Source of the DNA: a bacterium
Lineage (GTDB): Bacteria; Electryoneota; RPQS01
NCBI GenBank assembly: GCA_018812265.1
Contig: JAHJDG010000035.1
Coordinates: 1-50,077, forward strand
Direction: 5' to 3'
DNA length: 50,077 bases
Made by a program: the position numbers and the translations under genes. The notes beneath the pieces are model-generated. The model worked only from the letters and a program-made list of their open reading frames with translations, made no database searches and had not been told where the DNA came from. Shown piece by piece: positions 1 through 50,077 of this stretch; within the stretch, counting starts at the first letter, position 1, and the number at the start of each line of letters is the position of its first letter.

Positions 1-36
1 AAACGCCTCCGATAACACCCAACTCTTGCGGAACAT
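1..36 (-). CDS. IS5-family transposase, N-terminal fragment
   Basis: Only the first 12 codons are in the window, reading MFRKSWVLSEAF. A short basic and aromatic stretch followed by a (V)LSxAFW-like motif is how many IS5-type DDE transposases start. A GAGGAGG ribosome site lies a few bases upstream of the ATG at 36. The frame runs off the window edge. It would match the transposase tail seen at 49944-50077 if both belong to one element type, leaving roughly 200 residues unseen. Function would be cut-and-paste transposition, but no catalytic residue is visible here. Confidence 0.6.
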   Translation of the reverse strand, partial: MFRKSWVLSEAF

Positions 37-112
37 CCAACCTCCTCAACCTTGATGCCCGCAAGATACTGAAATCGGCTCCTCCCCGTCAAGTGTTATT
101 TTGATATAGGCT
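1..112 (-). mobile_element. IS5-family element, 5' end (partial)
   Basis: On the minus strand this piece begins at 112 with AGCCTATATCAAAATAAC, which resembles the element end read inward from 49941 (GACCTATCTCGAAATAAT; both ends share CCTAT, TC and AAATAA at the same offsets). It continues to a ribosome site GAGGAGG and an ATG at 36 that opens a transposase reading frame. It cuts the LVIVD gene to its right. The rest of the element lies outside the window. Family assignment rests mainly on the transposase C-terminus at the other window end. Confidence 0.72.
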
Positions 113-353
113 CATAGCCCGGCGTGTCATAGCAGCCGACTTCCACTGGACTAGCGGGATCGGAAATGTCCACAATGCGAAGGCCGCTGGAAGCGGTTGT
201 AACGTAGGCTAGAGTATCCACGGCGGAAACTGCGTTGGCATCGTCCCAATAGGGGATGCTCCCTAATCGGCGGACGTTCAGGCTGTCTTGAGCTTGAACA
301 GACATCGCCGACAGCAATAAGAGGTAAACGACAAGAAATTTCAAGGATTTCAT
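96..353 (-). pseudogene. LVIVD-repeat secreted protein, cut by an IS element
   Basis: The start at 353 gives a signal peptide of about 22 residues (MKSLKF, hydrophobic core, cleavage near VQAQ). Then comes DSLNVRRLG, as in the paralogue at 672-1940, and one LVIVD blade ending in GCYDTPGY. Coding homology stops at 113; the last codons and the stop at 96 are read from the IS element. LVIVD repeats form secreted beta-propellers of unknown ligand. The missing remainder matches, in frame and orientation, the 5'-less LVIVD gene at 46265-49940. No function is predicted for the truncated peptide. Confidence 0.82.
113..117. repeat. Candidate target-site duplication (CATAG), left copy
   Basis: CATAG at 113-117 (CTATG on the coding strand) lies exactly between the LVIVD coding sequence and the element end. 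The same five bases lie between the other element end and LVIVD coding sequence at 49936-49940. A five-base duplication makes the two inverted ends align with equal offset. Confidence 0.6.
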
Positions 354-404
354 GACAGACACCCAATATTGATGACCTATCCGGGGAGAAGCACAGTATT
401 TGAT

Positions 405-433
405 AATATGCCGTCAGAATCGGGGAAAGTCAA
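405..433 (-). promoter_or_regulatory. Promoter of the cut LVIVD gene
   Basis: TTGACT (433-428), a 17-base spacer and CATATT (410-405) on the minus strand. The paralogous LVIVD gene has the same arrangement with CATTTT at 1995-2023, and both are followed by a leader of about 45-55 bases. Confidence 0.45.
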
Positions 434-540
434 GCGGGTGGGATGCGAAAAAAAAGATTGTTGGCCAGGATCAGGTTTGTCCGGTATGAAATTGGTCGAG
501 CGGGCACGACGATATTGCTCTGTGTATGTCACTGACAGAA

Positions 541-568
541 AAATCCCCGCCCAACCGGACGGGGATTT
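541..568 (-). terminator. Terminator hairpin, second copy of the trxA terminator
   Basis: AAATCCCCG and CGGGGATTT form a 9-base stem, followed on the minus strand by a short T run. It is nearly identical to the hairpin at 2161-2188 behind trxA. It now ends the LVIVD gene at 672. Confidence 0.7.
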
Positions 569-594
569 CTATTCTCAAAAGCTCAGCGTGACGA

Positions 595-663
595 CTACGC
601 CGTGACCAGCGCTTCCACCCGCTGCTTGAGCGCGGGCTTGGGCAGCGCGCCCACCTGCTGCAT
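595..663 (-). pseudogene. Displaced 3' tail of a thioredoxin gene
   Basis: On the minus strand these bases read MQQVGALPKPALKQRVEAL followed by VTA and a TAG stop. The tail of TrxA at 2216-2557 has QQVGALPKPALKQRVEAL then LTA. I count about 57 of 66 identical bases, with nearly all differences synonymous. The terminator hairpin behind it is duplicated too, at similar spacing. No upstream thioredoxin sequence precedes it; the LVIVD gene at 672-1940 does. It is a remnant, not a gene, and marks an insertion at the 3' end of trxA. Confidence 0.85.
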
Positions 664-671
664 CCGCATTT

Positions 672-1940
672 CTATTTCTTCAGTCGCGCGAGCACCTCAT
701 CCTGAGTCATCACGCCACCCGTAGGCAATTCTCGCAGGGCAGGCACTTCCGCCGTCGTGGCGAACACGTGATAGTACATCCCTTCGGCATACTGAATGAC
801 TCCCGTATGCACGTAGGTTGTATCCGTAGTGAAGCCGTGATAATAATACTCACCTTCGCTCGTCGGCGAATAAAAGACCAGGTAATGCGTCACATCAACC
901 GTGCAGCCGCACGTCGTCTCGTCGACAGGATCCCATGTCAGCCTTGCCGATTGCCCTTCCGGCTGAACTACAACTTGCGGCGCCAGCGGAATCACCTCCG
1001 TACAAGGCTCGAACTCATAGATTCCGAGATAGTAGTAATCCGCCAGATAAACCAGTTCACAGTCCGTCGCCACGCCCTCAGGACTCCCCGGAGTGTCGTA
1101 ATAACCCACCTCGATTGGCACGGTCGGATCGGAGACGTCCAACACATGCAGACCGTACAATGGATCCGCTATGTACGCATACTTCCCCGCCACCGCCACA
1201 TTCCGCGCCCCTTGCATGCCGTAAAAAGCCACCTCAAGAGGTGCAGCAGGATTGGTGATGTCCACCACTCGCAGTCCACTAGTATAGTCCGCCACATAGG
1301 CGTAGTTCCCAGCCACTGCTACGCCATAAGCAGACCCTGGTGTGTCATAGTAACCCACTTCGAAGGGTGCGGCAGGATCAGTGATGTCGATCACCCGCAA
1401 ACCACTCGTCATAGCCGCCACGTACGCAAAATTGCCCGATACTGCCACACCTCGTATCTCGTTCGGGGTTGGGCAGAAGCCTACCTCTGAAGGCGCGGCC
1501 GGATTCGTGATGTCAATCACCCGCAGACCTAAACCGCCAGCATACGCATAGTCTCCATCGACTGCCAAGCCCCGTACGGGCCCACCGAATATCGAACAGG
1601 AACCCACTTCCAAGGGAACGGCCGGATTCGAGATATCAATTACCCGTAGGTGATACCAGCAGCCAACGTAGGCGTAACTGCCGCTGACCGCGACCGAGTA
1701 AGCCGCCGATAGGCCTAATGAACCCGTTTCGCTGGGTGCGTACGGATCAGAGATGTCGATAATCTTCAGATTATTCTCGTTCGCTACATAGGCGTAGTCG
1801 CCCGCGACGGCTACTTTCCAGGCAAAACCGTCACCACTACTAAGCTGCCCCAATCGTTGTACGTTCAGACTGTCCTGCGCAGAGGCAAAGAGGGCGGATG
1901 ACAAGAGAATGACCACCATAAAGAACTTGTGCTGTTTCAT
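672..1940 (-). CDS. Secreted LVIVD-repeat beta-propeller protein
   Basis: The protein has about 422 residues. The start at 1940 is preferred because it gives a clean signal peptide (MKQHKFF, hydrophobic core, ending SAQ) and has GGGAG upstream; an in-frame start at 1970 would add 10 residues. Residues about 30-310 are seven or so LVIVD blades of about 42 residues with the pattern VAVxGxYAYVAD, LRVIDITDPAAP, EVGYYDTPG. Residues about 315-400 look like a fibronectin-type III domain. No sorting domain or membrane anchor is visible. Family knowledge places LVIVD propellers outside the cytoplasm with unknown ligands. It lies between trxA and a displaced trxA tail, so it was probably inserted there. 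Its promoter resembles that of the cut paralogue next door. Confidence 0.88.
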   Translation of the reverse strand: MKQHKFFMVVILLSSALFASAQDSLNVQRLGQLSSGDGFAWKVAVAGDYAYVANENNLKIIDISDPYAPSETGSLGLSAAYSVAVSGSYAYVGCWYHLRVIDISNPAVPLEVGSCSIFGGPVRGLAVDGDYAYAGGLGLRVIDITNPAAPSEVGFCPTPNEIRGVAVSGNFAYVAAMTSGLRVIDITDPAAPFEVGYYDTPGSAYGVAVAGNYAYVADYTSGLRVVDITNPAAPLEVAFYGMQGARNVAVAGKYAYIADPLYGLHVLDVSDPTVPIEVGYYDTPGSPEGVATDCELVYLADYYYLGIYEFEPCTEVIPLAPQVVVQPEGQSARLTWDPVDETTCGCTVDVTHYLVFYSPTSEGEYYYHGFTTDTTYVHTGVIQYAEGMYYHVFATTAEVPALRELPTGGVMTQDEVLARLKK

Positions 1941-1994
1941 CGTGACTCCCAGAGTGTGGTTGACCCACACGGACAGGTACGTGATGTTTTTTAC

Positions 1995-2023
1995 AAAATG
2001 GTGCGGAAAAATCCGGGAGTCAA
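1995..2023 (-). promoter_or_regulatory. Promoter of the LVIVD gene
   Basis: TTGACT (2023-2018), a 17-base spacer and CATTTT (2000-1995). The -10 match is poor, but the arrangement is shared with the paralogue at 405-433. Confidence 0.38.
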
Positions 2024-2160
2024 GCAGATGGAAAAAAAAATCGTTGTAGAAAGATTAAAATTCTGGACGCCTCGGTATTGATATTAAGTCAAGAATTACT
2101 ATGTAGCAAGATGAGAAGTGGGTCAAGAGCTTTTTCGGCGGGCGATCCTCGCCGATGAAA

Positions 2161-2188
2161 AAATCCCCGTCCAACCGGACGGGGATTT
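2161..2188 (-). terminator. Rho-independent terminator behind trxA
   Basis: AAATCCCCG and CGGGGATTT stem, followed on the minus strand by a T run. It lies 28 bases after the trxA stop. Confidence 0.8.
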
Positions 2189-2215
2189 GTGTATTCATGA
2201 AAGGTAATGTGCCGA

Positions 2216-2557
2216 CTACGCCGTGAGCAACGCCTCCACGCGCTGTTTGAGCGCCGGTTTGGGAAGCGCACCCACCTGCTGATCCACAAGCTTTCCGTCC
2301 TTGAAGAACAGCAGCGTGGGAATCGAACGCACGCCGAATTGCATGGCCACGCCGGGGCTGGAATCCACGTCCACCTTAGCGAACGTCACTTTTCCCTCGT
2401 ATTCTCCGGCCAGCTCTTCGATGACGGGTGCGACCATCCGGCACGGCGCGCACCAGTCCGCGTAGCAGTCCACCACCACCATCGAATTTTTCTTGAGTGT
2501 GTCGGCAAACTCTTTGTCGCTGACGTGTAAGGCTTTAGTTTTTGTCTTGTCGGTCAT
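2216..2557 (-). CDS. trxA: Thioredoxin
   Basis: A 113-residue cytoplasmic thioredoxin that reduces disulfides in client proteins. The redox motif WCAPC lies near residue 35 in the context ADWCAPCRMVAP, and the cis-proline motif RSIPT is at about residue 78. No signal peptide is seen. Length is normal for the family, with a short N-terminal extension (MTDKTKTKALHV). It follows a TlpA-like lipoprotein gene by 51 bases, so the two may be co-transcribed. It ends in TAG, so TAG is an ordinary stop here. A diverged copy of its last 22 codons and terminator sits at 541-663. Confidence 0.95.
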   Translation of the reverse strand: MTDKTKTKALHVSDKEFADTLKKNSMVVVDCYADWCAPCRMVAPVIEELAGEYEGKVTFAKVDVDSSPGVAMQFGVRSIPTLLFFKDGKLVDQQVGALPKPALKQRVEALLTA

Positions 2558-2608
2558 GTGATTTGATCTCCCGATTATGTGCAGGCCGTCCCCGCGGACG
2601 GCTCACGA

Positions 2609-3112
2609 TTACGATACCTTGAGAAGCGAGCGGATCTTCTGCTCGAAATACTCTTTCGGCCGGTAGCCGACCACCTTCTCCGCCACTTCACCGTTCTGAT
2701 TAATGATGAACGTCGTAGGAATGGAGGGCGGCGATCCGAAAATCCCGCGCGCCTCTTCGTTGAACAGAGCGCTCGTGTAGCTCATCTTATAGTCGGCGGA
2801 AAACTTCTTAACCGCGTCCTTCCCCTGACGGGCGAACGCAATCCCGACGATCTCCAGACCCTTCGGATTGTACTCGTTGTAGAGTTCCACGAATTCCGGA
2901 ATCCCGCGACGACACGGCCCGCACCACGTATCCCAGAAATCCACGATCACCACCTTGCCCAGATGCTGCCGCATATCCACCGAGCGGTCATTGATGTCCA
3001 TCACGGTGAAATTGAGCATCTTGGCGTCTTTCGCCACCGGGGGCGAGGTCTTCTTGCAGCCCGTCGAGATCAACACCAATGCGACGAGCGAAAGCGCAGC
3101 AAGCCTCCACAT
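2609..3112 (-). CDS. TlpA/ResA-like thioredoxin-fold lipoprotein
   Basis: About 167 residues. A lipoprotein signal ends in LISTGC, so it is probably membrane-anchored and faces the periplasm. The redox motif WCGPC lies in WDTWCGPCRRGIPEF, followed by a thioredoxin fold with a cis-proline (PSIPTTF). ResA/TlpA proteins reduce periplasmic disulfides, for example in cytochrome c maturation; the client here is unknown. The start at 3112 follows AGGAGAG; a GTG at 3118 is possible. It precedes trxA on the same strand, giving a periplasmic and a cytoplasmic thioredoxin side by side. Confidence 0.88.
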   Translation of the reverse strand: MWRLAALSLVALVLISTGCKKTSPPVAKDAKMLNFTVMDINDRSVDMRQHLGKVVIVDFWDTWCGPCRRGIPEFVELYNEYNPKGLEIVGIAFARQGKDAVKKFSADYKMSYTSALFNEEARGIFGSPPSIPTTFIINQNGEVAEKVVGYRPKEYFEQKIRSLLKVS

Positions 3113-3180
3113 AGTCACGTCTCTCCTAATTTATCTTGCAGAAATTCATGATCTCACGATCAGATCAGAGCCATTGTAAG

Positions 3181-3207
3181 AGAATAAACCCGGACAAAGT
3201 GAGTCAA
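3181..3207 (-). promoter_or_regulatory. Possible promoter of the TlpA-trxA pair
   Basis: TTGACT (3207-3202) and TATTCT (3186-3181), but with a short 15-base spacer. Kept because TTGACT recurs before other genes in the window. Confidence 0.28.
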
Positions 3208-3224
3208 GTTCCCCTGCCCGTAGG

Positions 3225-4415
3225 TCAAGCGGCCTGATGGACTTCGCTTGCCAACCTCAATTGCGGGCTGCCGAAAACACGGGGCAGGCTTCCCGATAAC
3301 CAGGTGGGCAATTCATATGGCAGAGCCCCGATCAATGGAGCAAGTTCATACAAATAAAGGAATTCTTGTTTCTGCTTCCCCCAGAAGACCACTTCTTCAC
3401 CCATTTCCGGCCGATCCGATCCGCAGAACAGATAACAGATGTCCTCTCCGATGATTCCCACCACCGGCTGCCGCTTTCCCCGGAAAAGAGCGGAAGCCCT
3501 ACCTGCCAGACTACGCGGATAGCCGATCCGGTGGCCGAGACGAACCTCAGCGCCCCAACCATCCTGCTGCGCTTTCCAGAAAAGCGGGTCAGGAAATCCA
3601 TGCCCTCGCCGGACTCGCCGAACGAAACCAATCCGCCCCACCAGAGTCATCACCGGCTCCAGCGGCAGCAGATCGCGCACCTCCGGAGAAGGAGGCTGAC
3701 CATACAGCGCGATTCCCGTTCTTACCATGTTGCCGGGGACGTCGGGAATGGCCAGCGCCGCCGCCGAATTGGCCAGATGAATCCATCGCGGTTCCATGCC
3801 CAATAAGCGGGCTTCAGCCACGATCCGGTTGAACACCTCGATTTGCCGCAATCCCTGGTCGTGATCCCGCGGGCCGTTGTAGCCGAGGTGGGAGTAAAGC
3901 CCCACCACCTTCAGATGCGGTAGACGGGCGATTTTCCGCAGGGCTTGTGAAGCCTGCGAATGATGGATACCGACCCGTCCCAGACCCGTGTCGAATTTCA
4001 CGTGCGTGGGAATCGGCCGACCCAGAACGCGGGAAACCGATTCGAGATACTCCACCTTATACCACGAGGTGGCGGCGGCTTCGAGATCCCAGTCGAGGAA
4101 CTGCTTGGGCGGCTTGCCCACCCAATCGGTCATCACCAGAATCGGCTTCGTGATCCCCGCTTTTCGGAGTGCGATGCCTTCCGCCGGAGAACTCACCCCG
4201 AAACCCGCCGCGCCCGCCTCGTCCAAGACCTTTGAACAAGGGACCAGCCCATGCCCGTAGGCGTTCCACTTGACCACGGCCAGGAGTCCACGCGGACGGA
4301 CCCTCCCGAGCAGCCGGTCGGCGTTCCGCGCCAGCGCCCCCAGATCAATCCGGGCTTCGGGCCCAAGAATAGTGGGTGGTTGAACGGCCTTCACTCCCGC
4401 CCAATCTACACACAT
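3225..4415 (-). CDS. alr: Alanine racemase-like PLP enzyme with altered active site
   Basis: 396 residues, normal length for alanine racemase, which interconverts L- and D-alanine for peptidoglycan. The PLP lysine is K49 in VVKWNAYGHG. DTGLGRVG, the SH motif near 176, NSAAAL and VRTGIALYG are all present. However, the motif that normally reads GYADGYPR and supplies the second catalytic base (Tyr265 in the Geobacillus enzyme) reads GHRIGYPR, so His295 replaces Tyr. The CMD motif reads GED (324-325). The fold is clear, racemase activity is not. It could be a racemase with another base, or act on another substrate. The DNA reads CAC at the His codon. No strong ribosome site is seen at 4415. Confidence 0.85.
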   Translation of the reverse strand: MCVDWAGVKAVQPPTILGPEARIDLGALARNADRLLGRVRPRGLLAVVKWNAYGHGLVPCSKVLDEAGAAGFGVSSPAEGIALRKAGITKPILVMTDWVGKPPKQFLDWDLEAAATSWYKVEYLESVSRVLGRPIPTHVKFDTGLGRVGIHHSQASQALRKIARLPHLKVVGLYSHLGYNGPRDHDQGLRQIEVFNRIVAEARLLGMEPRWIHLANSAAALAIPDVPGNMVRTGIALYGQPPSPEVRDLLPLEPVMTLVGRIGFVRRVRRGHGFPDPLFWKAQQDGWGAEVRLGHRIGYPRSLAGRASALFRGKRQPVVGIIGEDICYLFCGSDRPEMGEEVVFWGKQKQEFLYLYELAPLIGALPYELPTWLSGSLPRVFGSPQLRLASEVHQAA

Positions 4416-4441
4416 TCGGGCAGATCGGCAAGTGAAATAGA

Positions 4442-4473
4442 CACTCCCGGCCGAGCAGTTTCAGCCGGGAGTG
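4442..4473 (-). terminator. Terminator behind the repeat lipoprotein
   Basis: CACTCCCGGC and GCCGGGAGTG form a perfect 10-base stem with a 12-base loop, between the stop at 4505 and alr. No clear T run follows. Confidence 0.55.
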
Positions 4474-4504
4474 GCTTGAAGTCCGTTCGCTACTTGATCC
4501 GGTC

Positions 4505-5089
4505 TTACTTCGGTGCGCCGGCGAGTTCCTTCTGAGCCGCCATCGCGGACTCAGTACCCGCATACTTCGGATTCTTCAAGAACTCTTCGTAAAGCTTCTT
4601 GCGGTCCTTCTTCGGTTTCTTCATGAGCTTGTCGAATTCCTCCTTAGCCAGCTCGTTGCGAGCCTTGACACCGGCCGGAGTGTTCGGATACTTCATGACG
4701 AGTTCGTCAATCTTCTTTTCGGCATAGAGCCCTTCCGCTACGGCACTGCGGGCCACGTTCGCCGACGGAGTATTCGGGAACTTCTGAAGGATTTCATCAT
4801 ACTTCTTCTCCGCTAAGAGCTGCTCGGCCCGCTTGTTCTTGGCGTCCTGAGCGGCCGGCGTATCCCCGAAGTTGTCTATGACTTCCTGGAATTTTCCTTC
4901 GGTGACCATTTTCGCGGCCAGTCCTTCGCGAGCCTGCTTGGCAATCGGCTGGTCGGCGTACTTGTCCAGTACCTCCTGGTACTTCCCTTCATCGAACAGC
5001 TTCTGAGCGCGCTGCTCGGGCGATGCACATCCGCCCACGATCATCACGATCACGGCGAGTGCGGCAACCACGGCGATGAGACGTTTCAT
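4505..5089 (-). CDS. Repeat lipoprotein, paralogue of 5219-5830
   Basis: 194 residues. The signal peptide ends in a lipobox VGGC near residue 21. The rest is built from repeats of about 30-33 residues with the pattern A..LF.EGKYQEVLDKY.D.P.A (about residues 30-150), which resemble half-TPR or alpha-solenoid units. The tail is Lys-rich. It should be a lipid-anchored envelope scaffold; no enzyme motif is seen. The upstream gene at 5219-5830 encodes a clear paralogue with the same repeats, 129 bases away. Members of the TPR/BamD-like class bind other envelope proteins, but I cannot assign a partner. Confidence 0.85.
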   Translation of the reverse strand: MKRLIAVVAALAVIVMIVGGCASPEQRAQKLFDEGKYQEVLDKYADQPIAKQAREGLAAKMVTEGKFQEVIDNFGDTPAAQDAKNKRAEQLLAEKKYDEILQKFPNTPSANVARSAVAEGLYAEKKIDELVMKYPNTPAGVKARNELAKEEFDKLMKKPKKDRKKLYEEFLKNPKYAGTESAMAAQKELAGAPK

Positions 5090-5195
5090 GGTAGTGATCT
5101 CCTCCCTTGGAGATGAATAGTTTGTGAACCTGCCTGTCCACTTCGCAGCGCGACATCGGGGCAGGTTTCCGAGTGTGCTTCGCTTATCGAGTGCC

Positions 5196-5213
5196 GGCCC
5201 GCCGCGGCGGGCC
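5196..5213 (-). terminator. GC-rich palindrome between the lipoprotein genes
   Basis: GGCCCGCCGCGGCGGGCC is a perfect palindrome just after the stop at 5219 on the minus strand. No T run follows, so it may attenuate rather than end transcription. Confidence 0.4.
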
Positions 5214-5218
5214 CGTGG

Positions 5219-5830
5219 CTATTTCTTGCGTTTCGGGGCTTCGGCGGCGCGGATATCGGTAAGCATCTTGTTGGCCTCCCGCTGGGCCACCGTTCCCGCA
5301 TACGAACGAACGATGTGGGTCAGCGCGTCCTTCTTGGCGTCCCCCTTCAGCTTCTTGGCCTGCGTCAGTTCGGCCATTCCACGTTCTTCCTTGATCTGTT
5401 TAGCGTTCTCGTTTTCGGGGAATCTGCGCACAAGCTCATCCAACTGCCCGGCGGCAAACAGGCTATCGGCCAGCCGGTTGCCCGCCAGCGGCGCCACCGC
5501 GCTGAACGGGAAAGAATCCAGGATCGCCTGATACTCGCCCCGTGCGAACAACAGTTGAGCCATTTGTTCAGTCGCCTTATGAGCCGCCGGAGTGTCGGAG
5601 TAGTTGCGAAGAATTTCCTCGAACCTCTCCTCGCGCAGCAGCCCTTCCGCGATCTTGGCCCGAGCCCGGCGGGCGATTTCCAGATCAGGGTATTTGTCTA
5701 CAACCGCCTGATATTCTCCCTTCTCGAACAGCTTATTCGCTGCCGCCGGACGGCTCTGGCAACCGCTCGCAATGAGAATGAGGGAGATTCCGATGACCAT
5801 CAGGAGAGCACGGGTGAGTCGGTAATACAT
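5219..5830 (-). CDS. Repeat lipoprotein
   Basis: 203 residues. A hydrophobic N-terminus ends in a lipobox IASGC near residue 24. Repeats of about 32 residues follow, with the pattern ANKLFEKGEYQAVVDKYPD, then AEGLLREERFEEILRNYSD, then LLFARGEYQAILDSF, then DSLFAAGQLDELVRRFPE. The C-terminus is basic. This is the paralogue of 4505-5089, probably from tandem duplication. It is likely an alpha-helical lipid-anchored protein of the envelope; function unknown. A promoter-like TTGACT-N17-TAGCTT lies upstream. Confidence 0.84.
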   Translation of the reverse strand: MYYRLTRALLMVIGISLILIASGCQSRPAAANKLFEKGEYQAVVDKYPDLEIARRARAKIAEGLLREERFEEILRNYSDTPAAHKATEQMAQLLFARGEYQAILDSFPFSAVAPLAGNRLADSLFAAGQLDELVRRFPENENAKQIKEERGMAELTQAKKLKGDAKKDALTHIVRSYAGTVAQREANKMLTDIRAAEAPKRKK

Positions 5831-5871
5831 TCCATCTGTCCTTCATCTTGCAGGTCACATATTAACTGTGT

Positions 5872-5900
5872 AAGCTAATGTTTAGGTGGCAAAAAGTCAA
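5872..5900 (-). promoter_or_regulatory. Promoter of the paired lipoprotein genes
   Basis: TTGACT (5900-5895), a 17-base spacer and TAGCTT (5877-5872) on the minus strand, 42 bases before the start at 5830. Confidence 0.5.
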
Positions 5901-6115
5901 GGCATGTTCCCTATGAAATCACACTATTAAACGTCAATTCTCCGTGACACGCCTCTGATCTTCCGGCCAATGCCACCAAATCCGCCTGATCTTCCCAACA
6001 GCTACCTCCATGTTTCCATGATTCTGGACTCCTATGTCCTTTGTTTACCAAGGATAGCGTCGCCTGTCCGCTCCGTTCCGACGTAAACAATTGCTTCACA
6101 AACTCTTGAAAAGAC

Positions 6116-6144
6116 TTGCATTTTCGGGAAGGGTACGCTATATT
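6116..6144 (+). promoter_or_regulatory. Promoter of the envelope operon
   Basis: TTGCAT (6116-6121), a 17-base spacer and TATATT (6139-6144), 55 bases before the first ATG. The rest of the 5831-6198 gap shows no gene. Confidence 0.45.
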
Positions 6145-6198
6145 CGGGGCCATAGACAAAGTTGACAATGGATCATTCCGAATAGCGAGACCTCCCCA

Positions 6199-6813
6199 AT
6201 GAGACATCGTTCACGATTCTGGACTTCTCCGGTAACATATCTTCTGGCGGCGGCAGCCTTTGTCATGTCATTCCTGTACCATGGCCTATCCCATGCTCAA
6301 ACCGGCCGCGCGCAAGAATATATCACGATGTCGGAACGGATCGGCAGAATCATCGTCCAATACCGGGCTTTCGATGTCTGGATCTACTTCTTTCAAGGAC
6401 TGCTCTTCTTTCTCTGTCTCGGCTTCACCATCTACTATCTCCTCCTTTTTCATCGCACTTCGTTCATGTCCCGGATTCGACAGAAGCTTTCCGAGATGAC
6501 CCGCAAGCTGGACATGCAGGCGGCCATCGAGTTTGAAATCAACAGCCTCTCCAACAAATTCCTGTTTCTCGATCTCGTGATTACCGGTGCTCCGGTGGCG
6601 GGACTGGTGGGAACGGTGGTGGGCTTGGTTCGCGTGTTCAGCCAGCAGACGATTGTCGAGCACGTGTCCATGCAATCCATCGCCGGAGGAATGTACGTGG
6701 CGATGGTAACGACCGTCGTTGGCCTCTTGGTGGCTCTGGTGGGAATCATCGCCCGCCACCTGCTCGATTCGCGACTCGCGGAAATCCGCGATATGCTTTC
6801 GGGAGCGCGCTGA
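6199..6813 (+). CDS. MotA/TolQ/ExbB-family proton channel protein
   Basis: 204 residues. Hydrophobic segments lie at about 10-27, 58-84, 126-147 and 163-188. The signature GLVGTVVGLVRVF (about 135-147) followed by SIAGGMYVAMVTTVVGLLVALVG (split at about 160-182) is the MotA/TolQ/ExbB channel core, with the polar threonines in the last two helices retained. In this family the protein forms a pentameric inner-membrane channel that couples proton flow to work at the outer membrane. It opens a plus-strand operon; the ExbD-like gene starts one base after its stop. Which ExbB-type system it powers is not known from sequence. The extra N-terminal helix is somewhat unusual. Confidence 0.88.
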   Translation: MRHRSRFWTSPVTYLLAAAAFVMSFLYHGLSHAQTGRAQEYITMSERIGRIIVQYRAFDVWIYFFQGLLFFLCLGFTIYYLLLFHRTSFMSRIRQKLSEMTRKLDMQAAIEFEINSLSNKFLFLDLVITGAPVAGLVGTVVGLVRVFSQQTIVEHVSMQSIAGGMYVAMVTTVVGLLVALVGIIARHLLDSRLAEIRDMLSGAR

Positions 6814-6814
6814 C

Positions 6815-7243
6815 GTGGCCCGGCGAAATCTCTTTGCCGACGTGACCACGTCGTTCATTGATCTCGCGTTCAATCTGCTGCTGTTCTTCGTGATCTCGCT
6901 GGTGATTGTGCCCGAGAACGTCGTGCCGATTCGACTGCCCCGCAGTTCCGCGGCCGAGGAAACGACGTTGCAGGTGAGCGACGACCTGGTCTTCTACGTC
7001 CTGCGCGATGGAACCGTGCTGGTGGAAGACCAACTGCTGGCCGATTCGCTGGCCGCCGACACGATCCTCTTCGCCCGCGCCGACACCGTGATCGCCCAGT
7101 ATCATCAGGCCAAACCCGAGGGACGGCTGATTCTCAAGGCCGACAGCGGAGCGGTATGGGATCGCCCCGTGCAGGTTATGCAGGCCGCCGGAAAACATGG
7201 TATGCCGCTCAGTATCGCCCTCGAACCGCAAATCGGCCGCTAA
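6815..7243 (+). CDS. ExbD/TolR-like protein
   Basis: 142 residues from a GTG start at 6815, directly after the channel gene's TGA. An upstream ATG at 6719 is in frame but lies inside the channel gene and is unlikely. A short cytoplasmic N-terminus leads to SFIDLAFNLLLFF (residues 13-25), where Asp16 matches the proton-carrying aspartate of ExbD/TolR. One membrane helix (about 17-37) is followed by a periplasmic domain of about 100 residues that ends in SIALEPQIGR. In the family this subunit sits inside the ExbB/TolQ pentamer and contacts peptidoglycan or a TonB/TolA-type partner. The next gene starts three bases later. Confidence 0.85.
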   Translation: MARRNLFADVTTSFIDLAFNLLLFFVISLVIVPENVVPIRLPRSSAAEETTLQVSDDLVFYVLRDGTVLVEDQLLADSLAADTILFARADTVIAQYHQAKPEGRLILKADSGAVWDRPVQVMQAAGKHGMPLSIALEPQIGR

Positions 7244-7246
7244 GCG

Positions 7247-8353
7247 ATGACTGAGAAACAGGTCAAGAGCATCCTTCGCATCGTCTCCGCAGGCTTGTCC
7301 GCACTGACGATCCTGCTCCTTCCGGCGGTTCCGCTCTCGCAGCCGGTGCCGCAGCTCGTCATGCCGGCGATTCTGATTCCCATCGAAGAGATCATCCTTC
7401 GCCCGATCCCGCCCAAACCTCGCCCGCGCCCGCCGGCGCTCGGCCCGCTCACCGCCCAGATGATGCCCGCTCCTTACATCGCTCCCAGCGACGTGTCCGC
7501 GCCGCCCACGCAGATCATCCTGGCCGAGCCGGCGATGGAAGAGCCGCAGATCGGACTGCTCAGCCCGATCTTCGACCGTCCGCCCGAAGAGCCGTCTCCC
7601 GTTCGTATGAGTCCGGTGGCTTCGCCGCTGCCCGACATCATCACGCAGCGCAGCGATGACGGCCCCGCCAAACCGCCGCCGGCCGCCCTGCCCGGTCCCG
7701 AGCTTCAGCGCGGAGAACTCTATCGCGGAACGGGATCGCCCACGCTCGAAGTCCGCACCGAGCCGTCCTATACGGGGCCGGACTTGAACCTGCCGCAGAC
7801 CGAGCTTCCCGAGGCCGGACTGACGCGCGGCGCAGCCGTGCCCACCACTCCGCAGCCCGGTCCGGGCCCGGGAGATCGTTATCAATCCCGGGCGGGGACT
7901 TCGCCGGGAGCCGATCTCTCGGAAAGTCTGCAGTCGCAGGGTGACGTAGTGGGCGAGGGCGAGCTTTCGGGACTTCTGAACTGGCTTCGCCAGCAGCACA
8001 TCGAGTTCCCGCCCGTTGTTCGTTCGTATCTGGAGACGTCCTCGGGTGATCTGCTCGGTGTGACGCGCTACGCGGGTTGGGACATCTACGTGCAGTTTGC
8101 GGAAGACGAACACCAACTGAAAATTTTCCTCGCGCGCGGCGGAACCGGGATTCTTCTGGCCGATTCCGATTTCAAACGTCGCTCGCAGCTTTTCGGCTTG
8201 GGGCACGTGACGCGCGACGCCGCCGGAACAATCGTTGCCATCGAAGCCCAGCGCGAAAAACCCAGCCACGAACGCACCGACGATTTCTATCGCGTGTTCG
8301 GAAGCTGGATGGAAGCTCAGGGAATCAAAATGGGATCGCGCACGTCGAAGTAG
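7247..8353 (+). CDS. Pro-rich single-span envelope protein (TonB/TolA-like role proposed)
   Basis: 368 residues. A membrane helix lies at about 10-30. Residues about 32-245 are very rich in proline (for example IPPKPRPRPPALGP) and should be extended, able to span the periplasm. Residues about 250-368 look folded, with no family I can name; they include LLNWLRQQHIEFPPVVRSYL and FYRVFGSWMEAQGI. The N-helix, Pro-rich linker and C-terminal domain match the layout of TonB or TolA, though I see no TonB box partner motif or classical TonB C-terminal signature. Its place right after the channel and ExbD-like genes supports the role. It ends in TAG. Confidence 0.75.
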   Translation: MTEKQVKSILRIVSAGLSALTILLLPAVPLSQPVPQLVMPAILIPIEEIILRPIPPKPRPRPPALGPLTAQMMPAPYIAPSDVSAPPTQIILAEPAMEEPQIGLLSPIFDRPPEEPSPVRMSPVASPLPDIITQRSDDGPAKPPPAALPGPELQRGELYRGTGSPTLEVRTEPSYTGPDLNLPQTELPEAGLTRGAAVPTTPQPGPGPGDRYQSRAGTSPGADLSESLQSQGDVVGEGELSGLLNWLRQQHIEFPPVVRSYLETSSGDLLGVTRYAGWDIYVQFAEDEHQLKIFLARGGTGILLADSDFKRRSQLFGLGHVTRDAAGTIVAIEAQREKPSHERTDDFYRVFGSWMEAQGIKMGSRTSK

Positions 8354-8374
8354 ATTTTCACGGCATCACATTTT

Positions 8375-8406
8375 CCCCCCATTCTATGGGGGGATCAAGG
8401 GGGGTT
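8375..8406. repeat. C6-G6 hairpin repeat, copy 1
   Basis: CCCCCC, a 7-base loop, GGGGGG, then ATCAAGGGGGGTT. A second element at 34858-34898 has, on the minus strand, a C6-G6 hairpin followed by AACACAAGGGGGGT. It lies just after the Pro-rich protein gene and may act as a terminator or be a dispersed repeat. Confidence 0.5.
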
Positions 8407-8531
8407 GTAGCGCTGCACTGCGTGTGCTCTCTTACGTTAAGGCTATCTTGAAATGAGGTTTTCCAGAGAGAAGAACAGTTTGTTCAGTGCCTCCGTGGAT
8501 ATGTCATTTATTCCTTTTCCTACTATAAATA

Positions 8532-8885
8532 ATGAACGCGGATGATTTGGTAAAAGCTTTTTTCGGTGAACCGCTTGATTATTGGCGGCGAACAAATGAG
8601 GTAGCTCGTCGTGGGCGGACGGAACTTATCGCATTGAACAGGCAACAGGCCAATCCGGATCGCGATAGAAGGATTTTTGTACTTGAAGAAGGACTTCGTG
8701 TTTATGATAATTTTATTAACCAACAAGTAGCAAGAGTCGAAAATGCACTGAGTAACCCTAATGCCTTGATCGATGGCAATATTCTGCAAAATTTAATCCT
8801 CGCATTTTATGAGTGGGCTAATGCTACACTGGATGAGGATCATGAACTCAGACAACGCTTGCGCATGCTGAACGATCTTGGATGA
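8532..8885 (+). CDS. Hypothetical AT-rich orphan protein
   Basis: 117 residues, not recognised. It starts MNADDLVKAFFGEPLDYW and is mainly charged and predicted helical, with no signal peptide or membrane segment. Base composition is clearly AT-richer than the envelope operon around it, and it is separated from both neighbours by gaps of 178 and 88 bases. It looks like an insertion between the Pro-rich protein and the TPR protein genes. No clear ribosome site is seen before the ATG, so the start is uncertain. Expression as an independent small cytoplasmic protein is the simplest reading. Confidence 0.55.
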   Translation: MNADDLVKAFFGEPLDYWRRTNEVARRGRTELIALNRQQANPDRDRRIFVLEEGLRVYDNFINQQVARVENALSNPNALIDGNILQNLILAFYEWANATLDEDHELRQRLRMLNDLG

Positions 8886-8973
8886 TCGTAACACGCGATT
8901 GGCGTTCCTGCAGAAATAGTTCAGGAATAGTTAAAGGTGACACGGATTCTGAAATTCACCTCCTTGAAAAAGA

Positions 8974-10323
8974 ATGCTCAAATCACTCTTTATCATACTT
9001 CTATCCGTTCTGTTTTCTACGCCTCTTTTCTCGCAGAAAAACGCGCCGCCTCCCGCCGGACTCGATTCGCTCACCAAGAGCGAGGCCGATTCCATCGCGA
9101 AGCAGCTTTTCGGAGAAGAGAAAGCCGAGACCCGGGCCCTGCGCGAATTCGAGAAAGGCAAAGAGGACTTCCAATCCGGTGAAGCGTTCCTCGCCGAGGC
9201 CGATTCCATGCGCCGCAGCGGTGAGGATACGACTCTGAAAAAACCCGGCGGCGTCATCGGCACGCTCCGGCAGGCGTTCGGCGATACCACTATGTCGTCA
9301 CGCGAACGCGAGACCCGCAAGCGCGCCGACGCCGTGTTCCGCCGCGCGGCCCGCGAATTCGAGAATGCGATCAAGTATTCCCCCGAACTCAAGGAAGTGC
9401 CGCTCTGGCTGGTCGCCACCTACGACCGCCTGAAGGAGTGGCGAAAGTCGGTCGAGCTCTATCGCGAGATTTTAAACGAACGGCAGGGTGAAGACCGCCT
9501 GTGGTTCAACTACGGATACGCCGCCTTGCAGGCAGGTGAGCACCCCATTGCGGTCAACGCCTTCGAGCAGGCCATTCACATCAGCGTGCTCGTAAGCGGG
9601 GATTCGGCCGCCGTTCCCAACCGCTATTGCACGTTCGCCGGCGAAGCGTTTCTGCGCACCTATCAGGATCGGCTCGCGCTGGCCCGCTTCCGTCAGGCGC
9701 AGCAACATGCCGCGCCCGCCGACTCCGCCGAAATCCAGCGAACCATCGAATGGATTCTGTGGGATGAGGGCGGGATCGCCACGGCCGAATACCGGGACGC
9801 CGCCTATCGCGCCGAGGCTGAACAGCGCTGGGACGACGCCCGCAAGGCTTATCTCGGCGGTCTCCATTCCGCGCGCACGGAGAAAGCGAAAGACGAACTC
9901 AGCTACCGTCTGGCGCTGCTCGAATTCCAGCACGGCACGCGCACCGACGGTCTTTCGCGAATGAAAGAGCTCATGGCCACCAAGCCGAACGCTTCCGCCG
10001 AGTGGCGCGAGAACTATGGAAAGATGCTCTTCGCCTACGCACAGATTCTGGAAAAGGAAGGCGACAAGCGCGGCGCGCTCAGCTATTTCCTGCAGGCCAC
10101 CAAGATCGTCTGGAGCGCGCAGGGTGCGGGCTACGTCGAAATCGCCCGCATCGCCGCCAACGATCTCGACTCGGCCATCGAGCACGCCGCCAAAGCGCTC
10201 GATTATCCGCTGACGCGCGAGCAACGGCTGGCCGCCTATCAGATTCTCGAATCCGCCTATCGGTCCAAGGGAAACTGGGAAATGATGAGAGAATATCGTC
10301 AGCTTATGGAGGAGACTCCGTGA
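8974..10323 (+). CDS. Secreted or periplasmic TPR protein
   Basis: 449 residues. A signal peptide of about 20 residues (MLKSLFIILLSVLFSTPLFS) is followed by a charged segment (about 25-120) and then helical repeats of TPR type, for example at about 130-200 (ATYDRLKEWRKSVELYREIL, FNYGYAALQAGEHPIAVNAF) and again at 270-440. TPR proteins act as scaffolds; in envelope machines they often tie periplasmic and outer-membrane parts together. Its last bases overlap the start of the barrel gene by four, so the two are translationally coupled. It belongs with the channel, ExbD-like and Pro-rich genes by strand and order, apart from the orphan at 8532. Confidence 0.82.
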   Translation: MLKSLFIILLSVLFSTPLFSQKNAPPPAGLDSLTKSEADSIAKQLFGEEKAETRALREFEKGKEDFQSGEAFLAEADSMRRSGEDTTLKKPGGVIGTLRQAFGDTTMSSRERETRKRADAVFRRAAREFENAIKYSPELKEVPLWLVATYDRLKEWRKSVELYREILNERQGEDRLWFNYGYAALQAGEHPIAVNAFEQAIHISVLVSGDSAAVPNRYCTFAGEAFLRTYQDRLALARFRQAQQHAAPADSAEIQRTIEWILWDEGGIATAEYRDAAYRAEAEQRWDDARKAYLGGLHSARTEKAKDELSYRLALLEFQHGTRTDGLSRMKELMATKPNASAEWRENYGKMLFAYAQILEKEGDKRGALSYFLQATKIVWSAQGAGYVEIARIAANDLDSAIEHAAKALDYPLTREQRLAAYQILESAYRSKGNWEMMREYRQLMEETP

Positions 10324-12044
10324 CATTATTGCGTAGCGCCGTAGTTTCACTCAGTCTGGTTCTCTGCGCGGTCGTCCTGCACGGCGCGGATCTGGAATTC
10401 CGGCTCATCACCGTCAAGAACGTTACCAGTCCCGCCGAGCTGGCGATCCTCCGCGACGAACTCCTGCTCGGCTCGGAAACGATGGATCGGATTCTCATCA
10501 CCGACGCACTCAACGACGGCTTCGATGAGAATGATATGATCCAGCTCTATCCGTCGGGTCGCGTGCTTCGTCTCGCTCCCATCTCAGCCCGGTTGGACTC
10601 GCTGTTGCGCGCGTTTCGCCTTCCGCCCAATGTGGAAATCCACGAGACCAAGCAGTACTTTGGCCGCTATGATTCTCTGGCGTGGTCGCGCCGCGGCGCG
10701 CAGTCACTGGGCTATGGAATCCTGGCCGGACTGTCCGAGCGACTGGGGCGTGGCTATCGCGGCGAGCGCGTCGAAGGCTATTTCCATTTCAGTCCGTCGG
10801 GAAACTCGGTGATGGCGTGGAATTTCGATTCGACGAAAGTAGCGTTTCCACGGCCGGCGGGTCCGCGCGTGGACACCGTGATGGTGTACCTTCACGATAC
10901 CCTCTACGTTCCGGAAGTAATCACCGTGACCAGCGATCCGGTCGTAGTCCGCGACACCGTCTACATTCCCTCGGAACTTCTGCGCGATCCGCGCGGTCTC
11001 TACTACCGCGTGGCTCTGGGAACCGTGGGCGGCGGCTACACCATGAGCAGACGGGAAGCCTCGCGCGGCAATCTCACGCTCGGCGCGGGCAACGAATGGG
11101 ACTTCGGCGTTTGGGATTCGTGGATCAGCGGCCGTCAGGACATTCACTCGCGGATCGGCCTCCGTTTTCTTGCGGAGATGGCCCCCTGGAAATTCGACAC
11201 GTTGTCCCCGCGTTTCCTGTCCACCTCCTTCGAGACCATGTTCATTCCCGCCTGGGATCGCAGCTTCTTCGCCTTCGGCGGAATTCGCGCGATCTACCAT
11301 GACGATCTTTTCTGGGATCGCGCGCGGGCCGCGTGGGACGAAGACCCGTACGAAGAACCCGCCGCCCAAGACCTCGCTCAATACGAACTCACCTTCAAGC
11401 TCGGCCTCGATAAATTCGCGTCCTACGGCACGGGCAAGCGTTTCGGCGCATGGCTGAAGCTCTCGGGCTGGATTCCCGGCGGAGGAAAATCGGGCTATGA
11501 TCTGACGCTGGACTCAACTCTGGCGGCCCGCGTTTCGCCCGATAACGAACGGATGCCGTTTCGTTGGGAACACGACGGCGGCTACGAAATCGAAGGCGCT
11601 TTCAGCGCGCGGATCGCCGAGTCGGCGCAGATGGTGGTTTCGCTCGGTGAACTCATCATTCCCAATCTTCACTATGAATTCACGGACACGACGTTTACGG
11701 GCCGTCCGCCGAACGTGCCGGTTCGGAACAAGGGCCTCTTGAACGTCGGACAGTTTTACCAGTCCGCTTCGCTGCGTTTCGCTCCCTACAATCGCGCGAC
11801 GACTCGCTTGCAGTTCGATCTTTCCTTCCGCAACAATACGCTGAGCGAGACGGTCAAGCAGGGAACGAAGGAAGCGGTGATCGAAGAATTGTTCTATCCA
11901 TACATTGAGGCTCCCGAACTAAGCGGAGCCGTGCAGCTTGACGTCAGCATCGTTCGTTTCCGCGCCGGAGCCCGCTATTATTTCCCCGCCGGCGAAGACG
12001 CGCAGCTTCGGCCGGAAGCCGCGCTGCATCTGCTCTTCAAGTGA
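10320..12044 (+). CDS. Predicted outer-membrane beta-barrel protein
   Basis: 574 residues from a GTG start at 10320 that overlaps the previous stop by four bases and has GGAGGAG upstream. A signal peptide (about 1-24, ending LHGADL) is followed by a domain of about 170 residues with a repeated DTV.V pattern (VDTVMVYLHDTLYVPEV, VVVRDTVYIPSE). From about residue 220, alternating aromatic and hydrophobic strands (YYRVALGTVGGGY, IHSRIGLRFLAEM, SRIAESAQMVVSLGEL-like) suggest a barrel. It ends HLLFK. I cannot name a family. Last gene of the operon; a strong hairpin follows at 12069. It could be the outer-membrane part that the proton channel acts on. Confidence 0.72.
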   Translation: MTLLRSAVVSLSLVLCAVVLHGADLEFRLITVKNVTSPAELAILRDELLLGSETMDRILITDALNDGFDENDMIQLYPSGRVLRLAPISARLDSLLRAFRLPPNVEIHETKQYFGRYDSLAWSRRGAQSLGYGILAGLSERLGRGYRGERVEGYFHFSPSGNSVMAWNFDSTKVAFPRPAGPRVDTVMVYLHDTLYVPEVITVTSDPVVVRDTVYIPSELLRDPRGLYYRVALGTVGGGYTMSRREASRGNLTLGAGNEWDFGVWDSWISGRQDIHSRIGLRFLAEMAPWKFDTLSPRFLSTSFETMFIPAWDRSFFAFGGIRAIYHDDLFWDRARAAWDEDPYEEPAAQDLAQYELTFKLGLDKFASYGTGKRFGAWLKLSGWIPGGGKSGYDLTLDSTLAARVSPDNERMPFRWEHDGGYEIEGAFSARIAESAQMVVSLGELIIPNLHYEFTDTTFTGRPPNVPVRNKGLLNVGQFYQSASLRFAPYNRATTRLQFDLSFRNNTLSETVKQGTKEAVIEELFYPYIEAPELSGAVQLDVSIVRFRAGARYYFPAGEDAQLRPEAALHLLFK

Positions 12045-12068
12045 ACTCTTCAGCTTGTAGTATGAAAC

Positions 12069-12100
12069 GAATCCCCGACCAAATGGCCGGGGATTCTTTC
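12069..12100 (+). terminator. Terminator of the envelope operon
   Basis: GAATCCCCGaCC and GGcCGGGGATTC form a 12-base stem with one mismatch and a 4-base loop, followed by TTTC. It lies 24 bases after the barrel gene. Confidence 0.75.
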
Positions 12101-12131
12101 TGCGGCGGTGCCGTCATCTCCGTTCGGGCTG

Positions 12132-12842
12132 TCAGCGGATCAGGCTTGCCGCCGCCTGATCGAGGACCCACCAGCATTCACCGTCTTGAAGCTGAATCCG
12201 CGCGGCTGGCAAGCGGAAATCCTCCTCGACGAGTAGTTGACGCAGCGACTGCGCCTTGTCCTCGCCCGCCGCCAGCAGGATCACTCGCCGCGCTTGATTG
12301 ATGACTCGCGGCGTGAACGTGAGCATGCGAGTTCCGGATTTGGATTCGACAACTTCGATCAGCGCTCCCGACTCGATGGCCGCATCACCCGGAAACAGCG
12401 CCGCGACGTGACCGTCTTGTCCGATGGAGAGAACAATCACGTCGAATACGGGCGCGCCGGGGCCGAATCGGGACTTGATCGTGCGCGCGTATTCATCGGC
12501 CGCTTCACTCAGATTCTCCGTCTCGCCGGGCATCCGCCAGACTTCGCCGATCGGCACGTAATCAAGCAAGGCTTCGTACGCCATCCGGTAATGCGAGTCG
12601 GGATGAGCGGGCGGCACGGCCCGCTCGTCGCTCCAGAACACTTCCCAGCGCTCCCAGTCCGTCTCCTCCGACCAGTCTTCCGTTGCCAGCTCTTCAAGAA
12701 GTTCGCCGATCTCAACGCCTCCCGAAAAGGCGATTCGGAACACGCCCCGCTCGGCAATGGCTTCGCGCTGGGCTTCGCAGATCAGATCCGCGGCCGCGTC
12801 GGCAACGTCCTCCAGAGTTTCGCAAATCGCAATCTGTCTCAT
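12132..12842 (-). CDS. pgl: 6-phosphogluconolactonase
   Basis: 236 residues from the ATG at 12842, which overlaps the upstream stop by four bases; an upstream in-frame ATG at 12866 is less likely. DevB/Pgl-type motifs are present: FSGG near the N-terminus, DERAVPPAHPDSHYRMA around residue 75, and SIGQDGHVAALFPG around 140. The enzyme hydrolyses 6-phosphogluconolactone in the oxidative pentose phosphate pathway in the cytoplasm. It follows an OpcA-like gene, as in many zwf-opcA-pgl operons, but no zwf gene is in the window. Confidence 0.88.
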   Translation of the reverse strand: MRQIAICETLEDVADAAADLICEAQREAIAERGVFRIAFSGGVEIGELLEELATEDWSEETDWERWEVFWSDERAVPPAHPDSHYRMAYEALLDYVPIGEVWRMPGETENLSEAADEYARTIKSRFGPGAPVFDVIVLSIGQDGHVAALFPGDAAIESGALIEVVESKSGTRMLTFTPRVINQARRVILLAAGEDKAQSLRQLLVEEDFRLPAARIQLQDGECWWVLDQAAASLIR

Positions 12843-13678
12843 CGGTCGGTCAACTCCCTGATCCATTTTTCGGCTCGCTCAAGCGAAGACTCGCGTACGG
12901 GATTCCGTTTCATACTCGAAAGTTGCTCTCGCAGAAGTTCGACGATGAGCACTTCCCCTTCCGGCTCTTCGCAGATGAAAGGTGTGTCTTGGGAATCATC
13001 GAAGTGGAGTTCCACCCGTGTGCCATCGGTTTTTGACGCTTTCACGAAGATCATCGAACGATCACGTGCGAAAGCGATATCGGTTCTGTCATCGCAGGAA
13101 ATAATGCTTTCGTCAGTCCAACCGAGGACTGTTGCGATCCATGCGCCCACGAGCAGCATGTCGGCGGGAAGGCTGTCGGAGGCGAAGTAGAAAGCAACTT
13201 CACAAATCGAAGCGCTGTCATGTTCGGTCATGATCCTCGAAATCTCCCGCTGCCACGGATTCACGAGCGATTCGAATAAATCGCTGATAAGTGGCCGTGA
13301 GCCAAGCCTCCTCCGAAGGTCGAACCATCTTTGCAGGGAAATTGTCGAAGCGCAGGGACGAATCATCGAGGTAATCACGCGATCACACTCTCGACCCAGC
13401 GAGATGAGCAGCGGATGGTCGGGGAGAAGCGACACATCCCAAATGAGCGCGGTCGGCGATCCGGCTTGCCGCAGCGCCAGCAGCGCAGCCGCAGCCGACG
13501 GTGTTTCGGCGGCTTTCCCTTCAAAAAAGATCGGCTGGCCGCCCGCTACGCACTCAATACGTGTCCAGCCTGCCCCCACCTCGACGACAAACGCCTGAGC
13601 CGCCTCGCTCTCCTTGAGTTCGGCTACGAGTTCTTTTACGCCTTCAAGATCGCTTCCCGTAGCATAGAAGAGGTTCAT
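12839..13678 (-). CDS. OpcA-like glucose-6-phosphate dehydrogenase assembly protein
   Basis: 279 residues, no signal peptide. Low-complexity motifs are few, but LIWDVSLLPDHPLL, WFDLRRRL and a four-base overlap with pgl point to the OpcA family, which helps glucose-6-phosphate dehydrogenase assemble or become redox-regulated. The C-terminal part (about 180-279) carries the alternating charged strands expected for the OpcA C-domain. The assignment leans on gene context, so a different partner of pgl is possible. The zwf gene that OpcA would serve is absent from both sides. Confidence 0.55.
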   Translation of the reverse strand: MNLFYATGSDLEGVKELVAELKESEAAQAFVVEVGAGWTRIECVAGGQPIFFEGKAAETPSAAAALLALRQAGSPTALIWDVSLLPDHPLLISLGRECDRVITSMIRPCASTISLQRWFDLRRRLGSRPLISDLFESLVNPWQREISRIMTEHDSASICEVAFYFASDSLPADMLLVGAWIATVLGWTDESIISCDDRTDIAFARDRSMIFVKASKTDGTRVELHFDDSQDTPFICEEPEGEVLIVELLREQLSSMKRNPVRESSLERAEKWIRELTDR

Positions 13679-13777
13679 CGAGTTTGAGCTTTCTTTGTTA
13701 ACGTGCTTGCCTTTGATTAAGTGTCATATCGTATCTTCAGACAGGTCAATATGTAATGAAGGTTGCCCGGACCCCGA

Positions 13778-13806
13778 TTGACAATTTGAGTCCCGACCTT
13801 TATCTT
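13778..13806 (+). promoter_or_regulatory. Promoter of the secreted protein at 13842
   Basis: TTGACA (13778-13783), a 17-base spacer and TATCTT (13801-13806). The start codon lies 35 bases downstream. Confidence 0.65.
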
Positions 13807-13841
13807 ATGAAAAATCTCCGCAAATGGAAAGGACTACCCGA

Positions 13842-14795
13842 ATGTTCTGGATTCTACCCCTCTTGGTTCTGTTGGCGGCCAGCGCGAACGCCGACGTGGT
13901 CCGTAAACAGCAGACCACGGCCGAGTTCTGGGGTGCCAACGAAGCCACCACCACCTTCTCCATCGCCGGAGACCGCAGCGCCGACGAATCCGTTACCAAG
14001 TGGACGCGCGGTTTCATGAAAACCGCAACCCGTGGCAAACCTACTGAATCGAAAACCATCGTCCGGCTGGACAAGCAGGTGATCTGGACGCTCGATCCCA
14101 AGAAAAAGACCTACACCGAAATGACCTTCGCCGAGTTCCGCGAGATGCTCGAAAAGGGAATGGCCGAAATGAAGGAGGAATCGGAGGAAGGGGAAGACAC
14201 GGCCACTGTCGGCGAGGACATGTACGAATGGACGGTCGAGGACCTGTCGGAACCTGAACCCAAGAGGATCGGCAGCTACACCTGCCGCAACGTGCACCTC
14301 GTCGCCACCGGAGTGAACAAGGAAGAGGCCAACGATCAGGTGGTCATCACGATGGACACCTGGAACAGCGAGGAAGTCCCGGGACGCGATGAGATCGCCG
14401 AGTTCTACCGCAAGTATGCCGCCGCTCTCGGACTGGACGAGTGGGCGCTCACGCCCGGCCTGCTGCAGGCTGCGACCGCCTATCGCCAGCAGTTCGCCGC
14501 TCTCTACGACGCCTTCAAGAAAGCTCCCGGCGAGTCGGTGCAAAGCCTGATCGAAATCAAACGTCATGCCCTCAAGGGCAAGTCGCTCGGCAAGCTCGCC
14601 TCCCAAGCCGCGCAGGAAGAACTGACGAGCAAGCTGCCTTTCGGCGGTGGAAAGAAAAAGAAGAAGGAAGAGGCTCCCGAGTGGGTGTGGAAGGTCCGCT
14701 TCCGCTCCACCGGCGAACTTATCGAAGCGTCTACGAATCCCGTCGAAGCCGCCACCTTCGAGATTCCCGCAGGATTCAAGAAGAAGGACAAGTGA
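13842..14795 (+). CDS. Secreted protein of unknown function
   Basis: 317 residues from the ATG at 13842, chosen because GGAAAGGA lies at ribosome-site distance; an in-frame ATG at 13824 is possible. A signal peptide (MFWILPLLVLLAASANA) leads to a mature protein with short beta strands and a highly acidic stretch (about 105-135). A helical middle section follows, then a Lys-rich linker (GGGKKKKKEE) and a final strand pair. It recalls periplasmic or outer-membrane lipid-handling proteins that report on efflux of bound iron or fat, but I cannot name a family. A promoter and a terminator bracket it, so it is monocistronic. Confidence 0.75.
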   Translation: MFWILPLLVLLAASANADVVRKQQTTAEFWGANEATTTFSIAGDRSADESVTKWTRGFMKTATRGKPTESKTIVRLDKQVIWTLDPKKKTYTEMTFAEFREMLEKGMAEMKEESEEGEDTATVGEDMYEWTVEDLSEPEPKRIGSYTCRNVHLVATGVNKEEANDQVVITMDTWNSEEVPGRDEIAEFYRKYAAALGLDEWALTPGLLQAATAYRQQFAALYDAFKKAPGESVQSLIEIKRHALKGKSLGKLASQAAQEELTSKLPFGGGKKKKKEEAPEWVWKVRFRSTGELIEASTNPVEAATFEIPAGFKKKDK

Positions 14796-14820
14796 TTGCG
14801 TTTCCACTTTCAAGAACATG

Positions 14821-14850
14821 CCCTCGTCGGATTCGACGAGGGCTTGTTTA
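14821..14850 (+). terminator. Rho-independent terminator
   Basis: CCCTCGTCG and CGACGAGGG form a perfect 9-base stem with a GATT loop (14821-14842), followed by CTTGTTTAT. It could serve both the plus-strand gene before it and the minus-strand gene ending at 14876. Confidence 0.78.
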
Positions 14851-14875
14851 TGGGTGCCGCGCTTGATGCGTTGGC

Positions 14876-16834
14876 TTACTTGAGGAGAACAACCTTGCTT
14901 CTCGCCTGATGGTTTTCCGTGACCAGAACAGCGATATAGATTCCTGAAGCCAATGAGGTCGGTCGAAAGGAAACATCGTGTGTGCCGGCCTCGAAGAATC
15001 CGTCGCTGACTCGCGCGACGACTTGACCCAACAGATTATATAGCGTCAGCGACACGTTTCCCGCGCGCGGAAGCGTGAACTGGAAGCGAGTCTCCGCGTT
15101 AAAGGGATTCGGTGTGCAGCCGTTGAAGTGAAAGGCAAGGGGTGTGAGGGGAGTTTCGGCCGACACGATGGGGGAGAGAGTCACGTCCAATTGCGTGGGA
15201 AAACCGCCGGGAACGTTGATGAGACGGGTCAACGGCTCGTATCTTTCGTATTCAAAGCGGACGGAAAACAGACCGGGAGGAAGCAACCCGACCGCATACG
15301 TTCCCTCGACGGAAGTCAACGTGTCTACCGTGCGACGGCTGTTGTAGACTCTGACGGCCACGGCGGACAGCGGCTGGCCGGAGGAAGCATCGGTGACGGT
15401 TCCCCGCACCAATCCGACCTTGGACGCGAGATACATCCGGAATTCGGTGATGGAACCTTCGTCCCACTCGGCTCCGTCATAGACGAAGAGTTTGAAGGCG
15501 CGAAATCTTTGCGCTCCGCGAATGAGCAGCGTCGAATCGCCGTCAGCCGCCGCCAACAGTTCATGCGGCCGCCAGCGTCCGGAATAAGGAGGATCGCCCA
15601 CCGTCCACGGATACGCGGCGTTGTCGTCGAAACGGCAGCCGGTGATGTTCGCTCCCGTCACGTAAGGATCACGCAACGTCAGCTGCACGCGGGTCGTGTC
15701 CACCGTGACGAACCACAGTTCAAGGTCCCCAATCCGGGGATGCGCAATGGACACCATCACGTCGAGATCATGGATGATGGAGGTGTCGGACGTGAAAAGT
15801 TGCGCGCTGACCGTATCGAAATCGGTGATCGCCCGCGGCAATTCGCCGGAACGGTACTCGCGGAATGCCAACAGCATTTTCGGCAGCGTCACGTCCACGC
15901 GGGTTGTTTCACCCGCCCCCACGGCCACGGCGGACTCCAAGTGATCGAAGTGATACTTATGTTTGAAGTTCAGCCCGTGGTTTCCCGCGGGAATCAGCGG
16001 CAGAAAATAATTGCCCAGTGAATCCGTCCGTACGCTCCGATTCAGAACCGCAATGGTCACCGTCGCGCCGGCCACCGCCTGGGCCGAGTCATTCATCACG
16101 GTGCCGCTGATCCAACCGACGCTCTGCGGTGTGCCCTCGATCCGCACGTCGTCAATCTTCAGAACGAAGCGATCGGTCGAGGTGTAGTGAAACGCCACGC
16201 GGAACGATCCTCCGGCCAGCGCCGACAGATCGTGTTCGAAATACGTCCACGCCGCCGGCACGCTGGCGGCGGAATAGACAAGGGTCGTGAAGTCCTCAGG
16301 CGCGGCGCCACCGGTGGACGCGCGCACCTCAAACGATTCGAGGTAGTCGGCGTCCTGTGAGGCTGCCCAGTAGCTGAGCAGAATCGGTGCGCCCGCCGAA
16401 TTCTCCGAGAGAATCAGCCAGTCGTCGTTGGGAAGCGTGCCGTCGTTGAAATGGCACATGACGAACTTGCGACCGCTGTGGGCCGCGAAGTAGTCATGGC
16501 GAAAAACCCGCCATCGCGAGAGCGCCTGGAACCACGAGCAGTAACCGCCGTCACGGTCAACCTGCATCCAATTCGCCGGCAATGCTCCCGGCGCCACCGT
16601 TTCAAAGTCTTCCGTCAGCAGCACCTCGTCGAGCGCGTCGCGCGAATCATCCGCACCGGCAATCCGCGCAACTTCGATGTCTTGCGAGGAGAACTTGTCC
16701 AGCGATAAGAAGATATCGCGTTTGTGGGCCGACGGCGGAACGGCGAGCGCCGTAGCCGCGAAAAGAATCACGGCCACGAAAAACGAAACCGTTTCGCTTG
16801 GAGGGCGGCGGAGGGTGGAGAAATCGAATATCAT
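14876..16834 (-). CDS. Sorted surface protein with choice-of-anchor J and P-like domains
   Basis: 652 residues. Signal peptide at about 14-35. Domains in order: choice-of-anchor J at about 70-235 (DFETVAPGALPANWMQVD, DDWLILS, FHYTSTDRFVLKIDDV), a carboxypeptidase-regulatory-like Ig domain at 238-315, a proprotein-convertase P-like domain at about 325-470 (HDLDVMVSIAHPRIGDLELW), another regulatory-like domain at 475-545, and a C-terminal sorting domain from about 565 (CTPNPFNAETRFQFTLP, YNLLGQVVARVSDG, ending SKVVLLK). Such tails direct proteins across the outer membrane through type IX or a similar system. No enzyme motif is visible, so adhesion or matrix binding is likely. It is the last of three related genes. 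Confidence 0.85.
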   Translation of the reverse strand: MIFDFSTLRRPPSETVSFFVAVILFAATALAVPPSAHKRDIFLSLDKFSSQDIEVARIAGADDSRDALDEVLLTEDFETVAPGALPANWMQVDRDGGYCSWFQALSRWRVFRHDYFAAHSGRKFVMCHFNDGTLPNDDWLILSENSAGAPILLSYWAASQDADYLESFEVRASTGGAAPEDFTTLVYSAASVPAAWTYFEHDLSALAGGSFRVAFHYTSTDRFVLKIDDVRIEGTPQSVGWISGTVMNDSAQAVAGATVTIAVLNRSVRTDSLGNYFLPLIPAGNHGLNFKHKYHFDHLESAVAVGAGETTRVDVTLPKMLLAFREYRSGELPRAITDFDTVSAQLFTSDTSIIHDLDVMVSIAHPRIGDLELWFVTVDTTRVQLTLRDPYVTGANITGCRFDDNAAYPWTVGDPPYSGRWRPHELLAAADGDSTLLIRGAQRFRAFKLFVYDGAEWDEGSITEFRMYLASKVGLVRGTVTDASSGQPLSAVAVRVYNSRRTVDTLTSVEGTYAVGLLPPGLFSVRFEYERYEPLTRLINVPGGFPTQLDVTLSPIVSAETPLTPLAFHFNGCTPNPFNAETRFQFTLPRAGNVSLTLYNLLGQVVARVSDGFFEAGTHDVSFRPTSLASGIYIAVLVTENHQARSKVVLLK

Positions 16835-16857
16835 CGGGAATCACTCATACAGAGGAG

Positions 16858-16896
16858 ACCGGGCGGCCGAGTCTCCATAGCCGTCAGCCGCCCGGT
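16858..16896 (-). terminator. Hairpin between two surface-protein genes
   Basis: ACCGGGCGGC and GCCGCCCGGT form a perfect 10-base stem with a 19-base loop, 21 bases after the stop at 16917. The loop is long for a terminator and no T run is seen. Confidence 0.45.
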
Positions 16897-16916
16897 GCTT
16901 CTCTGCGATCATGCGT

Positions 16917-18929
16917 CTACTTCAGCAGCATCAGTTTATGCGTGGCCGTGTGCTGGCCGGCCGTGAGACGCGCGATGTAAACACCGGTGGAGAGCGTGGA
17001 AGCGTCGAACGACACCACGTGCTCGCCCGTGCTCATCACGTCGTTCACCAACCGTGCAACTTCCTGCCCGGCGACGTTGTACAGCACAAGTTCCACTTCC
17101 GATACCCGGTCGAGGGCAAAGCTGAACTGCGTTTGCGCGTTGAATGGATTCGGGTAGTTTCCGTAGAACTTGAACTCGCGCGGCAGCGTCGAGACGTCAC
17201 CGATGGCATTCGTCGGATCCATCGCCACGTTCACCGTGGTCGTATCACCGTCGGTCACCACGACGTCTTCCACGACGGCCGTGTCGAAGTTCGCCCGCGT
17301 GAACCGAAGGTCGTAGGTTCCCGTGTCCACCGCCGCAAACGTGTAGCGACCCTGGGCGTTGGTGTTGGCCGTCAGGGACGTTCCCAGAATCGCGACCTGA
17401 ACGTTCAACATCGGCTGCGACGTCTGCGAATTTGTTATCGTACCCATGACGATTCCCATCGGACCGGGTTCGGCGCCCTCCAGCACGACGTCGTCAATCT
17501 TCAGCACAAACTCGTCGGCCGAGATGTAGTGGAACGCGATGTAGATCGGGATTCCCGCATAGGCCGATAGATCGTGGGTATGCTCCGTCCACGCCGTGGG
17601 GATGTTGGTGCCCGTGTAGATGAGGTTCGTGAAATTGGCCGGCAGACTGCCGGTGGTGGATACGCGCACCTCATAGTTCTCGAGGTAAAGCGGATCCTGC
17701 GAGGCCGCCCAATACGTGAACGTGATCGGTGCGCCCAGCGTCTGCTGCGGAAGAATCAGCCAGTCGTTGTTGGCCAGCCCGCTGGTGTTGTAGTGGTTCA
17801 TCACGACGTTGGTGCCGCTGTGGGCGTTCGCCGCTCCATAGTTGTAAACGCCCCAGGTGGAATTGCGGGTGAACTGATCGCAGTATCCGTTATCCACGTC
17901 CACCTGTATCCAGCCGGGGGGCAGCGCCCAGTTAGCGTAGCCCTCAAAATCTTCGTTGATGGCTTCGCCGCCGCCGCTCGGGGTCATGGCGACGTTCACG
18001 GTCGTGGTATCATCAGCCACGACCACGTTGCCGGAGTCCACCAGCGTCACGAAGTTGTCTCGGGTAAACTGAAGGTTGTAGGTGCCGGGCGGAACGCGCG
18101 GGAAGGTATACCCGCCGCTGGCATCGGTCGTCGCCGTCAGTTGGGTTCCCAGGATGGCCACCGCCACGCCCGCAAGGGGTGCCGAGGTTTGGGCGTTCGT
18201 CACCGTTCCCATCACCACGCCCATCGGTTCCGCCTGACCGGCTTCCAGTAGCAGGTCGTCAATCTTCAGCACGAACTCGTCGGCTGAAATGTAGTGGAAC
18301 GCGATGTAGAAAGGCGCTCCGGCATAGGTGGACAGATCATGGACGTGCTGCGTCCAGGCGGAAGGAATGTTGGTTCCGGTGTAGATGACGTTCGTGAAAT
18401 TGGCCGGCAGAGTGCCGGTGGTGGAAACGCGGACCTCATACGATTCGAGATAGAGCGGGTCCTGCGAGGCCGCCCAGTAGGTCAGCGTGATGGTGCCGGT
18501 GAGGTTTTGTTGCGGCAGAATCAGCCAGTCGTTGTTTTGCAGCCCGCTGGTGTTGTAGTGGTTCATCACCACGTTGGTGCCGGTATGGGCGTTGGCCGCT
18601 CCATAGTTGTACACGCCCCAGGTGGAATTGCGGGTGAATTGATCGCAGTATCCGTTATCCACGTCCACCTGAATCCAGCCGGTGGGCAACGCCCAGTTGG
18701 CCAGGCCTTCGAAGCCCTGGGAGATGATGACTTCATCCAGCGTGTGCGGATTGCGCGAGCCCACCGGAGGCAGCGTGCAGGGCTGCTCGACCGCTCCCAG
18801 ATCGGGCGCGGCGTTCTCGTACTTGGCCACGGCTACCCGTGGTTCAGTTTCCTTGACGGCGACTTGAACGCTCGCGAAGACCAGCGAGACCATCGCCAGA
18901 AACACAACCATTCGAAATAGAAACTTCAT
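16917..18929 (-). CDS. Sorted surface protein with two anchor J domains
   Basis: 670 residues. Signal peptide (MKFLFRMVVFLAMVSLVFAS) with GAGGAGAGG before the start. Two nearly identical units follow, each a choice-of-anchor J domain and a carboxypeptidase-regulatory-like domain. The first spans about 65-315 and the second about 320-570, offset by 255 residues. Over WIQVDVDNGYCDQFTRNSTW and what follows, the two copies are almost identical in both protein and DNA, so the duplication is recent. The C-terminal sorting domain starts near 590 (YPNPFNAQTQFSFAL) and ends HKLMLLK. It should be exported to the cell surface or released; ligand unknown. It lies in a block of three same-strand paralogues. 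Confidence 0.88.
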   Translation of the reverse strand: MKFLFRMVVFLAMVSLVFASVQVAVKETEPRVAVAKYENAAPDLGAVEQPCTLPPVGSRNPHTLDEVIISQGFEGLANWALPTGWIQVDVDNGYCDQFTRNSTWGVYNYGAANAHTGTNVVMNHYNTSGLQNNDWLILPQQNLTGTITLTYWAASQDPLYLESYEVRVSTTGTLPANFTNVIYTGTNIPSAWTQHVHDLSTYAGAPFYIAFHYISADEFVLKIDDLLLEAGQAEPMGVVMGTVTNAQTSAPLAGVAVAILGTQLTATTDASGGYTFPRVPPGTYNLQFTRDNFVTLVDSGNVVVADDTTTVNVAMTPSGGGEAINEDFEGYANWALPPGWIQVDVDNGYCDQFTRNSTWGVYNYGAANAHSGTNVVMNHYNTSGLANNDWLILPQQTLGAPITFTYWAASQDPLYLENYEVRVSTTGSLPANFTNLIYTGTNIPTAWTEHTHDLSAYAGIPIYIAFHYISADEFVLKIDDVVLEGAEPGPMGIVMGTITNSQTSQPMLNVQVAILGTSLTANTNAQGRYTFAAVDTGTYDLRFTRANFDTAVVEDVVVTDGDTTTVNVAMDPTNAIGDVSTLPREFKFYGNYPNPFNAQTQFSFALDRVSEVELVLYNVAGQEVARLVNDVMSTGEHVVSFDASTLSTGVYIARLTAGQHTATHKLMLLK

Positions 18930-19050
18930 GTCAGCCTCTCCTCAACGGTTCGGTTTGGTGTCCGGTTAAAATCGGACGGGACGAGGGATTGCGGAGAACC
19001 GGAAGCCTGGAACCGTTGAACCCGCTTCACGGTCCGCCGTTCCCGTGCCA

Positions 19051-20706
19051 TTATTTGAGCAAAACGATCTTGTGTATTTGCGATGCGCCGTCCGTACTCA
19101 GGCGCGCGAAGTAAATCCCCGAGGACAGTCCCTCTGCGTCGAACAGAATTCGCTGTGAACCCGCCGAATAGAACTCATCCGTCACGACCGCCGCTTTCCT
19201 TCCCAGCACGTCGAACAGCGTCAAACTCACCCGTGCCGGCTTGGACAGGTCAAAACGGAATTCCGTAGCGGTGTTGAAAGGATTCGGATAGTTGCCGTGA
19301 AATACAAACGCCTGCGGGACGGAGCTTGCCGGTCGGGACACTCCCGAGGTGGCATAACCCAGCACCACGTCGTCAATCTTCAGCATGAATTTGTCCAGGG
19401 AAGTGTAATGAAAGGCAACGTAGAAAGCGGAATCTGCGTATGCAGACAGATCGTGCGAATACTGCGTCCACACTCCGGGCACGTTGGATATCTGCTGAAC
19501 AGTTTCGGTGAAATCCTCCGGATCCGTTCCTGAAGTGGAAACTCGCACCTCGAAGTTCTCCAAATAGTTCGAATCCTGAGATGCCGCCCAGTAGGAGAGG
19601 GTTACCGATCCTTGCACGGAGATCTCTGGAAGAATCAGCCAATCGTCGTTGGCCAGCGCGCCGTCGTTGAAATGGTTGCCCACGAATCGCGATCCACTGT
19701 GGGCATCCAGCCCCTCGGCATCGTACACCTGCCAGATGGACGGTCCCGGAAACGCCGCATGTGTCGTCGAGCCACTGTCCACGTCCACTTGACTCCAACC
19801 CTCTGGAAGTGTACCGGGTGCAACGTCCTCGAAATCCTCATTAATGGCGAAGATGATGTTTGGATGAAGCGACGCATTCAGCGTGGTGGGCCGATTCGGA
19901 ACAATGCGAACGTTTTCCACGATCAACGTGTCGAAAAAGTTCTTGCTGAACCGGACCGAGTAGCTGCCGCTGTCGAGCAGATCGAAACTATAGTAGCCCA
20001 GCGAATTCGTGAAGGTGAAGGAAGTGGTCGGCAGCGGTTCCACCTTGACTCCGGAGAGCGAATCTTGCGTTTCGCTGTTCGTCACGTATCCGCTGAGCAC
20101 AACCGGCCGATTGATCTCCACTCCCCACAGCGCCACATATCCACTGTCGAGATGGAAACGATCCCACACCCTGAGCGTCCAGTCCCCCTGTACGCTCCGG
20201 CCGTCGAAGACGCTGAGTTCTTCCACTGGACGCCAGATCCCCACCAGCGGAGCCGTTTGGTCGAGAATGCTGATCCCCGCCTCGTCGTCGAACCAGCCGT
20301 CCAGCGTGTCGGCGTGGTCTTGGGGGAGCAGGTTCAGGAGCACCGTTTCGCTGGTATCCTGCGGTCCGGTCAGGCTGATGTAGAGATCGCGAACCCATGA
20401 ATGGGAGATCACGATCCGCACGTTCAGATCGGCGATGGTGGTCGTGTCGGGGATCGTGAGCACCGAGACGGCCGTGTCGTTGGTGTTGTTGCCGGGATTG
20501 TCGGGAATGGGAATCGGCCCCTCGACGTAGTAGAGCACGTCCAGACTGCTTGCACGTTCGGATCGCACGGGTTCCACGGTATTCGTCCTCGCCGGATTCC
20601 CGCATCGCTTGCCGGGCGGCTCGCCGAACTTGCTTGCCGTGGCTGCGATGGATACCGCAACTATGACAAATATCGCAATTAGTGGGCCAGAAGTTTTTCT
20701 GTGCAT
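19051..20706 (-). CDS. Sorted surface protein with P-like and anchor J domains
   Basis: 551 residues from an ATG at 20706 that opens a good signal peptide (MHRKTSGPLIAIFVIVAVS). In-frame starts further upstream (20733, or TTG at 20772) would bury it. Domain order differs from its neighbours: a proprotein-convertase P-like domain first (about 65-210, with HSWVRDLYISLTGPQ), then a regulatory-like domain (about 210-285), then choice-of-anchor J (about 290-460), then the sorting domain (YPNPFNTATEFRFDLS, ending HKIVLLK). Shuffled domains among three adjacent genes suggest duplication and recombination. No catalytic motif is seen. Ribosome site before 20706 is weak, so the start is uncertain. Confidence 0.84.
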   Translation of the reverse strand: MHRKTSGPLIAIFVIVAVSIAATASKFGEPPGKRCGNPARTNTVEPVRSERASSLDVLYYVEGPIPIPDNPGNNTNDTAVSVLTIPDTTTIADLNVRIVISHSWVRDLYISLTGPQDTSETVLLNLLPQDHADTLDGWFDDEAGISILDQTAPLVGIWRPVEELSVFDGRSVQGDWTLRVWDRFHLDSGYVALWGVEINRPVVLSGYVTNSETQDSLSGVKVEPLPTTSFTFTNSLGYYSFDLLDSGSYSVRFSKNFFDTLIVENVRIVPNRPTTLNASLHPNIIFAINEDFEDVAPGTLPEGWSQVDVDSGSTTHAAFPGPSIWQVYDAEGLDAHSGSRFVGNHFNDGALANDDWLILPEISVQGSVTLSYWAASQDSNYLENFEVRVSTSGTDPEDFTETVQQISNVPGVWTQYSHDLSAYADSAFYVAFHYTSLDKFMLKIDDVVLGYATSGVSRPASSVPQAFVFHGNYPNPFNTATEFRFDLSKPARVSLTLFDVLGRKAAVVTDEFYSAGSQRILFDAEGLSSGIYFARLSTDGASQIHKIVLLK

Positions 20707-20797
20707 ACTTCGGTAACCGTGCAAAACAATCATGCGAAGCGAATCCCTGCTGCGCTGACAAGGAGATGACAATCCGACGGAACGTTTGCCGGTGATT

Positions 20798-21259
20798 TTA
20801 CTCGCGTCCGAGTCGGAGCGAGTAGCCCAGCCAACCCGTCTGATCGGCGCCTTCCACGGCGTCGAAAAAGAGTTGCGCGGTCAGGTTCATGTTGCCGATG
20901 AACCAGACCAATTCCTTGTGCTTCTGCTGCTTGGCCCAGCGGACGGCGTGATCGAAGAGCTGTCGTCCGTAGCCCTTGCGGCGGTCGGATTCCCGCACGA
21001 ACAGGTCTATCAGCCGCGGCAACCGCGCCGAGCGCAGCGTGGACGGCTCCAGATGAACCGTCGCGAATCCCACCGGCTGACCGCTGGACGTTCTTCCGAT
21101 GAAGATCACGCCCTGTTGCGGATCGCCCATAAAGGCCTTCAAATAGGCGGCGTTGATCTCGTCGTCAATGACGTCCGCCGATTCTTCCTCGTCCTGATAC
21201 GCTGCCGTCAGTTCCAGCAGATCGTCCAGGTCTTCAGTTTTCGCCTGTGAAACGTTCAT
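20798..21259 (-). CDS. GNAT-family N-acetyltransferase
   Basis: 153 residues, a normal size for a single GNAT domain. The acetyl-CoA site lies in LIDLFVRESDRRKGYGRQLF (about 85-104), with the RRKGYG loop that holds the pyrophosphate. The strand before it (GFATVHLEP) and the helix after it fit the fold. It transfers an acetyl group from acetyl-CoA to an amine; the substrate cannot be told from sequence. Cytoplasmic, no signal peptide. Neighbours give no functional hint. Confidence 0.88.
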   Translation of the reverse strand: MNVSQAKTEDLDDLLELTAAYQDEEESADVIDDEINAAYLKAFMGDPQQGVIFIGRTSSGQPVGFATVHLEPSTLRSARLPRLIDLFVRESDRRKGYGRQLFDHAVRWAKQQKHKELVWFIGNMNLTAQLFFDAVEGADQTGWLGYSLRLGRE

Positions 21260-21362
21260 CTCCGTTTCGCGGAATGTCCCTTGCTATATGTTCGGTTGCG
21301 GTTGTGCAAGAATTGCGTAAATGGTAAGCACGTGCACAGCATGACAATAAAAGAAATGTCTG

Positions 21363-23300
21363 CTACTTCTCCTTCTTCGCCGCCGGTTTGAGGAAGCGGT
21401 CGAAAAATTCGACGTGCTTGCGGTACTCGGCGATGGTGTTCACGCGCTTGCCGCTGCCGTGACCCTCGTCGGCGAAGATCAGTGAGTCCACCGGAATTCC
21501 GTTCTGCGCCACTGCCGCTAAGATTTGCCGCGCTTCGTCCACCGGCACACGCGGATCGTTCGCGCCGTGCACGACCAGGAGCGGTGTCTTGATGAGGCTC
21601 GCTTTGTAAATCGGTGAGATCGAATCGAGAAAATCGGGATCGGTCAACGGACCGTACTCCGCTTCGCGCAGCGCCCGCCGGTAGTCGGCGGTGTTCTGCA
21701 GGAAGGTCTTGAAGTTGGCGATGCCGACCACGTCAATCGCCGCCGCGAACAAATCGGGATATTCGGTAATCATCCCCAGAGCCACGTACCCGCCGTACGA
21801 TCCGCCGCGAATGCCGATCATCCCCGGTTTCGTATAGCCGTTCGCGATCAGAAAGTCCACGCCCGCTTTGTAATCCTTCAAGGAATTCTTGCGGTTCTTG
21901 TAGTTGTCGAGATTCAGGTATTCGAGACCGTAGCCCGTGGAGCCGCGCACGTTCGGGGCGAGGATTCCGTAGCCGTTCAGCATCAAATACTGGAAATTGC
22001 GGATGAAATCCGGCTGAAACTGCGACTCGGGTCCGCCGTGCGCATCCACCACGAACGGTACCGGCTGTCCGTCCACGTAGTCCGGCGGCAGATACAGGAA
22101 CGCCGGAATTTCCAGACCGTCGAAGCTCTTATAGCGGATGAGCTTCGGCTCGCGGAACAGTTCGCGGTCAATTCCCGCGTAGATCGAATGCGTAAGCTGC
22201 CTCCATGCGCCGGTATGCGGATTCCACTTCCAGATGTCCGGTGCGCGTGTCGCGCTGCTCAACGCGAGATAGAAATCTCCGTCCTTGGTGCTGCCGCCGT
22301 AGCCATACATGCCTTCGAGCGGAGGAGTCGGCAGGACTTTCCTGGAATCGAAGTCGCGCAGATGCAGCTTTCGGTATCCGTCCTCGTTGGTCACCGCATA
22401 TTGATACTTGAAGTCGCGCGAGAAACCCGTGCCCTCGCATTCCCACTTCGTCTCCAGCCAGCCGTCGTCCACGTAGGTGATTTTCGGCTTGCCCACCGTC
22501 ATCGTCGCCAGACGGCTCATCCCGTCCTTATTGTCGTTGCAGGTCAGCCAGATGGTTTTGTTGTCGGGCAGCATGGCGGGGCTGTCGTAGAGTACGTCTT
22601 TCTTGTCCTTCGTCAGCGCCTGCCACTTGCCGGTGTTCAAGTCGAGCAGATAAAGATCGTTGTTCGCGTTCGACGTGTAATTCACCACGATCATCTTCGA
22701 ATCATCGGGTGACAGATCGGCGATGGCGTTATAGCCCGGCGCGCCGTCGAAGACTTTGCCGCTCTTGCCGGTGGCGATATCCATGCGATAGATGAAGAAA
22801 TCGCGGCCGTTCTCCTCGTTGGAACGGTAATAAATCTTACGGTCGTCGCGCGTCCACGTCACCGAACCGTATTGGATCTTGGGCTTTTCCGTAAGCTGAA
22901 CCAGCCGTCCGGTCTTGACGTCCATCAGATAGAGCTGCGAATTCTCGTCGCCGCCCACCGACGCCCCCACAACCGCCATCGTTCCGCCGTAGGACAATTG
23001 GAAGAAATCAACTCCGTCCTCGAAGGTGGTGAGCTGATACGGCCAGCCCGAATCAAGCAGCCGGTACACCTGACTCGCGCCCGACATCGTCGAGTAGAAA
23101 TACAGGTCCTTGCCGTCCCAGCTTCTTCCCGCCGGAGCGCACGCTCCGATGTTGAGGAACGTGGCGATGTCGGGAATATGCTTGCCCTGCGTGAGCAGCG
23201 AGGGCGTCTCCATTGGTGTACCCGTCGGGGTCTGCGCGCAGACCGCCAGCGATACCGACGCCACAATTAGGATCGCCGCGATCATTCGATGTCTGTGCAT
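21363..23300 (-). CDS. S9-family (prolyl oligopeptidase-like) secreted peptidase
   Basis: 645 residues from the ATG at 23300, which has GGAGG upstream; a 694-residue frame from 23447 is in frame but lacks a signal at its start. The signal peptide ends AVCAQ. Residues about 40-380 form a PD40/WD40-like propeller (LYLMDVKTGRLVQLTEKPK, SPDDSKMIVVNY). The C-terminal alpha/beta hydrolase has Ser501 in GGSYGGY, Asp582 in GANDPRVP and His614 in EGHGSG. Members cleave oligopeptides from the N-terminus or beside proline, in the periplasm here. A 54-codon remnant of a paralogue's N-terminus lies at 23623-23787. Confidence 0.92.
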   Translation of the reverse strand: MHRHRMIAAILIVASVSLAVCAQTPTGTPMETPSLLTQGKHIPDIATFLNIGACAPAGRSWDGKDLYFYSTMSGASQVYRLLDSGWPYQLTTFEDGVDFFQLSYGGTMAVVGASVGGDENSQLYLMDVKTGRLVQLTEKPKIQYGSVTWTRDDRKIYYRSNEENGRDFFIYRMDIATGKSGKVFDGAPGYNAIADLSPDDSKMIVVNYTSNANNDLYLLDLNTGKWQALTKDKKDVLYDSPAMLPDNKTIWLTCNDNKDGMSRLATMTVGKPKITYVDDGWLETKWECEGTGFSRDFKYQYAVTNEDGYRKLHLRDFDSRKVLPTPPLEGMYGYGGSTKDGDFYLALSSATRAPDIWKWNPHTGAWRQLTHSIYAGIDRELFREPKLIRYKSFDGLEIPAFLYLPPDYVDGQPVPFVVDAHGGPESQFQPDFIRNFQYLMLNGYGILAPNVRGSTGYGLEYLNLDNYKNRKNSLKDYKAGVDFLIANGYTKPGMIGIRGGSYGGYVALGMITEYPDLFAAAIDVVGIANFKTFLQNTADYRRALREAEYGPLTDPDFLDSISPIYKASLIKTPLLVVHGANDPRVPVDEARQILAAVAQNGIPVDSLIFADEGHGSGKRVNTIAEYRKHVEFFDRFLKPAAKKEK

Positions 23301-23340
23301 GATATCCTCCAATGAAAGATGAATCGAAAAACGTTTGCCG

Positions 23341-23586
23341 TCAGCTTGGTGGTCGCAGCCAGCCGATAATGATTCGCCCGCCCCAGGCCAGTCCGACGAA
23401 AAGGATGAGCGGCCACCAGCGAAAAGAAATATCCAATAGAACGGCAAGCAGAATGCAGGTGAGACCCGCCAACAGCACCGTTGCGAGTGTGTGCAGCGGT
23501 ACTCCCCGGAACAGACTGACCATCACATAGCCGATGGCTCCCACCGCGGCCGCAAGAAGCAGATCATATAGAATATCAACGATCAC
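23341..23586 (-). CDS. Small membrane protein, unknown
   Basis: 81 residues from a GTG at 23586, or 90 residues from 23613; the start is not settled. Two to three hydrophobic segments cover most of it (LLLAAAVGAIGYVMVSLF, ATVLLAGLTCILLAVLL, WWPLILFVGLAWGG) and the C-terminus is basic (IIIGWLRPPS). It is an integral membrane protein of unknown function between the displaced dehydrogenase tail and the S9 peptidase gene, 40 bases before the latter, so it may be co-transcribed with it. Confidence 0.6.
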   Translation of the reverse strand: MIVDILYDLLLAAAVGAIGYVMVSLFRGVPLHTLATVLLAGLTCILLAVLLDISFRWWPLILFVGLAWGGRIIIGWLRPPS

Positions 23587-23622
23587 GCCTTCCCTTCGCT
23601 CCGGCCCGCACAAGGAACTGGA

Positions 23623-23649
23623 TCAATAACCGAAGAAACCCTGACCTCT
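23623..23649. repeat. Displaced copy of a dehydrogenase gene 3' end
   Basis: On the minus strand it reads GQGFFGY, stop, TCC. The dehydrogenase gene at 25084 ends GMGFFGN, stop, TCC. I count about 19 of 27 identical bases. The two copies bracket the DUF4062 gene. Confidence 0.5.
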
Positions 23650-23787
23650 GTTGAGGAACGTGGCGATGTCGGAAATGTACTTGCCTGAATATAAGAGAGA
23701 CGCGGAGACGGAATCATTTTGCGCGTATGTGGGAACCACAACGAAAAGGAAGGTAAGTGCCAAGAGAAAAGCAGTCTTGATTTTCAT
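23623..23787 (-). pseudogene. N-terminal remnant of an S9 peptidase paralogue
   Basis: 54 codons from the ATG at 23787. A signal peptide (MKIKTAFLLALTFLF, ending YAQ) is followed by SGKYISDIATFLNRG, which matches GKHIPDIATFLNIG near the N-terminus of the S9 peptidase at 21363-23300. Over 36 bases (23650-23686 against 23150-23186) about 32 are identical. Homology stops after FLNRG and the frame runs into the displaced dehydrogenase tail QGFFGY. No catalytic part remains. It may be expressed as a secreted peptide, but a rearrangement relic is more likely. Confidence 0.72.
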
Positions 23788-23849
23788 ATTTATCACCGGG
23801 TTTGAGAGGACTAGTTGCACACAACGACCGATGGAACAGCAACCGATGT

Positions 23850-25061
23850 TCATTGACCTGCTGTCGTTGAGATTTGTCGCATTGCATCCTGCAGATCGCG
23901 TAAGATGCACTGGACAGCCGCATGCTCCTGTCTAAGCTCAGAGAGTGCACGCAAAAGCCTCTGCTGTGGTTCGGAAGACAATGGAATAAGATCTGACAGA
24001 TTAGTAAACAAGCGAATACCTTCCTCTGCGTGTTTCTCGCGAGCTGCCTCGCCAGCCAGCATGTCTTGTACAGCTGAAAGAGCTGGAGCTAGGCTTTCCT
24101 TACCGCCTTCCTTCACGCTGGTCACGGGAAGGGTGAAGATCATTGTCAGAAGTTCAACACTCTTCGCCACTGATCGTCGGTAGGTGGGACCCTCGACCGC
24201 AACAATTCTGGAAAACTCTTCGATATGGTGTTCAACACCGTTTACTCTCGCGAGGAGCGCATTTGTCGCTTTCGCAGTCGTAATGGGCTTCTTCACTATC
24301 TTTATCAACCCGCGAATATCCCTTTCGAGACGTTCTCCAAATATTCTTCGTGCATGGTCAAGCCTGTCCATCGCAGCGTTTGCTTCCATGAATGCAGCAT
24401 TCGCATCCTCAATATTCTGATGCGCGACATGCTGAAGGTGAGTGATATTTCTTTTTTGCGATCCTGATGTTTCTTCCTTAGTCGTTAAGCGTTTTCTTTT
24501 AATCCGAGAATACTGTGCTTCCTGTAGTCTGCTATGCCAAACCTGAATTTCTTTACAGAGATGAATTCGCACGAACTGCGAAAATTGGTTCAGGTCTCTG
24601 AATTGGCAGGATAATCCTCCCATTGGTGAAACCGATGACTGAAATTCAACAACCCTTCTAAACTGGAGAGGATCAATATCCTTCTTAGGAATTGGCGCAT
24701 CCTTGAAATAGAGCATGAGGTGAACGCTGTTGGCGTCTTCCTTGAATCTTCTGAAGGCTCGCGTGAATTCTTCTTCCGTTCCCGATTCAAATCTCCCAGT
24801 TGCTGAACCAAAACGAGACCACATAATTCCAAGGAATATATCATAGTTTTCGCCGATTTCAGTGTTGATCACATCTTGCGGATCAGTACCGAAGGCTGGC
24901 CAGGTGTGCGTCTCCCACCGAACAAGATCTAGGCGCAAACCAAGATATTCGCTCCACGATATGTTCAGCTCGCGGATGATCCGTTCAAGACATTCACGTT
25001 CATCCGCCACGTCACCCGGCGAGGCAACAAAAACTTTTACGATATGCTCTTTTGTGGGCAA
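23850..25061 (-). CDS. DUF4062-domain protein in an AT-rich islet
   Basis: About 403 residues from a TTG at 25061; no ATG precedes the domain, so the start is uncertain or the 5' end was lost. The DUF4062 domain occupies about 8-125: VKVFVASPGDVADERE, then YDIFLGIMWSRFGSATGRF and the acidic EEEF motif, then VHLMLYFKDAP. The rest (about 170-403) is helical and probably coiled coil, without an NTPase or membrane domain. DUF4062 is usually the N-terminal part of STAND-type and other proteins linked to conflict systems; the solo form here is of unknown role. The gene is clearly AT-richer than its neighbours and lies between two copies of the upstream gene's 3' end. Confidence 0.8.
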   Translation of the reverse strand: MPTKEHIVKVFVASPGDVADERECLERIIRELNISWSEYLGLRLDLVRWETHTWPAFGTDPQDVINTEIGENYDIFLGIMWSRFGSATGRFESGTEEEFTRAFRRFKEDANSVHLMLYFKDAPIPKKDIDPLQFRRVVEFQSSVSPMGGLSCQFRDLNQFSQFVRIHLCKEIQVWHSRLQEAQYSRIKRKRLTTKEETSGSQKRNITHLQHVAHQNIEDANAAFMEANAAMDRLDHARRIFGERLERDIRGLIKIVKKPITTAKATNALLARVNGVEHHIEEFSRIVAVEGPTYRRSVAKSVELLTMIFTLPVTSVKEGGKESLAPALSAVQDMLAGEAAREKHAEEGIRLFTNLSDLIPLSSEPQQRLLRALSELRQEHAAVQCILRDLQDAMRQISTTAGQ

Positions 25062-25083
25062 GTGAGGATGACTCTTATTGGGA

Positions 25084-25110
25084 TCAATTGCCGAAGAATC
25101 CCATTCCAGC
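25084..25110. repeat. 3' end of the dehydrogenase gene, copy bordering the islet
   Basis: The last codons GMGFFGN, stop, matching the displaced copy at 23623-23649 in about 19 of 27 bases. Both are in the same orientation and have TCC after the stop. Confidence 0.5.
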
Positions 25111-25896
25111 TTTTTTGCCTGTGTATCCCGCCCGCACGTGTTGTTTGAGCAGCGGGGCCGGGCGGTAGCGCTCCTCCTTGTACTCGGCATACAGCCCTTC
25201 CATCACCGTCAACACGCGGTCGAGACCGATCCGGTCGCCCCACGCCAGTGGTCCCATCGCGCACCCCAGCGCGCGGCTCATCGCCAGATCAATCTCCTCC
25301 GCTGACGAGACTCGCTCCTGCAGAGCCAGCGCCGCTTCATTCACCAGACAACACACCGTCCGTACCAGCACTCCGCCGGGAGCGTCGGGAATCCGTATCG
25401 CTTTCAATCCGATGCTTTCAAAGAGTCGTTCCGCGCACGTTAGCGTGTTGCGACTCGTGTGCGGTGCGGGAAGGAGCTCGACCCGCCTGCTTTCGTCAAA
25501 CGGAGGCAGTAGCGAGACTCCTAACACGCGCTCGGGAACCAGCATCTCCCGCGTGATCTCACCCGTGGAAATCGCCATCGCCAGAGTTAGAATGGGAACC
25601 GTTTCGGCCAGCGCGTCTTCGAGATAGTACAGCGTTTCCGCCTTCGCTTCAAGGTCCGTACAGTGCAGTTCGAGCGCCGCGTCGAAATCATCCTCGCCGA
25701 TCACGTCATCCGGCCCCAGTGTGTGATAGCTTTTCGGCGCGTGTTCCATTTCCTCGACGGGGAGCAAAAGCGTCACGCGATGTCCGGCCGCCGAAGCCCG
25801 ATCCGCAAATCCCTTCGCGTCGCAAAGCGGCCCGGCGATCAGCAGCCGCTCGATGGGATAGAACTCCGGTTCTATGGGAAGCTGACTACTGGACAT
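25084..25896 (-). CDS. 3-hydroxyacyl-CoA dehydrogenase-like protein with degenerate NAD site
   Basis: 270 residues from the ATG at 25896 (a GTG at 25899 is possible). The N-terminal Rossmann part lacks the GxGxxG loop: its place reads [21 protein letters not shown]. The C-terminal 3HCDH-type domain (about 165-270) is recognisable, with [39 protein letters not shown] and [11 protein letters not shown]. It overlaps the full dehydrogenase gene at 25886 by about 11 bases. The likely role is a structural or regulatory partner of the upstream enzyme, by analogy with inactive paralogues. The inserted islet begins right at its stop. Confidence 0.8.
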
Positions 25897-26749
25897 CACG
25901 GTACTCGAAAAAACCTTGTCCCGACTTGCGCCCCAATCGGCCGGCGGCGACCATTTTCTTCAAGAGCGGATGCGGACGGAAACGCGGATCATTGTGCGAG
26001 CTTTCCCACAGCGCGCGCACGACCGCATAGTGCGAATCCAAGCCCGTCCGATCCAGTCGCTCGAACGGCCCGGACTCGAATCCGCCGCCCTCGCGCAAAA
26101 TCTCGTCAATCTGGATGGCGTCGCCGAGTCCCAGACTCAGGCAATGCAGCGCCTCGTCGAAAAACGGTTGCAGGCAGCGTGTTACGAGAAACCCGGGAAC
26201 GTCCGTCACCCGCACCGGTTCCTTTCCGATTTCCTTTGCGAACTGAACGCAGTGTTCGATCACGTCGGGAGCGGTCTGCAACGCGGTCACGATTTCGACC
26301 AGCGAATGATGTGCGGGAGGAGAAAGGAAATGCATGCCGCATACGCGGTCGGGAAAACGGGTGGCCGCTGCAATGGCCGTGACCGAGAGCGTTCGTGTGC
26401 TGGTGGCAAACACCGCCGGCGGCGGAACCTGATTGTCCAACCGCGAGAGCAGCTCGCGTTTCACGTCCAGCCGTCCGGTGACGGCTTCGATGACCAGATT
26501 CGCCCCGCTGCACTCCCCCAGTCCGCTTTGATATTCGATCCGATCTTTCGCCGCTTCGGCCGCGTCACGATCAATATCCTTTTGCTCGACGGATTTCTTG
26601 AACTCGCTCTCGATGGCTTTCTGCGCGCGCTTGACGGCCTCCGGTGAAGGATCGCAAAGCGTCACCTTCGCGCCGGCCTTCGCGCAGACGTAGGCGATTC
26701 CCGTTCCCGCCGCGCCCGCTCCGAAAATGGCGACGTTCTCAAATATCAC
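25886..26749 (-). CDS. 3-hydroxyacyl-CoA (3-hydroxybutyryl-CoA-type) dehydrogenase
   Basis: 287 residues from a GTG at 26749 that overlaps the upstream stop as GTGA; upstream frame to 26809 lies inside the ankyrin gene. NAD loop GAGAAGTG near residue 9. Catalytic region: [11 protein letters not shown] around 118, and [16 protein letters not shown] around 140-155 with the family's His, then [11 protein letters not shown] and the 3HCDH C-terminal domain ending [13 protein letters not shown]. It oxidises 3-hydroxyacyl-CoA to 3-ketoacyl-CoA with NAD in beta-oxidation or butanoate metabolism. The following gene encodes a degenerate paralogue. Confidence 0.87.
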
Positions 26750-27327
26750 GGTTCGTTCTGCGAATCTTTTTTGGCTTCCAAGTCCTTGGCTCCGTGCTCG
26801 AGCAGCCACGCTTCGAATTCCTTATGTCCGGCATAGCGGGCCACGCGAAGCGGAGTCCACCCGTTCTCGTTTATGTCGTTCACGTCGGCCCCGTTCGCCA
26901 CCAGAACTTCCGCCACCGGGATATTGTTCTTGAGCGCGCTGCAGTTCAGCGGAGTCTGCAGATTATTGTCGCGAATGTACACCAGCGCGCCGCATGAAAT
27001 GAGCAGGGCGGCCGTCGCGCTGTCGCCGGTCAAGCCGCAACCGTGCAGCGGTGTGAATCCGTCGTCGTTGACCTGATTCGGATCGGCTCCGTGATCCACC
27101 AGATACTTCGCTATCGCTTCGTGTCCGCCGGCCGCCGCGTGATGCAAAGGCGTGGAACCGACTTCGTCCATTGCGACCACCGATTGCCCCTGCGCCACAA
27201 ATCGCTTTAGCGCATCCAGATCGCCCTGTTCGGCGGCCTGGAAGATATTTAAGGGCGGAGGCGTCTGCGCCCCCAGCACACCCGCCAGCGCCAGCACGGC
27301 TATGATCGTAAGTCCGGTTCGCATCAT
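26746..27327 (-). CDS. Secreted ankyrin-repeat protein
   Basis: 193 residues. Signal peptide ([20 protein letters not shown]) with GGAAAGGTG upstream, then four to five ankyrin repeats (about 30-180): [79 protein letters not shown]. It should be periplasmic and bind another protein. It overlaps both neighbours by four bases (ATGA with the AlkD-like gene, GTGA with the dehydrogenase gene), so it is translated with them. The link between an exported ankyrin protein and these genes is not obvious. Confidence 0.87.
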
Positions 27328-28031
27328 TTTTCACCTTTCCTCTGTCGTCCGCTCTTCGTTCCCGTCGTCAATTTCAGACGAACCTCGCGGAGCGCCGCCG
27401 GTGCGATCTCGCTCTCGTGCTGCCGGAGAAAACTCTGCACTCGCTTCGGATAATGTTTGATGAGTGCGCGCAATATCCATGACACCGCTTTGGTAATCAT
27501 CGGATTGCGGTCGGCCAGCAGCGCAGCGGCGTGCTCGAAGGCTTCATCGGAATAGAGCTGGTTCCGCACGGTCCTACAGAACACCACCAGTGAAGCCCGC
27601 CGCAGCCACACGTTCCGCGAACGCACCCACGCACGGGTTTTCTGAACGAGCTCGGGATAGCGAACCAGCATCGGCGCGATTACGGCATCGCACAAGCCGT
27701 CTATCATCGCCCAGCCGACCGATTCCTTCAGCCAGCCCGAGAACAAACTCCAATGGGGCTTCGCGAATTCCCGTTGATGTCGAGCCGCCAATTCGAGAGC
27801 CATCGCCCGTGCTTCAAACACCGGGCTTTTCCACAGCGCACGGGCACACTCTTCCCACGAAGCGGGAAGTTCACCGTCGAGTCTGTGGACGAGCGTCCGC
27901 CACTCCGCCGTTTGCACGCCGAGGAATTCGAGATCGGTGCCGGCATACGCTCCGTCATGCGAGCTGCGCGATCGCGAAGCCGCCGCTCGGAGACTCGCCT
28001 CGATCTGCGCCACCCACGATTCGAGTTTCAT
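27324..28031 (-). CDS. AlkD-like DNA alkylation repair protein
   Basis: 235 residues, cytoplasmic. HEAT-like helical repeats of the AlkD family. Family positions visible include SVGWAMIDGLCDAV with the conserved Asp (about 115), SRNVWLRRASLV (about 140-150) and KAVSWILRALIKHYP near 195. AlkD excises positively charged N3/N7-alkylpurines from DNA. Start at 28031, 13 bases after the upstream stop, ribosome site weak. The C-terminus is Lys/Arg-rich and overlaps the ankyrin gene by four bases. Confidence 0.85.
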   Translation of the reverse strand: MKLESWVAQIEASLRAAASRSRSSHDGAYAGTDLEFLGVQTAEWRTLVHRLDGELPASWEECARALWKSPVFEARAMALELAARHQREFAKPHWSLFSGWLKESVGWAMIDGLCDAVIAPMLVRYPELVQKTRAWVRSRNVWLRRASLVVFCRTVRNQLYSDEAFEHAAALLADRNPMITKAVSWILRALIKHYPKRVQSFLRQHESEIAPAALREVRLKLTTGTKSGRQRKGEK

Positions 28032-28044
28032 TTCGCTGTGCGCA

Positions 28045-29541
28045 TTACGGCTTGGTCTTGAGCAGCTCTTTCGTCTGCCACGTCAGGACCTCGGGCAATG
28101 TGGGATTGTAGCCGACGTGGCGATAGGCAATCTTGCCTTCCTGATCTATCACCACCAGCGTGGGAATGCCCCGCACTCCATACGCCGCGGCAAGATCGTT
28201 ATCGCCTAAAAGAATCGGGAAGTGAACGCCGCGCTCCTCCACGAACGGCCGGACTTTGTCCGTGTTGCCGCCGCGCTCCCACACGTTCACTCCGTACACC
28301 ACCACGCCCTCGGGCAGCGAATCCGTGTAGAACTTGTCGAGCAGCGGCATGGACTTGCGGCACGGCCCGCACCACGTGGCCCAGAAATCGAGAATCACGA
28401 TCTTGCCCCGCAAACCGGCCAGCGCGACCGTGTTGCCTTGAAGATCTTTCACCGTGAAGTCCGGCGCCGGCTGAGTGGCGCGTTCCGAGAGCGCTTCTTC
28501 TTTCCGCTGCACCGCCGTTCGCGCCATCTCCTTCAGAAATTCCCTCATGCGATCCTGTTCGGCCTTCTCCACGGTTGTCAGGAGTTCCGTCCAACGGGGA
28601 TCATTGCGAAGCGGAATCAGATCCTCATCCGCCTTGTACTGTTCCACGTCCGTGAAACCCAGCTCGACCGCGGCAAACAGGCGGGCAAATGCCGAGTCCG
28701 TCTGGCCGGCCAGTGAAAAACCGCAGGCCAAATCATACGAGTAATCGCCCTTCGGCTCAATCTCCACGATCCGCCGCATGGTCTCGATGTGCGCGGGCCA
28801 GTCGAGCAGCTCGCGCTGCGCGCGCGCCTTCGTATAGAGTGCGTCAATGTTCCGGGGATTCTTCTTCAGGAACTCATCCACCAGCTTGATGGCCGCGCGA
28901 TGGTCTCCGCCGAGCAGCATCAGACGATAGGTGAGCGGTTCGAAGCGGTCGGGTTGCATTTCGCCCAGTTTCACGTAGACCTCGTCAGCCGCTTGCGTCT
29001 CGCCCCGCGCGCGATAGAGATGACCGAGCCGCTCCACGGCAAACGGCAGCGAATTATCGGTGGCGATGGCTTTCTTGAGCACGGATTCCGATTTCTCCAG
29101 CTTCGAATCGGTCTCGGCCGACTGCGCGGCCGCCCACAGCAGATTCCCCCAATAGCTGTTCGGATCAAACGCCAGAATTTTCTCGGCGTAGCCCAGCTGT
29201 TCTTCCGGCGATTCCATCAACCGTCCGGCCACGTAGAGGGGAATGACGTTCTTCGGCTCGCGCTTCGCCCAGTTCGCGTAGTAGGCGCGGGTTTCGTCGA
29301 GGTTATCCATCGCCAGAAAACTCGCCGCGCGAAGCTGTACGAGGATGTCATTCGGATATCTATCGCGGTATTCGCGGGCCAGAGATCGCTGATCGGTAAA
29401 AGACGAGGTCGTGTCCACCGCCTCCTCGAAGGCTTGAACGGCCGCGGTGGGCGTGTACTTGCGAACCTTGAAATCCACGGCCTGAGCGCTTGCCGCCCAC
29501 GCAAGCACGATCATGAGTGCACAGAGCGAAATTCTTTTCAT
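28045..29541 (-). CDS. TPR protein with C-terminal TlpA-type thioredoxin domain
   Basis: 498 residues. Signal peptide (MKRISLCALMIVLAWAASAQA). Residues about 35-340 are TPR-like helical repeats (LRAASFLAMDNLDETRAYYA, AVERLGHLYRARGETQAADE). Residues about 358-498 are a TlpA/ResA domain with WATWCGPCRKS near 395, and a cis-proline GIPTLVVID. It probably works as a periplasmic thiol reductase attached to a protein-binding scaffold. It overlaps the upstream lipoprotein gene by four bases. Similar fusions occur in FCB-group bacteria; the substrate is unknown. Confidence 0.88.
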   Translation of the reverse strand: MKRISLCALMIVLAWAASAQAVDFKVRKYTPTAAVQAFEEAVDTTSSFTDQRSLAREYRDRYPNDILVQLRAASFLAMDNLDETRAYYANWAKREPKNVIPLYVAGRLMESPEEQLGYAEKILAFDPNSYWGNLLWAAAQSAETDSKLEKSESVLKKAIATDNSLPFAVERLGHLYRARGETQAADEVYVKLGEMQPDRFEPLTYRLMLLGGDHRAAIKLVDEFLKKNPRNIDALYTKARAQRELLDWPAHIETMRRIVEIEPKGDYSYDLACGFSLAGQTDSAFARLFAAVELGFTDVEQYKADEDLIPLRNDPRWTELLTTVEKAEQDRMREFLKEMARTAVQRKEEALSERATQPAPDFTVKDLQGNTVALAGLRGKIVILDFWATWCGPCRKSMPLLDKFYTDSLPEGVVVYGVNVWERGGNTDKVRPFVEERGVHFPILLGDNDLAAAYGVRGIPTLVVIDQEGKIAYRHVGYNPTLPEVLTWQTKELLKTKP

Positions 29542-30269
29542 TCCTGAACGTCCTGACTGTCGGGTGGCATGGACACCAGAATATTTTTCTCACCGCGTCC
29601 CGGCCGGACCACTTCCACCAGCTCGCGAACGTGTTCCGATGAACCGAGTTGTTCCTTCACGAGTCCGACGTCGCGCGCGAACCAGCGAATGATCACCAGC
29701 CCGGCGTTCGCCTTCTCTCGCTGGTAATCGCGATCGCGCAGTTCACCTCGTCCGAGGCGAACGCGCAGGGAGTCGGCGAAACCCGGCAGGGTGGTGGTTA
29801 CGGTCTTGTAGCAATCGGGGAAGTTTCCGGCGGGAACGCTCACGGTCTCGAATCCGGCGAACACGGTTTCGGTGGCCATGTCCTCGTCAACCCACGAAGC
29901 GCCCGACGAGGCCTCTTCGTCCACCCAGATTTGGCGATAAAAAGGGAGGAATTCGGACGTGGTGAGCGGATGGTTGGTCTCAAGATACACGACCGGGCCA
30001 TTGCTGATAAGGTTGCATCGGCCTACGTCAATGCCCTTGAACGTGGCCTCGAAGACCCGAATCGTGCGTCCGCCGCTGTAGGAAAGGTGGAGGGTGTAGT
30101 CCCGTGATGTGCTGCCGGTGCGCTCTTGATAGCGCAAAAGACGGTCGTGAAGGAGCGGAAGATGATCCGTACCTCCCCGCAAAACAACACGTTCCGGCCC
30201 GCGACATCCGATTGCTGTCAGTGCCAGAAGGAGGAGTAGACTTATTGCGGTATACCGCTTTGCCCGCAT
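29538..30269 (-). CDS. Lipoprotein of unknown function
   Basis: 243 residues from the ATG at 30269, chosen because it opens a lipoprotein signal (MRAKRYTAISLLLLL, lipobox TAIGC). Longer in-frame starts up to 30428 would put the signal inside the protein. The mature part is mostly beta strand (YTLHLSYSGGRTIRVF, FETVSVPAGNFPDCYKTVTT) and recalls periplasmic proteins of DUF3108 type, with WFARDVGLVKEQ near the C-terminus. No catalytic motif is seen. First gene of an operon that runs to 25084 with overlaps of four bases; promoter at 30313-30341. Confidence 0.75.
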   Translation of the reverse strand: MRAKRYTAISLLLLLALTAIGCRGPERVVLRGGTDHLPLLHDRLLRYQERTGSTSRDYTLHLSYSGGRTIRVFEATFKGIDVGRCNLISNGPVVYLETNHPLTTSEFLPFYRQIWVDEEASSGASWVDEDMATETVFAGFETVSVPAGNFPDCYKTVTTTLPGFADSLRVRLGRGELRDRDYQREKANAGLVIIRWFARDVGLVKEQLGSSEHVRELVEVVRPGRGEKNILVSMPPDSQDVQE

Positions 30270-30312
30270 CTTTGCTATCGCAGGGAGGTCATGGAAAATC
30301 CGCAAACACAAG

Positions 30313-30341
30313 AATGTAAGACAGGCAAGCCAAAAAGTCAA
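30313..30341 (-). promoter_or_regulatory. Promoter of the lipoprotein to dehydrogenase operon
   Basis: TTGACT (30341-30336), a 17-base spacer and TACATT (30318-30313). The start codon at 30269 lies 44 bases downstream, which also supports the shorter reading frame. Confidence 0.6.
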
Positions 30342-30424
30342 GGAGAAGCGAGTCCCATTGATATAGTGGGCCGGTCTATGACCCGCCCACGAGGAAGTCA
30401 ACCAAGGTGGATCTGCATGGAACC

Positions 30425-31345
30425 TCATCGCCCTAATAGCTCCCTCAGAGCTGCCTCCAGATCAGGATCGCGAAAACGATACCCGCTCGCTGCGAGCTTC
30501 GCCGGAACCAGCCGCTGCGACCAACCGACCGCCTCCGCCATTTCCGGGCTGAGTATCAGCCGCACAACCCATAGCGGAACGTGAAGAAGGACGGGCCTGT
30601 TCAGAACCTTGCCCAGCGTGCGACCCAGCTCGTTTTGCGTCACCGGACGAGGAGCTACGCAGTTGACCGGCCCGCGCACGCTCTCCGTCGCCAGAGCGTG
30701 TTGGACAATGTTCACGAGCTCGCGCAACGTCAGCCAGCCCGTGTGTTGCTTGCCGCTTCCGATCACCGCTCCCAGCCCGAGCCGGAAAGCCGGCAGCATC
30801 TGTTTGAGTGCTCCTCCCTCAGGTGTCAGTACCACCCCGATCCGCAAGTTCACCACCCGGATTCCCGCCGCGGCGGCCGGTTGGGTGGCGGCTTCCCATT
30901 CGCGAACGAGATTGACAAAGAAGCAGTCCTCGCCCGCCGGGAGGTCCTCGCTGAGCTCGCGCTCGCCGCCTTCCCCGTACCAGCCCGAACCCGACGCGCA
31001 CACCAGCACTTTGGGCTTGCTTTTGGTTGTCTCCAGTGCATTACACAGGAGTCTCGTGCTTTCAACGCGGCTGTCCCAGATCCGTTTCCGCCGGGCCGCC
31101 GTCCAGTGTCCGGTCGCGATATTCTCACCCGACAGATGCACGATCGCATCGAATCCTTCAAGATCCGTCGCATTCAACTTGCCGGCTGCCGGATCCCACG
31201 AGATCGCGTTCTCGCCGGGCCGTACCTCCCGCCGCACCAGCCGCACAATCTTGCATCCTTGTGCTGCCAGCGATTCACACGTCGCCGATCCTAACAGTCC
31301 CGTTGAGCCGGAAATGAGAACTTTTTTGGAGGATGACTTATCCAT
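30425..31345 (-). CDS. TIGR01777-type (SDR39U1/YfcH-like) NAD-dependent epimerase family protein
   Basis: 306 residues. Extended SDR with the nucleotide loop SGSTGLLGS (about 12-20), then IVHLSGENIATGHWTAARRK (about 69-88), and ASGSGWYGEGGE (about 115-127), which are hallmarks of this subgroup. C-terminal motif NCVAPRPVTQNELGRTLGK. Members bind NADP; the reaction is mostly unknown, with a link to cell division or haem in some species. Third gene of the nadE-rsmI set, seven bases after rsmI. Confidence 0.9.
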   Translation of the reverse strand: MDKSSSKKVLISGSTGLLGSATCESLAAQGCKIVRLVRREVRPGENAISWDPAAGKLNATDLEGFDAIVHLSGENIATGHWTAARRKRIWDSRVESTRLLCNALETTKSKPKVLVCASGSGWYGEGGERELSEDLPAGEDCFFVNLVREWEAATQPAAAAGIRVVNLRIGVVLTPEGGALKQMLPAFRLGLGAVIGSGKQHTGWLTLRELVNIVQHALATESVRGPVNCVAPRPVTQNELGRTLGKVLNRPVLLHVPLWVVRLILSPEMAEAVGWSQRLVPAKLAASGYRFRDPDLEAALRELLGR

Positions 31346-31352
31346 ATTGCCG

Positions 31353-32063
31353 CTATGAACTGACAGCTTTCTCCCGATAATCCGTTCCCGCCACGATCAG
31401 CACAAACTCCCCTCGCGGCGGCGTCTTCGTGAAATGTTCGATGTGCTCCGACAGCCGCCCGCGACGCACTTCCTCGTAGAGTTTGGTGAGTTCGCGTGCC
31501 ACCGCCGATTGCCGATCTCCAAGGCGTTCGTGCAGTTCGGTGAGCGTCTTCAGAAGGCGATGCGGACTCTCATAGAGAACAATCGTCCGCGGTTCATTCG
31601 CCAATTCTCGCAGCCGCGTCTGCCGTCCCTTCTTGTGCGGCAAAAATCCGTCGAAAATAAACCGGTCCGTCGGCAAGCCGGACAGAACCAGAGCGAGCAG
31701 CAGTGCATTCGGTCCGGGAATCGCTTCCACCGCTAAACCCTCATCCAGAACGGCGCGCACCAGCACCGCTCCCGGATCGGAAATCCCCGGCATCCCCGCA
31801 TCGCAAATCAGCGCGAGTCTCCGTCCGTTTCGGAGCTGCTCCATGATCCACGGAATCTTCGCTCGCAAATTGTGACTGCCATAGGAGGTTGTGGGTACGT
31901 GAATTCCGTAGTGCGTGAGCAGCTTGGCCGAATGCCGGGTGTCCTCGCAGAGAATCACGTCCGCCCCGGCCAGCTCCGAAAGTGCGCGCTGGCTGACGTC
32001 CGCCAGATTCCCGATCGGAGTGGCCACCAGAACCAGCGCTCCCGCTTCGTGATTTCCGCTCAC
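31353..32063 (-). CDS. rsmI: 16S rRNA 2'-O-ribose C1402 methyltransferase
   Basis: 236 residues from a GTG at 32063 that overlaps the nadE stop as GTGA; upstream in-frame sequence lies within nadE. Family motifs are clear: VATPIGNLADVSQRAL, ILCEDTRHSAKLLTHYGI, LICDAGMPGISDPGAVLV, PGPNALLLALVLSGLPTD, and ESPHRLLKTL. It methylates the 2' hydroxyl of C1402 in 16S rRNA with S-adenosylmethionine, a step in decoding-centre maturation. Cytoplasmic. Highest-confidence housekeeping marker in the window and an argument against a simple plasmid. Confidence 0.95.
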   Translation of the reverse strand: MSGNHEAGALVLVATPIGNLADVSQRALSELAGADVILCEDTRHSAKLLTHYGIHVPTTSYGSHNLRAKIPWIMEQLRNGRRLALICDAGMPGISDPGAVLVRAVLDEGLAVEAIPGPNALLLALVLSGLPTDRFIFDGFLPHKKGRQTRLRELANEPRTIVLYESPHRLLKTLTELHERLGDRQSAVARELTKLYEEVRRGRLSEHIEHFTKTPPRGEFVLIVAGTDYREKAVSS

Positions 32064-32866
32064 CAGTCCGGATCCTCGATATGAGCCGCCGAATACGGGA
32101 CTCCCAGCCACACCACCGCGCCCGGCTTCCGCTTGAACGCCGATCCGCGAATCAGCGACACCACTCGCTCGATGAGTTTCGGATCCGTGCCCTCCGCCAG
32201 AAGTTCCCGGCGCGATTTCTTTTCGTCCACCAGTTTCACCAGCAGCCGGTCCATCTTTTCGTAGGAGAATCCCAGTTCTTCCTCGTCGGTCTGGCCCTCC
32301 CAGAGATCGGCGGTGGGGATTTTTTTCTGAATGCTGGAGGGAACTTTCAGGTGTTCTGCAAGCCGGCGAACGTCCAGCTTGTAGAGATCGCCCAGTGGAT
32401 TGACTGACCAGGCCGCGTCGCCGAACAGCGTACCGTAGCCGAGCAGAGTCTCCGTCTTGTTGGACGTCCCCAAAACGAGACCCTGTGCGTGCGAGTGGTC
32501 GAACAGTGTCAGCATCCGCAACCGGGAGCAGAGATTCCCCCGCCGCACAGCCGGGAGTTCCCCCACCTGTGACTCATAGGCTTCGAGCATTTCCGTGATG
32601 TCCACCACTTTTGACCGCGCTCCCAAATTCGCCACTACGAGATCGGCATCGGTGAGCGAGTCCCGCGAGCTGGTTGCACACGGCATCAGAAGACACAGCA
32701 ATCTCTCGGCTCCGACGGCTTGAACGGCCAGATAGGCCGCCGCCGCCGAATCAATTCCGCCGGAAAGCCCCAGAACGTATTCACTCCGTCCCGTCTGTTG
32801 CAGGGAGCGGGCAAGCCCGGAACAGATCCGTGTAACGGCGTCTTTGGGATTGGTGATGAACGGCAT
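32060..32866 (-). CDS. nadE: Ammonia-dependent NAD synthetase
   Basis: 268 residues from the ATG at 32866; a longer frame to 32923 adds a non-conserved hydrophobic start. The ATP pyrophosphatase motif SGGIDSAAAAYLAV lies near residue 36, followed by GTSNKTETLLGYGTLFGD and NPLGDLYKLDVRRLAEHL, then IPTADLWEGQTDEEELG. It amidates nicotinic acid adenine dinucleotide to NAD. No glutaminase domain, so it uses ammonia. It heads a three-gene operon with rsmI and the SDR gene. Confidence 0.95.
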   Translation of the reverse strand: MPFITNPKDAVTRICSGLARSLQQTGRSEYVLGLSGGIDSAAAAYLAVQAVGAERLLCLLMPCATSSRDSLTDADLVVANLGARSKVVDITEMLEAYESQVGELPAVRRGNLCSRLRMLTLFDHSHAQGLVLGTSNKTETLLGYGTLFGDAAWSVNPLGDLYKLDVRRLAEHLKVPSSIQKKIPTADLWEGQTDEEELGFSYEKMDRLLVKLVDEKKSRRELLAEGTDPKLIERVVSLIRGSAFKRKPGAVVWLGVPYSAAHIEDPDW

Positions 32867-32925
32867 GGCGGTGGTCCATTCTTGGAAAAGAGGAGGGACA
32901 AAGACAAGGTGCAGAAAAAGCAAGA

Positions 32926-32953
32926 GGCGGGATTCCGCGTACGAAATCCCGCC
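32926..32953 (-). terminator. Terminator behind lysine 6-transaminase
   Basis: GGCGGGATT and AATCCCGCC arms with CG pairs and a GTA turn form a strong hairpin, 23 bases after the stop at 32976. Confidence 0.75.
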
Positions 32954-32975
32954 TTCATCAATTGTCGTTTGGGTG

Positions 32976-34352
32976 TCAGATCTCCTTCTCGACGCCGAGA
33001 TGGCGGGAATTCTGAGACTCGGTGTGCGTGGCCAAGGCCGTCAGCGAAGTGCGCAGCGCATCGAGTCCTTCGGAGAGTTCCGGTTCGGAAATGTTCAGCG
33101 GCGGGCGGAAGCGGGCCGAGTGCGTTCCGCAGCCCAGCATCACCACGCCGTTGTTGTAGAGCTCACGACGGAGTTTATCGCGGTGCTCTCGATCGGGCAG
33201 GTCAATCGCGCACATCAGTCCCCGCCCGCGCACGTTGGAAACCAGCTCGGGGAAGTCGGTCGCGATGCTGTCCAATTCGGCCAGCAGGAACTCGCCCATG
33301 CGGGCGGCGTGCTCGACCAGCTTCTCTTCGTGAATGATGTCGAGATAGATTTTAAAGCGAAACATATCCAGCAGATTCCCGCCCCACGTAGAGTTGATGC
33401 GGCTGGGAACCCGGAACACGTTCTCTTCGATCTCATCAATTCTTGATCCCGACAGAAAACCGCAGACCTGAGTCTTTTTACCGAAAGCAATCATGTCGGG
33501 TTCGAAGCCGAAATGCTGATGCGCCCACATCCGGCCGGTGAGTCCGATGCCGGTCTGCACTTCGTCGAGAATCAGCATCGCATCGTTCTCGCTGGCCAGC
33601 GTGCGCAGTTCGCGCAGGAACTCGGCCCGGAAGTGATTGTCGCCGCCTTCGCCCTGAATCGGCTCGATGATGATCGCGCAGATATCGTCCTTGTTCTCGG
33701 CGAAGGCCGTCTTGATCTGACGGACGGCGGTTCGTTCGAGAGTCTCGACCTCTTCGAGATGTCCTTCCGTCAGCGGGAACTTGATGGCCGGACTCACGAT
33801 GCGCGGCCAATTGAACTTGGCGAAGTTCTTGTGCTTGTTCGGATCGGCGGTGTTGGTCAGCGACAGCGTGTAGCCCGAGCGACCGTGGAAGGCCTGCTCG
33901 AAGTGAATCACCTGATGGCCGATCTCGCGGCGATAGCCCTTTGCGAGATTCTTGCGGACTTTCCAGTCCATCGCCGCCTTGAGCGCATTCTCCACACCCA
34001 GCGTGCCGCCCGAAACGTAGAACGAGTGAATCATATACGACGGCACGGCCACGCGGAAAAACGCATCCACGAACTCGGCCATCTCCACCGTGTAGAGATC
34101 GGAATTGGTGACCTTGTTCACCGCCAATCGGCCCATCTTCTCGATCATCGCCGGCGTGGTCAGCCGCGGATGATTGAAGCCGATCGGAGCGGATGCGAAG
34201 AAGCTGAAGAAATCGAGGAAGCGGCGGCCCGTCTTCAGATCGTAGAAATAGGAACCTTTCGATTTGTCCAGATCGAAGACGATATCGAAGCCGTCGGCGA
34301 GCATGTGACGCGCGAGCGTCTCATGTACGTTGTGGGGGGTAATTCGGGTCAT
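32976..34352 (-). CDS. lat: L-lysine 6-transaminase
   Basis: 458 residues from the ATG at 34352, preceded by GGAGG (an in-frame ATG at 34367 is possible). Class III PLP aminotransferase. The N-terminal region (DLDKSKGSYFYDLKTGRRFL, FFASAPIGFNHP) and ILDEVQTGIGLTGRMWAHQH match the LAT subgroup. The PLP lysine lies in IAFGKKTQVCGF near residue 300. It converts L-lysine and 2-oxoglutarate to 2-aminoadipate 6-semialdehyde and glutamate, in lysine breakdown. A semialdehyde-type dehydrogenase and a GDH-like protein lie 8-11 kb away. Confidence 0.9.
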   Translation of the reverse strand: MTRITPHNVHETLARHMLADGFDIVFDLDKSKGSYFYDLKTGRRFLDFFSFFASAPIGFNHPRLTTPAMIEKMGRLAVNKVTNSDLYTVEMAEFVDAFFRVAVPSYMIHSFYVSGGTLGVENALKAAMDWKVRKNLAKGYRREIGHQVIHFEQAFHGRSGYTLSLTNTADPNKHKNFAKFNWPRIVSPAIKFPLTEGHLEEVETLERTAVRQIKTAFAENKDDICAIIIEPIQGEGGDNHFRAEFLRELRTLASENDAMLILDEVQTGIGLTGRMWAHQHFGFEPDMIAFGKKTQVCGFLSGSRIDEIEENVFRVPSRINSTWGGNLLDMFRFKIYLDIIHEEKLVEHAARMGEFLLAELDSIATDFPELVSNVRGRGLMCAIDLPDREHRDKLRRELYNNGVVMLGCGTHSARFRPPLNISEPELSEGLDALRTSLTALATHTESQNSRHLGVEKEI

Positions 34353-34720
34353 GTCAACATCCTCCATTCGGTTGCGATTGAACGTGCGTATCCCGTGCAG
34401 TAGCTTACGAGAGTCTACCGCCGGGGCGGGTCAATCGAACCGGTCCGCCGCCGGGCGAATCCGTGGAGGTTGTTGAAGACGAGCATTTTTTATCGTTTCG
34501 GCCTGATAATAGCCAACTTCCCAAATATAAGGAATTTCTCTCAGAAACCCAAACTCTGTGCGGGCTGCTGATAGCAACCCGAGTGTGGAAATGTTTTTTG
34601 ACCAAACGAACTGTCTTACTCGAATAAAAATCTGAAATTCTGAAATGCCGAAGGGCTGAAAATAGCGGAAGTTCAATAGAAGTGAAGAAAAGCGGAAAGC
34701 GGGGGCGGGGAGTGTCAGAT

Positions 34721-34749
34721 AAGATAGATGGCAGATGGGAAAAGTCAAG
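34721..34749 (-). promoter_or_regulatory. Possible distal promoter of lat
   Basis: TTGACT (34749-34744), a 17-base spacer and TATCTT (34726-34721). It is the best promoter-like site upstream of lat but sits about 370 bases before its start. Confidence 0.42.
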
Positions 34750-34857
34750 GGAATTTGAATATTTGTTCAAGTGGTGGAGTGCGCTGGGATTGGATGAGTT
34801 TGGCATTGGAGATAGGAGGGAGTCGAGGAGAGCAAGGAGGCATGCGACAATTATCAG

Positions 34858-34898
34858 ACCCCCCTTGTGTTCCCCCCAAATCGAAGATTTGGGGGGAA
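34858..34898. repeat. C6-G6 hairpin repeat, copy 2
   Basis: ACCCCCCTTGTG, then CCCCCCAAATC, a GAA loop, GATTTGGGGGG. The stem is 11 bases and perfect. The minus-strand order (hairpin, then CAAGGGGGGT) matches the element at 8375-8406. Confidence 0.6.
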
Positions 34899-34922
34899 GG
34901 CAGGTTATCGTTTTCAGCAACG

Positions 34923-35002
34923 GGCAGATCAGAGACCTGCGGCAACGGACGGTATTTGCAGCAGGCAGGTCAAAGACCTGCGGCTACGGACAGCGGGTAT
35001 TT
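34923..35002. repeat. Two imperfect direct repeats with palindromic cores
   Basis: Copy one starts GGCAGATCAGAGACCTGCGG (34923) and copy two GGCAGGTCAAAGACCTGCGG (34963). Both continue (C)AACGGAC or TACGGAC and end GGTATTT. The core CAGGTC-AAA-GACCTG of copy two is a perfect inverted repeat. Confidence 0.55.
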
Positions 35003-35057
35003 CGGGCACGGCGGGCAGTGCCCCAACCGGAATTGTGCGATTGTGTTTACGAAAGAC

Positions 35058-35079
35058 GGGCGGCCACACAGGGCCGCCC
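35058..35079. repeat. GGGCGGCC hairpin element
   Basis: GGGCGGCC, loop ACACAG, GGCCGCCC, followed by CTACAAATAG. Similar hairpins occur as scattered non-coding repeats in many uncultivated genomes, but no second copy was found in this window. Confidence 0.45.
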
Positions 35080-35142
35080 CTACAAATAGTCAATTTCATT
35101 ACAGCAAGATGTTTCGGCTGCGGAAAGGCGTCTCTTCAGAGA

Positions 35143-36006
35143 TTATTTCATGAGGATCATTTGGCGAGTCACTTGGAAGTCGCCAGCCTTCAGAGAGTAA
35201 AGGTAGGTTCCGGAAGGAAGGCCGGAGCCGTTGAAGGAGACCCGGTGGTTTCCGACCTCGGAGTAGCCGTCCAGCAGGGTCGCGATCTCCTGTCCCATCA
35301 AGTTGTAGACTTTCAGCGTGACCGGGCCGCTCTGCTTGAGATCGAAGGAGATTTGTGTGGTCGGGTTGAACGGATTCGGGTAGTTCTGACCAAGCTCGAA
35401 ATTGGCGCTCAGCTCAGGAGTTTGGCCGAGGGACAATTCCTGATCTTCTTCGCTCGCGACATCCTCCTTGCCCGTCCAATTGAACGTGCCCGGTTCGTCC
35501 GTGAACTCCTCGGCGGAAAGCAGCATGTTCTCCGCTTTCACGGTGTCGCCGTTGACGATCCATATCTTGTCGCAATCGGGAGTCGAAATGGTTATGGTCT
35601 GCTCGCCCTCTCCGGTCATGCTGAACTTTTCGATATCGGCCTCGAACGAGATCGCCCGCCGCTCGCCGGATTCCACGAACATCATCTGGCAGGAGGTATC
35701 GCTGCCGGCCGGGCAACACGCTTCGGCCGGAAACTTCTTGATCACCACCGTGTGACCGTCCTGAGTACGGAAGGTGATCGTGTGCACAAGAACGGTGTGC
35801 CACAGATCCTTGGCCCAGCTCGGATAAGCCAGTGTCAGTCCGCCGAACATGACCACCGCCATCATGACCATCGTGACCACCGTGCGACCGCCGCAACGGG
35901 GGGGAATGTTATCGGACTGAAGTTGTTTGCGCAATGCCTCACGGTGCGACGGAACCGAAGAGTCCGGCGTGTGCATGCGATCGAATCGTCGTTCCCAGTT
36001 TTCCAT
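35143..36006 (-). CDS. Membrane protein with sorting domain, partner of the ECF sigma factor
   Basis: 287 residues from the ATG at 36006, right after the sigma gene's stop. Residues 1-38 are polar (MENWERRFDRMHTPDSS...), followed by one membrane segment (about 43-63, TVVTMVMMAVVMFGGLTLAYP). An outer domain of about 120 residues includes ACCPAGSDTSCQMMF with four cysteines. A C-terminal sorting domain begins near 207 (YPNPFNPTTQISFDLK) and ends TRQMILMK. Gene order and topology suggest an anti-sigma factor, although no ZAS zinc motif is seen. A sorting tail on an inner-membrane anti-sigma is odd, since it would imply release or relocation. Confidence 0.72.
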   Translation of the reverse strand: MENWERRFDRMHTPDSSVPSHREALRKQLQSDNIPPRCGGRTVVTMVMMAVVMFGGLTLAYPSWAKDLWHTVLVHTITFRTQDGHTVVIKKFPAEACCPAGSDTSCQMMFVESGERRAISFEADIEKFSMTGEGEQTITISTPDCDKIWIVNGDTVKAENMLLSAEEFTDEPGTFNWTGKEDVASEEDQELSLGQTPELSANFELGQNYPNPFNPTTQISFDLKQSGPVTLKVYNLMGQEIATLLDGYSEVGNHRVSFNGSGLPSGTYLYSLKAGDFQVTRQMILMK

Positions 36007-36008
36007 TG

Positions 36009-36578
36009 TCAACTCTCCACGGTTAGTTCTGAAACCTCGATGATGGATTCGCCGTGCGCTTCGCGGAGGCCCTGATCCTCCTGAAGCCTGGCGATACCAC
36101 GATGAATCAGGGATTTCACCGTGCCAACCGGTCGCTTGAGCACGTCGGCGACCTCATTTATGGACATGTGTTCGAAATAGCGAAGCATAATCGGAGTCGA
36201 ATATTTTTGCGGCAGACGCGCTATTGCGCGATGGAGCATGAGATAGCTCTCGTGGCGCTCGATTTCCGAGACGACGGACTCGACTTCCGAAGGTTCCAGC
36301 GACGGCGCGAGGTCGTCGGACTCGAGTTTGTCGGACATCGGAAAGACGCGGGCAAGTTTCCGCCGCCGGAGCTCCCTTCTCCACTCATTGACGGCGATGC
36401 GCAGCAGCCACGACTTGACGGGAGCGTCCGGCCGAAAGCGCGGCCAAGCCCGATAGGCGCGGAAGAAAGTTTGCGAGGTCAGGTCCAGTGCGGCGGTCAC
36501 ATCAGCGGCCGCGTGGAGCAGGAATCTCCAAACGTCATCGTAGTGCTGATCGTAAACCTCTTCAAAAGCGGGCTTCAT
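36009..36578 (-). CDS. ECF-type RNA polymerase sigma factor
   Basis: 189 residues. Sigma70 region 2 at about 5-75 (EEVYDQHYDDVWRFLLHAA, LTSQTFFRAYRAWPRF, SWLLRIAVNEWRRELRRRKL) and region 4 at about 120-175 (RLPQKYSTPIMLRYFEHMSI, then NEVADVLKRPVGTVKSLIHRG). Regions 1.1 and 3 are absent, as usual for ECF sigmas. It would direct RNA polymerase to envelope-stress or other special promoters. The next gene codes for a membrane protein that may hold it inactive. Confidence 0.93.
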   Translation of the reverse strand: MKPAFEEVYDQHYDDVWRFLLHAAADVTAALDLTSQTFFRAYRAWPRFRPDAPVKSWLLRIAVNEWRRELRRRKLARVFPMSDKLESDDLAPSLEPSEVESVVSEIERHESYLMLHRAIARLPQKYSTPIMLRYFEHMSINEVADVLKRPVGTVKSLIHRGIARLQEDQGLREAHGESIIEVSELTVES

Positions 36579-36675
36579 CGCATACCGTCAGGTTTCAGGC
36601 TCTCACTCAATAGAACCCTCGAGGAGGGCGAAGGTTGCAGATTCGGTTGGGTGAATCGAATGGTAATATAAGAAA

Positions 36676-36697
36676 CAAGCCCTTAGGAAAGGGCTTG
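36676..36697 (-). terminator. Rho-independent terminator
   Basis: CAAGCCCTT and AAGGGCTTG form a 9-base stem with a short loop, followed on the minus strand by TTTCTT. It ends the gene at 36752-37501. Confidence 0.72.
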
Positions 36698-36751
36698 AGG
36701 TGGGGAAAGGTGTCTCGGGCGAATCTGGAGATTCGCCGCGGCGAGTCAACT

Positions 36752-37501
36752 TTACTCGTGCGAATAGTGGTTCACTGATCTCTGGCTGACGACAAAGACC
36801 GACTCATCAAAAAGAACTCCTATCAAATCAAACATCGGGGCGGAATTCCACCAAGAGCTTCGAAGCCCATCTATCATTCGATTCACTTCGGGTCTTTGGT
36901 CGCTGAAAGGGTTGTGTGACGTATGCGGATAGCAGACGAGCCATTTCTGGTTGAAGCTCAGATTGGCTTGCGCACTTATTTTATTCAGATTATCGTTCAC
37001 ACACTTATTCAAACAGTCATTGAGTTCATTTATTGACTTCTCTGAGTCGAGGGTATAGGATACCACTTTCTGAGGGTTGACATGCTTAACAATGTTCTCA
37101 TTTCCCTTAATGCTCCGCACACTGTCGAGTTGAGATGAATCCCAGACTTTGCCTGGTGCTTCCCGACTGACTATCGAGTCAATCCGCTTTAGGTCTTGGT
37201 CGGTGGCTTCGCTGATTTCTATACCTACAGTGCTACATGTGCCAGCGATCTTGAAATCCATTGCCGATTGCTGGGCTTGCTTCTTGTCATACCGGATAAT
37301 ACTGATCGGGAAGCTCGGCAGTAGACTTGCTGGCAACAGAAGTAGAAAGTGAACAATACAAAAACGCTCGCGCTGTTCCTTTGTCCTCCGACGCGGAGGT
37401 CCGACATGCGTATCAATGTCTCGCAATTGCCTGAGCAAGTCGCAATGAGAGTTGACCTTTAGTCCGGTGTCGAAGATATCCCCATCGTTTGAATTATCCA
37501 T
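36752..37501 (-). CDS. Hypothetical AT-rich membrane-anchored protein
   Basis: 249 residues, family not recognised. A cytoplasmic-looking N-terminus of about 45 residues, with a basic RRRTKEQRERF stretch, leads to one hydrophobic segment (FCIVHFLLLLPASLLPSFPI, about 47-67). The rest is soluble, with many Asn/Lys and a C-terminal part LVCYPHTSHNPFSDQRP and FDLIGVLFDESVFVVSQRS. Base composition is AT-richer than the sigma factor and TA genes on each side, which suggests transfer. A terminator follows and no operon partner is seen. The start at 37501 has only a distant AAGGA. Confidence 0.55.
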   Translation of the reverse strand: MDNSNDGDIFDTGLKVNSHCDLLRQLRDIDTHVGPPRRRTKEQRERFCIVHFLLLLPASLLPSFPISIIRYDKKQAQQSAMDFKIAGTCSTVGIEISEATDQDLKRIDSIVSREAPGKVWDSSQLDSVRSIKGNENIVKHVNPQKVVSYTLDSEKSINELNDCLNKCVNDNLNKISAQANLSFNQKWLVCYPHTSHNPFSDQRPEVNRMIDGLRSSWWNSAPMFDLIGVLFDESVFVVSQRSVNHYSHE

Positions 37502-37549
37502 CGATCTGCCAATCCTTCGCTATTCTCTTATTCGTTCGAAGGCATCTGC

Positions 37550-37996
37550 TCACGCAAACAGCGCCTCAAACGGATTTTCGACGTCAATCTCGCGGATGGG
37601 TGTGAAGGCGGCGGAGTCAGCGGTGACGATGGTCTTGACTTCGTGGGCCAGCATCGTGGCAGCGAGGTGGGTCTCGGCGAAGCGTTCGCGTTGGATCGGA
37701 TACTTCTCCATCAGCTTGAAAGCCCGCCGCAGAATGGTCTCATCGGAACAGAGAATCACCGGTTGCGGATAACGCACGAGCTTGTCAATCATCCGCCACG
37801 CGATGGCAGGCGAGAGCGGTTTGCGAACGAAGCGGCTGCTCGTCAGAACCGCCGCCAGCTCGTGCAGACTCTGTTCGCAGATGCAGGCCGCCCACTGCCC
37901 GCGAACGGATTGTTCCAGTAGTTCCGTTGCCCGCTTGTGAAAGGGCGAAGCCGTGTCGGCGGCATAGATGAGGACGGTGGTATCGAGACACTTCAT
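37550..37996 (-). CDS. PIN-domain ribonuclease toxin
   Basis: 148 residues from the ATG at 37996. PIN (VapC-like) fold with acidic residues at expected positions: MKCLDTTVLIYAAD at the N-terminus (Asp5), the Glu in EQSLHEL (about 46), and Asp in TIVTADSAAF (about 127). Such toxins cut tRNA or other RNA when the antitoxin is lost. The long frame from 38383 is not coding upstream of this ATG. Its start overlaps the antitoxin stop by four bases. Confidence 0.87.
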   Translation of the reverse strand: MKCLDTTVLIYAADTASPFHKRATELLEQSVRGQWAACICEQSLHELAAVLTSSRFVRKPLSPAIAWRMIDKLVRYPQPVILCSDETILRRAFKLMEKYPIQRERFAETHLAATMLAHEVKTIVTADSAAFTPIREIDVENPFEALFA

Positions 37997-38310
37997 GGGC
38001 GACCTCCCCGCAGCGCCGCGCGATCCAAAGGTTCGATGAAGCCCACGCCGGCGGCCAGTTTCAGAAACTCGCGAAGCCCGTTGCGAACCGGGCCGCTCGC
38101 TTCGCGCGCTACCTGCTCGCGCTCGCGTTTTCTGATCTTCTGCTGTTCCTTGAAGAGGAGAATCGCCGGACTCTGGGCGGGAAACCGCCACAGTTTTCCG
38201 ACTTTGATCGCCGAGAGCCGTCCCTCGCGCGCCATGCGCTGTACGGTGGAGGTGCTGATGCGAAGCAGCTTGGCCACCTCGGTGGTGGTAAGGTAATCGG
38301 CTTGGGTCAT
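37993..38310 (-). CDS. Excisionase/MerR-like HTH antitoxin
   Basis: 105 residues. N-terminal helix-turn-helix of the excisionase (HTH_17) type: YLTTTEVAKLLRISTSTVQR, then MAREGRLSAIKVGKLWRFP. The basic tail KEQQKIRKREREQV probably helps bind DNA or toxin. It overlaps the PIN toxin gene by four bases, the usual antitoxin-first order. Likely represses its own operon. Less common than VapB-type partners, but HTH_17/PIN pairs are known. Confidence 0.87.
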   Translation of the reverse strand: MTQADYLTTTEVAKLLRISTSTVQRMAREGRLSAIKVGKLWRFPAQSPAILLFKEQQKIRKREREQVAREASGPVRNGLREFLKLAAGVGFIEPLDRAALRGGRP

Positions 38311-38480
38311 GGTGGTATCTTCGGTGAGATGAATTCCGGCCGGGTTGCGCGCGGTGATAGGGGTGACTCTTGAGAGTCACCACCGGGAAAAGACGAGCGC
38401 TTAACCCGGCTCGGCGAGAGTGCGCGAGAATGCAACACGCGGGAGCGAGTCGCCTAGTCCGGTTTTGGATATCGGAAATG

Positions 38481-39629
38481 CTATGCGGTTGAGGAGGTCG
38501 CCGGCTGGCCGCGGATCGCTTTGCTCCGTTCTTCGACCTCGGCTGCCTCTTCGAACTTGCCGGTGTCGGTGTAGAGATGGCCGAGTTCTTTCAAACAGTC
38601 AGCCACGCGGGGATCACTGCTGCCGAGACTCTTTTCGTAGATCTCGATGGCCCGCCGGAACAGCGGTTCGGCCTCGGAGTATTTGCCGGGAACGTTGAGA
38701 ACGGAAGCCAGCTTCATGATCGAGTCGGCCACTTCGGGATGCTCGGTGCCCAGCCGCGCCTCGTCCAGAAGAATGATCTTGCGATAGAGCTCGATGGCTT
38801 CCGGCTCTTTGCCGGCTCGCTGGCAGACGCAGGCCAGCATTTTGAGAGTCTCTGACGTCGCCGCATCGCCCTCACCCATCGCTTCCGTGCGAATCTCGAG
38901 CGCGCGTTTGAGCAGCGGTTCGGCCTCGTTGAACGCCTTCCGCGCCATTTGCAGCTCGGCCAGCCGCATGAGATCGGTGGCGATCTGCGGATCACGCGGT
39001 CCGAGCGCTTTCTCGTGGATCGCCAGAGCTTCCTTGCCGACGCGCAGCGCTTCCGTGTATTTCTCTCGCGAAGCGTGCAGGCTGACGGAGGAGAACAACG
39101 CCTCGGCCATGTCGGGATGTTCCTTACCCAACGTTTTTTCGAGGATCGCCAGCGCCCGCGAGTAGAGCTGTTCGGCGTCGTAGTACTGCTGCTGTTCGCA
39201 GCGCAGCTCGGCGAGCTTCACGATCAGCGCGGCCACTTCGGCGTGCCACGATCCGAGCGCGCGTTCCTTCTGGCTCAGCGCACGGGTCAGCAGCAGTTCG
39301 GCCTGCGCCGGACGATCCTGCCCCCGGTAAAATTCGGCCAGTTTCAGCATCGAATCAATCACGAACGGGTGGGTCACTCCGAGTCCCCGTTCGAGAACCG
39401 TCAGCGCCCGTTTGAAGTGTTTTTCGGCCTCGCGGAAGTCATCCCGCACCCGGAAGACCTCGGCCAAGTTGTTCAAACTTGCCGCAATCCGGGGATCCGT
39501 CGGTGTGAAATCATGCTCGGCATAACCGAGAGCCATGGCGAACAACCGATGCGCCTCGGAGTAGTCGCCGCCTTGATACTTCTGTTGCCCGGCCTCGGTG
39601 ACTCCCTGCCAGCGGCTTTCATCAGCCAC
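38481..39629 (-). CDS. Kinesin-light-chain-type TPR protein
   Basis: 382 residues from a GTG at 39629 with GGAGGTGG upstream; the frame continues to 39656 but without a ribosome site. Eight or so TPR_12-type repeats of 42 residues cover nearly the whole protein, with the pattern ADSLNNLAELYR, AEPLLKRALEI, EKxLGxxHPxVA. No signal peptide, so cytoplasmic. It is a protein-interaction scaffold with no attached effector domain. Such proteins can accompany STAND NTPases, but none is adjacent. Confidence 0.9.
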   Translation of the reverse strand: MADESRWQGVTEAGQQKYQGGDYSEAHRLFAMALGYAEHDFTPTDPRIAASLNNLAEVFRVRDDFREAEKHFKRALTVLERGLGVTHPFVIDSMLKLAEFYRGQDRPAQAELLLTRALSQKERALGSWHAEVAALIVKLAELRCEQQQYYDAEQLYSRALAILEKTLGKEHPDMAEALFSSVSLHASREKYTEALRVGKEALAIHEKALGPRDPQIATDLMRLAELQMARKAFNEAEPLLKRALEIRTEAMGEGDAATSETLKMLACVCQRAGKEPEAIELYRKIILLDEARLGTEHPEVADSIMKLASVLNVPGKYSEAEPLFRRAIEIYEKSLGSSDPRVADCLKELGHLYTDTGKFEEAAEVEERSKAIRGQPATSSTA

Positions 39630-39750
39630 GATCCACCTCCTGCAATGCCTGCTCAAGTAACCGGCAATCGGGGCAAACCCTGTTCCACCATGCGGGAGGT
39701 AAGTGTTTCCAGTGGGCGATGTTGGAAACTCGCTACGGGGACTCGTGCGA

Positions 39751-40314
39751 TTACCTCGCGTAAGTACCCATTACCTCCGCCTGAGCCAGGATGTGACCCT
39801 TCATGGCCGCTTCCAAGCCCGCCTTGTTGGCCCCGACCGGCAGCTCCAATTCGGCGTCCAGGACGAAGAGAGTAAAGAGGTAGCGATGAGGCTTGCCGGG
39901 AGGCGGGCACGGACCGCCGTAGCCGGACTTGGGCCAACTGTTCAGACCCTGCCGGATCCCGCCCGGAAGAATACTGTCCGGCGGAACGCCTTCGGGGAGC
40001 GAGGGCGTGCTGGGTGGCATATTCCAAAGCACCCAGTGCGTCCAAGTTCCCATAGGTGCGTCAGGATCATCGCAGATGAGGGCCAGACTTTTCGCATTTT
40101 CGGGCACTCCACTCCACTTCAGGGGCGGCGATTTGTCCTGCCCATCACAGGTAAATTTCTTCGGGATGGCCGCTCCGTTCTGAAACACATCACTCGCGAT
40201 GACGAGGGCCATGGTCTTCCCTCCTTCCTCCGCCGCTTGGGGCGGATTCTCGGTTTTCTTGCACGCGGCAAGCAACACCAAAGCCAATGTGATCGTCAGA
40301 GTCAATCGGAACAT
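39751..40314 (-). CDS. PEBP-family (YbhB/YbcL-like) lipoprotein
   Basis: 187 residues. Lipoprotein signal with lipobox VLLAAC near residue 18. The PEBP/YbhB fold is clear from CDGQDKSPPLKWSGVPENAK, LALICDDPDAPMGTWTHWVL and YGGPCPPPGKPHRYLF. Bacterial members are small ligand-binding proteins of unknown physiology. Here it is lipid-anchored in the envelope. It is followed by no close gene; the DinB-like gene lies 44 bases upstream on the same strand. Confidence 0.9.
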   Translation of the reverse strand: MFRLTLTITLALVLLAACKKTENPPQAAEEGGKTMALVIASDVFQNGAAIPKKFTCDGQDKSPPLKWSGVPENAKSLALICDDPDAPMGTWTHWVLWNMPPSTPSLPEGVPPDSILPGGIRQGLNSWPKSGYGGPCPPPGKPHRYLFTLFVLDAELELPVGANKAGLEAAMKGHILAQAEVMGTYAR

Positions 40315-40358
40315 GGGATTTCTCTCCCGGTATGTTTGCCGACGCGGAGTCGTTCGCG

Positions 40359-40823
40359 TCAGCCGGCAAGTTTTTTCAAGATCGCAATCTGTCCGGCATG
40401 ATACAAGTCATGATGGATCACTCCGTGGAGTCTCACGAAGTGGGTGAGTCCGCCGCCGGCCGGGATTTCCTCTTCGAGCTTGGCGTCGGCCGCCGCCGTC
40501 ACGGCTTCCTTGAGCTTGTTGTGGGCCGTATTAAGCCGTTCCCTCGCTGCGTGCCACGCGTTCTCACTCGTATCCGTGACGGGCGGGAAGTTTTCCTCAT
40601 CGCCGGGGACTTTTTCATTGCCTTCCAAACGCCAGCGGGCTACGTCTTTCCACGTCGCCATGTGCAACACCAGTTCCCAGATCGTATGCACGTTTGTCAG
40701 CGGTCGCGCTAAGGCGGTTGCGGCGCTCATATCCTTGAGCAGTTCCATCACCGCCGGGCCGTGCCAGGCCGTGCCATGAAATGCGCGATCCATGAGATCG
40801 GTGATGCGCATCCCTTCCGTCAT
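40359..40823 (-). CDS. DinB-superfamily metal-dependent protein
   Basis: 154 residues from the ATG at 40823 with GGAGGG upstream. Four-helix DinB fold with candidate metal ligands in TIWELVLHMATW (His about 49) and RLHGVIHHDLYHAGQIA (His pair and a later His). Members act as thiol-dependent transferases or dehalogenase-like enzymes, often with low-molecular-weight thiols. Substrate unknown. It follows the DUF2752 gene by 14 bases. Confidence 0.82.
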   Translation of the reverse strand: MTEGMRITDLMDRAFHGTAWHGPAVMELLKDMSAATALARPLTNVHTIWELVLHMATWKDVARWRLEGNEKVPGDEENFPPVTDTSENAWHAARERLNTAHNKLKEAVTAAADAKLEEEIPAGGGLTHFVRLHGVIHHDLYHAGQIAILKKLAG

Positions 40824-40837
40824 CTTATCCCTCCATC

Positions 40838-41164
40838 TCATTCATCTGCTCCGAAACGGCGGGGCACACACACTCGGACTACCGCCGAGCCGAACAGCCA
40901 CAGGCATAGCGGAGCGATCAGCACGATGCGCCAGTTCATCCACACCGCGTCCATGATCTGCCCGTGAGCCAATAGCGACGCGGCCCGCGTGATACCGCAG
41001 CCGGGACAATGTTCGATGCCCAGCCAATGAAACAGGCACAGCGGCGGCAGGTTTGCCACGACGCTGAAAGGAATCAAGCAGAGAACGGCCAGCGTGAGCA
41101 AACCGATGGCGATCCGCGTGATATCGCCCGGTCTATCGCTTGCGAAGCGACCTTCCATTCGCAT
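40838..41164 (-). CDS. DUF2752 membrane protein
   Basis: 108 residues with two membrane segments (IAIGLLTLAVLCLIPFSVVA, and WRIVLIAPLCLWLFGSAVV). The DUF2752 signature CLFHWLGIEHCPGCGITRA is intact, with the paired cysteines. Function of the family is unknown. It overlaps the TM2 gene by about 26-32 bases, so the real start may be the second Met (41158). Confidence 0.85.
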   Translation of the reverse strand: MRMEGRFASDRPGDITRIAIGLLTLAVLCLIPFSVVANLPPLCLFHWLGIEHCPGCGITRAASLLAHGQIMDAVWMNWRIVLIAPLCLWLFGSAVVRVCVPRRFGADE

Positions 41165-41510
41165 CCTTGTACGAACCGGTAGCGATCATGATGACGTCAA
41201 TCAGCCACCAGATACCGCAGCCGCCGGCCGTGAGCAGCTTGAGGATTCCCAGTCCGGTGTAGCCCGTGTAGAAACGGTCCACTCCGAGAGTTCCGAGGAA
41301 GATACTGAGCAGGAGCGCGGTCAGGTAGTCCTTCTGGTCCGATATCCCGCCGACCAGCCGCACGCCGCACTTGATGCATATTTCCTGATCGGCGCGCGTC
41401 TCGGCTCCGCATTCCTGACAGAATCGCGTGCCGTTGTCCGGGCGAACGCCGCACTTGAGACAGATTTCGGCGTTGACGGCCACGTCCGCTCCGCAATTAC
41501 GACAGTGCAT
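41133..41510 (-). CDS. Zinc-ribbon TM2-domain membrane protein
   Basis: 125 residues, start at 41510 with GGAGG upstream. Residues 1-52 form two CxxC zinc-ribbon units (CRNCG, CLKCG, CQECG, CIKCG). Residues about 60-118 are a TM2 domain with two helices (ALLLSIFLGTLGVDRFYTGY, then ILKLLTAGGCGIWWLIDVIM) and the DRF motif between them. The two domains are a common pairing in bacteria; role unknown. It overlaps the DUF2752 gene. Confidence 0.92.
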   Translation of the reverse strand: MHCRNCGADVAVNAEICLKCGVRPDNGTRFCQECGAETRADQEICIKCGVRLVGGISDQKDYLTALLLSIFLGTLGVDRFYTGYTGLGILKLLTAGGCGIWWLIDVIMIATGSYKDANGRSLRKR

Positions 41511-41873
41511 AGCACCTCCGAAAATGGTATGTGAATTCGATGGTCCTTATTTCGTCAGAGCGATGGGAAGCACCGATTGTTTCAACGGCTGTCAACTTTG
41601 GCGGTTTGCTCAATCCCCACACCCGGGAGAGGCCGGGTGGCCCCTCCCGAGGTGGGTATTCGTCCGAGGTGCTCGCAAAGCAGATGCGCTCTCGCATGGC
41701 TTTGCAGGGGAGGTGCGTGTCAACGTGGCGGGTGTACCGGGAAACTGAAGGCAGCCTCGTCGTATTGCGCCTGCGGTATTTCGAAATTAGTTGCGTCTTT
41801 GATTGTTCACCGAGGGGGATTTTCCGATCCGCCCAGACTTTGATCGCGTTGCTGCGTCGCATTGGCCGCAAGT
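41511..41873. other. Gene-free stretch
   Basis: 363 bases without a supported gene. It contains an inverted repeat around CCCGGGAGAGGCCGGGTG and GGAGGTG-type motifs, and open frames that look random in both strands. No transfer RNA or riboswitch was recognised. Confidence 0.5.
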
Positions 41874-42491
41874 CTACTGAATCTTGCCCCAATCGTTCGA
41901 TACCCTGTATTCCTTCCAACATTTCTCGAAATAGCCGCTTGCCTCTTCGTAAGCCCATATGGCTATTCTGAAGACCACGGTGAACACTGTTCCTATCAGC
42001 ACAAGAAACGCTACAACCAATGGCCGGACATGGAGGACACCTTTGTCATCCATCTGGCAATAGAATGTCGCGAGTACCAGAAGAACCGCGAGCATCATAT
42101 AGGTGATGAGAACAGCAGTACCCTCTTTAGGTTTCGACATCCATTGATCCTCTGGCGTTCCCTCGGTTTCCCATACGGCTTTCTGTGCTGCTGTCCATTC
42201 GGGTCCCTTGATAGCAGTTTCCCAATGAAGCCCGAGTTTTGGCTCATGCACTATTCTCAGGCAAGCGGCGGCTCGCGATGCGCTGAGTCTTCGAACCACA
42301 ATCATGAAAAGGGTTGCAACCACGAACACGAGAGCGATGAGTAAGAAAATTGGATTCTTTTCTTTTAGGCCAAGACCTGCAAGGGCACCTACTGCTGCTA
42401 AGTTGCCAAGCAACACATTGAGAATGTAAGTGTGATATCGGCCAATTTCTTCCCTGAGCGTCTTGTATTCCTCGATCAAATTATCGACCAT
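41874..42491 (-). CDS. Hypothetical four-helix membrane protein
   Basis: 205 residues. A coiled-coil-like start (NLIEEYKTLREEIGRYHTYI) leads to TM helices at about 24-43, 47-66, 124-143 and 157-176. A soluble middle part (about 70-120) lies between the pairs. Start at 42491 with GGAGGG upstream supports a real gene. Composition is AT-richer than the aldehyde dehydrogenase gene upstream. Membrane proteins with this look can be effectors in nucleotide-signalling or conflict systems, but nothing adjacent supports that, so I do not assign a role. Confidence 0.62.
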   Translation of the reverse strand: MVDNLIEEYKTLREEIGRYHTYILNVLLGNLAAVGALAGLGLKEKNPIFLLIALVFVVATLFMIVVRRLSASRAAACLRIVHEPKLGLHWETAIKGPEWTAAQKAVWETEGTPEDQWMSKPKEGTAVLITYMMLAVLLVLATFYCQMDDKGVLHVRPLVVAFLVLIGTVFTVVFRIAIWAYEEASGYFEKCWKEYRVSNDWGKIQ

Positions 42492-42642
42492 CAGTCCCTC
42501 CGTTTTATAAATTTGCAGGTGGCTCTACGCTGGCCGGCTGCAAGCAGCCGACGCCGCGGAATACTCCCTCTCGCCACACAGGCGAAGACACACGCCGCGG
42601 CGAGATTTATGGGACCTCCTAAGCCAGCTATCCAGAATACTC

Positions 42643-42672
42643 CGCCGCGCGGGGATTGCTCCCCGCGCGGCG
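42643..42672 (-). terminator. Strong terminator behind the aldehyde dehydrogenase gene
   Basis: CGCCGCGCGGGG and CCCCGCGCGGCG form a perfect 12-base stem with a 6-base loop, 15 bases after the stop at 42687. The T run is poor. Confidence 0.68.
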
Positions 42673-42686
42673 TGTATTCGTTCGGA

Positions 42687-44249
42687 TTATTTGGCGCTCT
42701 TCAGAAGCTGTTTGGGATCGTCAATTTGCGCGCGTTGCAGGGTTCCCGAGTAGTCCACGTAGCAGGCCTTGGTCTCCGAATAGAATTCGTAGGCCTCCCA
42801 GCCGCCCTCGCGGTGGCCGTTGCCGGTGGACTTCATGCCGCCGAACGGCATGTGCGCTTCCGCGCCGATAGTGGCCGCGTTCACGTAGGTCAGTCCGGTC
42901 TCGAGATCGCGGAACGCGCGATAGGCCACGTTCACGTCCTGCGTGAAGATCGCGCTCGACAGGCCGAACTCGATCCCGTTGGCGATTTTGATGGCGTCGT
43001 CGAGGTTCTTGGCCTTGATGACGCTCACCACCGGGCCGAAAATCTCTTCCTGCGAGGTGCGCATGTTGGGCTTGCAGCCGGTGAAGATGGTCGGCTGCAT
43101 GAAGTGGCCTTTCTGGTGCTCGCCGGTGGCCAGCCGCTTGCCGCCGAAGGCGATAGTGCAGCCTTCCTTCCTGCCGATTTCCACGTATTCGAGATCGGTT
43201 TCGAGTTGTTCCGCGCTCACGGCCGGGCCCATGGTGGTTCCCGGATCGTTGCCGTAGCCGACTTTGAGCTTCTTAGCAGCCTTGATGAACATCTCCACGA
43301 ACTTGTCATGCACGCCTTCCTCGACGATCACGCGGCTGCTGGCGGTGCAGCGCTGGCCGGTGGTGCCGAAACCGCCCCAGATGCAGGCGTCCACGGCCAG
43401 TTCGAGATTGGCGTCGTCCATGACGATGGTGCAGTTCTTCCCGCCCAGCTCCATCGAAACGCGCTTAAGCATGCCCGAAGCGGTCGCGCCGATCTTGCGG
43501 CCGACGCCCGACGAACCGGTGAACGAAATCACGTTGGTGTCGGGATGCTCGACGATGGAGTTGCCGACTTTCGATCCCGAGCCGAAGATCACGTTAATCA
43601 CTTCCGGCGGGAAGCCGGCGTCGAGCATGGCGTTAAGCAGGTTCCATACCGACAGCGGGGTGATTTCGGCCGGCTTGACGACGACCGTGTTGCCGCACAT
43701 CAGGGCCGGGAAAATCTTCCAGGTGGGAATGGCCATCGGGAAGTTCCACGGAGTAATCAAGCCGCACACGCCGATCGGGAAGCGGATCGTCATGTTGAAC
43801 TTATTGGGCAGCTCGGAGGGAACCGTGTGTCCGAACATGCGGTAGCCTTCGCCGCAGGCGTACATGGCGGTGTCAATGCCTTCCTGCACGTCGCCGCGGG
43901 TCTCGAAAATGGGCTTGCCCATCTCGCGGGTCATTTGGAAAGCGTGCTCTTCCTTGCGCTGCTGCATGATGTCCACCAGCCGGTAGAACATCTTGGCCTT
44001 GTGGGGGGGCGGGACCAGCCGCCACCACTGGAACGCTTTCTTGGCCGACTTGACCGCGCGATCCACGTCCTCTTTGGTGCTGCGGGGGAAGGTTCCGATA
44101 AGGTCGTCCACGTTGGCCGGATTTCGATTCTCGGAGACTTCACCGCTCGAAGAATCGCACCATTTCCCGGCAATGAAGTTCTGGTACTTTTTGGTGTCGT
44201 GCTTGAATTTGTAGGTTGGTTTTGCTGCCTTGGTCTTCTCGGGACTCAT
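42687..44249 (-). CDS. NAD(P)-dependent aldehyde dehydrogenase
   Basis: 520 residues, normal for the ALDH superfamily with a small N-terminal extension. Cofactor and catalytic motifs: [10 protein letters not shown] (about 167), FTGSSGVG (243-250), Glu267 in MELGGKN, Cys301 in GQRCTASS, and GPVVSVIKA. The tail has [11 protein letters not shown] and CYVDYSG, then RAQIDDP. It oxidises an aldehyde to the acid. A semialdehyde from lysine (from lat at 32976) is one plausible substrate, but subgroup motifs do not prove it. Monocistronic, with a strong terminator. Confidence 0.92.
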
Positions 44250-44489
44250 GGCCGGCTCCTCTGTAAGGTTGGATGGTGAGTGATTAGCGCGGCTATCGAA
44301 TTGCCTTTGCTTTCAGAAATTGAAGTCCCAGTAATCTATAAAAAAAGGGCATAAGAATCAACTCGGCATCTTCGAGTTAAGGGTTTATAAAACAAAGTGT
44401 TGTATGAATCTTTGTGAGGCGATTCACGCAATTGTGGCAACGCTGCAACCGCTTATCAGTCGCTTTCTGGGCGGTTTGAAACATTGGAG

Positions 44490-44517
44490 TTGACTTTTCC
44501 CGCCTCCTTGCTATCTT
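44490..44517 (+). promoter_or_regulatory. Promoter of the GDH-like and RRM genes
   Basis: TTGACT (44490-44495), a 16-base spacer and TATCTT (44512-44517). The start codon at 44563 lies 46 bases downstream. Confidence 0.6.
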
Positions 44518-44562
44518 GTTACATTCGTCACGATGACAGGTATCGAAATCGAAGGAGGAGGT

Positions 44563-45876
44563 ATGGAATCGGCTTCGGATAAGACTCAGCCGAGTGAAAC
44601 GATGGACTTCAATCCACCCCTGAAAGGAGGATTGTATGAACATGTCTTGAAGTATTTCGATCAGGCGGCGGACCGGATGGGTCTGGATCTATATGTCCGA
44701 AAGATCCTCCGAACCACCGCGAGCGAGATTCTGGTTCACTTTCCGGTCAAGATGGACGACGGCCGGGTGGAGATGATGGCCGGGTACCGGATTCAGCACT
44801 GCAACGTCCTGGGCCCGTTCATCGGCGGTATGCGTTTTCACCCGGACCTGAATCAGGACATGGCGCGCGGTTTGGCTTGCCTCGCCACGTTTCGGGCCGC
44901 CCTGATTAATCTCCCTTGCGGTGGAGCGCAGGGCGGGTTGCAGATTGCCCCCTCCCGCTATACGATGGGTGAACTGGAACGGCTGACCCGCCGCTTCACG
45001 TATGCGCTGGGCAGCGATATCGGGCCGGAATATGACATCTCCGCCCCCGACATCAACACCGATTCACAGATCATGGTGTGGATGCTGGACACCTACGTTT
45101 CCACCCTCCCTCCCTATGAACGCGGGCGGAACACCCACGTCGTGACGGGGAAACCGCTCGAGTCGGGCGGGACGCTGGGCCGCGAAAAGGGACCCGGTCA
45201 GGGCATTGTCTATCTGCTCAAGGAATGGGCCCGCGACCGCCGGTTCGGCCTCTATTCCGCCACCTTTGCCGTTCAGGGTTTCGGAAACGTCGGTTCGTGG
45301 ACGGCGCGCCTTCTGAAGACCGAGGGTTGCCGGATGGTCGCGGTGGAGGACAATACCGGCGCCATTCACAATAAGGATGGCATAGACCCGGATGCGCTCT
45401 ACGAGTACGTCAAGGCTCAAGGGGGAGTGAAAGACTATCCGCAGGCCCGCGCCATCAGCCACGAAGATTTCTTCGGCACCAAGTGCGATATTTTCATCCC
45501 GGCGGCCGTCGAAAACCAGATCACGGCGGAAATCGCGGAAAACCTCAACGTGCGGCTCATCGCCGAGGGAGCCAATGGACCGCTGGCGCCGGAGGCGGAC
45601 GTAGTGTTCGAGAAGCGGGGGATAGACGTGATTCCGGACATCCTCTGCAACTCCGGCGGCGCGATTGCCAACTATTTCGAGTGGATTCAGAACAAGCGCA
45701 GCGAATACTGGGAACAGGAGGAAGTGGATACCAAGCTCCGGAAACGCATTTTAGAGGCCTATGTCAAGGTCCGCGACATGGCGCGCAATCTCTCCGTGGA
45801 TTGGCGGACGGCCGCCTACATGGTGGCTTTGCACCGTCTCGAAACGGTATTCAAGGAACGCGGAATCTTTCCGTGA
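44563..45876 (+). CDS. Glutamate-dehydrogenase-family protein lacking catalytic lysines
   Basis: 437 residues from the ATG at 44563 with AGGAGGAGG upstream; an in-frame ATG at 44533 is less likely. GDH/Leu-dehydrogenase fold with a Rossmann loop GFGNVGSW (239-246) and Asp163 in APDINTD. The three lysines that bind and catalyse in active GDHs are replaced: GPxKGG reads GPFIGG (Ile87), the TWKNA motif reads TFRAA (Arg111), and GGAKGG reads GGAQGG (Gln123). The DNA reads ATC, CGG and CAG at these codons. It cannot be assumed to deaminate glutamate; a regulatory subunit or new substrate is possible. The RRM gene follows 12 bases later. Confidence 0.88.
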   Translation: MESASDKTQPSETMDFNPPLKGGLYEHVLKYFDQAADRMGLDLYVRKILRTTASEILVHFPVKMDDGRVEMMAGYRIQHCNVLGPFIGGMRFHPDLNQDMARGLACLATFRAALINLPCGGAQGGLQIAPSRYTMGELERLTRRFTYALGSDIGPEYDISAPDINTDSQIMVWMLDTYVSTLPPYERGRNTHVVTGKPLESGGTLGREKGPGQGIVYLLKEWARDRRFGLYSATFAVQGFGNVGSWTARLLKTEGCRMVAVEDNTGAIHNKDGIDPDALYEYVKAQGGVKDYPQARAISHEDFFGTKCDIFIPAAVENQITAEIAENLNVRLIAEGANGPLAPEADVVFEKRGIDVIPDILCNSGGAIANYFEWIQNKRSEYWEQEEVDTKLRKRILEAYVKVRDMARNLSVDWRTAAYMVALHRLETVFKERGIFP

Positions 45877-45888
45877 GAGGGTGGGGAA

Positions 45889-46170
45889 ATGACGAACATT
45901 TATGTAGGCAATCTGGCTTTTACGGCCACGGAGGATGATCTGCGAGCGGCGTTCGAGGAGTTCGGAACGGTGGAACGGGTAGCGATCATCGTGGACCGTC
46001 TGACCGGCCGCTCGCGCGGATTCGGTTTCGTGGAAATGCCGAATGATGAGGATGCCAAGACCGCTATCGCCGGGCTGCATGACCGCGAGCTCAATGGTCG
46101 CAAGCTACTGGTGCGCGAAGCCCGTCCCAAAACGGAGAATCCCAGTGAGGGCCGTCCGAATCGCGAGTAA
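45889..46170 (+). CDS. RRM-type RNA-binding protein
   Basis: 93 residues, one RNA recognition motif with RNP2 IYVGNL (3-8) and RNP1 RGFGFVEM (about 43-50). The C-terminus is charged and short. Bacterial and cyanobacterial Rbp proteins of this size bind RNA in cold or stress responses. It is 12 bases after the GDH-like gene and has GGGTGGGG before the start. A strong terminator follows. Confidence 0.93.
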   Translation: MTNIYVGNLAFTATEDDLRAAFEEFGTVERVAIIVDRLTGRSRGFGFVEMPNDEDAKTAIAGLHDRELNGRKLLVREARPKTENPSEGRPNRE

Positions 46171-46194
46171 AACGTCGCAACATCCGAAGCGCAC

Positions 46195-46226
46195 AACCGC
46201 CGCGTGAAAATCTCACGCGGCGGTTT
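46195..46226. terminator. Bidirectional terminator
   Basis: AACCGCCGCGTGA and TCACGCGGCGGTT form a perfect 13-base stem with a 5-base loop, then TTT. A+T at both flanks allows it to serve the plus-strand RRM gene and the minus-strand pseudogene. Confidence 0.8.
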
Positions 46227-46264
46227 GTGGTTTCTCCGTTGTCGTTTGGATCACAAGAAGCACG

Positions 46265-48145
46265 CTACTTGGGATTCGTCTGATGGATGCTTGCCGGCAA
46301 ATACGGCCAAGCATGACGATCAAGCAAGGGTGGCGTCGCATAATCTGACGTGGCGACAACGCGGTAGAACCAAGTAGGCCATTCCAATTCGAAAGCCTCG
46401 GAGTCAATCCACATTGTAGAAGTTGAAGACGCAATGAATCCGTACGGTCCGTCAGATCCCGCTGCGGCATAGATCAAGTATTGAACCACGGTGATGGGAT
46501 TCCCTGATGTGTCCTGATTGACTGGACTCCAGTGCAATAGAAGCGAATTGTCCTGTACCATGCAGATCAGGCTATCAATCTGTGTTGGCATTTGAGGATT
46601 CGAGCCGCGCGTCACGTACGCTACCGGGCTCCAAATCCAGTGGCCGTAGATGTCACTGACCTTCACCTTCCACGAATACTGCATGCCGATCGCGAGCGGC
46701 CACGTTCCTGTTGCGTTGGTGAGCGTATCGGCATAGGCAATGAGCGGATTCGAGAAATTCGGATCGGCATCCATGTGCACTTCATAGCGAAGTGGATCGA
46801 GAGAATCATCGGCACTGCAAAGATTCCATGAGAAGTTCAACGGATCGCCAAATCCTATCCAACCGTTAGGAAGTAGCCCCCAGTCACCAACTGGGGAATC
46901 TATCCATGTAGTCGTCGGAACTGATCCTGCATCGCGTGGATCGCTGCTGCGGGCGACTTCTTCACCGTCGGAGTATGTATCTGAGTCCGTGTCAGTGCTA
47001 TCGGGAGCAGTCTGCAGCGAATACTCCTGCCCGTTTGAAAGTCCATCAAAGTCGGAGTCGGCATAGGCGTCGTTCCGCGTCGCATCGAGACCATGCTCGA
47101 CTTCCCAGTCATCAGCCATGTTGTCTTGATCGCCGTCGGTTAGAACTTGAACATAAACCGTATCCATTCCAACCTGACCATCGCTGTCCAAAGCGAATAG
47201 CAGGAAAGTCTGTAGTCCGGGTTCGAGGTTTCCCACCTGCAGCAGGCTCCCCGTCCCTACGAACTCCGCATAGCGATACCACTGCAAACTATCGGAGGGA
47301 ATGTTGCCGTCCTCAATGTCAGTCCCTCTTCCCGAGAGCGTAATGTAGGATGTGGCCAGAATCGTGTCTGTGTCCTGCGGGGATTCGATGGTGGCTTCTG
47401 GTGAGTGAAACGCGACAGAAAACATTCCATCACTGGAGTCCGCACTGCTGTTCCATCCGTCGGAGACCACGACCTTCACCCGGCCGGCGTTGGTTCCAGG
47501 GAAATAGGCTACATGCCACATAACAAACGTATCCGTCACACCCATGGCAATCGGTTCCCAGTTCCCGCCGTCGCGGTTGGCAAAGACATCGAATCGCAGG
47601 CTGTCGTTGTCCGCGTCGCTGGCCGTCCAGGAGATCGCCGCGCTGTCCTGCAAAGATTCTCCGCCCGTGGGATAGAGGAGGCTGACGGTGGGGGCGCTTG
47701 ACGTTTGCATGATGCGGGTCACTTCGTAGTCGCCGATACTCAGCGTTACAATAGCCGCATCCTCGGGTCTGGATGTCACAATGAAGAAGTTGGCATAATC
47801 CAGCAATCCTTCCCGTCTTTCAAACACCGGATCGAACCACATGGTTTTGAGGAGCTGTGTCTCCGATACATCCCACCAATCTAACCGCCACGCCCCAGAA
47901 TCCGGCTCCACCGCCGTGTATTCGCCGTCAAGATTCTCCACCTCAAACACTGGCGCCGTCGAGTCGCGGCCGACGATGCCGGAGATGACGGCATATCCAC
48001 CCTGAAGAAGCAATAGGGAGGCTCTGGATACCCAAATTGCACTTGGCAATGCTATGCTCAAGAATGCCTGATATGTAGGGTTGTATTTCGGCCAGTCGTG
48101 TGCGCTTGGCCCACTCATGAGGTCCAGATGGTGATCAACTTGAGA
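46265..48145 (-). pseudogene. C-terminal half of a broken LVIVD-metallopeptidase gene
   Basis: In the same frame as the upstream part, separated only by a TAG at 48146-48148. The reading just after the stop is SQVDHHLDLMSGPSAHDWP, where DLMSG is a probable Met-turn of the peptidase. Then come Ig-like or fibronectin-like domains, a thrombospondin type 3 calcium-repeat region (DGDQDNMADDWEVEHGLD, DSDFDGLSNGQEY, DTDSDTYSDGEEV), and two more beta-rich domains. No sorting domain at the end. A start at the ATG at 48118 is possible but would lack a signal peptide. Confidence 0.8.
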
Positions 48146-49940
48146 CTATAGACCCCGGTGATCAAAATCTGGCCTCTGTATCGGATCAGCCGCGTCCAAA
48201 CCCCAATAGTCCAATCGCCATTCAGAAAATGGCCCGCCATAGTCGTCTCTGTGAAAAACCGAGTGCCCCATCTCATGTGCAACAAGTGTCGCGTTGCCAT
48301 CAGCAGTAGGCACCTCGGCGTTACAGACGACCATGCATCTGTCTCGAGGATCCTCTAAGTGCCACCTTGGATACCATCCTGAAACCCCGGAGTGCCCGCC
48401 GATACTCGGCAACGGGAAAAGCCCTACGAAGAAATCATTGGAGCGCTGTCGAGCCAAACTGACCAAGCGTTGAATGACATACTCGGCGAAATCATCAGTA
48501 TTCTGACTGGACCTATCTACATGTGCGCTTTCCGGCCATAACGCCATCGTGTTGATGGTGGCTACGCTGTATGGAAGCATGGACTTCAGACGTGGCTTAG
48601 CCAGATTCATGTATTGTCTACATAATTCCCTGTCGATTTCTGGATGGTCCTCGGTCGTCAAGGGTACAAACCACACCGTCAATGGCCTTGCGTTTGTGAA
48701 CTCCGTCACCGCTGACCATTTCACCGGGCCGACATCTTGCTCGTTGTGGATGAGCTGAACCTCAAACTTGACGTTCTGAGACTCTGGGATGTCGTCAACC
48801 CTGAAATATAACGCGTCTTTCCATTGTTCACGGTCCTGTGGAGTGGACTGTCGCTTCAGTATAATTGGCTCAGTCCCGCTTTCGGTTTCGCTGCGAATGA
48901 AGAGAGGCCGGGGCACGTCGTTAATATGGACCCAGCAGACTCCCTTCACGTTGTCAATGTCCATGATGGGCTGCTTCAGTCTCGCGATCACGACGGTGGT
49001 CTTTCCGGCCACCAGCACATCCTGATGTACGTCCAACGTCTGCCGAACGTGAACCGTGTCAATTTCGGGGAGATTAGGAGTGCGAACCAGCGTGTAAACG
49101 TTGTCGCGAATCTCATTGCACCCCAGAGTGATTGAATGATTCTGCGAATCGTATTGCCAGTGAGAGATCTGCAGTGAGTACGAACCGGCAGAAAGATCCT
49201 CAAAAGAGAACTGTCCGTTGCTGTTTGTCCGCCGACCCAGTACATCCCCGGCGATGACTCTCGTTACCAGCGCCTCGGAAATCGGATTCCCCTGTTGATC
49301 CCTCACCACCCCGCTGATCGAACCATCCTCGCAGGGGTATTCGTCAGGCGCACCCGTATACTGGTAGATCCCGAATCCACTTGGCCCATCCGCGACATAG
49401 GCATAATTGCCACTGACAGCCACACCATAAGCCTGGCCCGGCGTGTCATAGAAACCGACCTGAACGGGAGCGGCGGGATTCGAGATATTGATGATCCGCA
49501 GTCCACTGTTAAAGTCCGCCACATACACATGGTTGCCGCTGACCGCCACACCATGTGCCCAGCTCGGCGTGGCATAGAACCCCGCCAGTGTAGGGGCGGA
49601 CGGGTTCGAAATATCAATGATCCGCAGGCCTCCTTGCCGGTCCCCGACATAGGCGTAGCTGCCACTGATCGACACACGGAGGGCGATCCCCGGTGTGTCG
49701 TAGAAGCCCACTTCGATGGGGGTGGAAGGACTCGTGATGTTGACTACCCGCAATCCCTGCTCATAGTCTGCGACATAGGCATAATTGCCACTGACCGCCA
49801 CGCCATAGGCATAGCCCGGTGTATTATGGAAGCCCACTTCGGTCGGGGCGGTCGGGCTTGAGATATTGATAATCCGAAGGCCGCTGGCATCATCCGCCAT
49901 ATAGGTATAGCTACCCCTTACCGCCACACCCCGGGCATAG
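48146..49940 (-). pseudogene. LVIVD-metallopeptidase gene, 5' end cut by IS element, amber stop
   Basis: About 598 codons, open at the 5' end. LVIVD blades (five, of about 42 residues) run from the IS boundary at 49940 to about 49350, with YARGVAVRGSYTYMAD first. A carboxypeptidase-regulatory-like domain (GSISGVVRDQQGNPISEAL) and a middle beta domain follow, then a metallopeptidase region with the zinc motif HEMGH (about 26 codons before the stop). The frame ends at TAG 48146. Signal peptide is missing, as it lies on the other side of the IS element. It was probably a secreted zinc peptidase on a propeller scaffold. As it stands it is non-functional. Confidence 0.83.
49936..49940. repeat. Candidate target-site duplication (CATAG), right copy
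   Basis: CATAG here equals 113-117. It lies between the LVIVD frame (YARGVAV) and the element end GACCTATCTCGAAATAAT. Joining the two outer copies gives DTPGYARGVAV, an in-frame LVIVD consensus. Confidence 0.6.
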
Positions 49941-50077
49941 GACCTATCTCGAAATAATACGATTCCAGATAAGGGATGCGGCGGCGAAACACAGCAGGGC
50001 GAAGTGTGCACGTAACGTTTTCTCGAAGCGCACGAGCAGTTTGCGATAGCGATTGAACCAGCTATGGCAGGCTTCAA
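49941..50077 (-). mobile_element. IS5-family element, 3' end (partial)
   Basis: Read from 49941 the end is GACCTATCTCGAAATAAT, an imperfect inverted partner of the end at 112 (15 of 20 matching). It contains the transposase stop. The rest is beyond the window. Confidence 0.78.
49944..50077 (-). CDS. IS5-family transposase, C-terminal fragment
   Basis: The last 44 codons of a DDE transposase: EACHSWFNRYRKLLVRFEKT, then a stretch LRAHFALLCFAAASLIWNRI and ISR, stop at 49944. The block RxxxxxHSWFNRYRKLLVRF, with its His and Trp, is the C-terminal signature of IS5-type enzymes that follows the catalytic Glu. The other reading frame of this stretch belongs to no gene. It interrupts the LVIVD-metallopeptidase gene to its left. 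Confidence 0.85.
   Translation of the reverse strand, partial: EACHSWFNRYRKLLVRFEKTLRAHFALLCFAAASLIWNRIISR

Follow-up and report, generated by a model that had tools for sequence, protein, structure and literature searches.

An ExbB/ExbD gene set with a TonB-like linker and a fused barrel as a candidate counterpart of GldLM outside Bacteroidota

Published accounts confine the T9SS to Bacteroidetes or to the FCB superphylum and name PorLM/GldLM as the motor (PMC4793230, PMC12421860, PMC11205867). In Bacteroidota the T9SS/gliding module of GldK, GldL, GldM and GldN, together with PorP/SprF, comprises a PMF motor, a part that spans the periplasm, periplasmic proteins and an outer-membrane barrel, all of which are shared with the gene set described here. 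The Ton system has ExbB, ExbD and a Pro-rich single-span transducer in common with the set, and Tol-Pal (TolQRA-TolB-Pal-CpoB) has a TolQ/TolR-like motor and a TPR protein. Force transducers with a vWA domain adjoin TolQ/TolR-like motors (PMC12204202) and share with the set a motor-linked transducer that is neither TonB nor TolA and that frequently has a TPR gene close by. A further comparison is the Agl-Glt gliding motor of Myxococcus (AglRQS with Glt proteins); the window set has only one ExbD.

The window, the whole stretch of 50,077 nucleotides that was analysed, is contig C35 of a genome of 3.5 Mb in 235 contigs (97.5% complete, 2.9% contamination), and six open reading frames on its forward strand span 6199-12044 (Table 1). 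A preliminary description of this DNA had recognised five parts here, and all of them are confirmed: the ExbB-like and ExbD-like subunits by Pfam, the Pro-rich single-span protein (hereafter the linker), the TPR protein and the predicted barrel. It had also placed the five genes in one operon with start-stop contacts, which holds for ExbB, ExbD and linker and again for TPR and barrel, but not between linker and TPR, which lie 620 bp apart. The GC content of this gap is well below the 0.55-0.65 of the genes, and none of the fetched loci contains a relative of the ORFan within it, which makes the gap insertion-like; in a relative of the same genus the corresponding gap is about 211 bp. On this sequence evidence the stretch is probably an insertion that splits two start-stop-linked halves and lies outside the machine. 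Upstream of the set, two small genes on the opposite strand are divergent, similar to each other and adjoin the set in several genera, and in G005 (L049) a pair of small lipoprotein-like genes stands directly upstream of the TPR-barrel pair; whether the two genes in the window belong to the set is uncertain.

Table 1. Positions of the features discussed. Positions without a locus prefix are those of the window; L067 and L068 are loci of the same genome.
Feature	Position	Strand	Remarks
Two small lipoprotein-like genes	4505-5089, 5219-5830	-	tblastn neighbours; weak YfiO/BamD similarity
ExbB/TolQ/MotA-like proton-channel subunit	6199..6813	+	204 aa; Pfam MotA_ExbB 3.6e-19
ExbD/TolR-like subunit	6815..7243	+	142 aa, GTG start; Pfam ExbD 1.2e-12
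Linker	7247..8353	+	N-terminal span, Pro-rich spacer, new C-domain at about 7940-8344
AT-rich gap	8354..8973	.	GC 0.435; contains 117-aa ORFan at 8532-8885
G-run motif	8385-8404		Downstream of linker stop
TPR protein	8974..10323	+	449 aa, signal peptide; weak TPR matches (Pfam)
X::barrel	10320..12044	+	574 aa, GTG start overlaps TPR stop
X domain of X::barrel	about 10401-10976	+	
Barrel of X::barrel	about 11010-12041	+	
Four T9SS type-A sorting domains	14888-15112, 16929-17156, 19063-19290, 35155-35382 (-)		
PorP-like frame split in two	L068:2932-4764	-	Sequencing error or decay
Housekeeping cluster TPR-ExbB-ExbD-ExbD-TonB	L067:3701-8362	+	TonB anchor is that of the TonB-type linkers

This is a real, conserved gene set, and because its gene order is conserved it is more than a product of chance. 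The check for co-occurrence of the five genes that had been proposed at the outset found their order kept across the family and the order. In G002 and G007 a single contig carries ExbB, ExbD, linker, TPR and X::barrel in order, and consistent fragments of the set occur in G001, G004, G009, G010 and G012. The remaining arrangements are looser, with linker, TPR and barrel together without ExbB-ExbD in G003, the linker on one contig and the TPR-barrel pair on another in G005 and G006, and two further called genes between linker and TPR in G011. The barrel proteins of the relatives are 48 to 78% identical to the window copy. Within the phylum, a profile of the linker C-domain (A2) finds 17 of 39 genomes and one of the X domain (A1) 18 of 39, the two picking the same genomes except for G009, where X is present and no linker was found, probably owing to a contig break. 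G000 and G006 carry two copies each of linker C-domain and X, and trees of the two domains separate the same two clades, a window type and a sister type, with support of 100/100. A single-protein scan of named genomes returned six MAGs, their titles being KSB1, Calditrichaeota or simply bacterium, which points to a candidate phylum within the FCB group. A partial, non-exhaustive literature search found no paper describing the gene set.

The motor itself is likely to form a working proton channel, since the channel residues are invariant in the family alignment. All 17 aligned rows keep the membrane Asp of ExbD, and every row that reaches TM2 and TM3 of ExbB keeps the Thr of those helices. Six further loci have an ExbB ortholog at the corresponding position. 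The alignment, read by eye, also has GMxxA(M/L)xTT in TM3 of both cluster types, while the Tol-like and Ton-like ExbBs of the same genome have G-I-(A/S)-E-A-L at that place. Among NCBIfam models the closest to the window ExbB is TolQ (2.1e-13, with 50 bits where 221 are needed) and the closest to ExbD is TolR (2.9e-5). A defence system was considered and rejected, ExbB matching ZorA only weakly, as is to be expected from a shared channel family.

The linker is Pro-rich and, as judged by eye, has a single hydrophobic span at its N-terminus. In the window copy (P0003) no Pfam or NCBIfam family was matched, the TonB C-terminal domain included, and no vWA domain was found in a Pfam search at E up to 1, which sets it apart from the vWA transducers. 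The initial reading that the linker lacks a TonB signature thus stands for the C-domain and for the anchor of the window copy; it does not extend to the relatives, several of which bear a TonB-type N-terminal anchor. Linkers stand without an adjoining ExbB-ExbD in G003, G005 and G006 (window type) and in G008 (sister type), and the TonB-type anchor occurs in all four of these loci and in none of the 13 with a dedicated ExbB-ExbD (Fisher p 0.0004, relatedness ignored). The anchor stretch, YGSIxLKxxxGxNLxxG, is present in all four and also begins the genome's housekeeping TonB, a protein that matches tonB_Cterm at 4.4e-12. Anchored linkers match the TonB of their own genome in blastp at 4e-13 to 2e-4, and an S-x3-H motif is found in three of the four. 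Because its relatives bear this anchor, the linker is a TonB-like transducer whose C-domain is new. The simplest reading of these sequences is that it is a TonB-type transducer whose C-domain has been exchanged and which could draw on the general motor, and that the anchor is altered in linkers with a dedicated motor.

The C-domain of the linker matched no known family, and a sequence search of solved structures with it gave nothing usable. The TPR protein has homologs in both cluster types and is lipoprotein-like in several relatives. Its neighbour, X::barrel, consists of two domains, a periplasmic X at about residues 28-219 and a barrel, with X elsewhere, in the sister clusters, being a stand-alone protein. 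No Pfam or NCBIfam family was matched by X::barrel, and sequence searches of solved structures with X and with the barrel again gave nothing usable. AlphaFold2 predicts 16 strands over residues 231-573 for the barrel, its C-terminal half mostly at pLDDT 70-87, and Foldseek matched this model to generic outer-membrane barrels at low TM-scores. The barrel had been taken as not TonB-dependent, and so it appears, with no receptor family matched in Pfam and no TonB-dependent receptor among the top 50 Foldseek folds. With a pLDDT of about 20-35 for X and a mean pLDDT of 54 for the linker C-domain, the models of these two domains are too poor for use. Two identities were tried and rejected, that of X with GldN (hhalign probability 0.1 against a GldN alignment) and that of the barrel with PorP (0.1). 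Judged by these profile searches, which had been called for with the linker C-domain and the barrel in mind, the linker C-domain and X are new domains with no match to a known family.

What places the set within a wider context is a paralogous cluster, the sister form. As a composite of L139, L060, L061 and L064 with the own-genome contigs L068 and L070, it comprises a surface protein with a type-B CTD, a PorP/SprF-like barrel, ExbB, ExbD, a second ExbD, linker, TPR, a stand-alone X and between one and three proteins of the FGE fold; not all of these genes are present in every locus, and several contigs break off early. As the halves from the window's own genome lie on separate contigs (L068, L070), their joining is inferred. 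In L068 the second ExbD was not called. The type-B CTD (CHU_C, PF13585) exceeds the Pfam cut-off in L139, L068, L060 and L053, and PorP_SprF (PF11751) does so in L064 and L139, while NCBIfam matches in sister clusters to GldK, PorP and the type-B CTD stay below the model cut-offs. The three FGE-fold proteins of L064 have GldK as their closest NCBIfam model, with scores (75, 54 and 30 of 350 bits) far short of its cut-off. G088, a genome from another phylum, has a related cluster that contains ExbB, a pair of ExbDs, TPR and X; the first protein of this cluster (L135) is a surface protein that ends in a stretch similar to a type-B sorting domain, though under the cut-off. Inside the window operon there is no PorP, GldK-like or CTD gene, the GldK/PorK-type FGE gene being absent. 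The window operon is the barrel-fused form of a set whose sister form is built round PorP/SprF, a type-B-CTD protein and GldK-like FGE proteins.

The genomes of the phylum also encode T9SS components. The SprA/Sov translocon is over the cut-off in 35 of 39 genomes, reaching 1.6e-188 in the genome of the window, which in addition holds at least 150 type-A CTDs; in G006 and G024 X is present and SprA is not over the cut-off. In both genera of the sister family, f2 (G011 and G012, two genomes), and in that family only, SprA adjoins the set, lying divergent from ExbB-ExbD-linker at about 440-450 bp from ExbB, with its identity given by a match of 1.4e-247. With profiles that could miss very divergent forms, searches of 61 genomes for GldM and of 27, the window's own included, for GldL gave no match, and among 147 genomes GldN turned up only in the Bacteroidota genome G099. 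That genome, the control, has all three (GldL 2.6e-57, GldM 3.4e-108 and GldN). With SprA in most genomes of the phylum, CTDs in the window's own genome and no GldL, GldM or GldN detected, the question arises of what powers the T9SS there. That the set is the universal T9SS motor of the phylum was rejected, since both X and the linker C-domain are missing from 19 SprA-positive genomes (among G013-G038), as is GldM; these same genomes argue for a dedicated machine of some lineages rather than a general T9SS motor.

The reading preferred here, with a probability of roughly 0.55, is that the set is an ExbB/ExbD-driven counterpart of GldLM that serves T9SS-linked surface proteins. That it acts as a PMF transducer, taken as a claim of its own, is highly probable, while the T9SS link of the window set, which runs via the sister cluster, is probable. 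The likeness to GldKLMN and PorP/SprF lies in the PorP/SprF, GldK-like FGE and type-B-CTD proteins of the sister cluster and in the SprA and CTD cargo of the genome. It differs from the GldLM module in that ExbB/ExbD and a TonB-like linker replace GldL and GldM, X is not GldN, and the window version is without PorP or FGE protein. In such a machine, proton flow through the ExbB-ExbD channel complex would move the linker, the C-domain of which would engage the TPR protein and the X domain beneath the outer membrane, so that force could arrive, in the window type, at the fused barrel and, in the sister type, at the PorP carrier and the FGE proteins. The task would be the one that GldLM performs in Bacteroidota, to energise T9SS-linked surface proteins, either in late export or in being seated and moved at the cell surface. 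Our inferences from the gene set concern the assembly of the parts, the passage of force, the cargo and the function. A proton-driven trans-envelope device, as the preliminary description had proposed, fits all the evidence, with synteny kept; what that description had missed is the link to T9SS and gliding.

Could the set instead serve import in the manner of the Ton system, with ExbB-ExbD-linker opening a non-canonical barrel (P0006) for uptake and TPR and X replacing plug and TonB box? In favour are a linker that is TonB-like, in some genera without an ExbB-ExbD of its own, and the fusion of barrel and periplasmic domain in one protein. Yet the barrel has no similarity to a plug or TonB-dependent receptor, none of the five genes is substrate-specific, and the PorP, GldK-like and CTD proteins of the sister cluster form an export and attachment set, all of which makes import unlikely. 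The set also differs from the Ton system in its C-domain, which is not TonB_C, and in its dedicated TPR and X partners. An envelope stabiliser akin to Tol-Pal, in which the motor pulls an outer-membrane anchor with no link to secretion, might be suggested by the kinship of the two motor subunits with TolQ and TolR and by a TPR protein comparable to CpoB. It is improbable, however: in the set and in the adjoining small genes Pfam and NCBIfam gave no match to TolA, TolB or Pal, a far better TolQ candidate exists elsewhere in the genome (L066, 1.6e-50), and the patchy distribution is unlike that of an envelope-integrity system. The set also differs from Tol-Pal in having its own barrel. Membership in the Tol-Pal, TonB or GldLM families, any of which would have spoken against a machine of a new kind, was examined and not found.

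A different objection concedes the ancestry and disputes the present role, holding that the window-type set has left its T9SS origins for an unrelated job and that its likeness to the sister cluster is merely historical. The window type is indeed a separate clade in which the PorP and FGE genes were lost or never present, and the two types coexist in G000 and G006. This reading is nonetheless rather unlikely given that SprA is the divergent neighbour of the set in G011 and G012, and that TPR, X and the linker C-domain have all been kept.

The set may represent a second, separately built power source for T9SS cargo, in which ExbB/ExbD and a TonB-derived transducer replace GldLM outside Bacteroidota in two forms, one associated with PorP/GldK and the other barrel-fused, and in which the two new domains provide the periplasmic coupling; this broader proposal is tentative, at somewhat less than an even chance. 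The linker would provide a case of a TonB-type transducer re-targeted through the swap of its C-domain, with a dedicated motor in some lineages and none in others. For the T9SS of organisms in which GldL, GldM and GldN were not detected, the gene set is a concrete and testable candidate for part of the answer to what powers it.
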